A model generated the notes under the pieces. The model ran no database searches, had not been told where the DNA came from, and saw nothing but the letters and a program-made list of their open reading frames with translations. Both the position numbers and the translations under genes were made by a program. A DNA stretch of 41,131 bases from Alphaproteobacteria bacterium (GTDB lineage Bacteria > Pseudomonadota > Alphaproteobacteria > GCA-2731375): contig VGEV01000013.1 in NCBI GenBank assembly GCA_016869175.1, positions 1 through 41,131 of the forward strand, in the 5' to 3' direction. Of the stretch, positions 1 to 41,131 are shown in pieces. Within the stretch, counting starts at the first letter, position 1. Every line of letters starts with the position of its first letter.

Positions 1-133
1 CCGTCGCGCCTTGGCCGCCGGCGCTGAAGCCGCCGATGGCGACCGGACCTTGCGAGACCGCGTAGACCTCGCCGTCGGCACCGAGCAGGGGCGTCACCAG
101 CAACATGCCGCCCTGCAGGCTGGGGGCTTCACC
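1..133 (-). pseudogene. flgI: flagellar P-ring protein FlgI, 5'-truncated fragment
   Basis: Reading the minus strand from about 133 down to 1 gives an open frame containing [18 protein letters not shown] followed by [20 protein letters not shown]. This is the hallmark block found roughly 110-150 residues into FlgI precursors, the periplasmic P-ring subunit of the flagellar basal body. The preceding residues (signal peptide and about the first 110 residues) are not encoded: upstream of GEAPSLQGG the DNA is the 3' end of the dienelactone hydrolase gene in another frame. The coding sequence runs off the window at base 1, so the C-terminal two thirds may continue outside. No start codon or ribosome site precedes the block. 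It is either a genuine rearrangement remnant or an assembly chimera. Family call is secure; the pseudogene status is inference. Confidence 0.75.
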
Positions 134-890
134 CCGGCGGCGGCAGGGCGCGGCGGTAGAGCGCGAACAGCCGCTCGTAGTGCCGTTCGGCCGCCGCCTT
201 GTCGTAGCAATGGCGCAACGGGAAGGCGAAGCCATGCTGGGTGCCGGGATAGACCTCGATGCGGTATGGGGTGCCCAGCGGGTCGAGGATTTCCGGCAGC
301 CGCTTGATGGTCGAGTCCTTCACATAATGGTCGATCTCGGCGAAGGCGAAATAGAGCTCGGCCGAGGTGATGTTCTTGGCCGACAGATGCGGGCTGTCGT
401 CGCGCCGAGTGATCAGGCCGGCGCCATAGAAGCTGGCCATGGCGGTGATCTCCTTGGGATAGGCGCCCGCCACCGCGAACACATACTGCCCGCTCATGCA
501 GTAGCCGACGCAACCAAAGGGCGGCCCCTTGACCTCCGGCTGCCGTTTGAGGAAGTCGAGGATGCCGGCGGTGTCGGAGACGATCAGCCAGTTGTCGTTG
601 ATGCTCTCGATGAACGACCACATCTCGGCCTTGGCCGCGGGATCCTGGTCGATCCGGTTGGCGTCGAGCCGGATGGCGGCGGCCGGCGCGCGGCGGTAGT
701 AGAGGTTGGGCAGCAGCACCGCCTGGCCAACGCTGGCAAGCCGCCTCGCCATGTCGCGCAGTTCCTCGCGCACGCCCGGCGCGTCCATGTAGAAGATGAT
801 GGCCGGGAACGGCCCGCCTTCCTCCGGCCGGCAGAAAAAGGCGTCCATCCGCCCCTCGCGCGTGGCGATCTCGACATGGCTTTCCAACAT
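129..890 (-). CDS. dienelactone hydrolase family protein
   Basis: 253-residue cytoplasmic alpha/beta hydrolase of the dienelactone hydrolase (DLH) family, which hydrolyses cyclic esters such as carboxymethylenebutenolide. The nucleophile is the Cys in GYCMSG (Cys131), where other hydrolases have Ser. The other triad members are the Asp of FAEIDHYV and the His of GTQHGFAF, all in the usual order and spacing. Length and C-terminal helix ([13 protein letters not shown]) match complete family members. The ATG at 890 has a GGGGAG ribosome site just upstream. The gene is divergent from the carboxylate operon starting at 995. Its stop codon lies exactly where the flgI remnant begins. Family is firm; the natural substrate is not known. 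Confidence 0.88.
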
Positions 891-946
891 GACCGCTCTC
901 CCCTCGCGGCATTGTTCCGTCCGCCCGGTTCCGCGGCAAGCCCGCT

Positions 947-975
947 TTGACGGCGAGATACCGGCTACCTAGAGT
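947..975 (+). promoter_or_regulatory. sigma-70-type promoter for the five-gene operon
   Basis: TTGACG at 947-952, a 17-base spacer and TAGAGT at 970-975. Predicted +1 is near 982. It decides the start of the first gene: the TTG at 947 is the -35 hexamer and the GTG at 974 lies in the -10, so neither can start the encoded protein. The TTG at 995, preceded by GGGGGA at 985-990, remains. Confidence 0.5.
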
Positions 976-994
976 GCGCCGACCGGGGGAAGAT

Positions 995-1363
995 TTGATC
1001 GAACGGCTGCCGGAACTGGTGAACGGCGACGCGGCGTTGGTCAGGCGCGGCCGCCTCGTATCGCTCACCATGCTGGTTGGCGTCGGCGAGCAGGACTACT
1101 ACGTCGCCGTGGAAGCGGGCCGCATCGCTGCCCTCGCGCATGGGCCGCTGCTGATGCGGCCCTGGCGATTTGCGGTGCGCGCGGACGCCGAGGCCTGGCA
1201 GGAGCACTGGCGGCCGATGCCGAGGCCCGCCTTCTGCGATCTCTTTGCCTTCACCAAGTTCGGCCGCGGCTGGATCGAGGGCGACCTGCACCCCTTCATG
1301 GCGAACCTGCGCTATTTCAAGGAAGCGCTGGCGGCTCCCCGCCGCCTGGCCGGTGCCGCGTGA
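995..1363 (+). CDS. small SCP2-like conserved hypothetical protein
   Basis: About 122 residues from a TTG start with GGGGGA five bases upstream; the in-frame TTG at 947 is rejected because it overlaps the predicted promoter. There is no signal peptide or membrane segment. The N-terminal half is a beta-rich stretch (LTMLVGVGEQDYYVAVEAG) and the C-terminal half is rich in Trp, Phe and Pro, with a conserved-looking FTKFGRGWIEGDLHPFM segment. The pattern resembles small SCP2-like proteins that accompany alpha/beta hydrolases, but I cannot name it with certainty. The stop overlaps the next gene's GTG start by four bases, so the two are translationally coupled; a role in binding the operon's substrate is inference. 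Confidence 0.62.
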   Translation: MIERLPELVNGDAALVRRGRLVSLTMLVGVGEQDYYVAVEAGRIAALAHGPLLMRPWRFAVRADAEAWQEHWRPMPRPAFCDLFAFTKFGRGWIEGDLHPFMANLRYFKEALAAPRRLAGAA

Positions 1364-2229
1364 CGGCGGGGATCGAACCCATCGTCGGCCGCTATCTGCG
1401 GCTCGCGCTCGACGGCCGGCCGACGCGGCTTTATTTCGAGGAAGCGGGGCAGGGCATCCCGCTGGTCTGCCTGCACACCGCCGGCGCCGACGGCCGGCAA
1501 TTTCGTCATCTCATGTGCGACGAGGAGATCACCCGGGACTTCCGCGTCATCGCCTTCGACCTGCCCTGGCACGGCAAGTCGACGCCCCCGGCGGGCTTCC
1601 ATGTCGAGGATTACAAGTTGACCACGGCCGCCTATACGCAAGCGATCCGCGGCTTCTGCCAGGCGCTCGACCTGCAGCGGCCGGTCGTGATGGGCTGCTC
1701 GATGGGCGGGCGCATCGTGCTGCATTTGGCGGCCGCGCATGGCCCGGAATTCGGCGCGGTGATCGGCCTCGAAGCCGCCGACCATCAGCAGCCGTGGTAC
1801 GACACGGCCTGGCTCAACCGGGCCGACGTGAATGGCGGCGAGTTGGCGGCGGCGCTGGTCAGCGGCCTGGTCGCCCCGCAAGGCCCGGACGAGTTCCGCT
1901 GGGAAACCTTGTGGAGCTATATGCAGAGCGGCCCCGGCGTGTTCCAGGGTGATCTGCATTTCTATCGCGCGGACAGCGATTATCGCGACCGGGTGGGGCG
2001 CATCGACACGCAGGTCTGCCCGGTCTACCTGCTGACCGGCGAGTATGATTTCAGTTGCGAGCCGGCCGACACCTTGCGCACCGCCGAGCGGATTGCCGGC
2101 GCTGAAGCGGTGATCATGCGTGAACTGGGGCATTTTCCGATGTCGGAGAATCCGGCGCAGTTCCGCCGCTATGTCCTGCCCGTGCTCAACAAGATCAAGG
2201 CGAAGCGAGAGGCCGACGCGAAGTCATGA
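1360..2229 (+). CDS. alpha/beta hydrolase
   Basis: 289-residue alpha/beta hydrolase-fold protein. The nucleophile elbow is GCSMGG (Ser114), the oxyanion strand contains CLHTAGADG (where the usual motif is HG), the acid is probably the Asp in GEYDFS and the catalytic His is in ELGHFPMSEN near the C terminus. There is no signal peptide, so it acts in the cytoplasm, probably on an ester, lactone or C-C bond. It starts at a GTG overlapping the previous stop by four bases and ends overlapping the next ATG by four (ATGA), placing it second of five coupled genes. The substrate is likely an ester or lactone feeding the flavoprotein dehydrogenase downstream, but this is inference from context. Confidence 0.87.
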   Translation: MTAGIEPIVGRYLRLALDGRPTRLYFEEAGQGIPLVCLHTAGADGRQFRHLMCDEEITRDFRVIAFDLPWHGKSTPPAGFHVEDYKLTTAAYTQAIRGFCQALDLQRPVVMGCSMGGRIVLHLAAAHGPEFGAVIGLEAADHQQPWYDTAWLNRADVNGGELAAALVSGLVAPQGPDEFRWETLWSYMQSGPGVFQGDLHFYRADSDYRDRVGRIDTQVCPVYLLTGEYDFSCEPADTLRTAERIAGAEAVIMRELGHFPMSENPAQFRRYVLPVLNKIKAKREADAKS

Positions 2230-3710
2230 ACGCCTATGACGTGGTGGTGGTGGGCGGCGGCAACGCCGCGCTCTGCGCGGCGCTCGCCGCGCAAGAGAAC
2301 GGCGCCAGCGTGTGCGTGCTGGAACGCGCGCCGCAGGCCGAACGCGGCGGCAATTCGCGCTTCACGGCGGGCGCCATGCGCGTCGTCTATCGCGGTCTCG
2401 ACGATCTCTTGGAGCTGATGCCCGACTTGAGCGAACAGGAGCAGGCCAACACCGAATTCGGCGCCTATACCGAGGAGCAGTTCTTCGACGACATGGGCCG
2501 GGTGACGGAATACCGCACCGACCCTGACCTGTCGGAGATCCTGATCCGGCAGAGTTTCCAGGCCTTGAAATGGATGCGCGGCAAGGGCGTGCGCTTCGTG
2601 CCGCTCTATGGCCGGCAGGCTTTCAAGATCGGCCAGAAGTTCCGCTTCTGGGGCGGCCTGACGGTGGAGGCCTGGGGCGGCGGGCCAGGACTGATCGACG
2701 CGCTCTACGCCTCGGCCGCGCGGCATGGGATCGAAGTGCGCTATGCCGCGCGGGCGCTCCGCCTGATCGCCGGCGACGACGGCGTCAAGGGGGTCGTGGT
2801 GCGCCAGGACGGCCGCACGCAGGAGATCGCGGCCAAGGCGGTGGTGCTGGCCTGCGGCGGGTTCGAGGCCAATTCCGAGATGCGCAGTCGCTATCTCGGC
2901 CCCGGCTGGGAACTGGCCAAGGTGCGCGGCACCCGCTTCAATACCGGCGACGGCATCGCCATGGCGCTGGCCGCCGGCGCCATGGCCAACGGCAACTGGT
3001 CGGGCTGCCATGCGGTTGCCTGGGACCGCAACGCGCCGGAATTCGGCGACCTCGCGGTCGGCGACAACTTCCAGAAGCACAGCTATCCCTTTGGCCTGAT
3101 GATCAACGCGGCCGGCAAGCGCTTCGTCGATGAGGGCGCCGACTTCCGCAACTATACCTATGCCAAATACGGTCGCGTCATCCTGCAGCAGCCGGGGCAG
3201 TTTTGCTGGCAGGTGTTCGACGCCAAGGTCAAGCATCTGTTGCGCGACGAATACCGCATCCGCCAAGTGACCAAGGCGGAGGCCGGCACGCTGGAGGAAC
3301 TGGCAGGCAAGCTGGAGGGCGTCGATCCGCAGGGCTTCCTCGAAACCGTGCGCCGCTTCAATGCCACGGTCGATACCGCGACGCCGTTCGATCCCACCGT
3401 CAAGGATGGCCGCGCCGCGCGCGGCATTGAGCCGCCCAAGGCCAACTGGGCGAACCCGCTCGACACCCCGCCCTACCAGGCTTTCGCCGTGACCTGCGGC
3501 ATCACCTTCACCTTCGGCGGCTTGCGCATCGGCAACGACGGACAGGTCGTGGACAGCGACGGCGGAGCGATGCGCGGGCTCTATGCCGCGGGCGAACTGG
3601 TGGGCGGCTTGTTCTACTTCAACTATCCAGGTGGCACGGGGCTGACTTCCGGCGCGGTGTTCGGCCGCATCGCCGGCGCCTCGGCCGCGCGCGCCGCCAG
3701 GGGGAATTGA
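2226..3710 (+). CDS. FAD-dependent dehydrogenase, tricarballylate dehydrogenase (TcuA)-like
   Basis: 494 residues, the usual length for soluble flavoproteins of the fumarate reductase/succinate dehydrogenase FAD-binding family. The N terminus has the dinucleotide motif VVVGGGNAALCAALAA (about residues 7-22) and ERAP, then GGNSRFTAGAMR, which is typical of the TcuA (tricarballylate dehydrogenase) and FcsB-like branch. A second FAD contact GLYAAGELVGG and the final YPGGTGLTSG complete the family pattern. TcuA oxidises tricarballylate to aconitate; this protein probably introduces a C=C bond into a related polycarboxylate. TcuA normally works with the Fe-S/membrane protein TcuB for reoxidation; no tcuB or tcuC is present here, so the electron acceptor is unknown. 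It is third of five coupled genes. Confidence 0.85.
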   Translation: MNAYDVVVVGGGNAALCAALAAQENGASVCVLERAPQAERGGNSRFTAGAMRVVYRGLDDLLELMPDLSEQEQANTEFGAYTEEQFFDDMGRVTEYRTDPDLSEILIRQSFQALKWMRGKGVRFVPLYGRQAFKIGQKFRFWGGLTVEAWGGGPGLIDALYASAARHGIEVRYAARALRLIAGDDGVKGVVVRQDGRTQEIAAKAVVLACGGFEANSEMRSRYLGPGWELAKVRGTRFNTGDGIAMALAAGAMANGNWSGCHAVAWDRNAPEFGDLAVGDNFQKHSYPFGLMINAAGKRFVDEGADFRNYTYAKYGRVILQQPGQFCWQVFDAKVKHLLRDEYRIRQVTKAEAGTLEELAGKLEGVDPQGFLETVRRFNATVDTATPFDPTVKDGRAARGIEPPKANWANPLDTPPYQAFAVTCGITFTFGGLRIGNDGQVVDSDGGAMRGLYAAGELVGGLFYFNYPGGTGLTSGAVFGRIAGASAARAARGN

Positions 3711-3711
3711 G

Positions 3712-4587
3712 ATGGCCGACGGCGTGGGCTTCATCGGCCTTGGCGTGATGGGCGAACCGATGTGTCGCAACCTGGCGATGAAGTCCGGCCGCGCCATCCG
3801 CGCCTACGACCTCCGCGTCGAACCGCTGGACCGGCTGGCGGCGCATGGGGTGATGCGGTCGCAAGGCGTGGCAGACACGGCGCGCGGGGCAGGCGTCGTG
3901 TTCCTGTCGCTGCCGGGTGGCGAGGAACTGGGGGCGGTGGCCGGCGAATTGCTGGACGCGATGCAGCGCGGCCAGACGCTGGTCGATCTCACCACCGCGC
4001 CGGTGGGCCTGACGCGCGAACTGGCCGCCCGCTTCGCCACGCGCGGCATCGCCTATGCCGACGCGCCGGTGGCGCGCACCCGCGCGGCGGCGGAAGCGGG
4101 CACGCTCAGCATCACCGTCGGCGCCACGCCGGCCGACTTCCAGGCCATCGAGCCGCTGCTGCGTTGCCTTGCCAGCGAGGTGACGCATTGCGGGCCGGTC
4201 GGCTGCGGCCAGGTGGTGAAGATCCTCAACAACATGGTGATCTTCGAGACCGGCGTGGCCTTGGCCGAGGCGCTGGCCATCGGCCGGCGTGCCGGCGTCG
4301 AGCCGAAGCTCTTGTTCGAAGCCTTGTCCAAGGGCTCGGCCGACAGTTTCGCTTTGCGCAACCACGGCATGAAGGCGATGCTGCCGGGCGAGTTCCCGCT
4401 GCGCGCGTTCTCCGCGCGCTATGCGCTCAAGGATCTGTCCTATGCGCTGGCCTTGGCCGCCGACGGCGGGCTCGACGCCGCCGGGGCGCGGCTGGCGGGC
4501 GAGAAGCTGCGGGCAGCCATTGCCGCCGGGGACGGCGAGAATTACTGGCCGGTCATCCTGCGCGCGATCGACCGGCCGGCGAGATAG
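3712..4587 (+). CDS. NAD(P)-dependent beta-hydroxyacid dehydrogenase (HIBADH family)
   Basis: 291 residues of the 3-hydroxyisobutyrate dehydrogenase / 2-(hydroxymethyl)glutarate dehydrogenase family. The Rossmann motif is GFIGLGVMGEPMCRNLA (residues 6-22); the catalytic Lys is Lys170 in VVKILNN. The usual substrate loop DAPVSGG is replaced by DAPVARTRAAAEAGTL (about residues 117-132), placing two extra Arg in the carboxylate-binding region and hinting at a di- or tricarboxylate substrate; that reading is inference. The ATG follows the previous stop with one base between (TGAGATG). Within the operon it would oxidise a hydroxymethyl acid or reduce a semialdehyde. Family certain, substrate unknown. 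Confidence 0.88.
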   Translation: MADGVGFIGLGVMGEPMCRNLAMKSGRAIRAYDLRVEPLDRLAAHGVMRSQGVADTARGAGVVFLSLPGGEELGAVAGELLDAMQRGQTLVDLTTAPVGLTRELAARFATRGIAYADAPVARTRAAAEAGTLSITVGATPADFQAIEPLLRCLASEVTHCGPVGCGQVVKILNNMVIFETGVALAEALAIGRRAGVEPKLLFEALSKGSADSFALRNHGMKAMLPGEFPLRAFSARYALKDLSYALALAADGGLDAAGARLAGEKLRAAIAAGDGENYWPVILRAIDRPAR

Positions 4588-4593
4588 GGGGCG

Positions 4594-5460
4594 GTGGTGT
4601 CCCGCTTTCGCGAGTTGCTGGCCGGCGAACGCATCCTGGTGATGCCGGGCGCTTTCGATGCGCTGTCGGCCCGGCTGATCGAGCGCGCCGGCTTTCAGGC
4701 CTATTTCATCGGCGGCTTTGCGCTGGTCGGCGCGCGCTACGCGCTGCCCGATATCGGTCTTGCCGGCTTGGGCGAGATCGCCGCCGGGGTTGCCGATGTC
4801 ATGCGCGGCAGTGCGTTGCCGGTCATGGTGGATGCCGACAACGGCTATGGCGATGTGAAGAACGTGGTGCACACGGTCAACACCTACGAGCGACTGGGTG
4901 TTTCCGCCTTCTTCATGGAGGACCAGGTCTCGCCTAAGCGCTGCGGCCACATGGCCAGGCGCGCGGTGATCCCGAGCGAGGCGATGGAGGCGAAGCTGCG
5001 CGCCGCCGCCGGCGGCCGGCTCAACCCCGACACCTTCATCATCGCCCGCACCGACGCGCGCACGGTTCTGGGCATGGACGAGGCGCTGAGGCGCGGTGAG
5101 CGCTATCTCAAGGCGGGCGCCGACGGCCTGTTCATCGAGTCGCCGCTCTCGGTCGAGGAATTGCGGCTGATCGGCCGCAGCTTCGACTGCCCGCAGCTTG
5201 CCAGCATGCTGGAAGGCGGGCGCACGCCCATTCTCAGCCCCGACGAGCTGGCCGAAATGGGGTTCAGGATGGCGATCTACGGCATCAGCTTGTTGATGCG
5301 CTCGGTCAAGGTGATGCAGGCGGCGCTCGACGATCTCAAGACGGGCCGCATGGCGCTGGTCGGCTCGGGCGTCGGCTTCCAGGAATACCAGGAGATCGTC
5401 GGCCTGCCCGGCTGGAGCGAGATCGAGAACCGCTACGCGGGCCCGGCCGCCGGCGAGTAG
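4594..5460 (+). CDS. isocitrate lyase/PEP mutase family C-C lyase
   Basis: 288 residues, TIM-barrel family that includes 2-methylisocitrate lyase, 2,3-dimethylmalate lyase and oxaloacetate decarboxylase. Metal-binding VDADNGYG (Asp80, Asp82) and MEDQVSPKRCGH (Glu109; Lys115 to His119) are visible. Cys117 in the KRCGH loop is characteristic of the C-C bond lyases rather than phosphonate-forming mutases. It probably splits a 2-hydroxy-dicarboxylate into pyruvate or glyoxylate plus a smaller acid. Start is the first of two consecutive GTG codons seven bases after the preceding stop. The 3' end overlaps the oppositely oriented cyclase gene by 28 bases. It is the last gene of the five-gene operon and the probable end step of the pathway. 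Confidence 0.86.
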   Translation: MVSRFRELLAGERILVMPGAFDALSARLIERAGFQAYFIGGFALVGARYALPDIGLAGLGEIAAGVADVMRGSALPVMVDADNGYGDVKNVVHTVNTYERLGVSAFFMEDQVSPKRCGHMARRAVIPSEAMEAKLRAAAGGRLNPDTFIIARTDARTVLGMDEALRRGERYLKAGADGLFIESPLSVEELRLIGRSFDCPQLASMLEGGRTPILSPDELAEMGFRMAIYGISLLMRSVKVMQAALDDLKTGRMALVGSGVGFQEYQEIVGLPGWSEIENRYAGPAAGE

Positions 5461-6785
5461 GTCCACACCGGCACCGGTTGCTCCCGCCCGCGCAAGGCGA
5501 TCGGCCCGTGCTGGACGAAGCCAGCCAACGGCTGGTCGGCGCCCGCTTCGCCGAGTGCGGCTTGCGCCATGGCGTCGCTGATCGCGATGCTGCAGCCAAG
5601 GCCGCGCGTCGCCTCCTCCAACCGGCTGGCGACGTTGACCACGTCGCCGACCACGGCCAGTTCCAGCCGGCGCTGGCTGCCGATGTTGCCGATCACCACC
5701 TCGCCATGGTGCAGGCCGATCGACAGGCGAAGCGTTGGCTCGCCAGCGCGTTGGCGTTCCCGGTTGGGTTGGTCGACGGCAGCCAGCAGCGCGCGAGCGC
5801 AGGCGAGCGCGTTGCCGGCATCGCGCGGACCGGGCGCCGGCGTGCCGAACGTCGCCATGATGCCGTCGCCCAGGAACTTGTCGAGCGTGCCGCCATGCTC
5901 GAAGACCGCTGTCTCGGCCCGTTCATGCAATTGACGCAAGGTTTCGATGCTGCGCGCGCCGCCCTGTTGTTCGGCCAGCCGGGTGAAGCCCACCAGATCG
6001 GCGAACAGGACGGCCACCGGTTGCTGCTCCGCGCCACTCAGGCTCGCATCGCTGCGGACCAGGGTCTCCACCAGGCTGGGCGGGAAATAGCGCGACAGGT
6101 TGACGCGTTGGCGTGCCGCCTCGGCCGCCCTCATCGCCACCGCGCGCGAGCGGGCGACCGCGGCTGCCAGCACGCAGGCGACCAGCAGCAGCATGACGAC
6201 GCCCTGCACCGTGCGACCCAGGTTGAGCGCGTTGGGGTCGAGCACGAGCGCCAGGCGCTCGCCGAGCGGACCGTCGCCTGGGCGCAAGTCGGCGAAGAAC
6301 GAGCCCGGCAGGCTTGCCGCCCACCACACGCCACCGGCATAGGCCAGTGCCGCGCAGAGGCCTGCCGCCAGCATGTAGCGCGGCGAATAGCTGAAGGCCG
6401 TCGTGGTCAGCACCAGGAAGAAGTAGACGACCGGCTCGTTGCGCAATTGCAGCGCCGGCGGCAGCTGCGGATAGAGCAGCCAGAAGAGTGCGATGGTCAC
6501 CACCATGCAGGCCACGAAATCCGCCAGCAGGATGGCGTAGGTCACCCAGGGCTGCCAGAACTCGTAGCGCTTGGCGAGGTAGAGCGCGACGCCCGCGGCG
6601 GCGAACAGCAGCAGGCTGACGACGTAGTAGGGATAGAGCGGCCACGGCACCAGGAACAGCAGCAGCGCGGCAACTACGGCCAGCGACAACAGGCGCATTT
6701 TGGCTGATAGCCAGAGGCCCGCCAGCTCTTCTTCCGCAAGTTGCTGGGTCACGGAAGATCCGGTCGCCAGGTCCGGGCGGTTCAA
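5433..6785 (-). CDS. class III adenylate/guanylate cyclase with membrane N-terminal domain
   Basis: About 450 residues. The first 220 are hydrophobic with about six or seven membrane segments (from LLSLAVVAALLLFLVPW to VVMLLLVACVLAAAVA), followed by a helical linker and a C-terminal class III cyclase domain (about 245-420). Metal Asp residues are in VAVLFADLVGFTRL and FLGDGIMATFG; the transition-state Asn/Arg are in GDVVNVASRLEEA. Lys of DKFLGDG suggests ATP as substrate, hence cAMP, though this is not certain. The TTG start overlaps the TGA stop of the amidase gene by four bases (TTGA); a GTG at 6752 is an alternative start. The membrane sensor domain is not a type I can name. Confidence 0.88.
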   Translation of the reverse strand: MNRPDLATGSSVTQQLAEEELAGLWLSAKMRLLSLAVVAALLLFLVPWPLYPYYVVSLLLFAAAGVALYLAKRYEFWQPWVTYAILLADFVACMVVTIALFWLLYPQLPPALQLRNEPVVYFFLVLTTTAFSYSPRYMLAAGLCAALAYAGGVWWAASLPGSFFADLRPGDGPLGERLALVLDPNALNLGRTVQGVVMLLLVACVLAAAVARSRAVAMRAAEAARQRVNLSRYFPPSLVETLVRSDASLSGAEQQPVAVLFADLVGFTRLAEQQGGARSIETLRQLHERAETAVFEHGGTLDKFLGDGIMATFGTPAPGPRDAGNALACARALLAAVDQPNRERQRAGEPTLRLSIGLHHGEVVIGNIGSQRRLELAVVGDVVNVASRLEEATRGLGCSIAISDAMAQAALGEAGADQPLAGFVQHGPIALRGREQPVPVWTYSPAAGPA

Positions 6786-7987
6786 TTGCGCTTCTCGGTG
6801 AAATAGCGGTCGATCGCCTCGACCACGGCCGCGACGATCGCCGCCCGGCCCGCGGCCGAGGTGACGAACTGCGCGTCCTGCCGATTCGACAGGTAGCCCA
6901 GCTCCAACAACACCGACGGCACGTCGGGCGCCTTCAGCACGCGGAAACCCGCGAAGCGGTGCGGCTTGGGCCGCATGGCCACGTTGCGCTCCGCCAGTTC
7001 GGGCAGCAACAGGTTGGTGAACCGGGCCGAATAGTTCATCGTCTCGCGTTGCGCCAGATCGATCAAGATCGAGGTCACCTGGTTGTCGCGGTCATCGAGC
7101 GGCACACCGCCCAACAGGTCCGCCTTGTTCTCCTTCGCCGCCAGGGCCGCCGCCTCCTCGTCGGAGGCGGTTTCCGAGAGGGTGTAGACCGCGCCGCCAC
7201 GAAATTCCGCGCTGCCGATGGAGTCGGCGTGCAACGAAATGAAGAGCTGCGCGTTGGTCTTGCGCGCCACGTCCACGCGTTCGCTCAATCGCAGGAAAAT
7301 GTCCCGCTCGCGCGTCATGACCACCCGGTAGCGACCGGTGCGCTCCAGTCGTCGGCGCAATTCCAGGGCGTAGTCCAGCACCAGGTCCTTTTCGTGCATG
7401 CCGCCGACCCCGACGGTGCCCGGGTCGACCCCGCCGTGACCGGGATCCAGCACGATCACCGGCTTGGCCGTCGGGCGCTTGGCGGCCGGCGGCCTGGGCG
7501 CGTTCGTCGCGGCCGGCGCGCGGCCGGCCTCGCGCGGCGACAGCCGGTTGGGCGGCGGCTTGGCGACGAAGCCGGCCGCGGCGACTTCGACCAGATCCAG
7601 CACCAGCCGATGCGGCAGCCCAGCGCTGGGGGGGTAGATGGCGATGGCCGCCACCTTGAACGGGCCCTTGGTGTCGAGCAGCAGGCGGCTGCCGGGGCCG
7701 CTCACTCCATCCAGCTGGACGCCGCCGATCAGGCCGCCCGGCGGGGGCAGCGGCCGGGTCACCTTGATGTCCGCGAGATCGAGCACGACGCGATAGGGTT
7801 CGGCCTGGGTGAACGCCTGGAACTCAACCGGTCCCGGCAGTTCAACGACGAAACGCGTGCGGTCGGGGTGGATCCCGATACGCATCGCTCCGGCCTGCAT
7901 CGGCTCCGCCCGGGCCGCGCCAAGTCCCGTCAGCAGGCCGACCAAAGCCAGCATGAAGCAAAGACGAATCAACACCGCACGCGCCAT
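6782..7987 (-). CDS. amiC: N-acetylmuramoyl-L-alanine amidase with AMIN domain
   Basis: 401 residues. A signal peptide (MARAVLIRLCFMLALVGLLTG, shown here to 20+1 only as its core LIRLCFMLALVGLLT, ending near ARAEP) exports it to the periplasm. An AMIN domain (about 30-130) targets septal peptidoglycan, then a Pro/Ala-rich linker, then an Amidase_3 zinc domain starting VIVLDPGHGG. Zinc ligands are the His of DPGHGG, the Glu of GMHEKDL and the His of ISLHADS; the catalytic Glu is in VLLELGYLSN. It cleaves stem peptides from glycan strands during cell division. The frame is open far upstream (to 8704) but that DNA is the acyl-CoA dehydrogenase gene; the ATG at 7987 fits the signal peptide. A GTG at 7999 is an alternative. 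The cyclase gene follows with a four-base overlap. Confidence 0.9.
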   Translation of the reverse strand: MARAVLIRLCFMLALVGLLTGLGAARAEPMQAGAMRIGIHPDRTRFVVELPGPVEFQAFTQAEPYRVVLDLADIKVTRPLPPPGGLIGGVQLDGVSGPGSRLLLDTKGPFKVAAIAIYPPSAGLPHRLVLDLVEVAAAGFVAKPPPNRLSPREAGRAPAATNAPRPPAAKRPTAKPVIVLDPGHGGVDPGTVGVGGMHEKDLVLDYALELRRRLERTGRYRVVMTRERDIFLRLSERVDVARKTNAQLFISLHADSIGSAEFRGGAVYTLSETASDEEAAALAAKENKADLLGGVPLDDRDNQVTSILIDLAQRETMNYSARFTNLLLPELAERNVAMRPKPHRFAGFRVLKAPDVPSVLLELGYLSNRQDAQFVTSAAGRAAIVAAVVEAIDRYFTEKRN

Positions 7988-7990
7988 GAC

Positions 7991-8019
7991 GGCGGTCACG
8001 CTAGCATAGCTTGACCGCC
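7991..8019. other. 29-base hairpin between acyl-CoA dehydrogenase and amiC
   Basis: GGCGGTCA (7991-7998) pairs with TGACCGCC (8012-8019); inside it GCTA (8000-8003) pairs with TAGC (8007-8010) around a GCA loop, leaving one mismatch. It starts directly after the acyl-CoA dehydrogenase stop and ends three bases before the amiC ATG. No T-run follows on either strand, so a classical intrinsic terminator is not shown; it may be a Rho-assisted end, an operator or a translation-control hairpin. Confidence 0.5.
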
Positions 8020-9171
8020 TCAAAACGAGCGCGGCAGGCCCAGCCAGCGCTCGCCCAGGAAGTTGGCGACCATGTCGTTGGTGATCGGCGCGAAGACGTA
8101 GAGGCGGGCGTCGCGGAAGTAGCGCTGCATGGGCAGGTCGAGGTCGAAGCCGGCGCCGGCCAGGGTCTCCATGCCGGCCTGCGTCGCCTGCACCGCCGCC
8201 TCGGCCGCGGCCAGCTTGGCCATCGAGGTGTTGAGTTCCGCCGGCCGGCCGGCCGCGGCGTCGCCGGCGGCGCGCAAGGTCAGCAGCCAGGCCGCCTCCA
8301 CCGCCAAGCTGGCGCGCACCAGGCGGTGCTGCACCGCCTGGAACTGACCGATCGGCCGGCCGAAGGCCGCGCGCGACTTGGCGTGCGCGACCGCCACCTG
8401 ACAGGCGCCGCGGCCGATGCCGGTGGCGACGGCGGCCGCGTGCAGCCGTTCGGCGTTCAAGGTCGCCAGCACCTGCTGAAAACCGGCATTCGCCGCGCCC
8501 AGCACCGCGGCTCGCGGCAATTCCACCTCCTCGAAAGCCACCTCGTTGGTGTCGTAGCCGTGGATACCGAGTGTGGCGCGCTCGGCGACGCGGAGGCCGG
8601 GGCTTGCCTTGGGCAACAGGAACATCGTCAAGCCGCGGGTGCGGTGTTCCGCGGTGCGCGCCAACACGATGAGCTGATCGGCGATGCCGGCGCCGCTGAT
8701 CCACTGCTTGGTGCCGTTGAGCCGCCAGCCCTCGCCCTGCCGGCGCGCGCTGGTGCGGATGGCCCCCAGCACGTCGGTGCCGCCGCCGGGCTCGGTCAGG
8801 CAGAACGAGAACTTCCGCTCACCCCGGCAGAGCGCCGGCAGATGGGCCTGTCGCTGCGCCGGATTGCCGAAGTCCAGCAGCAGGTGCATGGCTATATAGT
8901 GAACCACCAGGAACACCGCCATCGAGGTGGCTGTGCGGCCCAACACTTCGAGGGCCAGAATCTGCTCCAACGGCCCGCCGCCGCTGCCGCCGTCCGCTTC
9001 CGGCACGCCCAGGCCCAGCACGCCAAGATCGGCGATCGCCCGGTGCAAGTCCGCATCGAATGCCGACAGGTTGTCGAGCCGCTGCACGCGCTCGGGCGGC
9101 GAGACCCGCTTCACCGTGCCTTCGAGCGCGTCGAGCAACAGCCGTTGGCCTTCGTCCAGGGCGAAATCCAT
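8020..9171 (-). CDS. acyl-CoA dehydrogenase
   Basis: 383-residue flavoprotein with the complete acyl-CoA dehydrogenase fold: N-terminal helices (MDFALDEGQRLLLDALE), the FAD/substrate strand FCLTEPGGGTDV, WRLNGTKQWISGAG, and the C-terminal helical domain with RAAFGRPIGQFQAVQHRL. It oxidises acyl-CoA to 2-enoyl-CoA in the cytoplasm. The C-terminal catalytic-base segment reads PITNDMVANFLGER: where many homologues have TNE or TSE, this one has Asp366, a shorter carboxylate. The gene follows the acyl-CoA ligase stop by four bases, so both are cotranscribed; the ligase probably makes its substrate. Chain length or branching preference cannot be read. Confidence 0.9.
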   Translation of the reverse strand: MDFALDEGQRLLLDALEGTVKRVSPPERVQRLDNLSAFDADLHRAIADLGVLGLGVPEADGGSGGGPLEQILALEVLGRTATSMAVFLVVHYIAMHLLLDFGNPAQRQAHLPALCRGERKFSFCLTEPGGGTDVLGAIRTSARRQGEGWRLNGTKQWISGAGIADQLIVLARTAEHRTRGLTMFLLPKASPGLRVAERATLGIHGYDTNEVAFEEVELPRAAVLGAANAGFQQVLATLNAERLHAAAVATGIGRGACQVAVAHAKSRAAFGRPIGQFQAVQHRLVRASLAVEAAWLLTLRAAGDAAAGRPAELNTSMAKLAAAEAAVQATQAGMETLAGAGFDLDLPMQRYFRDARLYVFAPITNDMVANFLGERWLGLPRSF

Positions 9172-9175
9172 CGGC

Positions 9176-10684
9176 TCAGCCGATCAGCTTCTGGCGCAGT
9201 TCACGCTTCAGGATCTTGCCGCTGTAGTTGATCGGCATTTCCGCATAGGGCAGGAAGACGACGCGCTTCGGCACCTTGAAATGCGCCAGCCGTTCGCGGC
9301 CGAAGGCCAGGATCTCGGCTTCGCTCACGCTCTGCCCGTCGCGTGGCACGACCACGGCGGTCACTTCCTCGCCCCAGCGCTCCGAAGGCAGGCCGACGAT
9401 GCCGACTTCGCGGATCGCCGGATGCTTGGAAAGCGCGTATTCCACTTCCTGGCTGTAGACGTTGAGGCCGCCGGTCTTGATCATGTCCTTCAGGCGGTCG
9501 TGATAGTAGACGAAGCCCGCATCGTCGAGCCGCGCCAGATCGCCGGTGTGCAGCCAGCCGTCGTGCAAGGCCGCCGCCGTCGCTTCCGGACGCTTGTAAT
9601 ATTCGCGCATGACCGAAGGACCGCGCACCGCCAGTTCGCCCACTTCGCCGACCGGTGCCTCGCTCAGGTCCTCGCGCAGGATGCAGACCTCGAAATGGCG
9701 GAATGCGCGGCCGATGGAATCGGGCGCCCGCTCGTAATCCTGCTCCTTCAGCACGGTGACGATGGGGCCGGCCTCGGTCAGGCCGTACTGATAGAAGATC
9801 CGCACCTGCGGCAGCAGCGCGCGGATGCGTTCGCGATCCTGCCGGGGCAGGATGCCGCCGCCGACATACCAGCGGCGGAAGCTGGAAAGGTCGAGTTCGC
9901 GCGCCAGGGGATGCAGGAACAGCTCGCGCGCCATGGAAGGCGGCGTGAACCCATTGGTCACCCGTGCTGCGGCGATGCTGCGCAACATCAGCTCGGCCGA
10001 ATACTTGCGCAGCAGCGTCGTGGTGGCGCCGAGGTAGAGATGCGGCAGGAACCAGCAGTTGAGCGCCGCCGAATGGTGCAGCGGCGTCGCCAGGATGGTG
10101 TTGTCGTCCTCGTCCATGTCGGTGTCGAGGATCTCGTTCAGCGAGTTCCAGAACAGATTGGCATGGCTCAGCACCACGCCCTTGGAACGGCCGGTGGTGC
10201 CGCCGGTATAGAGGATGACGTTGGCGTCATCCGGCGCCACGGCGGCGGCTGGCTCGTCCTCGCCATGCCCGGCGATGAAACGGGCCAGGCTGTCCGGTCC
10301 CTCACCGTCCAGGACCACCATCAGCGGCAGGTCGATGGCGGCCGCGAGTTCCCGCCGCAAACTCGCGGTGGCGAACAGGCCGCGCGCCTCGCTGTCGCCG
10401 ACGGTCTCGGCGATCTCGGCCGCGGTCAGCCGGTAGTTGAGCGGCACCGCCACGCCGCCCAGCCGGACGATGGCGAGATAGGCGGCCAGCCATTCCAGGC
10501 GGCTGTCCGCCAGGATCGCCAGCTTGTCGCCATGGCGAAATCCGGCGGCGCCAAGCGCGTTGGCGATGCGGTTGACCCAGCGGTCGAGCGCGGCATAGGC
10601 GATCCGCCGTTCGCCGTCGATCACGGCGGTCTTGTCGGGGAACCGCCGCGCGTTGTGGCTGAGGTGCTGACCGACCAGCATCAT
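9176..10684 (-). CDS. acyl-CoA synthetase (AMP-dependent ligase)
   Basis: 502 residues, ANL-superfamily acyl-CoA ligase that activates a carboxylic acid with ATP and CoA through an acyl-AMP. P-loop-like motif ILYTGGTTGRSKGVV, the A5 motif YQYGLTEAG, GWLHTGDLARLDDAGF (Asp binding ribose) and the hinge/C-terminal YYHDRLKDMIKTGGLNVYSQ followed by a terminal Lys in NYSGKILKREL. Start is one of two adjacent ATG codons (10684 or 10681), with AAAGGGG upstream as ribosome site. First gene of a two-gene unit with the acyl-CoA dehydrogenase at 8020-9171 and divergent from an SDR gene. Substrate unknown, probably medium or long-chain or aryl-alkanoic acid. Confidence 0.9.
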   Translation of the reverse strand: MMLVGQHLSHNARRFPDKTAVIDGERRIAYAALDRWVNRIANALGAAGFRHGDKLAILADSRLEWLAAYLAIVRLGGVAVPLNYRLTAAEIAETVGDSEARGLFATASLRRELAAAIDLPLMVVLDGEGPDSLARFIAGHGEDEPAAAVAPDDANVILYTGGTTGRSKGVVLSHANLFWNSLNEILDTDMDEDDNTILATPLHHSAALNCWFLPHLYLGATTTLLRKYSAELMLRSIAAARVTNGFTPPSMARELFLHPLARELDLSSFRRWYVGGGILPRQDRERIRALLPQVRIFYQYGLTEAGPIVTVLKEQDYERAPDSIGRAFRHFEVCILREDLSEAPVGEVGELAVRGPSVMREYYKRPEATAAALHDGWLHTGDLARLDDAGFVYYHDRLKDMIKTGGLNVYSQEVEYALSKHPAIREVGIVGLPSERWGEEVTAVVVPRDGQSVSEAEILAFGRERLAHFKVPKRVVFLPYAEMPINYSGKILKRELRQKLIG

Positions 10685-10711
10685 GCCGAACGCCCCTTTG
10701 CTCGTCCTGGC

Positions 10712-10740
10712 AAACTAGGCAACGGCGCCGGGGCGTGCAA
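10712..10740 (-). promoter_or_regulatory. possible promoter of the ligase/dehydrogenase pair
   Basis: On the minus strand TTGCAC (10740-10735), 17 bases, TAGTTT (10717-10712), about 28 bases before the ligase ATG. Match to consensus is only moderate. Confidence 0.35.
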
Positions 10741-10767
10741 TCTAGCGCCGCGGCGGCGGAGGGACGA

Positions 10768-11523
10768 ATGCGCATCGATCTTGACGGCAAGGTGGCCCTG
10801 GTCTCGGGCGCGGGCCGTGGCAACGGGCGCGCGATCGCGTTGGGCCTGGCGGCGGCCGGGGCGGCGGTGGCGGCCAGCGATATCGACGCCGCCATGGCCG
10901 AGGATACCGCCGCCGCCATCCGCCGGCATGGCGGCAAAGCAGTGGCGCTGGCCTTCGATGTCAGCGATGCGGTCGGCTGCCGCCAAGCGGTGTCCGAGAC
11001 CGGCCGGGCGCTCGGCCGGGTCGCCTTGCTGGTCAACAATGCCGGCGTGCTGTTTCGCCGCGGCATCGAGGTGCCGGAGGCGGCGGAGGACTGGCGCCGC
11101 ACGCTCGCGGTCAATCTGGACGGCATGTTCAACCTGACGCAGGCCTGCCTCGCCGATCTCAAGGCGAGCCAGGGACGCATCGTCAACATCGCCTCCACCA
11201 ACGCCTTCATCGCGCCCAAGGTCTCCGCCGCCTACGCCGCCTCCAAGGGCGGCGTCGTGCAGTTGACCAAGGCGCTGGCGGTGGAACTGGCGGCCGACGG
11301 CGTGCGCTGCAACGCGGTCGCGCCCGGCATCTTCGCAACCGAGATGACGCGGGCGACGCGCGAGGATCCCGAACGGCTGAGAGGCTTCCTGCGCAACGTG
11401 CCGATGGGCCGCTATGCCGAGCCGGAGGAACTGGTCGGACCGGTGCTGTTTCTGCTGTCCGACTGGTCGAGCTACATCACCGGCCACACGCTGGTGGTGG
11501 ATGGTGGGCTGCTCTGCGTCTAG
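10768..11523 (+). CDS. SDR family NAD(P)-dependent oxidoreductase
   Basis: 251-residue classical short-chain dehydrogenase/reductase. Cofactor motif is SGAGRGNG (variant of TGxxxGxG), structural NNAG, catalytic Ser in NIASTN, then Tyr and Lys in YAASKGG; the C-terminal LSDWSSYITGHTLVVDGG is typical. It oxidises or reduces a hydroxyl/carbonyl group in the cytoplasm. The ATG at 10768 is preceded by GGAGGGA, which favours it over an in-frame TTG-type start at 10735. Its TAG stop shares a CTAG with the TAG of the opposite-strand gene, so the two convergent frames overlap by four bases. Substrate not predictable; context suggests acyl or hydroxy-acid catabolism. Confidence 0.88.
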   Translation: MRIDLDGKVALVSGAGRGNGRAIALGLAAAGAAVAASDIDAAMAEDTAAAIRRHGGKAVALAFDVSDAVGCRQAVSETGRALGRVALLVNNAGVLFRRGIEVPEAAEDWRRTLAVNLDGMFNLTQACLADLKASQGRIVNIASTNAFIAPKVSAAYAASKGGVVQLTKALAVELAADGVRCNAVAPGIFATEMTRATREDPERLRGFLRNVPMGRYAEPEELVGPVLFLLSDWSSYITGHTLVVDGGLLCV

Positions 11524-12113
11524 CCGCGCGCGAAGTCGGCGACGATCTCGTCGGCGGAGCGGATGGCCGCCAGCAGCGCCAGGGATCGCAGGCTGGCCTC
11601 GTGTTGCGCGCGGGTGGCGGTGGAGCAGGCATCGGCCGCCACCGTGACCTCGTAGCCGAGATCGACGGCATGCCGCACGGCCGATTCCACGGCATAGGCC
11701 GTGGAGACGCCGGCGATCACCAGATGCCGGACGCCGAGCGCGGTCACATACGCTTCCAGGGCCGCGGCATAGAAGGCGTTGTTGCGGTGGTGCGTCACCA
11801 CACGCTCGCCCGGCAACGGCCCCAGACCCTCCAGAAATTCGGCGCCCCAGCTACCTTCGACCCAGGAATTGCGCGCCACCATGTCGCGGAAGATCGGAGC
11901 GTTCTGCATCACCTCGCGGAAGTCGGCGCGGAAGGCCAGGCGCACATGCACGAGTGGTACGCCATGCCGGCGGGCGCCCTCCAGCAGCCGGCCGGCGGCG
12001 GCCATGGCGGCCCTGCGCCAGTCGGCGGTTTCCGCCAGGTCGAACTTGACCTTGCCGTCGGGATGGCAGTTCTCGTTCTGATAGTGGATGGCGAGGACGG
12101 CGGTCGCTGTCAC
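11520..12113 (-). CDS. isochorismatase-fold protein lacking the catalytic triad
   Basis: 197 residues from a GTG start four bases after the carboxyltransferase stop; the fold follows the cysteine hydrolase/isochorismatase pattern (AVLAIHYQNENCHPDG, then THHRNNAFYAAALE, then VIAGVSTAYAVES and ADACSTATRAQHEASL). The family triad is Asp-Lys-Cys. Here the Asp of the usual IDxQN is His10, the Lys of VxKxR is His108 and the Cys of ATxxCVEST is Ala141. So none of the three usual catalytic residues is present. It may be a non-Cys hydrolase like true isochorismatases, a metal-dependent variant, or a binding protein. Coupling to the carboxyltransferase gene suggests a shared pathway. Confidence 0.8.
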   Translation of the reverse strand: MTATAVLAIHYQNENCHPDGKVKFDLAETADWRRAAMAAAGRLLEGARRHGVPLVHVRLAFRADFREVMQNAPIFRDMVARNSWVEGSWGAEFLEGLGPLPGERVVTHHRNNAFYAAALEAYVTALGVRHLVIAGVSTAYAVESAVRHAVDLGYEVTVAADACSTATRAQHEASLRSLALLAAIRSADEIVADFARG

Positions 12114-12117
12114 GGCG

Positions 12118-13650
12118 CTAGACCGGCCAGACGCCGCAGCGCCGCTCGATGCGGCCGGCGCGCCGGCGGGCATAAAGCGCAAAGCGGCGGATCAGTTCGT
12201 CGCGCAGGCCCTCCGGTTCCACCACCGCCTCGAAGGCGAAGCGGTCGGCCGGATGGGCGACGGTGATGTCGCGCGCGTATTCCGCGCGCTTGGCGGCGAT
12301 GAAGGCCGGGCGGTCCGCCTCGGGCAGCGCCAGGATGTCGTTGAGGTAGACGGCATTGACCGCCGCCTCGGGGCCCATCAGCGCCGGCATGGCGGTCGGC
12401 AGCGCCAGTTGCGCATCGGGGTTGGTCGGCGCGCCCGACATGGCGAGATAGCCGCCGCCATAGCCCTTGCGCACCATGACCGCGATGCGCGGCACGGTTG
12501 CCTCGCACACCGCCGACAGCAGCTTGGCGCCGTGGCGAATGATGCCGGCGCGTTCCACCTGGCTGCCGATCATGTAGCCGGAGATGTCCTGCAGGAAGAG
12601 CAGGGGCAGATTGAACGCGTTGCACAGCCAAATGAAGCGGGCGGCCTTGTCGGAACTGTCGTTGAACAGCACGCCGCCCTTGACCGCGGAATTGTTCGCC
12701 ACCACGCCGACCGAACGACCGCCCAAGCGCGCGAGACCGGTGACGATCTCGCGCGCGAACAGCGCCTTGATCTCAAGGAAACTGTCCGCGTCGACCAGCC
12801 GTTCGATCAGCTCGTGCACGGGGAAGGGCACGTTCTGGTCGGCCGGCACGATCTCCAGGATGCCGCGGCCCGACTTTGGCGCCACCGCTTGCGCCGTCGG
12901 CGGCAGTTCTTCCCAGTGCGGTGGAAAATACGAGAGATAGCGCCGGCCGGCCGCCAACGCCTCCTCCTCGCTGGCCAGCAGCATGTCGCCAAGCCCGCTC
13001 ACCTGGCAGTGCATCTTGGCGCCGCCCATCTGCTCCTCGGTGACTTTCTCGCCGATCGCCATCTCCGCCATGCGCGGCGAGCCGAGATAGGCGGTGGCGT
13101 TCTTGTCGACCATGAAGGTGACGTCCGACAGCGCCGGCACATAGGCGGAGCCCGCCGGCGAGGGGCCGAACATGAGGCAGAGTTGCGGCACCACGCCGGA
13201 GAACTGCACCTGGTTGTAGAAGATGTTGCCCCAGGCGCGGCGGCCGAGATAGCAGTCGGCCTGCTCGTCGATGCGCGCGCCGGCGCTGTCGATCAGATAG
13301 ACGATGGGGACACGGGCTTCCGCCGCCAGGCGCTGGGCGGCGGTGATCTTGAGGAAGGTCTCGTGGCCCCAGCTTCCGGCCTTGACCGTCATGTCGTTGG
13401 CGATCACCACCACCTCACGGCCGGCCACCTGGCCGGCCACGGTGACCACGGCGTCGCCCGCCAGGTTGCGCAAGGTGCCGGCCAACAGCCCGTCTTCGAA
13501 CGCCGGCGGGGCGTCCAGGAAGCGGACGAGGCGCTCGCGCACCAGCAGCTTGCCTTGCGCCTTGTGCCGCTCGCGCGCCTTGTCCGTGCCGCCGGCCAAC
13601 GCCGCTGCGGCGCGTTTGCGGAACTCCTCGAGCTTGGCGGCTTGCGACAT
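12118..13650 (-). CDS. acyl-CoA carboxylase beta (carboxyltransferase) subunit
   Basis: 510 residues, the usual length of biotin-dependent propionyl/methylcrotonyl/geranyl-CoA carboxyltransferase beta chains. Visible: N-terminal RERHKAQGKLLVRERL, VIANDMTVKAGSW, acyl-CoA pocket LIDSAGARIDEQ, FGPSPAGSAYVPALSD, and in the C-terminal half FLQDISGYMIGSQVE and KGYGGGYLAMSG. The glycine-rich NH loops for oxyanion stabilisation are intact. It transfers CO2 from carboxybiotin to an acyl-CoA. The ATG at 13650 has AGGAG upstream. No biotin carboxylase/carrier (alpha) gene occurs anywhere in the window, so it must borrow one from elsewhere. It lies between an SDR and the isochorismatase-fold gene on the same strand. 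Confidence 0.92.
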   Translation of the reverse strand: MSQAAKLEEFRKRAAAALAGGTDKARERHKAQGKLLVRERLVRFLDAPPAFEDGLLAGTLRNLAGDAVVTVAGQVAGREVVVIANDMTVKAGSWGHETFLKITAAQRLAAEARVPIVYLIDSAGARIDEQADCYLGRRAWGNIFYNQVQFSGVVPQLCLMFGPSPAGSAYVPALSDVTFMVDKNATAYLGSPRMAEMAIGEKVTEEQMGGAKMHCQVSGLGDMLLASEEEALAAGRRYLSYFPPHWEELPPTAQAVAPKSGRGILEIVPADQNVPFPVHELIERLVDADSFLEIKALFAREIVTGLARLGGRSVGVVANNSAVKGGVLFNDSSDKAARFIWLCNAFNLPLLFLQDISGYMIGSQVERAGIIRHGAKLLSAVCEATVPRIAVMVRKGYGGGYLAMSGAPTNPDAQLALPTAMPALMGPEAAVNAVYLNDILALPEADRPAFIAAKRAEYARDITVAHPADRFAFEAVVEPEGLRDELIRRFALYARRRAGRIERRCGVWPV

Positions 13651-13667
13651 CGCTGGCTCCTCGTGGC

Positions 13668-14414
13668 TCAGGCGGACGGCATCATGGCCAGCTCGGTCAC
13701 CGTCATGTAACCCGGCTGCTCCAGCGCGTAGACAATGGCGCGGGCCACGTCGTCGGCCTCGATCACCGCCTTGAACTGCTTGTAGAAGGCTTCGCCGCCG
13801 GCGGCATCGCCATCGAGCCGGGTGGCGGCGAACTCGGTGCGTACCGGACCCGGAATCACCTCGGTCACCCGCACGCCCTTGCCCAGCGTCTCCGAGCGCC
13901 AGGCCTGGCTCAGGCCATGCACCGCCGCCTTGCTGGCGATATAGGCGCTGTCGCCCAGCAGGTTGAAGGCCGAGGACGAGCCGATGTTGACGACATGGCC
14001 GCGGCCGCGTTGCAGCATGCCCGGCAGCACCGCGTGCGCCACTCGCATCAGGCCGACCGTGTTGGTCTCCACGATGGCCGCCCAGTCGGCGATCGTGCCG
14101 TTGACGAAGCGCCGTCGGCCATGGATGTCGTGGCCGGCGTTGTTGACCAGGATGTCGATGGCCCGCCAATCGGCGGGCAGACGGTCGATCAGCCCGGCCA
14201 CGTCGTCGGCCCGATCGACGTCGAGCGGCAGGGCAATCACCCGATCGCCCCACGCGGCCACCAACGCCTGCAGCCGGTCGACCCGGCGCGCCGCGCAGAT
14301 CACGCGCGCGCCGCGCTCGGACAGACGGCGGGCGGTTGCCTCGCCGATGCCGCTGGAAGCGCCGGTCACCAGCGCGATGGCGCCCGGATGCAGGCTGGCG
14401 GTGCGGTCGTTCAC
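13668..14414 (-). CDS. SDR family oxidoreductase
   Basis: 248-residue classical SDR: TGASSGIG near the N terminus (ALVTGASSGIGEATARRL), Arg in CAARR suggesting NADPH, NNAGHD, Ser in GSSSAFN, and Tyr-Lys in YIASKAAVHG. It is of the YdfG/serine-dehydrogenase-like type by PGPVRTEF and ALEQPGYMTVTELAMMP at the end. The GTG start at 14414 is chosen because GGGGAGG lies just upstream; the frame is open further but unsupported. It sits 17 bases upstream of the carboxyltransferase start and 19 bases after the thioesterase stop, so the thioesterase, SDR, carboxyltransferase and isochorismatase-fold genes look like one operon. Confidence 0.88.
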   Translation of the reverse strand: MNDRTASLHPGAIALVTGASSGIGEATARRLSERGARVICAARRVDRLQALVAAWGDRVIALPLDVDRADDVAGLIDRLPADWRAIDILVNNAGHDIHGRRRFVNGTIADWAAIVETNTVGLMRVAHAVLPGMLQRGRGHVVNIGSSSAFNLLGDSAYIASKAAVHGLSQAWRSETLGKGVRVTEVIPGPVRTEFAATRLDGDAAGGEAFYKQFKAVIEADDVARAIVYALEQPGYMTVTELAMMPSA

Positions 14415-14433
14415 GGGGCCTCCCCTTTCCCGC

Positions 14434-15318
14434 TCAGGCGGCCTTGGCGACGCGCGCCTCGGCCCGCGCGCGGATGTCGTCGGGCAGCCGGGCCGGGCGC
14501 CTGGCCTGCATGTCCAGCAGCACGCCGAACTGGCTGAGCTGGGCCAGCGCCTCGCCCGACTTGGCATCGAACATGCGGTGCAGCATGCAGAGCGAACTGC
14601 CGCCCAGATGGGTCAGCGCGGTGCGCACCTTGACGAACTGGCCGGCCCGCAGCTCGCGGCGGAAGCGCATCTGGAACTCGAAGGTGGAGAAGCCGCGCTT
14701 GGCCTCGCGCAGGAACTCCTGCGTCAGCCCGATGGCGGCCATGAACTGCAGGGCGCCGGCCGAGAAACGGTGCACGTAGAACTGGAAGCCGACATGGCCC
14801 AGCAGGTCGATCTCCCAAGGCTTGGTCGAATCGCGCGCGCTGTCGATGAAGGCGGGGCCGTCCTCGGGTTCGGGCCGGGTCTGCCGGGGCTCGCCGTCCC
14901 AGGCGACGGTCTGCTCCCTGACCGCGGCCAGGCGCGGCGCCGGCAGGGGTACCGCCCTGCGCGCCCTGGTGTCGAAATGCAGCACGAACTGTTCCATGGT
15001 GGCGCATACCCCGCCGGTGGCGGAGTTGATCACCTTGTGGCCGAGCTTGAGGCCCTTCTCGTTGGCGTCGATCGGCGCGCTGACGATGTGGAAGGCATCG
15101 CCCGCCCGCAGTTCTTGGCTGTAGCGGACATAGCAATCGACGCTGGCGCAGGTCTTGCCCTCGGCGGCGATATAGCTCGGACCCAGGTCCAGATGCTCCA
15201 TGATGGCGAGTGAAGCGTCGGCGAAGCGGTCGAAGTAATAGGCCACCGTGAAATGGTCCACCACGTCGGTTTCCCAGGCATTCACCACGCCCCGATAGGT
15301 CTCGATCCAGCCCGCCAT
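14434..15318 (-). CDS. double-hotdog acyl-CoA thioesterase
   Basis: 294 residues consisting of two hotdog domains (about 1-130 and 150-285). The first has VVNAWETDVVDHFTVAYYFDRF and the second SARDSTKPWEIDLLGHVGFQFYVHRF; each carries an Asp/His-type active-site helix start as in 4-hydroxybenzoyl-CoA thioesterases. Family members hydrolyse acyl-CoA to free acid and CoA in the cytoplasm. The ATG at 15318 leads the four-gene minus-strand operon down to 11520. Duplicated hotdog domains in one chain are a known arrangement, so this is not unusual. Physiological substrate unknown; with the adjacent carboxyltransferase it may release a carboxylated product. Confidence 0.82.
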   Translation of the reverse strand: MAGWIETYRGVVNAWETDVVDHFTVAYYFDRFADASLAIMEHLDLGPSYIAAEGKTCASVDCYVRYSQELRAGDAFHIVSAPIDANEKGLKLGHKVINSATGGVCATMEQFVLHFDTRARRAVPLPAPRLAAVREQTVAWDGEPRQTRPEPEDGPAFIDSARDSTKPWEIDLLGHVGFQFYVHRFSAGALQFMAAIGLTQEFLREAKRGFSTFEFQMRFRRELRAGQFVKVRTALTHLGGSSLCMLHRMFDAKSGEALAQLSQFGVLLDMQARRPARLPDDIRARAEARVAKAA

Positions 15319-15369
15319 GCCGCGGCCCCCCGCCTTGTGCGGGCGCGAACATGCCCGCCGCCCGGCCGC

Positions 15370-15400
15370 TTGTCCATGCGGCGCGCCGCTGGGCTATACT
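15370..15400 (+). promoter_or_regulatory. possible promoter of the PhyH-ABM-EamA genes with palindromic spacer
   Basis: TTGTCC (15370-15375), 19 bases, TATACT (15395-15400), about 32 bases before the ATG at 15433. The spacer holds the perfect palindrome GCGGCGCGCCGC (15378-15389), a possible operator, though such palindromes arise easily in GC-rich DNA. Confidence 0.4.
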
Positions 15401-15432
15401 GCGCCGGACGAGAAAGCCCGTGAGCCCCGACC

Positions 15433-16329
15433 ATGACCCGTCGCCTCAGCCCGCACGAGATCGAGCAATACCGCGAGGAAGGCTATCTCGTGGTGCCGGA
15501 ACTGGTGGGCCGCGCGCGGCTGGCCGAATTGCGGCGCGAGGCCGATCGCATCGTGGCCGAGGCGGGCAGGGTGGCCGCCAACGACGATGTCTACGATCTG
15601 GAGGACAGCCACAGCCCGGCCAACCCGCGCGTCCGGCGCATCAAGACCCCGCATCGCTGGTCGCAGGTGTTCCTGGCCGCCGTTTCGGCGCCGGAGATCC
15701 TGGATGTGCTGGAGCCGTTGCTCGGTCCCGCCATCCGCCTGCACGGCACCAAGCTCAACATGAAGTCGGCCGGCTATGGTGCCGCCGTCGAATGGCACCA
15801 GGATTGGGCGTTCTATCCGCACACCAACGACGACGTGCTGGCCACCGGCCTCTATCTCGACGACTGCGAGGAAGGCAATGGTCCGTTGATGGTGCTGCCG
15901 GGCAGCCACAAGGGGCCGCTTCACGACCACCATGCCGGCGGCTTCTTCTGCGGCGCCCTCGATCCGGTGGCCAGCGGCCTCGACTTCCGGCGCGCGGCGA
16001 AGCTGATGGGACCGGCCGGCAGCCTGACCATCCACCACGTACGGGCGGTGCACGGCTCGGCGCTGAACACCTCCAACCGGCCGCGCCGGCTGTTGCTGCA
16101 CGAATATGCCGCGGCCGACGCCTGGCCGCTGCTCGGCATGCGCGACAGCTTCGAGGACTTCAACGCCCGCGTGGTGCGTGGCCAGCCCACCATCGAGCCG
16201 CGCGTCGCGCCGGTGCCGGTGCGCATGCCGCTGCCGCCGGCGCCGCACCAGGGTTCGATCTACGAGAACCAGAAGGGGGCGGGCCGCCGGTTCTTTTCCC
16301 GCCTGGAAGAAGTCCGCGCGGCGGAATAA
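15433..16329 (+). CDS. phytanoyl-CoA dioxygenase (PhyH) family protein
   Basis: 298-residue Fe(II)/2-oxoglutarate-dependent oxygenase. The iron site is His122 and Asp124 in EWHQDWAFYPH and a distal His207 in AVHGSALNTS; Arg218 or Arg219 (NRPRRLLL) would hold 2-oxoglutarate. LYLDDCEEGNGPLMVLPGSH is the typical core. It hydroxylates an organic acid, often alpha to a carboxyl or CoA thioester, with release of succinate and CO2. It begins the plus-strand set PhyH, ABM monooxygenase, EamA transporter, with gaps of 9 and 22 bases. No strong ribosome site is seen. Substrate unknown. Confidence 0.9.
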   Translation: MTRRLSPHEIEQYREEGYLVVPELVGRARLAELRREADRIVAEAGRVAANDDVYDLEDSHSPANPRVRRIKTPHRWSQVFLAAVSAPEILDVLEPLLGPAIRLHGTKLNMKSAGYGAAVEWHQDWAFYPHTNDDVLATGLYLDDCEEGNGPLMVLPGSHKGPLHDHHAGGFFCGALDPVASGLDFRRAAKLMGPAGSLTIHHVRAVHGSALNTSNRPRRLLLHEYAAADAWPLLGMRDSFEDFNARVVRGQPTIEPRVAPVPVRMPLPPAPHQGSIYENQKGAGRRFFSRLEEVRAAE

Positions 16330-16338
16330 GGGGAAGCC

Positions 16339-16626
16339 ATGATCGGGGTGATCGCGACCATCAAGGTCAAGCCGGGCATGGGGCCGCAATTCGAGGCGGT
16401 GGCCAGGCAGCTCGTCGCCAAGGTCAACGCCAACGAACCGGGCTGCAAGCTTTACGCGCTCTATCGCGGCGAGCAACCGGACAGCTACGTCTTCCTCGAA
16501 CGCTATGTGGACGAAGAGGCCATGACGGCGCACCGCCGGGCCGAGCATTTCCGCACGCTGGGGGCGCAGATGGGTCCGTTCATGGACGGCCGCGCCGAAG
16601 TGCGTCGGCTGGCCGAGGTGGCGTAG
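16339..16626 (+). CDS. antibiotic biosynthesis monooxygenase (ABM) domain protein
   Basis: 95 residues, ferredoxin-like ABM fold: MIGVIATIKVKPGMGPQFEAV, then EPGCKLYALYRG, YVFLERYVDEEAMTAHRRAEHF and LGAQMGPFMDG. Members such as YgiN oxidise quinols without cofactors, and others act on polyphenols or as dimeric degradation enzymes. Residues HRRAEHFR form the conserved helix near the presumed active site. It lies nine bases after the PhyH stop with an AAGGGGAAG ribosome site, so the two oxygenases are probably co-expressed. Small size and context suit a quinone- or product-handling role, which is inference. Confidence 0.87.
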   Translation: MIGVIATIKVKPGMGPQFEAVARQLVAKVNANEPGCKLYALYRGEQPDSYVFLERYVDEEAMTAHRRAEHFRTLGAQMGPFMDGRAEVRRLAEVA

Positions 16627-16648
16627 CGGCCGGCCGCCGGTTCCGCCC

Positions 16649-17515
16649 ATGGCGGCCGCCGCGCCGTGGCTCGACCGCCTGGCGCCGTTTGCCTTCGTGC
16701 TGATCTGGAGTTCGGCCTTCATCGCGGTCAGGGCCGGCCTGCCGGACGTCAGCCCGCTCTATTTCCTGGCGGTGCGCTTCAGCTTGGCGGCGGCCTTGCT
16801 GCTTCTCGTGATGTTGTGCATCCGCGGCAGCTTTGCCGGGCTCAATCGCCGCTGGCCGCATTTCGTCGTGGTCGGACTGTGCATCAACGCCCTCTATCTG
16901 GGCGGCGCCTATGTCGCCATGCGCCATCTCAACTCGGCCACCGTGGCGCTGATCCAGTCGCTGCAGCCGCTGGCGGTGGCGCTGGCCTCCGGGCCGCTCC
17001 TGGGCGAGCATTTCCGGCCGCTGCAATGGCTGGGCTTCGCGCTGGGCATCCTGGGCGTGGCCTTCGTCGTCGGCCTGAAGGCCACGACTGGAAGCGAAAG
17101 CCAGGGCCTGGTCACCGGCTTCCTGGCGATCGGCTTCTTCATTGCCGGCACGCTCTATTTCAGCCGCTACTGCAAGGCGGCGCCGCTGCTGCCCGCCAAT
17201 CTGGTGCAACTTGCCACCGGCGCCGTCGGCGGCTGGCTGCTGGTGGGCCTGTTCGAGCGCCCGCATGCCGAGTGGACGCCGACCGCGCTGTTCACGCTCG
17301 GCTATCTCGTTCTCGTGGTCTCGCTGGGCGCCATGGCGCTGTTCTTCTATCTGCTGAAGACCGGATCGGCCGGCAAGGTCTCCGCCAATTTCTACCTGAC
17401 GCCAGGGGTCACCGCGATCATGGGCTGGGCGCTGCTCGGCGAATCGCTGTCGGCGCTGGCCATCCTCGGCTTTGTCATCGCCTCGTTGGGCGTGTTCCTG
17501 GTCAACCGGGGCTGA
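16649..17515 (+). CDS. EamA/DMT family transporter
   Basis: 288-residue inner-membrane protein with ten predicted hydrophobic segments arranged as two EamA repeats (about residues 10-135 and 150-285). The first repeat has FVLIWSSAFIAVRAGLPDVSPL and LNSATVALIQSLQPLAVALAS; the second has AMALFFYLLKTGSAGKVSANFY and LTPGVTAIMGWALLGESLSAL. Members export amino acids, metabolites or drugs. It follows the ABM gene by 22 bases; together the three genes may oxidise a compound and expel it, but the cargo is unknown. It ends three bases before the convergent CaiB gene's stop. Confidence 0.9.
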   Translation: MAAAAPWLDRLAPFAFVLIWSSAFIAVRAGLPDVSPLYFLAVRFSLAAALLLLVMLCIRGSFAGLNRRWPHFVVVGLCINALYLGGAYVAMRHLNSATVALIQSLQPLAVALASGPLLGEHFRPLQWLGFALGILGVAFVVGLKATTGSESQGLVTGFLAIGFFIAGTLYFSRYCKAAPLLPANLVQLATGAVGGWLLVGLFERPHAEWTPTALFTLGYLVLVVSLGAMALFFYLLKTGSAGKVSANFYLTPGVTAIMGWALLGESLSALAILGFVIASLGVFLVNRG

Positions 17516-17518
17516 GCG

Positions 17519-18727
17519 CTAGACCACGCCCTTGGCCCGCAGGTCGGCGACCGCCGCCGCCCCCAGGCCCAGCCGTTCGCCCAGGATTTCCTCGGTATGC
17601 TGGCCGAGCGTGGGTGGCGGCAGACGGTAATCGACCGGCGTTTCGGACAGCCGCACCGGGTTGGCGATGACCTTCACGCCCGCCGCCGTCGCGGCATGCG
17701 CCATGTGCACGACCACGCCGCGGGCCTGCACATGCGGGTCGGCGAACACCTCGCTCAGCTTGTTGATCGGGCCGCAGCCTACTTTCAGCGCCTCCAGCCG
17801 CTCGATCCACCAGCCCGTGGCCTGCCGTTTCATGACCGGCGTCAGCGTGTCGGTGACCAGTTGCCGGTTCTGCACGCGCGCGGCGTTGGTGGCGAAGCGG
17901 GCATCGGCCAGCAGGTGCGCCAGGTCGAATTCCTTGCAGAACCGCTCGAAGGTCGGATCGTTGCCGATCGACAGCACGATGTGGCCGTCGCTTGTGGCGA
18001 ACACCTGGTAGGGCACGATGTTGGGATGCTGGTTGCCAAGCCGGGGCGGGTTCTCGCCGGTCGCGAGGTAGTTCATGCCCTGGTTGGCGAGCCAGGCGAC
18101 GTGGGTGTCCAGCATGCCGATGTCGATCTGCTGACCCTGGCCCGTGGCATCGCGGTGGCGCAGCGCCGCCAACACCCCGATGCAGCCATACAGCCCCGCG
18201 AACAGGTCGGCCACCGGCACGCCCACCTTCTGCGGCAGGCCGTCGGGCTCGCCGGTCAGGCTCATGACGCCGCCCATCGCCTGGACAAGCGCGTCGTAGC
18301 CGGGCCGCGCGGCATAGGGGCCGGTCTGGCCGAAGCCGGTGATCGAGCAGTAGATGAGGCGCGGGAAGCGGGGTTTCAGCTGCGCGTAGCCGAGACCGTA
18401 ATTGGCCAGCGCGCCGACCTTGAAATTCTCCGCCAGGATGTCGCTCTGCGCGATCAGCTTCAGCGCGATGGCCTGGCCCTCCGGCTTGGCGATGTCGAGC
18501 GTGAGCGAACGCTTGTTGCGGTTGACGCCGACGAAATAGGCGCTTTCCTTGGTGCCGGCCATGTAGGGCGGGGCGAAGCCGCGGGTATCGTCGCCGGCCC
18601 CTGGCCGCTCGATCTTGAGCACGTCGGCGCCGAGATCGGCCAGCATCTGCACGCAAGTCGGCCCCGCCAGCACGCGGGTCAGGTCGAACACTTTCAGGCC
18701 CTTGAGCGGCCCCGTCGGCTCGGTCAT
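17519..18727 (-). CDS. CaiB/BaiF family CoA transferase
   Basis: 402 residues, family III (formyl-CoA/carnitine) CoA transferase. N-terminal GLKVFDLTRVLAGPTCVQML, ADVLKIERPGAGD, the interlocked dimer region ITGFGQTGPYAARPGYDALV and the catalytic Asp174 in VPVADLFAGL are visible, then GMLDTHVAWLANQG. It moves CoA between carboxylic acids without ATP. The ATG at 18727 has AGGAAAG upstream. It is divergent from an enolase-superfamily gene, a pairing often found in hydroxy-acid and sugar-acid catabolic loci; the specific donor and acceptor cannot be read. Confidence 0.92.
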   Translation of the reverse strand: MTEPTGPLKGLKVFDLTRVLAGPTCVQMLADLGADVLKIERPGAGDDTRGFAPPYMAGTKESAYFVGVNRNKRSLTLDIAKPEGQAIALKLIAQSDILAENFKVGALANYGLGYAQLKPRFPRLIYCSITGFGQTGPYAARPGYDALVQAMGGVMSLTGEPDGLPQKVGVPVADLFAGLYGCIGVLAALRHRDATGQGQQIDIGMLDTHVAWLANQGMNYLATGENPPRLGNQHPNIVPYQVFATSDGHIVLSIGNDPTFERFCKEFDLAHLLADARFATNAARVQNRQLVTDTLTPVMKRQATGWWIERLEALKVGCGPINKLSEVFADPHVQARGVVVHMAHAATAAGVKVIANPVRLSETPVDYRLPPPTLGQHTEEILGERLGLGAAAVADLRAKGVV

Positions 18728-18794
18728 CGTCTTTCCTCGCAGCCGGCTTCGGCGTCCAGCGGCGGCGCATGGACCGCCGGGGCCCGATGGCGTC

Positions 18795-18824
18795 TAGCTA
18801 TCCGGCGGAACACGGCCCTGGCAA
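18795..18824 (-). promoter_or_regulatory. possible promoter of the CaiB-type gene
   Basis: On the minus strand TTGCCA (18824-18819), 18 bases, TAGCTA (18800-18795); predicted leader about 60 bases. Moderate match only. Confidence 0.3.
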
Positions 18825-18856
18825 GCCATAGTTCGCCGCGTCAGGGGAGGAATGCC

Positions 18857-20059
18857 ATGAAAGTCACCGCCATCGAGACCATCCGGCTGGAGGAGTTTCC
18901 CAACCTGCTGTGGGTCGAGCTGCATACCGACCAGGGCATTTCCGGCCTGGGCGAGACCTTCTATGGCGTGGACAGCGCGGAGGCGCATATCCATGGCCTG
19001 GCGGCCGCCTATCTTCTGGGCAAGAACCCGCTGGAGATCGACAAGCACTCCAAGGGCCTGGTCGGCTATCTCGGCTTCGCGTCCTCCTCGGCCGAGATGC
19101 GCGGCAATTCCGCCATCGACATCGCGCTGTGGGACCTGTTCGGGCAGGCGACCGGCCTGCCGATCTACCAGCTCCTGGGCGGCGCGGCGCGCGAGCGGAT
19201 GCGGGTCTACAACACCTGCGCCGGCTATCGCTATGTGCGCGCCCGGCCGGTGCAGTCGACCGCCAATTTCGGCTTGCCCCAAGGCAAGGCGGAAGGCCCT
19301 TACGAGGACCTCGACGGTTTCCTCAACCGCGCCGACGAACTGGCGGAGAGCCTGCTCGAAATGGGCATCACCGGCATGAAGATCTGGCCCTTCGATTATG
19401 CCGCCGAGGCCTCCGGCGGGCTCTACATCTCCGGCCCCGACCTGGCCAAGGCGATGGAACCGTTTGCCAAGATCCGCAAGGCGGTCGGCAACCGGATGGA
19501 TATCCATGTCGAGCTGCATTCGATGTGGAACCTGACGGCGGCCAAGACCATCGCGCGCGCGCTCGAGCCGTTCGAGCCGTTCTGGTACGAGGACCCGATC
19601 AAGATGGACAGCCTGGGCAGCCTGGCCGAGTACGCCCGTTCAACCCGCATCCCCGTTACCGCCAGCGAGACCCTGGGCGGCCGGGGACCCTTCCGCCAGC
19701 TCCTGGAACTGAACGCCGTCGGCTATGTGATGCTGGACCTGAGCTGGGTCGGCGGCCTGTCGGAAGCGCGCAAGATCGCCGCCATGGCCGAGGCCTGGCA
19801 CCTGCCGGTGGCGCCGCACGACTGCACGGGCCCGGTGGTGCTGACGGCGTCCGTGCACCTGTCGCAGAACGCCACCAACGGCGTCATCCAGGAAGTGGTG
19901 CGGGCATTCTATTACGGCTGGTACCGCGAACTGGTGACCGGCCTGCCGCCCCTGGAGAACGGCTATATCCGCGCCCCCGACGGCCCGGGCCTGGGCATCA
20001 AGCTGCTGCCCGATCTGAAGCAGCGGAAGGACGCCCGGGTTCGCATCAGCAAGCTCTAA
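18857..20059 (+). CDS. enolase-superfamily (mandelate racemase/muconate lactonizing) enzyme
   Basis: 400 residues. Capping domain (1-125) and TIM barrel are both present. Metal ligands read as Glu219 (MDIHVELHSMW), Glu245 (FWYEDPIK) and Glu271 (TASETLGG); the first is Glu where many relatives have Asp. An Asp294-His321 dyad (MLDLSWVGG; APHDCTG) and Lys175 (GMKIWPF) are candidate acid/base residues. Such enzymes abstract the proton alpha to a carboxylate, usually dehydrating sugar acids. The ATG at 18857 follows GGGGAGGA. Divergent from the CaiB-type transferase. Reaction not assigned. Confidence 0.88.
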   Translation: MKVTAIETIRLEEFPNLLWVELHTDQGISGLGETFYGVDSAEAHIHGLAAAYLLGKNPLEIDKHSKGLVGYLGFASSSAEMRGNSAIDIALWDLFGQATGLPIYQLLGGAARERMRVYNTCAGYRYVRARPVQSTANFGLPQGKAEGPYEDLDGFLNRADELAESLLEMGITGMKIWPFDYAAEASGGLYISGPDLAKAMEPFAKIRKAVGNRMDIHVELHSMWNLTAAKTIARALEPFEPFWYEDPIKMDSLGSLAEYARSTRIPVTASETLGGRGPFRQLLELNAVGYVMLDLSWVGGLSEARKIAAMAEAWHLPVAPHDCTGPVVLTASVHLSQNATNGVIQEVVRAFYYGWYRELVTGLPPLENGYIRAPDGPGLGIKLLPDLKQRKDARVRISKL

Positions 20060-20158
20060 TTGTCCAGCCGTTTGTGATCCGTGGCACTGCCGGCGGGACC
20101 GCTGCACCCATGTTTGCTTGCTGCCGGCGTCCGCCAGCGGGTGCCGGGGGAGGAAACG

Positions 20159-20410
20159 ATGTTGCAGGCATCCGCACTGAGCGCCGCGTTGCGAAGCTGT
20201 TTTGCCTCGCCGATTTGGCTGACCGCGGCACCTGAGGAGGCAAGCGAGCGGCCCGCCCGCCGGGTGGAAGCGCGGCCACTGCTGTCGCCCTATCGGCGCG
20301 AACAGGTCAAGCAGATGCGCGCGTTGGCCGAAGAACTGCGCCGCGACGGGCTGCTGGCAGAGGCGTTGACGCTTTTTCAGCTTGCCAAGCGGCTAACCCG
20401 GGAAGCCTAG
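20159..20410 (+). CDS. small hypothetical protein
   Basis: 83 residues from an ATG with GGGGGAGG six bases upstream, which makes translation likely. The N-terminal 20 residues are mildly hydrophobic (ALSAALRSCFASPIWLTA), the middle is Arg/Pro-rich, and the last 35 form a likely amphipathic helix (EQVKQMRALAEELRRDG then EALTLFQLAKRL). No domain is recognised. It stands alone between two enolase-superfamily genes of opposite orientation. It could be a short regulatory or structural protein. Coding status rests on the ribosome site and coherent helix only. Confidence 0.5.
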   Translation: MLQASALSAALRSCFASPIWLTAAPEEASERPARRVEARPLLSPYRREQVKQMRALAEELRRDGLLAEALTLFQLAKRLTREA

Positions 20411-20507
20411 CGTCCCGATGCCGCGGTTCGCACGTCCATCCGCGCGCTCTCAGGCGCATTTCGGAGGCCAAACGACGCCGGTAATTCCATGATTCTCATG
20501 TGGTTTT

Positions 20508-20561
20508 GGATTTGCGATTCCCCACCCAGTCGGCCGCCGAGAGCGGTGGACCTGCAAATCC
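20508..20561. repeat. inverted repeat in the gap before the mandelate racemase homologue's stop
   Basis: GGATTTGC (20508-20515) and GCAAATCC (20554-20561) are perfect 8-base arms with a nested CCAC (20522-20525)/GTGG (20546-20549). The rest of the 20411-20565 gap shows nothing else. Lies just after the 3' end of the minus-strand gene, so a termination or mRNA-end structure is possible; no T-run. Confidence 0.3.
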
Positions 20562-20565
20562 GGCA

Positions 20566-21666
20566 CTAGAGCGTCACCAGATGGGCGCGAACCGCGTCTT
20601 CGTCCCATTCCAGGCCGACCCCCGGCCTGTCCGGGATTTCCAGGTGCCCGGACCGCACCGCATAGGGGCGTTGCAGGATCGGCTCCGCCCAATCCTGCCA
20701 TTCCAGCCAGTGCGCGCTCTCGGTGACCCGCATCACGTGCGCCGCCACTTCGGGATAGAGATGCGTCGACATCGGTATCCCCGCAGCGCCCGCGATCGCC
20801 GCCGCCCACAGCCAGCCGGTGACGCCGCCAATGCGCATGAAATCGGGCATCACGAAATCGCAGGCCTGGACTTGCAAGGCCTGCTGTAGGTCCCGCGGGC
20901 CGTAGAAATTCTCGCCGATCTGGATCGGCGTCTTCAGCTCTCTGGCGAGTTGAGCGAAGCCGCGCAAGTCATCATAGACAATGGGCTCCTCGAGCCAGGT
21001 CAGGTCGGCGTCGTCGAGTGCGTGGCAACGGCGCAAGGCCTCGTCGAGGGTCAGGCCCTGATTGAAGTCGACCATCAGGACCACGTCCTCGCCGACCGCC
21101 TCGCGCACCAAGCGCAGCGTGGTGAGATCGTCGGCAAAGCGCTCGCGGCCAAGCCGCAGTTTCAGTCCGGCGAAACCGCCTTCCGCGCGCAGGGCGACCG
21201 CCTCTTCCGCGACTGCCCCGGGCGGTTGCAGCCACAGACCGTTGCTGTTGTAGGACCTGACCGGCCCCAATGTGCCGCCCAGCAGCACACAGAGCGGCAG
21301 ACCCGCCGCCTGGGCCAGCGCATCCCAGGCGGCCATGTCGAGGCCAGCCACGGCGATCTGCGACTGGCCCTGGTAGCCGACAAAATGCAGCGAACGGCGG
21401 GCCAGATCGTAGAATTCAAAGGGCGCCACCCGGCGGCCCTTGAGCAGCGCCGCGAAATCGTGCAGGGCCGGCACCAGATAACGCAGCATTTTCAGCGTAT
21501 AGGGTTCAAGGTAGGCGCGGCCGACGATGCCTTGCTCGGTCTCCAGATCGATCAGGATGAGCGGCCAGTCGGTGAGGGTCGCAATCCGCGCCACCACCGG
21601 TCGGCGCAGCTTCAGCACGACCGGCCGTGCCCGGATCGCGCGCAAGGTCAATGTCGGTAGCGACAT
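20566..21666 (-). CDS. mandelate racemase family enzyme, K-x-R variant
   Basis: 366 residues that match Pseudomonas mandelate racemase with a constant offset of five: metal ligands Asp200, Glu226 and Glu252, Asn202, the Asp275-His302 dyad (PDFMRIGGVTGW; STHLYPEVAAH) and Glu322 (HWLEWQD) all occur at the equivalents of 195, 221, 247, 197, 270/297 and 317. The KxK motif is K169-L-R171, so the second base (Lys166 in the classic enzyme) is Arg. The fold and one-base proton abstraction should survive, but classic two-base racemisation is doubtful; dehydration or epimerisation are alternatives. It lies 49 bases downstream of the emrA-like gene on the same strand and may be cotranscribed. Confidence 0.9.
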   Translation of the reverse strand: MSLPTLTLRAIRARPVVLKLRRPVVARIATLTDWPLILIDLETEQGIVGRAYLEPYTLKMLRYLVPALHDFAALLKGRRVAPFEFYDLARRSLHFVGYQGQSQIAVAGLDMAAWDALAQAAGLPLCVLLGGTLGPVRSYNSNGLWLQPPGAVAEEAVALRAEGGFAGLKLRLGRERFADDLTTLRLVREAVGEDVVLMVDFNQGLTLDEALRRCHALDDADLTWLEEPIVYDDLRGFAQLARELKTPIQIGENFYGPRDLQQALQVQACDFVMPDFMRIGGVTGWLWAAAIAGAAGIPMSTHLYPEVAAHVMRVTESAHWLEWQDWAEPILQRPYAVRSGHLEIPDRPGVGLEWDEDAVRAHLVTL

Positions 21667-21715
21667 CGCTCGGTGTCTCGCCCGTCGCCTGGCTGAACGG
21701 AATGTTCGAGCGCTT

Positions 21716-23026
21716 CTATCCCTGGTCCGCCGGGAACAGGTTGACGAAGCCGTTCGGCAGCCAGCCCTCGATGCCCAGCATCTGCGCCAGTTCGCGCACC
21801 AGCACGCGCAGGCTGCGGTCGCGTTCGCTGTCGATCGATACCGTCACCGTCATCCCGGCGCGCAGCACGGGCAGGCCCTGTTCCGGTTCGACGTACAGCC
21901 TGACCGGCAGGCGTTGCACCACCTTCACCCAATTGCCTGAGGCATTCTGCGGCGGCAGCAGGGCGAACTCGGCGCCGGTCGCCGGGCTCAGGCTCTCCAC
22001 CCGGGCCTTGAACTTGAAGTCCGGATAAGCGTCGGTCACCAGCTCGGCCTTCTGCGCGACCTTCAGAAAGGTCAGCTGGGTCTCCTTCAGGTTCGCCTCG
22101 ATCCAGGTATTGCCGGTTTCGACCATGGTCAGCGCCGGCTTCGCTTCCTCGACATACTCGCCTGCCTGCAGCTTGACGTTGCTGGCAATCCCGTCGGCCG
22201 GCGCGCGCACCACCGTGCGCTCCAGGTCGAGCAGCGCCTTGTCGAGATCGGCCTGTGCCTTCATCACCTTGGGGTGCTGTTCGGTCGGCAGTTCGAGCGA
22301 GCCGCCCAGCTCCACCAGGATCTTGCGGTTGCGTTCGCCCATCATGCGGATGGCGCGGGCCGCCATCTCCGCCTCGTGCTGGCGCTCGTCCAACTTGGAC
22401 TGCGTGGCGGCGCCGCGTTCCAACAGCGTCTGCTGGCGCTGCATCTCGCGCGACACATAGCGGCCGCGCTCCTCGGCCATGCGGGTTTCCTCGAGCCCGC
22501 CGCGGTATTCGGCCCGCTTGGCCTCGATCTCGCTGCGTGCCGCGCGGAGCTGCTGGCGGGCCGCCTCGACGGCGATCTCGAATGGCCGCGGGTTGATGCG
22601 GAACAGCGGCTCGCCCTTGCGCACGGCGGCGTTCTCGGTCACCTCGACGGTGACCACCTTGCCGTCGATCTCCGGCGCGATGGCCAGGATGTTCGACTTC
22701 ACATAGGCGTTCTCGGTGACGATGTAGCGGGCGCTCTTGCCCCACCAGATCGCGCCATAGACGCAGGCGGCGACCGGCAGCACCACCATCAGCACGAAGC
22801 GCAGCAGGCCGCGCACCAGCCGGCCGCGATGGCGGCGCGACACCTGCAACAGGGGCGGCTCGGCCGGGCGGCTGGGCGTCTCGGCGGGTCGGGCCGGCGG
22901 TTCCGCCGGTTCGCTCCGCCGCGCCTGGCCTTGCCCGGCCACCGCGCCAAGCCGCGGCCGTGCATCGCCGCGGTCCTCGGGCAACGGCCGCAGCGGTTCC
23001 GGTTGGCGTTGCGCGCTATCAGCCAT
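21716..23026 (-). CDS. emrA: HlyD/EmrA-type membrane fusion adaptor
   Basis: 436 residues. A Pro/Arg-rich cytoplasmic tail of about 70 residues precedes one membrane anchor (about 74-96, LLRFVLMVVLPVAACVYGAI). A biotinyl-lipoyl-like half (VTENAYVKSNILAIAPEIDG), a long coiled coil of about 150 residues (Arg/Glu-rich, EETRMAEERGRY) and the second half-motif TVVRAPADGIASNVKLQAGEYV follow, then a beta-barrel domain (WIEANLKETQL, LRAGMTVTVSID). It bridges an inner-membrane pump to the outer membrane. The ATG at 23026 overlaps the regulator stop by eight bases (ATGGCTGA). The pump partner EmrB is not here: the next gene is an enolase-superfamily enzyme. Confidence 0.9.
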   Translation of the reverse strand: MADSAQRQPEPLRPLPEDRGDARPRLGAVAGQGQARRSEPAEPPARPAETPSRPAEPPLLQVSRRHRGRLVRGLLRFVLMVVLPVAACVYGAIWWGKSARYIVTENAYVKSNILAIAPEIDGKVVTVEVTENAAVRKGEPLFRINPRPFEIAVEAARQQLRAARSEIEAKRAEYRGGLEETRMAEERGRYVSREMQRQQTLLERGAATQSKLDERQHEAEMAARAIRMMGERNRKILVELGGSLELPTEQHPKVMKAQADLDKALLDLERTVVRAPADGIASNVKLQAGEYVEEAKPALTMVETGNTWIEANLKETQLTFLKVAQKAELVTDAYPDFKFKARVESLSPATGAEFALLPPQNASGNWVKVVQRLPVRLYVEPEQGLPVLRAGMTVTVSIDSERDRSLRVLVRELAQMLGIEGWLPNGFVNLFPADQG

Positions 23027-23522
23027 TGACAACCCTGGGAGGCTGCGGTTCGTCCGCAATCTGTCTTTCGTATTCAGATGCTTCGGTTATATTCTTCTTA
23101 AGGCGCATCAGCATGTCCTTCAGCACCTCGAGTTCCGACGCGCTGAACCCGCGCAAGGCCGCCGCACGCACATCCGCGGCGCGTGCCCGCATGGTCTGCA
23201 TCAGTTCCTCGACCGCACCCGTCAAATAGACGCGTTTCACGCGCCTGTCACGGCTGTCGGACCGGCGTGCAATCCAGCCCTTCTGCTCCAGCCGGTCCAG
23301 CAGCCGTCCCAACGTCGCCCGTTCGATCTCCAGTTCCTCCGACAGCGCGGTTTGCGAGGCGCCCTGGTGGAAGTAAAGGAACGTCATCACCCACCATTGC
23401 GAGCGGGTCAAGCCGAGCGCCCGCATGCGCCGGTCATAGCTGACGCGCATCAGCCGCGCCGCGTCGTGCAGCAGAAACCCGATATTGCGGTCCGCGTTCT
23501 CGATTTGATCGGCCCTGTCCAT
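23019..23522 (-). CDS. MarR family transcriptional regulator
   Basis: 167-residue winged-helix repressor: GFLLHDAARLMRVSYDRR at the N terminus, LTRSQWWVMTFLYFH, recognition region SQTALSEELEIERATLGRLL, DRLEQKGWIARR and the wing DSRDRRVKRVYLT. Members bind small aromatic ligands and release DNA. It heads the unit with the EmrA adaptor (eight-base overlap), the usual emrR-emrA order. Upstream, a 17-base perfect inverted repeat overlaps its predicted -35, implying autorepression. The ATG lies seven bases after the -10, at the predicted +1, with no ribosome site, suggesting a leaderless message. Confidence 0.9.
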   Translation of the reverse strand: MDRADQIENADRNIGFLLHDAARLMRVSYDRRMRALGLTRSQWWVMTFLYFHQGASQTALSEELEIERATLGRLLDRLEQKGWIARRSDSRDRRVKRVYLTGAVEELMQTMRARAADVRAAALRGFSASELEVLKDMLMRLKKNITEASEYERQIADEPQPPRVVNG

Positions 23523-23528
23523 CCAGGT

Positions 23529-23557
23529 AATATAGTTGCCTTGCTGACAGTCAGCAA
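23529..23557 (-). promoter_or_regulatory. marR-emrA promoter, probably leaderless
   Basis: Minus strand: TTGCTG (23557-23552), 17 bases, TATATT (23534-23529), then ACCTGG and the ATG at 23522. Initiation seven bases after the -10 falls on the A of the ATG. Confidence 0.55.
23541..23557. promoter_or_regulatory. candidate MarR operator
   Basis: TTGCTGAC-A-GTCAGCAA, a perfect inverted repeat with 8-base arms and a one-base centre, size typical of MarR sites. It covers the -35 and part of the spacer of the marR promoter, and lies 103 bases before the divergent SDR start, so it could control both. Confidence 0.6.
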
Positions 23558-23659
23558 CCTGACAACAGCGTGGCTGACATTCCCAACCCGCTGGCTGCAG
23601 GCCGCGCGTTTGGCGATCGCGCTGCGCTAACGTGGCGGGGGCAACGATGGGGGCAGGGA

Positions 23660-24397
23660 GTGGAGAACGCGCTCAAGCTGGATGGCAAGCGGGTGCTGAT
23701 CACCGGTGCGTCGCGCGGCATCGGGGCGATGGCCGCGCGCTGTGTCGGTGCGCTGGGGGGCGAGGTGGTGCTGGTCGACCTGTTGAGCTGCGCCGCCCTT
23801 CGCGATGAGTTCAATGGGCGGGGCATCAGGGCGCAGAGCTTCCAGGCGGACGTAGCCAAGCGCGCCGAGCTGGAACAAGTGGCCGCGGCGTGCGGTCCGG
23901 TGGCCGCGGCGGTGGCGTGCGCGGGGATCTGTCCGTTCGAGGACTGGCTGAGCGATTCGGGCTGGGACGAGATTTTCCACCAGGTGATGGACGTGAACCT
24001 GTTGGGTCCGATCAACGTCGCGCGCGTCTGGTTGCCGCGGCTGGTCGCCCAGGGCGGCGGCAAGCTGGTGATGGTGGGCTCCATCGCCGGGCGGATGGGT
24101 GGTACCTCGCCCATCGTGCAGCCGCACTACGTCGCCTCCAAGGGCGGGGTGCATGCGTTGGTCTATTGGCTGGCGCAGCGCTACGCGCCCAAGGGCGTAC
24201 GCATCAATGGCGTGGCGCCGGGGCCGGTGGAGACCGAAATGACCGCGACCACGCCCTATGACACGGCCCGGTTCCCGCTGGGCCGCCGTGCCAAGCCCGA
24301 GGAGATCGCCTGGCCCATCGCCTTCCTCTGCGGCAGCGGCGCCGATTTCATGTCGGGCGCCATCCTGGACGTGAACGGCGGCCTGTTCGTCGGTTAG
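23660..24397 (+). CDS. SDR family oxidoreductase
   Basis: 245-residue classical SDR with TGASRGIG, catalytic Ser in VGSIAG, Tyr-Lys in HYVASKGGVHA and the end FMSGAILDVNGGLFVG. The usual NNAG is CAG (VACAGICPFED). GTG at 23660 is preferred because GGGGGC and AGGGA precede it and the protein begins just before the first beta strand (LDGKRVLITGA); an in-frame GTG at 23570 has no ribosome site. It is divergent from the marR-like gene, separated by the operator, so it may belong to the same regulon and could act on the inducer. Substrate unknown. Confidence 0.87.
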   Translation: MENALKLDGKRVLITGASRGIGAMAARCVGALGGEVVLVDLLSCAALRDEFNGRGIRAQSFQADVAKRAELEQVAAACGPVAAAVACAGICPFEDWLSDSGWDEIFHQVMDVNLLGPINVARVWLPRLVAQGGGKLVMVGSIAGRMGGTSPIVQPHYVASKGGVHALVYWLAQRYAPKGVRINGVAPGPVETEMTATTPYDTARFPLGRRAKPEEIAWPIAFLCGSGADFMSGAILDVNGGLFVG

Positions 24398-24406
24398 ACG
24401 GCCGCA

Positions 24407-24435
24407 TTGTGCCGGTAACGCTTCTGGCCTAGAAG
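24407..24435 (+). promoter_or_regulatory. possible near-leaderless mtnA promoter
   Basis: TTGTGC (24407-24412), 17 bases, TAGAAG (24430-24435), then CCCGGCC and the mtnA ATG at 24443. Initiation six or seven bases after the -10 falls at or next to the ATG, and no ribosome site is seen. Confidence 0.35.
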
Positions 24436-24442
24436 CCCGGCC

Positions 24443-25537
24443 ATGCGGGTCGACGGGCGGCATTATCGCAGCATCTGGCTGGCGGCGGACGGCTGGGCGG
24501 TCGAGGTGATCGACCAGACCAAGCTGCCGTTCGCGTTTTCCGTGGTGCGGCTGGGCGACCTGGCCGCCTGTGTCGGGGCGATCCGCGACATGGTGGTGCG
24601 CGGCGCACCGCTGATCGGCGCCACCGCCGCCTACGGCCTTTGCCTGGCGCTGCGCCACGACGCCTCGGATGCCAGTCTGGAAGCTGCCTACCGGGCCTTG
24701 CTGGCGGCCCGACCGACGGCGGTCAACCTGCGCTGGGCGCTGGACGCGGTGCGCGGCGCGGTGCGCGACCGGCCGCCCGACGAACGGGCCGGGCTGGCCT
24801 ATGCCCGGGCGGCGGCCATCGCCGAGGACGACGTCGCCACTTGCCGGGCGATCGGCCGGCACGGCCTGGAGCTGTTGCAAGCCGCCTGGCGGCGCAAGGG
24901 CGGCGACGGGCCGCTCAAGGTGCTGACGCATTGCAATGCCGGCTGGCTGGCGACGGTCGATTACGGCACCGCGTTGGCGCCCCTCTATCTCGCGCACGAC
25001 GCCGGGCTGCTGCTGCAGGTCTGGGTGGACGAGACCCGGCCGCGCAACCAGGGCGCGCTGACCGCCTGGGAACTGGCCGCGCATGGCGTGCCGCACCGGC
25101 TGATCGTGGACAATGCCGGCGGCCACCTGATGCAGCGTGGCGAGGTCGACCTCTGCATCGTCGGCACCGACCGCGTCACCCGCCAGGGCGATGTCTGCAA
25201 CAAGATCGGCACCTACCTGAAGGCGCTGGCCGCCCGCGACAACGGCGTACCGTTCTATGTGGCGCTGCCGCACAGCACGCTGGACTGGGGCATTGCCGAC
25301 GGTTTGGCCGAGGTGCCGATCGAGGAACGCACGGCAAGCGAGGTGACGCGCATCGCCGGCCGGGCGCCGGACGGGGAACGGCTTGCCGTGGAGCCGTTTC
25401 CGCCAGGCACGCCAGCCGCCAACCCCGCTTTCGACGTCACGCCCGCGCGCCTGGTGACCGGTTTCATTACCGAGCGCGGCATCTGCCCGGCCAGCGTCGA
25501 GGGTCTGCTGTCGCTTTACCCGGAGCGGGGGACGTGA
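24443..25537 (+). CDS. mtnA: S-methyl-5-thioribose-1-phosphate isomerase
   Basis: 364 residues, the full length of MtnA, an eIF2B-like sugar-phosphate isomerase that converts methylthioribose 1-phosphate to methylthioribulose 1-phosphate. N-terminal IRDMVVRGAPLIGATAAYG, catalytic Cys164 in THCNAGWLAT and Asp243 in IVGTDRVTRQGD correspond to the known Cys and Asp of the Bacillus enzyme; VCNKIGTY binds phosphate. It acts on the 5'-methylthioadenosine produced by polyamine synthesis. Its stop overlaps the class II aldolase start by four bases (GTGA). The phosphorylase mtnP and the classic downstream mtnBCD genes are not in the window. Confidence 0.95.
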   Translation: MRVDGRHYRSIWLAADGWAVEVIDQTKLPFAFSVVRLGDLAACVGAIRDMVVRGAPLIGATAAYGLCLALRHDASDASLEAAYRALLAARPTAVNLRWALDAVRGAVRDRPPDERAGLAYARAAAIAEDDVATCRAIGRHGLELLQAAWRRKGGDGPLKVLTHCNAGWLATVDYGTALAPLYLAHDAGLLLQVWVDETRPRNQGALTAWELAAHGVPHRLIVDNAGGHLMQRGEVDLCIVGTDRVTRQGDVCNKIGTYLKALAARDNGVPFYVALPHSTLDWGIADGLAEVPIEERTASEVTRIAGRAPDGERLAVEPFPPGTPAANPAFDVTPARLVTGFITERGICPASVEGLLSLYPERGT

Positions 25538-26232
25538 GCCTGGCGTTGCGCCGGCAGCTGATTGCCGCTTGCCGGCACATGAACGCCAGCGGTCTCAACC
25601 AGGGCACCGCCGGCAATCTGAGCGTGCGCTGGCGGAACGGCGTGCTGCTGACGCCGACCGGCATGGACTATGCCAGCCTGGAACCGGCCGATATCGTTTT
25701 CCTCGATCGCCATGGCCAGCCCCAGGGTCGGCGCCTGCCGTCCAGCGAATGGCGCCTTCACCACGATATCCTGGCGCGTCGGCCGGAAGTGGGCGCGGTG
25801 GTGCACAACCACGCGCCGTTCGCCACCGCGCTGGCCTGTCTCAGGCGCGATATTCCGGCCTTCCACTACATGGTGGCGGTGGCGGGCGGCGACAGCATTC
25901 GCTGCGCGGGCTATGCCACCTTCGGCAGCCAGGAACTCTCCGACCTGGCGCTGGCGGCGCTGGCCGACCGCAAGGCCTGCCTGCTGGCCAATCATGGCAT
26001 GCTGGCGCTGGGCGAATCGCTGGCGGCGGCGATGAAGCTGGCGGTCGAGGTGGAAGCGCTGGCGGCGCAATATTGCCGAGCGCTGGCGGTCGGTAACCCG
26101 GTGCTGCTCTCGGCGCCCGACATGCAGCGCGTCCAGCAGCAGTTCAAGGGCTATGGCCACCAGCCGCCCTTGCCGCGGCGGCGCGCCAGGGCCAGGCCGG
26201 CGGCGATTTCCTCGCGCCGCCGGTCGCGTTAG
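25534..26232 (+). CDS. ald2: class II aldolase, FucA/Ald2-like
   Basis: 232-residue zinc aldolase strongly resembling E. coli L-fuculose-1-phosphate aldolase: QGTAGNLSVRW, phosphate/zinc residues Glu72 (PSSEWRLHHDI), His91 and His93 (VVHNHAPFATAL), His154 (LANHGMLALG) and Tyr112 (FHYMVAVAGGDS) all lie one residue before the FucA equivalents. After mtnA it most likely cleaves methylthioribulose 1-phosphate to dihydroxyacetone phosphate and methylthioacetaldehyde, the Ald2 step of the DHAP shunt, rather than acting as the MtnB dehydratase. A basic tail (PLPRRRARARP) is unlike FucA. The symbol is by context; a pentose phosphate substrate is possible. Confidence 0.85.
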   Translation: MSLALRRQLIAACRHMNASGLNQGTAGNLSVRWRNGVLLTPTGMDYASLEPADIVFLDRHGQPQGRRLPSSEWRLHHDILARRPEVGAVVHNHAPFATALACLRRDIPAFHYMVAVAGGDSIRCAGYATFGSQELSDLALAALADRKACLLANHGMLALGESLAAAMKLAVEVEALAAQYCRALAVGNPVLLSAPDMQRVQQQFKGYGHQPPLPRRRARARPAAISSRRRSR

Positions 26233-26264
26233 CATTCCAGGCCGTCAAGCCGGGGAGCCGCGCC

Positions 26265-27455
26265 ATGGACCTTGCCTTCAGCGCCACCGACCTTGCCTTC
26301 CGCGACCAGGTGCGGGCCTTCATCGCCGAGCGCCTGCCCGGCGACATTCGCGCCAAGGTGGCCGGCGGCGTCGGCCTCGCCAAGGACGATTTCGTGCGCT
26401 GGCAGAGGATCCTGCACGCCAAGGGCTGGATCGCGCCGCACTGGCCGGTAGAGCAGGGCGGCCCCGGCTGGAGTGCCACGCAACGCTACATCTTCGACGA
26501 GGAACTGGCGCTGGGGCACGCGCCCTATGCCATTCCCTTCGGCCTGAAGATGGTGGGCCCGGTGATCTATACGTTTGGCACCGCAGCACAGAAGCGGCAT
26601 TTCCTGCCGCGCATCCTGGCGAGCGAGGATTGGTGGTGCCAAGGCTATTCCGAACCGGGGTCCGGCTCCGATCTCGCCTCGCTGCAGATGAAGACCGAAC
26701 GCCGGGGCGATCACTATCGGCTGAATGGCACGAAAACCTGGACCACCTATGCCCACTGGGCCGATTGGATGTTCTGCCTGGTCCGCACCTCCGGCGCCGG
26801 CAAGCAGCAGGAGGGCATCTCGTTCCTGCTGCTCGACATGCGCACGCCCGGCATCGAGGTGAAGCCGATCCTGACCATCGATGGCCAGCATCATGTCAAC
26901 ATGGTCTATTTCACCGACGTTCGCGTGCCGGTCGAGAACCGCATCGGCGAGGAGAACAAGGGCTGGACATACGCCAAGTTCCTGCTGGGCTTCGAGCGCA
27001 CCGACATCGCCGATGTCGGCCCCTCCAAGCAGCGGCTGGCGCGACTGAAGGCGATCGCCCGTGCCGAGATGGTGGCCGGGCGGCCATTGCTGGCCGACGA
27101 CGATTTCGCCGCCAAGCTCGCCGATATCGAGATCCAGTTGCTGGCGCTCGAGACCACCAGCCTGCGCCACCTAGCCGCCGAGGCCGCCGGCAAGCCGATC
27201 GGCCCCGAGGCATCGCTGCTGAAGATCCGCGGCTCGGAGATCCGCCAGCGCCTGACCGAACTGGCGGTCGAGGCGGTCGGCTATTACGCCCTGCCGATGC
27301 CGGAGGGCCTGGACCGCCGGAACGAGCCGCCGATCGGCCCCGAACATGCCGCGCCGGCCATGCCGGACTACCTGTTCAGCCGCGCCGCCAGCATCTATGG
27401 CGGCTCGAACGAGATCCAGAAGAACATCATCGCCAAGATGGTGCTGGGGCTCTGA
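26265..27455 (+). CDS. acyl-CoA dehydrogenase (first of a tandem pair)
   Basis: 396 residues, acyl-CoA dehydrogenase with the large-subunit style N terminus (LPGDIRAKVAGG). Visible are HWPVEQGGPGW, GYSEPGSGSDLASL, LNGTKTWTTYAHWADWMFC and the C-terminal ASIYGGSNEIQKNIIAK, in which the Glu of SNEI is the usual catalytic base. It oxidises acyl-CoA to enoyl-CoA with FAD. It resembles the large chains that pair with PimD-like small chains; such a small chain is encoded at 28702. The following gene is a close paralogue, starting 18 bases later. ATG chosen at the normal family start. Confidence 0.92.
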   Translation: MDLAFSATDLAFRDQVRAFIAERLPGDIRAKVAGGVGLAKDDFVRWQRILHAKGWIAPHWPVEQGGPGWSATQRYIFDEELALGHAPYAIPFGLKMVGPVIYTFGTAAQKRHFLPRILASEDWWCQGYSEPGSGSDLASLQMKTERRGDHYRLNGTKTWTTYAHWADWMFCLVRTSGAGKQQEGISFLLLDMRTPGIEVKPILTIDGQHHVNMVYFTDVRVPVENRIGEENKGWTYAKFLLGFERTDIADVGPSKQRLARLKAIARAEMVAGRPLLADDDFAAKLADIEIQLLALETTSLRHLAAEAAGKPIGPEASLLKIRGSEIRQRLTELAVEAVGYYALPMPEGLDRRNEPPIGPEHAAPAMPDYLFSRAASIYGGSNEIQKNIIAKMVLGL

Positions 27456-27472
27456 ACCGGAAGGAACGCGCC

Positions 27473-28669
27473 ATGCAACTGGACTTCACGGCGAGCGAGC
27501 GGGCCTTCCAGGCCGAGGTGCGCCGGTGGATCGCCGCCAGCCTGCCGCGCGACATCGCCGAGAAGGTCAAGCACGGCCGTCCGTTGCCGCGCGCCGACTA
27601 CTTGCGCTGGCAGAAACTGCTGCATGGCCGCGGCTGGATGGCGCCGACCTGGCCGCTCGAGCATGGCGGGGCCGGCTGGGACCCGGTCAAGGTCTACATC
27701 TTCGAGGAAGAGGCGGCCCGCGCGCATGCGCCGCGCGTCATGCCATTCGGCGTCAAGATGGTGGGACCGGTGATCTACACCTTTGGTTCGCCGGCGCAGA
27801 AGCAGCGCTTCCTGCCGCGCATCCTGGCCAGCGAGGACTGGTGGTGCCAGGGCTATTCCGAACCGGGCGCGGGCTCGGACCTGGCCCGCTTGCAGACCCG
27901 CGCGGTGCGAGTGGGCGATCACTACGTGGTCAACGGCACCAAGACCTGGACCAGTTTCGCGCATTTCGCCGACTGGCTGTTCTGTCTTGCCCGCACCTCG
28001 AGCGAGGCCAAGCCCCAGGAAGGCATCTCGTTCCTGCTGATCGACATGAAACAGCCGGGCGTCGAGGTGCGGCCGATCGTCACCATCGACGGCGGGGCGG
28101 ACGTCAACATGGTGTTCCTGACCGATGTTCAAGTGCCGGTCGAGCAGCGCGTCGGCGAGGAGAACAAGGGCTGGACCTACGCCAAGTTCCTGCTGGGCCA
28201 CGAGCGCTCCGGCATCGCCGGCGTCGGCCGCTCGAAGGCTCAGATCGAGCGTCTGCGCGGTATCTGTGGCAACGAGGCGGCGGGCGGCGGGCGGCTGATC
28301 GAGGATGCCGACTTTGCCCGCGCCATTGCTGAGGTCGAGATCGAGCTGGCCGCGCTGGAATACACCGAGCTGCGCTGCCTGTTGCGCGACGTGACGCGCG
28401 GCGGGCCGGGCGAAGACGTCAGCATGCTGAAGATCCGTGGCTCCGAGATCCAGCAGCGCATAACCGAGCTGCTGATGCAGGCCGTGGCCTACTACGCCAA
28501 TCCCTTTTCGCGCGAGGCGCTCGAGCACGGCTGGAACGAGGCGCCGATCGGCCCGGCCTATGCGCCGCCGTTGGCGCCGACCTACTTCAACTGGCGGAAG
28601 GCCTCGATCTACGGCGGCACCAACGAGATCCAGAAGAACATCATGGCCAAGATGGTGCTGGGGCTGTAG
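27473..28669 (+). CDS. acyl-CoA dehydrogenase (second of a tandem pair)
   Basis: 398 residues, colinear with the preceding protein over its whole length, with long shared blocks such as KMVGPVIYTFG, PRILASEDWWCQGYSEPG, NGTKTWT, GEENKGWTYAKFLLG and SxYGGxNEIQKNI. Catalytic Glu is present (GGTNEIQKN). AAGGAACG upstream of the ATG is the ribosome site. The most divergent parts are the N-terminal helix and the region 270-300 (substrate cap), so the duplicate has probably shifted specificity. It may form a heteromer with the small chain or with its sister; the family does both. Confidence 0.92.
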   Translation: MQLDFTASERAFQAEVRRWIAASLPRDIAEKVKHGRPLPRADYLRWQKLLHGRGWMAPTWPLEHGGAGWDPVKVYIFEEEAARAHAPRVMPFGVKMVGPVIYTFGSPAQKQRFLPRILASEDWWCQGYSEPGAGSDLARLQTRAVRVGDHYVVNGTKTWTSFAHFADWLFCLARTSSEAKPQEGISFLLIDMKQPGVEVRPIVTIDGGADVNMVFLTDVQVPVEQRVGEENKGWTYAKFLLGHERSGIAGVGRSKAQIERLRGICGNEAAGGGRLIEDADFARAIAEVEIELAALEYTELRCLLRDVTRGGPGEDVSMLKIRGSEIQQRITELLMQAVAYYANPFSREALEHGWNEAPIGPAYAPPLAPTYFNWRKASIYGGTNEIQKNIMAKMVLGL

Positions 28670-28701
28670 CCGCCGGCCTGGCTTGGGGGGACGAACGGGT
28701 C

Positions 28702-29835
28702 ATGGATTTCAATCTGAACGAGGAGCAGCAGCTCCTGAAGGACAGCGTCGAGCGCTTCGTGCGCGAGGACTATGCCTTCGACAAGCGGCGGCAACTGGCG
28801 GCCAGCGAGGCCGGCTACTCCGCCGCCAACTGGCGCAAGATGGCGGAACTCGGCTGGCTGGGCGTGGCATTGCCGGAGGAGTATGGCGGCATCGGCGGCG
28901 GCGCGGTTGAAACCATGGTGGTGATGGAGGCGTTCGGCCGCGGGCTGGTGCTGGAGCCCTATTTCGCCACGGTCGTGCTGGGCGGCAACGCCGTGCTGCT
29001 GGGGGCAAGCGAGGCCGCCAAGCGGGCGCTGCTGCCGAAGCTCGTGGCGGGTGAATTGCGGCTGGCTTTCGCGCATGCCGAGCCGCAATCGCGCTACGAC
29101 CTGTTCGACGTCGCCTTGAAGGCCAGCAAGACGAAACGCGGCTACACGCTGACCGGCCGGAAGGGCGTGGTGCTGCACGGCGGCGCGGCCGACAAGCTGG
29201 TGGTCAGTGTCCGGACCCGCGGCAAGCAGCGCGACGAGGCGGGCATCACGTTGTTCCTGGTCGATGGCCGGGCGACCGGCCTGAGCCGGCGCGAATACCC
29301 GACCGTCGATGGCCTGCGCGCGGCCGAGCTCGGTTTCGAGGGCGTGTCGGTGTCGGCTGATGACGTGTTGGGCCAGGTGGACGACGGTCTTGCCTTGCTG
29401 CATCGGGTGGTCGATCGCGGCATCGCCGCGCTGGCGGCGGAAGCGGTCGGCTGCATGCAGGTGCTGCACGACCAGACCAACGAATACCTGAAAACCCGCG
29501 CGCAGTTCGGTCAGCCGATCGGGCGGTTCCAGGTGCTGCAGCACCGCATGGTGGACATGTTCATGGAGCTCGAGCAGTCGCGCTCGCTGTGTTATCTGGC
29601 AACGCTCAGGCTGGGCGAGGACGCCGGCGTCGCCGCCAAGGCCTGCGCCGCCGCCAAGGTGCAGATCGGCCGCAGCGGCCGCTTCGTCGGCCAGCAGGCG
29701 GTCCAGCTGCATGGCGGCATGGGCATGACCGACGAACTGGCCGTCGGCCACTATTTCAAGCGGCTGACCATGATCGACGTGATGTTTGGCAACGCCGACT
29801 ATCACCTCAAGCGCTACGCCCGCTTGCGGGCCTGA
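28702..29835 (+). CDS. acyl-CoA dehydrogenase, small-chain (PimD-like)
   Basis: 377 residues of the acyl-CoA dehydrogenase family: MDFNLNEEQQLLKDSVERF, VALPEEYGGIGGG, FAHAEPQSRYDL (the usual TEPG is EPQS), LTGRKGVVLHGGAADK and RAQFGQPIGRFQVLQHR. The end reads MFGNADYHLKRYARL: the catalytic-base position holds Asp366 instead of Glu. This pattern is that of pimeloyl-CoA-type small subunits. It starts 32 bases after the tandem pair on the same strand, so the three probably form a multi-subunit or sequential dicarboxylyl-CoA oxidation unit; that role is inference. Confidence 0.88.
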   Translation: MDFNLNEEQQLLKDSVERFVREDYAFDKRRQLAASEAGYSAANWRKMAELGWLGVALPEEYGGIGGGAVETMVVMEAFGRGLVLEPYFATVVLGGNAVLLGASEAAKRALLPKLVAGELRLAFAHAEPQSRYDLFDVALKASKTKRGYTLTGRKGVVLHGGAADKLVVSVRTRGKQRDEAGITLFLVDGRATGLSRREYPTVDGLRAAELGFEGVSVSADDVLGQVDDGLALLHRVVDRGIAALAAEAVGCMQVLHDQTNEYLKTRAQFGQPIGRFQVLQHRMVDMFMELEQSRSLCYLATLRLGEDAGVAAKACAAAKVQIGRSGRFVGQQAVQLHGGMGMTDELAVGHYFKRLTMIDVMFGNADYHLKRYARLRA

Positions 29836-29859
29836 ACTTCGCTAGTTCCGGGCAAGCGG
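29820..29859. terminator. bidirectional hairpin between convergent genes
   Basis: CCGCTTGC (29820-29827) pairs with GCAAGCGG (29852-29859); inside, CC/GG and GAACT (29834-29838)/AGTTC (29844-29848) extend the stem around a TCGCT loop. It spans both stop codons (TGA of the dehydrogenase, TAG of the amidase). No T-run, so termination is probable but unproven. Confidence 0.45.
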
Positions 29860-31278
29860 CGGCAGGCGCTGGAACCAGGGCCGGGCCGCTTCCAGCTGGC
29901 TGCCGAGCCGGAACAGGGTGGCCTCGTCGCCGAACCGGCCGACCAGCTGCACGTTGCAGGGATAGCCGTCGTCGGCGAATTGGCCGAGCGGCAGCACCAG
30001 GCCCGGCTGACCGGTCAGGTTGAACGGCACGGTGAAGGGCGACATGGCGAACACGCGCCGCCAGTATTCGTCGAAGTCGGCCAGCATCATGTCGATCCAG
30101 CCGAGCTTGGGTGGCTTGGTCGCCAATGCCGGGGTCAGCAGCACGTCGTGGTCGCGGTGGAAGGCCGCCATCTGCCGGCTCAGGCGGTGCATGGTCTGTG
30201 TCGCCCGCGCGTAGTCGGGCGCCGACAGCCGCTTGCCGCGCTCGCCCGCTTCCCAGGTGATGCGCTCGAACTCCTCCGCCTTGGGCGGCTTGCCGGCCGG
30301 GTGGCTGGCGAGGTTGATCACGGTGTTGGCGCAGGCGACGGTCAGGAAGGTCGGCACGGCCAGTTCGCCGTCGATCTTCGGGTCGGCTTCCTCGACATGG
30401 TGGCCGAGTTCGGCGCAAAGCTTGGCGGTCTCTTCCAGCACGCGCCGGCAATCGGCATCGACCTTGGCGCCGTTCGGCGCCTTGCTGCTGAAGGCGATGC
30501 GCAAGCGCCCGGGATCGGCGCCCACCTCCTCGGCATAGCGGCGGGCGGGGGCCGGCGCGACATAGGGATCGCCCTCGCCCGAACCGGCGGTGGCGTCCAG
30601 GAGCGCCGCCTGGTCGCGCACCGTCAGGCTGACGGCATGCTCGGTCGAGCAGCCGGCCAGACCCTCGCCGGAGAACGGCGCGAAGGTGTTGCGACTGCGG
30701 CTCGGCTTCAGGCCGACGATGCCGCAGCAGGAAGCCGGCGCACGGATCGAGCCGAAACCGTCGGAGGCATGCGCCAGCGGCGTCATGCGGGCGCCCGTGG
30801 CCGCCGCCGCGCCGCCGCTGGAGCCGCCGGAAATCCGGGTGGTGTCCCAGGGGCTCTTCGTCGGCCCGTAGAGTTGCGGCTCGCAGGTCAGCGACAGGCC
30901 GAGCTCGCAGGAATTGGTGCGGCCATAGAAGACGAAGCCCGCCCGCTTCAGCCGGGTTACATGCTCGCTGTCGACGGTGGCCGGCGGGCTGTCGGCGAAG
31001 TGCTTGCTGCCGCGCGTCATCCTGAGACCGGCGACATTGGCGGTCAGGTCCTTCAACAGGAACGGCACGCCGGTGAAGGGGCCGATCGGCAGGCCGGCGG
31101 CGATCTGCTGCTTGGCGTAGTCGTAGAGCGGCATGATGACGGCGTTGACCGCCTGGTTGCGGGCGGTGATCCGGTCGATCGCCGCTTCCAGCAATTCGCC
31201 GGCGGTCAGTTGCTTGCGGCGGACCAGACCGGCCAGGCCGGTGGCATCGTATTTCTCGAACTCGGCGAATGCACTCAT
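29842..31278 (-). CDS. amidase signature family protein
   Basis: 478 residues. The Lys76 of FLLKDLTA, the Ser pair of GGSSGG (153/154) and the nucleophile Ser177 of SDGFGSIRAPAS form the Ser-cis-Ser-Lys triad; the loop has Phe175 where DGGGS is usual. It hydrolyses an amide or ureide (possible relatives: GatA, fatty-acid or indole-acetamide amidases). No signal peptide; cytoplasmic. It is divergent from the beta-alanine transaminase gene (31364) and convergent with the acyl-CoA dehydrogenases. Its position beside an aminotransferase and a ureidopropionase-like hydrolase suggests amide-nitrogen scavenging, which is inference. Confidence 0.9.
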   Translation of the reverse strand: MSAFAEFEKYDATGLAGLVRRKQLTAGELLEAAIDRITARNQAVNAVIMPLYDYAKQQIAAGLPIGPFTGVPFLLKDLTANVAGLRMTRGSKHFADSPPATVDSEHVTRLKRAGFVFYGRTNSCELGLSLTCEPQLYGPTKSPWDTTRISGGSSGGAAAATGARMTPLAHASDGFGSIRAPASCCGIVGLKPSRSRNTFAPFSGEGLAGCSTEHAVSLTVRDQAALLDATAGSGEGDPYVAPAPARRYAEEVGADPGRLRIAFSSKAPNGAKVDADCRRVLEETAKLCAELGHHVEEADPKIDGELAVPTFLTVACANTVINLASHPAGKPPKAEEFERITWEAGERGKRLSAPDYARATQTMHRLSRQMAAFHRDHDVLLTPALATKPPKLGWIDMMLADFDEYWRRVFAMSPFTVPFNLTGQPGLVLPLGQFADDGYPCNVQLVGRFGDEATLFRLGSQLEAARPWFQRLPPLARN

Positions 31279-31302
31279 GCGGCGCCCCTTTTTCGCCGGC
31301 TT

Positions 31303-31331
31303 TTGTTTCGTCGCCCCGGCGCTGCTAGGTT
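31303..31331 (+). promoter_or_regulatory. possible promoter of the transaminase operon
   Basis: TTGTTT (31303-31308), 17 bases, TAGGTT (31326-31331); predicted +1 near 31338. Confidence 0.4.
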
Positions 31332-31355
31332 CCCGGCCTATAGCCTAAGGCCGGG
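31332..31355. promoter_or_regulatory. inverted repeat covering +1 and ribosome site region
   Basis: CCCGGCCT (31332-31339) and AGGCCGGG (31348-31355) are perfect 8-base arms around an 8-base loop, directly after the -10 and nine bases before the ATG at 31364. As an RNA hairpin it would hold the GGCCGGGGG ribosome-site-like stretch; as DNA it could be an operator. Confidence 0.4.
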
Positions 31356-31363
31356 GGCCACCC

Positions 31364-32701
31364 ATGAACAAGCCGATCACCACCGCCGACGCGCAACCCA
31401 ACAATCTCGACGCCTATTGGATGCCGTTCACCGGCAATCGGCAGTTCAAGAAACAGCCGCGCATGCTGGTGGCGGCCGAAGGCATGCACTACACCAGCCA
31501 CGACGGCCGCCAGATCCTGGACGCCGCCGCCGGCATGTGGTGCGTCAATGCCGGGCATGGCCGGCGCGAGATCTTGGAGGCGGTCAAGGCGCAGGTCGCG
31601 ACCATGGACTACGCGCCGCCTTTCCAGATGGGCCATCCGTTGGCCTTCGAGGTCGCGGCGCGCGTCGCCCGCATCGCGCCGGCCGGCATGGAGCGGGTGT
31701 TCTTCACCAATTCCGGCTCGGAAGCGGTCGATACCGCGCTCAAGATCGCCATCGCCTATCACCGCCTGCGCGGCGAGGGCACGCGCACGCGGCTGATCGG
31801 CCGCGAGCGCGGCTATCACGGCGTGGGCTTCGGCGGCACTTCGGTCGGCGGCATCTCCAGCAACCGCAAGTTCTTCGGCCCGCTGCTGAACGGCGTCGAT
31901 CACTTGCGCCACACCCACGATCTCGCCAAGAACGCCTATAGTCGCGGCCAGCCGGAACACGGCGCCGACCTGGCCGAGGATCTGGAGCGCCTGGTCGCCC
32001 TGCACGATGCCTCGACCATTGCCTGCGTCATCGTCGAGCCGATGGCGGGATCGACCGGCGTGCTGGTGCCGCCAAAGGGTTACCTCGAGCGCTTGCGGCA
32101 GATCTGCGACAGGCACGGCATTCTGCTGATCTTCGACGAGGTGATCACCGGGTTCGGCCGGGTGGGCAAGTCATTCGCCGCCACCCGCTTCGCCATCACG
32201 CCCGACATCATCACCTGCGCCAAGGGCCTGACCAACGGCACCGTGCCGATGGGCGGCGTGATCTGCAAGAACGCGATCTACGAGGCCTTCATGCAGGGGC
32301 CGGAATGGGCGGTCGAACTGTTCCACGGCTATACCTACACGGCGCACCCGCTGGCCTGCGCCGCCAGCCTCGCTTCGCTCGACCTGTTCGAGGCCGAGAA
32401 ACTGTTCGAGCGCACGCTCGAATTGCAGCCCTATTTCGAACAGGCGGTGCATTCGCTGAAGGGCGCGCCGCATGTCGTCGACATCCGCAATATCGGACTG
32501 GTCGCCGGCATCGAGATGGCGCCGCGCCCGGGCGAGCCCGGCAAGCGCGGCTTCGATGCCTTCCTCAAGATCTACGAGAAGGGCGTGCTGCCGCGCGTCA
32601 CCGGCGACATCATCGCGCTGTCGCCGCCCTTGATCGTCGAGCGGCCGCAGATAGACCGCATCGTCGAGACCATCGGCCAGGTGCTGCGCACGCTGAACTA
32701 G
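31364..32701 (+). CDS. class III aminotransferase, beta-alanine:pyruvate type
   Basis: 445 residues, PLP-dependent omega-amino acid transaminase. The PLP Lys287 is in CAKGLTNG, the pyridine-N Asp258 in LIFDEVITGFGR, and phosphate-binding FFTNSGSEAVDT and the early NLDAYWMPFTGNRQF match the BauA-type family. It probably transfers the amino group of beta-alanine (or another omega-amine) to pyruvate, giving malonate semialdehyde and L-alanine. It is the first gene of a plus-strand run with alanine dehydrogenase (8 bases on) and a ureidopropionase-like hydrolase. Substrate is inferred from neighbours. Confidence 0.92.
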   Translation: MNKPITTADAQPNNLDAYWMPFTGNRQFKKQPRMLVAAEGMHYTSHDGRQILDAAAGMWCVNAGHGRREILEAVKAQVATMDYAPPFQMGHPLAFEVAARVARIAPAGMERVFFTNSGSEAVDTALKIAIAYHRLRGEGTRTRLIGRERGYHGVGFGGTSVGGISSNRKFFGPLLNGVDHLRHTHDLAKNAYSRGQPEHGADLAEDLERLVALHDASTIACVIVEPMAGSTGVLVPPKGYLERLRQICDRHGILLIFDEVITGFGRVGKSFAATRFAITPDIITCAKGLTNGTVPMGGVICKNAIYEAFMQGPEWAVELFHGYTYTAHPLACAASLASLDLFEAEKLFERTLELQPYFEQAVHSLKGAPHVVDIRNIGLVAGIEMAPRPGEPGKRGFDAFLKIYEKGVLPRVTGDIIALSPPLIVERPQIDRIVETIGQVLRTLN

Positions 32702-32709
32702 GGGCGGTC

Positions 32710-33834
32710 ATGCGCGTCGGCGTGCCGAAAGAGGTCAAGACCCACGAATACCGCGTTGGCCTGACGCCGGGCAGCGTGCGCGAACTTGTGCGGCGCGGAC
32801 ATCAGGTGGCGGTCGAGCGCGACGCGGGCCACGCCATCGGCCTGGACGACGCGCAGTACCGGGCGGCCGGCGCCGAGATTCTGCCGGACGCGGCCGCGGT
32901 CTGCGAGCGTAGCCATCTCATCGTCAAGGTGAAGGAGCCGCAGTCCTCGGAATACGCCCTGCTGCGCCAGGGCCAGGTGCTGTTCACCTACCTGCACCTG
33001 GCGCCGGCGCCGGAACTGACCCGGGCGCTGTTGGCGGCCGGCATCGTCGGCATCGCCTACGAGACCGTGACGGACGCGCATGGCGGCCTGCCGTTACTGG
33101 CGCCGATGAGCGAGGTGGCCGGCCGCATGTCGATCCAGGCCGGCGCGCATTGCCTGGAGATGGAGCAGGGCGGACGCGGCATGCTGCTGGGCGGCGTGCC
33201 GGGCGTGCCGGCCGCCAGGGTGGTGATCCTGGGCGGCGGCGTGGTCGGCACCAACGCCGCGCGCATGGCCATGGGCCTGGAGGCGCATGTCATGGTGCTG
33301 GACAACAACCTGCGCCGGCTCTACGACCTCGACCTGCAATTCGGCGCCAAGCTGCACACCATCTTCTCCACCGCCGAGGCGGTGGAGGAACACGTATTGT
33401 CGGCCGATCTGGTGATTGGCGCGGTGCTGGTGCCGGGCGGGCAGGCGCCCCGGCTGATGACCGCCAGCATGGTCGAACGCATGAAACGCGGCGCGGTGCT
33501 GGTCGATGTCTCGATCGACCAGGGCGGCTGTTCGGAAACCAGCCGGCCGACGACGCATGCCGAGCCAACCTATCGGGTCGGCGATGTGGTGCATTACTGC
33601 GTTTCCAACATGCCGGGCGCGGTGGCGCGCACCTCCACGTTCGCGCTCAACAACGCGACCTTGCCCTTCGTGCTGGCGCTGGCCGACAAGGGGCCGGTCG
33701 AGGCGATGCGCGCCAGCCCGCATTTGCGCGCCGGCCTCAACGTCATGGCGGGTCAAGTGACGCACGCCGCCGTGGCGCGCGATCTGGGCTTGCCGCATGT
33801 GGCCGCCGATCGGGCGCTCGGCCTTTCGCGATAG
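32710..33834 (+). CDS. ald: alanine dehydrogenase
   Basis: 374 residues, full length for L-alanine dehydrogenase. [20 protein letters not shown], Lys75 in VKVKEP and His96 in FTYLHLA (the catalytic pair), the NAD motif [16 protein letters not shown] and [19 protein letters not shown] are unmistakable. It deaminates L-alanine to pyruvate and ammonia with NAD+. Placed directly after the beta-alanine:pyruvate transaminase it would regenerate the pyruvate acceptor and release nitrogen as ammonium. ATG at 32710, GGGGCGG upstream; eight bases after the previous stop and eight before the next gene. Confidence 0.96.
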
Positions 33835-33842
33835 GGGGAGCT

Positions 33843-35078
33843 ATGCGGAACCTGCGGATCGACGGCACGCGGCTGTGGGACAGCCTGATGCAACTGGCCA
33901 AGATCGGGGGCACGGCCAAGGGCGGGGTTGCCCGCATCGCGCTGACCGACCTCGACCGTCAGGGGCGCGACCTGTTCGTCGGCTGGTGCCGGGAACTCGG
34001 TTGCGACATCAAGGTGGACGCCGTGGGCAACATCTTCGCCCGCCGCAAGGGCCGACGGAACGAACTCGCCCCGGTGATGACCGGCAGCCATCTCGACAGC
34101 CAGCCGACCGGCGGCAAGTATGACGGCGCCTATGGCGTGATGGCGGGCCTGGAAGTGTTGCGCAGCCTGAACGACCTTGGCATCGAGACCGAACGGCCGG
34201 TCGAGGTGGCGGTGTGGACGAACGAGGAGGGCGCCCGCTACGCCCCGGCGATGATGGGTTCGGGCGTCTATGTCGGCAAGTTCAAGCTGGCGGACATCCA
34301 CAACCTGAAGGACCAGGACAACAAGCGCTTCAAGGACGAACTGGAACGCATCGGCTATCTGGGCGAGGCGCCGATGGGCGGGCGCGAGATCGCCGCCTTC
34401 TTCGAGGTGCATATCGAGCAGGGCCCGATCCTGGAGGCGGAAGGCAAGACCATCGGCATCGTCAAGGGCGCGCAAGGCCAGCGCTGGTTCGACGTGACCG
34501 TGACCGGGCAGGAGGCGCATGCCGGGCCGACGCCGATGCGCCGGCGCAAGGACGCGCTGGTCGGTGCCTCGCGCATCGTCGATTGCGTCAACCGCATCGG
34601 CCTGGACTTCCAGCCGGGCGCCTGTTCGACGGTAGGCCACATGCAGGTCAGGCCGAACTCGCGCAACACCATTCCGGGCCAGGTGTTCTTCACCATCGAC
34701 TTCCGCCACCCCGACGACCAGCGGCTCACGGCCATGAAAGCGGCGCTCGAGGCCGAAGCGGCGCGCATCTGCCAGCAGATTGGCCTGACGCTCGATCTGA
34801 AGGAAATCTGGCACCAGCCGGCGCTGCTTTTCGCCGAGCGTTGCGTCCAGGCGGTCCGGTCAGGCGCCGAGGCGAATGGCTATTCGGCGATGGAGATCGT
34901 CAGCGGCGCCGGCCACGATGCCTGTCACATCGCCACCATTGCGCCGACCGGCATGATCTTCGTGCCCTGCGCCGACGGCATCAGCCACAACGAGGTGGAA
35001 AGCGCCATGCCAGAGGATCTGGCGGCCGGCTGCAATGTGCTGCTGCAGGCCATCGTCGAACGCGCCAACGCGGTCTGA
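33843..35078 (+). CDS. M20 family amidohydrolase (N-carbamoyl-amino acid / ureidopropionase type)
   Basis: 411 residues of the allantoate amidohydrolase / N-carbamoyl-L-amino-acid hydrolase family. Bimetal ligands appear as His83 (GSHLDSQPTGG), Asp94 (KYDGAYG), Glu128/129 (WTNEEG) and His of FEVHIEQGP and GISHNEVE; the dimer lid has GQEAHAGPTPM. N-carbamoyl-beta-alanine, other N-carbamoyl amino acids or allantoate are candidate substrates. Adjacent to beta-alanine transaminase and alanine dehydrogenase, ureidopropionase is most likely. It starts eight bases after ald and completes the plus-strand operon. Confidence 0.9.
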   Translation: MRNLRIDGTRLWDSLMQLAKIGGTAKGGVARIALTDLDRQGRDLFVGWCRELGCDIKVDAVGNIFARRKGRRNELAPVMTGSHLDSQPTGGKYDGAYGVMAGLEVLRSLNDLGIETERPVEVAVWTNEEGARYAPAMMGSGVYVGKFKLADIHNLKDQDNKRFKDELERIGYLGEAPMGGREIAAFFEVHIEQGPILEAEGKTIGIVKGAQGQRWFDVTVTGQEAHAGPTPMRRRKDALVGASRIVDCVNRIGLDFQPGACSTVGHMQVRPNSRNTIPGQVFFTIDFRHPDDQRLTAMKAALEAEAARICQQIGLTLDLKEIWHQPALLFAERCVQAVRSGAEANGYSAMEIVSGAGHDACHIATIAPTGMIFVPCADGISHNEVESAMPEDLAAGCNVLLQAIVERANAV

Positions 35079-35081
35079 ATC

Positions 35082-35426
35082 TCAGCCGAGCTTCGCCAGA
35101 TCGAGCGTCTTAGCCTCGCCCAGCCAGAAGGGGTAGTCGCGGTGGTCGGCGATCTCGTCGCCGGTCCGCGGATGCACCAGCACCGTCAGTCCTTCGCGGT
35201 GCAGCAGCATCCAGGGCACGATGGCGCCGAACAGTTCTGGCGCGAAGGCCACCTGATAGCTCCACATCGGGTGCGGACCGACCGGCTGTTCGTGCCACCG
35301 GCCGATCTGCGCGGCGGGGAAGTCCTTGGCCACCGCCTCGCGCAGGCGCGCCGCCGGCTCGCGCGTGGCGGCGTCGAAATAGACGTGGATATGGTAGCCG
35401 GCGATGGCCGGCGGCGTGGCGCGCAA
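35082..35426 (-). CDS. DOPA 4,5-dioxygenase family protein
   Basis: 114 residues, small ferredoxin-like family: GYHIHVYFD (HxH), AAQIGRWHEQPVGPHPMWSYQVAF and VLVHPRTGDEIADHRDYPFWLG. Plant and fungal members cleave DOPA extradiolically, but bacterial homologues are mostly uncharacterised; metal-binding His residues are all present. The ATG is four bases downstream of the glutaredoxin stop on the same strand, so it lies at the end of the bolA/grx/pur transcript. Role unknown; the gene's stop is three bases from the convergent hydrolase stop. Confidence 0.85.
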   Translation of the reverse strand: MRATPPAIAGYHIHVYFDAATREPAARLREAVAKDFPAAQIGRWHEQPVGPHPMWSYQVAFAPELFGAIVPWMLLHREGLTVLVHPRTGDEIADHRDYPFWLGEAKTLDLAKLG

Positions 35427-35430
35427 CGCC

Positions 35431-35769
35431 TCAGGCGCCGGCGGTGGCCGGCACGCCCTTGTCGGCCAACACCTGCTGCAACTCGCCGGCCTCGAACATC
35501 TCGCGCACGATGTCGCAGCCGCCGATGAACTCGCCCTTGACGTAAAGTTGCGGCACGGTCGGCCAGTTGCTGAATTCCTTGATGCCCTGGCGCAGGCCCG
35601 GATCCTGCAGCACGTCGATGCCGCGGAACTTGACGCCCAGATGCGACAGCACGCCCACCACGGCGGCGGAGAAGCCGCATTGCGGGAAGACCGGCGTGCC
35701 CTTCATGTAGAGCACCACGTCGTTCTCCTGGATGTCCTTGCGGATGCGCTCGAACACGGGGTTGTCCAT
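35431..35769 (-). CDS. grxD: monothiol glutaredoxin, Grx4 family
   Basis: 112 residues. The monothiol motif CGFS is at 31-34 (FPQCGFSAAVVG), with YMKGTPV, WPTVPQLYVKGEFIGGCDI and REMFEAGEL as in Grx4/GrxD. The protein carries or transfers a [2Fe-2S] cluster with BolA partners. ATG at 35769 is used; upstream DNA has AGGAG. The bolA gene is immediately upstream on the same strand (17 bases), the conserved bolA-grxD pair, in turn following purL in the arrangement typical of Alphaproteobacteria. Confidence 0.95.
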   Translation of the reverse strand: MDNPVFERIRKDIQENDVVLYMKGTPVFPQCGFSAAVVGVLSHLGVKFRGIDVLQDPGLRQGIKEFSNWPTVPQLYVKGEFIGGCDIVREMFEAGELQQVLADKGVPATAGA

Positions 35770-35786
35770 GACCTTCTCCTGTCGCG

Positions 35787-36023
35787 TCAATCGGCCGGGG
35801 CCGAGGTTTGCAAGGCCAGCGCGTGCAACTGGCCGCCCATGCGGCCCTGCAACGCCTGGTAGACCATCTGATGCTGCTGCACCCGGCTCCTGCCCTTGAA
35901 GGCGGCAGATACGACCTGCGCGGCATAGTGGTCGCCGTCGCCGCGCAGATCCTCGATATTCACCTGGGCATCCGGCAGGGCAGCCCGGATCAGCTGTTCG
36001 ATCTCCGCCGCGTCCATCGCCAT
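35787..36023 (-). CDS. bolA: BolA family transcriptional/Fe-S assembly protein
   Basis: 78 residues: MAMDAAEIEQLIRAALPDAQ, HYAAQVVSAAFKGRSRVQQHQMVYQAL and GGQLHALALQT. The helix-turn with FKGRSRVQQHQ and the conserved His of LHALALQT are the BolA signature, of the short YrbA/IbaG-like type. It forms a heterocomplex with the CGFS glutaredoxin for Fe-S trafficking. It lies five bases after purL and 17 before grxD. Start is the first ATG; a second in-frame ATG two codons later is possible. Confidence 0.92.
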   Translation of the reverse strand: MAMDAAEIEQLIRAALPDAQVNIEDLRGDGDHYAAQVVSAAFKGRSRVQQHQMVYQALQGRMGGQLHALALQTSAPAD

Positions 36024-36028
36024 GCGTT

Positions 36029-38238
<2,210 letters not shown>

Positions 38239-38242
<4 letters not shown>

Positions 38243-38922
38243 GCGAGGGCGGCGACCAGGCTTTGGAACAGCGCCCGCCCATCGCTGCCGCCGTGCAGCG
38301 GGTCGACCGCCCGCTCGGGGTGCGGCATCAGGCCCAGCACGGTGCGGCCGGCGTTGAACACGCCGGCGATGTCACGGGCCGAGCCGTTGGGATTGGCCGG
38401 GCCCGCCGCCGGCCCCTGGCAATAGCGAAAGGCGACCTGGCCTTCGCCCTCCAGGCGGTCGAGGACATCGGCGTCGGCGAAATACTGCCCGTCATGATGG
38501 GCGATCGGTATCCGCAGCACGCTGCCCGCTTCGCAGGCATTGGTGAACACCGTCTGGCTCTGTTCCACCCGCACATGCACGTCGCGACAGATGAATTTCA
38601 GCCCGGCATTGGGCAACAACGCCCCCGGCAGCAGGCCCGCCTCGGTCAGGATCTGGAAGCCGTTGCAGATGCCCAGCACCGCGACGCCCTGCTTGGCCCG
38701 CTCCACCACCGTGCCCATCACCGGCGAATGCGCCGCCATGGCGCCCGAGCGCAGGTAGTCGCCATAGGAGAAGCCGCCCGGCAGCACGATCAGGTCGAGC
38801 TTCGGCAGTTCCGCCTCGCCGTGCCAGACCATGTGCACCGGCTTGCTGGTTGCCTGTTCCAGCGCGACCTTGACGTCGCGGTCGCAGTTGGACCCCGGGA
38901 AGACGACCACGGCGGCTTTCAT
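38239..38922 (-). CDS. purQ: phosphoribosylformylglycinamidine synthase subunit PurQ
   Basis: 227-residue class I glutamine amidotransferase: [28 protein letters not shown], nucleophile Cys86 in [10 protein letters not shown] and the His/Glu of LMPHPERA. It supplies ammonia to PurL. The ATG at 38922 overlaps the last base of the purS stop (TGATG), and its stop overlaps the purL start. An in-frame upstream extension exists but it runs through purS and is unsupported. Confidence 0.97.
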
Positions 38923-39182
38923 CACCGACCGCCCTGGGGCACGATCTCGATGGCGTAGTTCTCGATCACGGTGTTGGCCAAGAGCCGGCGGCACATCTCG
39001 TCCGCTTGCGCGCGCGCCTTGGCGGGGTCGGTTTCGCTCAAGCTCAGCTCGATCAGTTTGCCCTGGCGCACCTCGGCCACGCCGGTGAAGCCCAGATGGC
39101 CGAGCGCCTGGCCGATCGCCCGACCCTGCGGGTCGAGCACGCCCGGCTTGGGATAGACGTGGACGCGCGCCTTCAGCCCCAT
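38922..39182 (-). CDS. purS: phosphoribosylformylglycinamidine synthase subunit PurS
   Basis: 86 residues: [46 protein letters not shown] and the terminal [12 protein letters not shown]. This small protein links PurQ and PurL and is required in bacteria with split FGAM synthetase. It begins five bases after purC's stop. The frame is open upstream to 39422 in purC, but ATG at 39182 matches the family start. Confidence 0.95.
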
Positions 39183-39187
39183 GCCGG

Positions 39188-39952
39188 CTATTGCATCACC
39201 GCCGGGCCCTTGAGGTCGCGCGGGCCGCCGTCCGGCAGGATGCCGAGCCGGCGCGCCACTTCCTGATAGGCCTCCGCCACGCCACCGAGATCGCGGCGAA
39301 AGCGGTCCTTGTCCAGCTTCTCGTTGCTCTGCGAGTCCCACAGGCGGCAGGAATCCGGGCTGATCTCGTCGGCCAGCACGATGCGCATGTCGTCGCCCTG
39401 CCACAGCCGGCCGAACTCGCACTTGAAATCGACTAGGCGGATGCCGACGCCCATGAACAGGCCATAGAGGAAATCGTTGATGCGCAGCGCCAGCGACATG
39501 ATCTCGTCGATCTCGCCGGGCGTGGCCCAGGAGAAGCAGGTGATGTGCTCCTCGGTTACCAGCGGGTCCTTCAACTCGTCGGACTTGTAGTAGTACTCGA
39601 CGATGGAGCGCGGCAGCGGCGTACCCTCGGCCACGCCCAGGCGCTGGCTGAGGCTGCCCGCCGCGACGTTGCGGACAACCACTTCGAGCGGAATAATCTC
39701 AACCTCACGAATAAGTTGTTCGCGCATGTTGAGGCGACGCATGAAGTGCGTCGGCACCCCGATCTCGCTGAGGCGCGTCATGATGTACTCGGAGATGCGG
39801 TTGTTCAGCACCCCCTTGCCGGTGATGATGCCGCGCTTCTCGTTGTTGAAGGCGGTGGCATCGTCCTTGAAGTACTGCACCAGCGTACCCGGCTCGGGCC
39901 CCTCGAACAGCACCTTGGCCTTGCCCTCGTAGACCTTCCTGCGTCTGGCCAT
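39188..39952 (-). CDS. purC: phosphoribosylaminoimidazole-succinocarboxamide synthase
   Basis: 254 residues, the SAICAR synthetase: [56 protein letters not shown] and [13 protein letters not shown] are all diagnostic. It joins CAIR and aspartate with ATP in purine synthesis. It is first of the purC-S-Q-L-bolA-grxD unit. A promoter (TTGTCA-17-TATGGT) and GC-rich hairpin lie upstream, and GAGG forms a ribosome site. Confidence 0.97.
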
Positions 39953-39981
39953 GACCGAACCTCGCCGAGGGCAACGGGCCT

Positions 39982-40009
39982 ACGACGGCCGGCGGCTGCC
40001 GCCGGTCGT
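39982..40009 (-). other. GC-rich imperfect palindrome in the purC leader
   Basis: CGGCGGC (39990-39996) and GCCGCCG (39998-40004) with outer ACGAC (39982-39986)/GTCGT (40005-40009) and a three-base bulge. It begins at about the predicted purC +1, so in RNA it would form a 5' hairpin about 30 bases before the ATG; no purine-riboswitch core is seen. Confidence 0.4.
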
Positions 40010-40016
40010 TCGCCGC

Positions 40017-40045
40017 ACCATAGCCGAAGCCCCGCCGGATGACAA
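40017..40045 (-). promoter_or_regulatory. purC operon promoter
   Basis: Minus strand TTGTCA (40045-40040), 17 bases, TATGGT (40022-40017); good match to sigma-70 consensus, leader about 58 bases. Confidence 0.55.
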
Positions 40046-40097
40046 CGCGAGCCCCCGGATTCGTCCGGCCGCCAGCCACAGATAGTGACTTGCGAGA

Positions 40098-40122
40098 AGC
40101 ACCACCGGCACGGCATGGTGCT
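40098..40122. repeat. inverted repeat upstream of the zeta-subunit gene
   Basis: AGCACCA (40098-40104) and TGGTGCT (40116-40122), perfect 7-base arms with an 11-base loop, 41 bases before the ATG at 40164; possible operator or leader hairpin. Confidence 0.35.
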
Positions 40123-40163
40123 GGCGCCCGCGAGTCTCGTCGGCGGACAGGAGAGGCAAAGGC

Positions 40164-40484
40164 ATGAGCAGCTTCGACCAACGCGAGAAGGCGTTCGAGA
40201 AGAAGTACGAACACGACCAGATGTTTGCCTTCAAGGTGAATGCGCGGCGCAACAAGCTGTTGGGCCTGTGGGCGGCCGCGCAGCTGGGGCTCGGCGGCAG
40301 CGAGGCCGATGCCTATGCCAAGCAGGTGGTGCAGGCCGACTTCACCAAGCCGGGCGACGACGACGTACTGGCCAAGGTGCTGGGCGATCTGCAGGGCAAG
40401 GGGCTGGACGTTTCCGAGCACCGGGTGCGCCGGCAGATGAACGAATTGCTGAGCGTCGCCAAGGAGCAAGTCGCCAGCGAGTAG
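40164..40484 (+). CDS. DUF1476 protein, F1-ATPase inhibitor zeta subunit
   Basis: 106 residues: FDQREKAFEKKYEHDQMFAF, ARRNKLLGLWAAAQLG, the Ala/Asp-rich helix EADAYAKQVVQADF and the C-terminal VSEHRVRRQMNELL. This matches DUF1476, the alphaproteobacterial zeta protein whose N-terminal inhibitory helix blocks ATP hydrolysis by F1. It is divergent from purC, the synteny usual in Alphaproteobacteria, which strengthens the taxon call. GGAGAGGC lies upstream of the ATG as ribosome site. Confidence 0.93.
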   Translation: MSSFDQREKAFEKKYEHDQMFAFKVNARRNKLLGLWAAAQLGLGGSEADAYAKQVVQADFTKPGDDDVLAKVLGDLQGKGLDVSEHRVRRQMNELLSVAKEQVASE

Positions 40485-40494
40485 GCGGGGTCTG

Positions 40495-40920
40495 TTGCCG
40501 CCCGCCCTGGCCGTGGCGGCCCTGCTGCTGGCGATGGCCGGCTGCGGCTTCGGGCCGGGCCAGCGGATCAAGCAGCCGGTGCTGACGGGGCCCGCGATCC
40601 AGGAGGTGCTGGCCGGCAACACCCTGCATGGCAGGACCGCGGCGGGGGCGGCGATCGACCTGTACTATCGGCCCGACGGCACCGTGTTCGCCGCCGGGCG
40701 GGAACGCTCCGGCGTGGCGTTCGCCGACCGCGGCCGCTGGTCGGTCGAGGACGACCGGATCTGCACCCGGTTCCAGGCCATCCGCGGCCGCGTCAAGCTC
40801 TGCGAGTGGGTGACGCAGAGCGGCGAGGATCTGCGCACCTACGAACCGCTCGGCCGGCCGAGCGCCAGCGGCGTGATCGAGCCGGGCGACAGCCGCGGCC
40901 TGGATGCCGGCGCCGGCTAA
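40495..40920 (+). CDS. putative lipoprotein of unknown function
   Basis: 141 residues from a TTG start behind GGCGGGG, ten bases after the zeta gene stop. A short signal sequence (PPALAVAALLLAMAGC) ends at Cys17 in a lipobox-like LAMAGC, so the mature protein should be lipid-anchored; Met at -3 is slightly atypical. The rest is a small beta-rich domain with YYRPDGTVFAAG and GRWSVEDDRICTRF, two Cys (ICTRF, KLCEW) that may form a disulphide, and a Gly/Ser/Ala tail. The pattern resembles small periplasmic beta-barrel domains but no family is recognised. Probably cotranscribed with the zeta gene. Confidence 0.75.
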   Translation: MPPALAVAALLLAMAGCGFGPGQRIKQPVLTGPAIQEVLAGNTLHGRTAAGAAIDLYYRPDGTVFAAGRERSGVAFADRGRWSVEDDRICTRFQAIRGRVKLCEWVTQSGEDLRTYEPLGRPSASGVIEPGDSRGLDAGAG

Positions 40921-41099
40921 CCGCGCCGCCGCAGCCGCGCCAAGCCAACGAGAGCGAGCCCGAACAGGCCAAGGCTCGCCGGTTCCGACACCGGTATCGC
41001 ATAATGGACACCTCGAAGAACCCCATCATTGACGACGAAGCATCGCCGATGAGGGCATGGCCTGCGGCCCAGCCTGCGGATTGGGTGCTGTGGCGGGGT
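40917..41099 (-). pseudogene. PEP-CTERM protein, C-terminal remnant
   Basis: The minus strand encodes AIPVSEPASLGLFGLALVG followed by LARLRRRG and TAG at 40917-40919. This is a complete PEP-CTERM sorting tail: a V-x-E-P motif, one hydrophobic segment and an Arg cluster, which exosortase/archaeosortase-type systems cleave. Immediately upstream the frame still looks protein-like (FVVNDGVLRGVHY) but then turns into unlikely sequence and meets a stop at 41100-41102; no ATG, GTG or TTG start lies before the motif within the open part. So the body of the protein is missing, either cut by rearrangement or frameshift beyond. Tail is certain as pattern; pseudogene status inferred. Confidence 0.6.
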
Positions 41100-41131
41100 C
41101 TATTTGGTCTGCGGTGGCGTGTCGATGCAGT
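41049..41131 (+). CDS. possible partial ORF at the window edge
   Basis: An ATG at 41049 opens a plus-strand frame to the end of the window (27 codons; MRAWPAAQPADWVLW then RGLFGLRWRVDAV). Trp-rich, no recognised family, weak GACGAAG upstream. It overlaps the PEP-CTERM remnant in antisense, so only one of the two is likely to be coding here. Weak evidence. Confidence 0.2.
   Translation, partial: MRAWPAAQPADWVLWRGLFGLRWRVDA

Follow-up and report, generated by a model that had tools for sequence, protein, structure and literature searches.

In Escherichia coli, the gene for the MarR-type repressor EmrR (MprA) heads an operon that also encodes an EmrA-type adaptor (EmrR-EmrAB). The same order is present in a 41,131 nt stretch of alphaproteobacterial DNA (assembly GCA_016869175.1, contig VGEV01000013.1, positions 1 to 41,131), in the following designated the window. 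In contrast to E. coli, no emrB gene is located beside emrA in the window, and the encoded MarR protein falls far below the cut-off of the EmrR/MprA model NF008122 (29.8 bits vs. 157 bits). A second group of related systems comprises repressors translated from leaderless mRNAs. In the Rhodobacter sphaeroides acuR-acuI-dddL operon, the primary transcript was mapped to the AUG of acuR, the -35 and -10 elements TTGATT and TATTAT were found just upstream, and an inverted-repeat operator over the promoter was confirmed by mutations (PMC3017554). As in the window, the repressor gene is the first of its operon, the (in the window predicted) operator covers the promoter, and similar regions were reported from other bacteria. 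However, AcuR is a TetR family protein that acts in acrylate/DMSP catabolism and was proven at the bench (PMC3017554), whereas the window encodes a MarR protein in an efflux context. For AcuR, the leaderless message was reported to give little repressor and the downstream gene more product (PMC3017554), and the same was suggested for OhrR (PMC3469484). Lambda cI and Tn1721 TetR are cited as further leaderless repressors (PMC3017554). OhrR of Chromobacterium violaceum shares with the window the MarR family and two features that are predicted for the window, a transcript start that overlaps the start codon and self-repression via an inverted repeat in the promoter. It differs in that it belongs to the redox-sensing branch beside ohrA (PMC3469484); the window protein reaches 58.7 bits compared to the 200-bit cut-off of NF052638. 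CrtR of Corynebacterium glutamicum is MarR-type, negatively autoregulated, divergent to its target operon and reported to have a leaderless message. In contrast, it originates from a species with 33% leaderless transcripts, the crtR promoter is not readily recognised, and the target concerns carotenoids (PMC5401885).

In Sinorhizobium meliloti, all 171 reported leaderless messages begin with AUG, which is part of the definition used in that paper (PMC3616915), and for Caulobacter 375 leaderless genes, 9.6% of its genes, were reported (PMC4117421). This means, the leaderless route is open in Alphaproteobacteria. Judging by titles and abstract openings of the literature on leaderless emrR/emrA, SlyA or MarR/operator, a marR-emrA operon like that of the window was not recognised.

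The locus in the window (Table 1) is probably best explained as a self-repressed marR-emrA efflux operon with a combined promoter-operator-start block and a leaderless marR message. The repressor is assigned to the MarR family by PF01047 (58.7 bits, cut-off 24.6) and PF12802 (58 bits, cut-off 27). SlyA (NF002926) is the top match among the curated models, though below its cut-off (83.1 vs. 120 bits), and among PDB chains PA3341 and SlyA come closest. The downstream gene does not reach the cut-off for a true EmrA/EmrK adaptor, but this model is still its best match and it is named EmrA-like. With its ATG at 23026-23024 it begins within the last codons of marR (stop codon 23021-23019), so that coupled translation of emrA is likely. 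The other side of marR is occupied by a divergent SDR gene, beside which mtnA is located. Between the upstream stop (-150) and +60 (codon 20), marR has no in-frame ATG, GTG or TTG other than the ATG at 23522, and homology to related proteins starts a few residues past this codon. A Shine-Dalgarno run of at least 3 bases was not found before this ATG. The window marR therefore displays the combination by which leaderless mRNAs are recognised in sequence, i.e. an AUG start without a Shine-Dalgarno site.

Table 1. Features of the marR-emrA region (positions in the window)
Feature	Position	Strand	Basis
marR-type repressor gene, 167 aa, ATG start	23019..23522	minus	ORF; Pfam MarR; ortholog in 15/15 genomes of the order
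marR start codon ATG	23520..23522	minus	sole in-frame start; 6 nt past TATATT; +1 predicted on its A or within 0-2 nt
-10 element TATATT	23529..23534	minus	same element 6-8 nt before ATG in L106, L103, L109, L110
-35 element TTGCTG	23552..23557	minus	17 nt before -10; TTGC or TTGG here in 32 other loci (best 80 of 151)
17-bp perfect palindrome, predicted MarR operator	23541..23557		dyad centre common to 15 TTGC-type homologues; sole perfect copy in the genome
emrA-like membrane-fusion gene	21716..23026	minus	TIGR00998, 229.8 bits (cut-off 390.8); adjoins marR in 77/80 homologue loci (best 80 of 151)
divergent SDR gene, GTG start	23660..24397	plus	Pfam adh_short; SDR and/or mtnA divergent from marR in order relatives

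The arrangement described by the sequence-only reading can be read directly from the DNA: On the minus strand, TTGCTG is followed by a 17-nt spacer (23551-23535), TATATT, ACCTGG (23528-23523) and the ATG. The palindrome TTGCTGACAGTCAGCAA has perfect 8+8 arms about one base and covers the -35 element and part of the spacer. Hence, the predicted operator dyad overlaps the promoter of marR itself, the sequence signature of an autoregulated repressor. Promoter, predicted operator and start codon appear to be packed into about 40 bases, and the primary 5' end is predicted to lie 0-2 nt from the marR start. Consistent with an unstructured start as reported for leaderless mRNAs of Caulobacter (PMC4117421), all 200 shuffled sequences fold at least as well as the first 50 nt of the predicted marR mRNA (z +2.0); the predicted 5' ends of the homologous loci L106 and L104 fold ordinarily (z +0.6 and +0.1). 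By consensus the -35 element is weak, with three of six bases matching TTGACA, and a consensus scan of both strands between 23480 and 23720 (at least 4/6 per hexamer) does not pick up the marR promoter. In 400 kb sampled from the same genome, 29 perfect 8+1+8 palindromes were counted, about one per 14 kb, and the window has six; because of this density, a palindrome in the 137-bp gap between marR and the SDR gene is by our own arithmetic a ~1% event. Taken alone, the layout of the window exceeds chance only modestly. A genome search for the operator with up to 3 mismatches yielded 47 sites (14 for the reversed control), and only that of the window was perfect. At none of the operator-like sites listed was any of the five strong emrB genes of this genome located. 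The next-best match (C141, one mismatch) appears by frame to be situated within a histidine-kinase coding region. In 441 kb of the same genome, TTG-16/17/18-TANNNT ending 5-8 nt upstream was found at 0 of 238 ATG candidates of other ORFs, and TANNNT alone at gaps of 6-7 nt at three of them. A general excess of leaderless-type promoters was thus not seen in this sample, a null result that is weak either way, because crude longest-ORF calls are poor in G+C-rich DNA (window 68.5%).

As leaderlessness had been proposed from the window only, homologues were used as a test. Named genomes were scanned and yielded 151 relatives, the best 80 of which were fetched; L086 was dropped as it has no in-frame start, and with the window 80 loci were obtained. 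In each locus, the nearest start upstream of the conserved region was taken. The promoter-start geometry, TTG-N20-TA 6-8 nt before the start, is present in 32 of the 79 usable homologues. Of the 80 loci including the window, 20 have a gap of 6 nt, 10 a gap of 7 nt and three a gap of 8 nt; at any other gap between 0 and 84 nt, the motif occurs in at most five. Among representatives at 85% identity, 17 of 42 clusters, the window counted, have the geometry compared to 0.24 expected from dinucleotide shuffles (gaps 5-8). Of 354 further ORFs in the same loci with a length of 200 aa or more, only one has it. In 29 of the 80 loci, the best site of a promoter scan blind to this rule had its +1 between -2 and 0 relative to the start. 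Examples are TTGGCA-17-TATATT-CCTTGG-ATG in L106 and TTGCTT-17-TATTAT-TCCCGC-ATG in L104. The bases between -10 and start vary freely, but the distance stays at 6-8 nt in the 32 other loci. Outside the window's order, the geometry was found in 31 of 66 loci, in records titled Alpha-, Beta- and Gammaproteobacteria (best 80 of 151). The cultured type strain Thalassobaculum litoreum DSM 18839 (L110) has the same geometry.

Start codon and Shine-Dalgarno site differ between the two types of loci (best 80 of 151; kinship ignored). ATG is the start in 32 of 33 loci with the geometry, the exception being L147 with GTG, vs. 26 of 47 others (Fisher 2e-5). By clusters, the ratio is 17/17 vs. 14/25 (p 0.001; kinship ignored). 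A Shine-Dalgarno site of at least 4 bases precedes one of the 33 starts vs. 13 of 47 (p 0.006), a contrast that is not significant by clusters (p 0.07). Homologues without the geometry often begin with TTG or GTG; in several of them (L100, L117, L125, L140), a TTG start is preceded by a leader with a strong Shine-Dalgarno site. Burkholderiales-type and SAR116-type homologues (L100, L117, L125, L140, L149; L139, L150-L152, L154-L156, L158, L159) begin with TTG behind a leader, and those of the Burkholderiales type mostly have a strong Shine-Dalgarno sequence (AAGGAGG, AGGAGG). On the protein tree, the geometry requires 12 changes over all loci, eight of them forced by starred branches. The tree-corrected test of geometry against ATG yielded eight pairs, two for and none against (median p 0.5), too few for power.

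The dyad recurs as well. When all positions were tried in the 15 other TTGC loci, the best centre was located 8 bases into the -35/spacer, which is exactly that of the window. The observed pairing was matched by 2 of 2000 column permutations for the 15 loci and by 0 of 2000 for nine representatives. In the 17 TTGG loci, the same centre is only second best (8 of 2000). At dyad pair 5/11, nine of 16 TTGC loci have T-A and the window has G-C; both bases of the pair differ, and the symmetry is retained. The 29-base promoter block of the window agrees with a majority consensus compiled by hand at 23 bases. Geometry and dyad support two of the predictions made from the window, leaderless marR translation and the palindrome as self-operator, and leaderless translation and self-repression of the marR-emrA operon are well supported by comparison.

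From the sequence, the gene families, the gene order and the recurrence of geometry and dyad, the following mechanism can be proposed. RNA polymerase would bind TTGCTG-17-TATATT and start on the A of the marR ATG or at most 2 bases away from it. Because of this start, the marR message would carry neither a 5' leader nor a ribosome site and would be read by the leaderless route. A MarR dimer on the palindrome, over the -35 element and the upstream part of the spacer, would exclude the polymerase, and marR and emrA would consequently be repressed. A ligand might free MarR and open the operon, whereupon emrA would be translated by coupling to marR. It would suit such a switch if the leaderless message gave little repressor and the coupled gene downstream more product.

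The marR ortholog is present in all 15 genomes of the window's order (14 relatives and the window), and the protein tree groups them in a branch of 15 rows (96/95). A related operator block occurs in all 14 relatives, and so does emrA wherever its flank is covered. However, 13 of them, counting the unscorable L086, do not show the geometry: A TATATT-like -10 near the start is mostly missing. L084 passes a loose geometry test, but with a poor -10 (TAACCC). In most relatives, the nearest start lies well downstream of the operator; in L081, L083, L084, L088 and L099, an in-frame ATG, which may be the true start, is found 8-14 nt past it. From this lack and the 12 trait changes it follows that leaderlessness appears labile and is represented in the window's lineage by one genome; within the order, the predicted leaderless state is lineage-specific. 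The operator block of the relatives differs from that of the window at several bases, though MarR has hardly changed in its DNA-reading region. A block near ATTAATATGGCTTATTGTATGCTAGRCAAC upstream of marR is almost constant in most of the 14 relatives (e.g. L008, L013) and altered in the window. This ATTAATATGGCTTATTGTATGCTAGRCAAC-like block may hold promoters in both directions in the relatives.

In addition to its own operon, the MarR dimer might control the divergent SDR-mtnA operon from the same operator, an extension of the preferred explanation that does not compete with it and that we consider possible but somewhat doubtful. The short intergenic gap fits this proposal, and SDR and/or mtnA are divergent to marR in most order relatives in which that side is covered. 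Yet no SDR promoter can be recognised in the window, where the A+T-rich block of the relatives, a possible SDR -10, is missing. Furthermore, most homologues from outside the order do not have the divergent arrangement.

A true competitor is that marR is self-repressed via the operator, but that most of its mRNA is initiated at a more distant upstream site and has a leader devoid of a Shine-Dalgarno site, with TATATT as nothing but an A+T-rich operator flank. The distant starts in most of the 14 order relatives and the weak -35 element would agree with this, as would Caulobacter, in which 75.4% of the genes were reported to be without a Shine-Dalgarno site (PMC4117421). Nevertheless, this reading is unlikely: It does not account for a constant -10-to-start distance across freely varying bases in 32 other loci, and a scan of both strands between 23480 and 23720 (at least 4/6 per hexamer) recognised no other promoter. 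That the palindrome belongs to another regulator or arose by chance and is not bound by the window MarR would fit the density of perfect palindromes and the altered operator block beside a nearly unchanged DNA-reading region, but is very improbable in view of the dyad centre recurring in homologues and the sole perfect site of the genome lying before marR.

The preferred reading, a self-repressed operon with a leaderless marR message, concerns a known but uncommon way to run a repressor, the layout of which is often common to related genes. Leaderless autoregulated repressors have already been described (lambda cI, AcuR, OhrR, CrtR); the window adds a marR-emrA branch, and with it a clade of three proteobacterial classes joins this short list. 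A leaderless reading made from one bare sequence thereby becomes testable by comparison: Across homologues, the distance between promoter and start tends to vary together with the start codon and the Shine-Dalgarno site, and the MarR set provides a ready contrast between leaderless and leadered initiation. It would be a long shot to propose that in the MarR-EmrA clade of Alpha-, Beta- and Gammaproteobacteria selection keeps the ~40-bp promoter-operator-start block fused, and that leaderless initiation is the only route to the repressor, though not to the efflux adaptor. If true, repressor supply would track ribosome state, and drugs that target the ribosome could move the efflux switch with no need to bind MarR.

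Some minor observations concern the surroundings. In L002 (~1440-1520; G000:C141), a histidine-kinase-like frame is interrupted by a single TAG behind ...NAVKFTP, past which recognisable kinase sequence continues; a one-mismatch operator copy is located just beyond. An emrB-like gene was found downstream in only 28 of the 80 homologue loci (best 80 of 151; flanks up to 2.5 kb). In the window (20566-23026 region) and in L116, emrA is followed by an enolase-superfamily (MR/MLE) gene, and in L103 and L106 by a phosphodiesterase-type gene.
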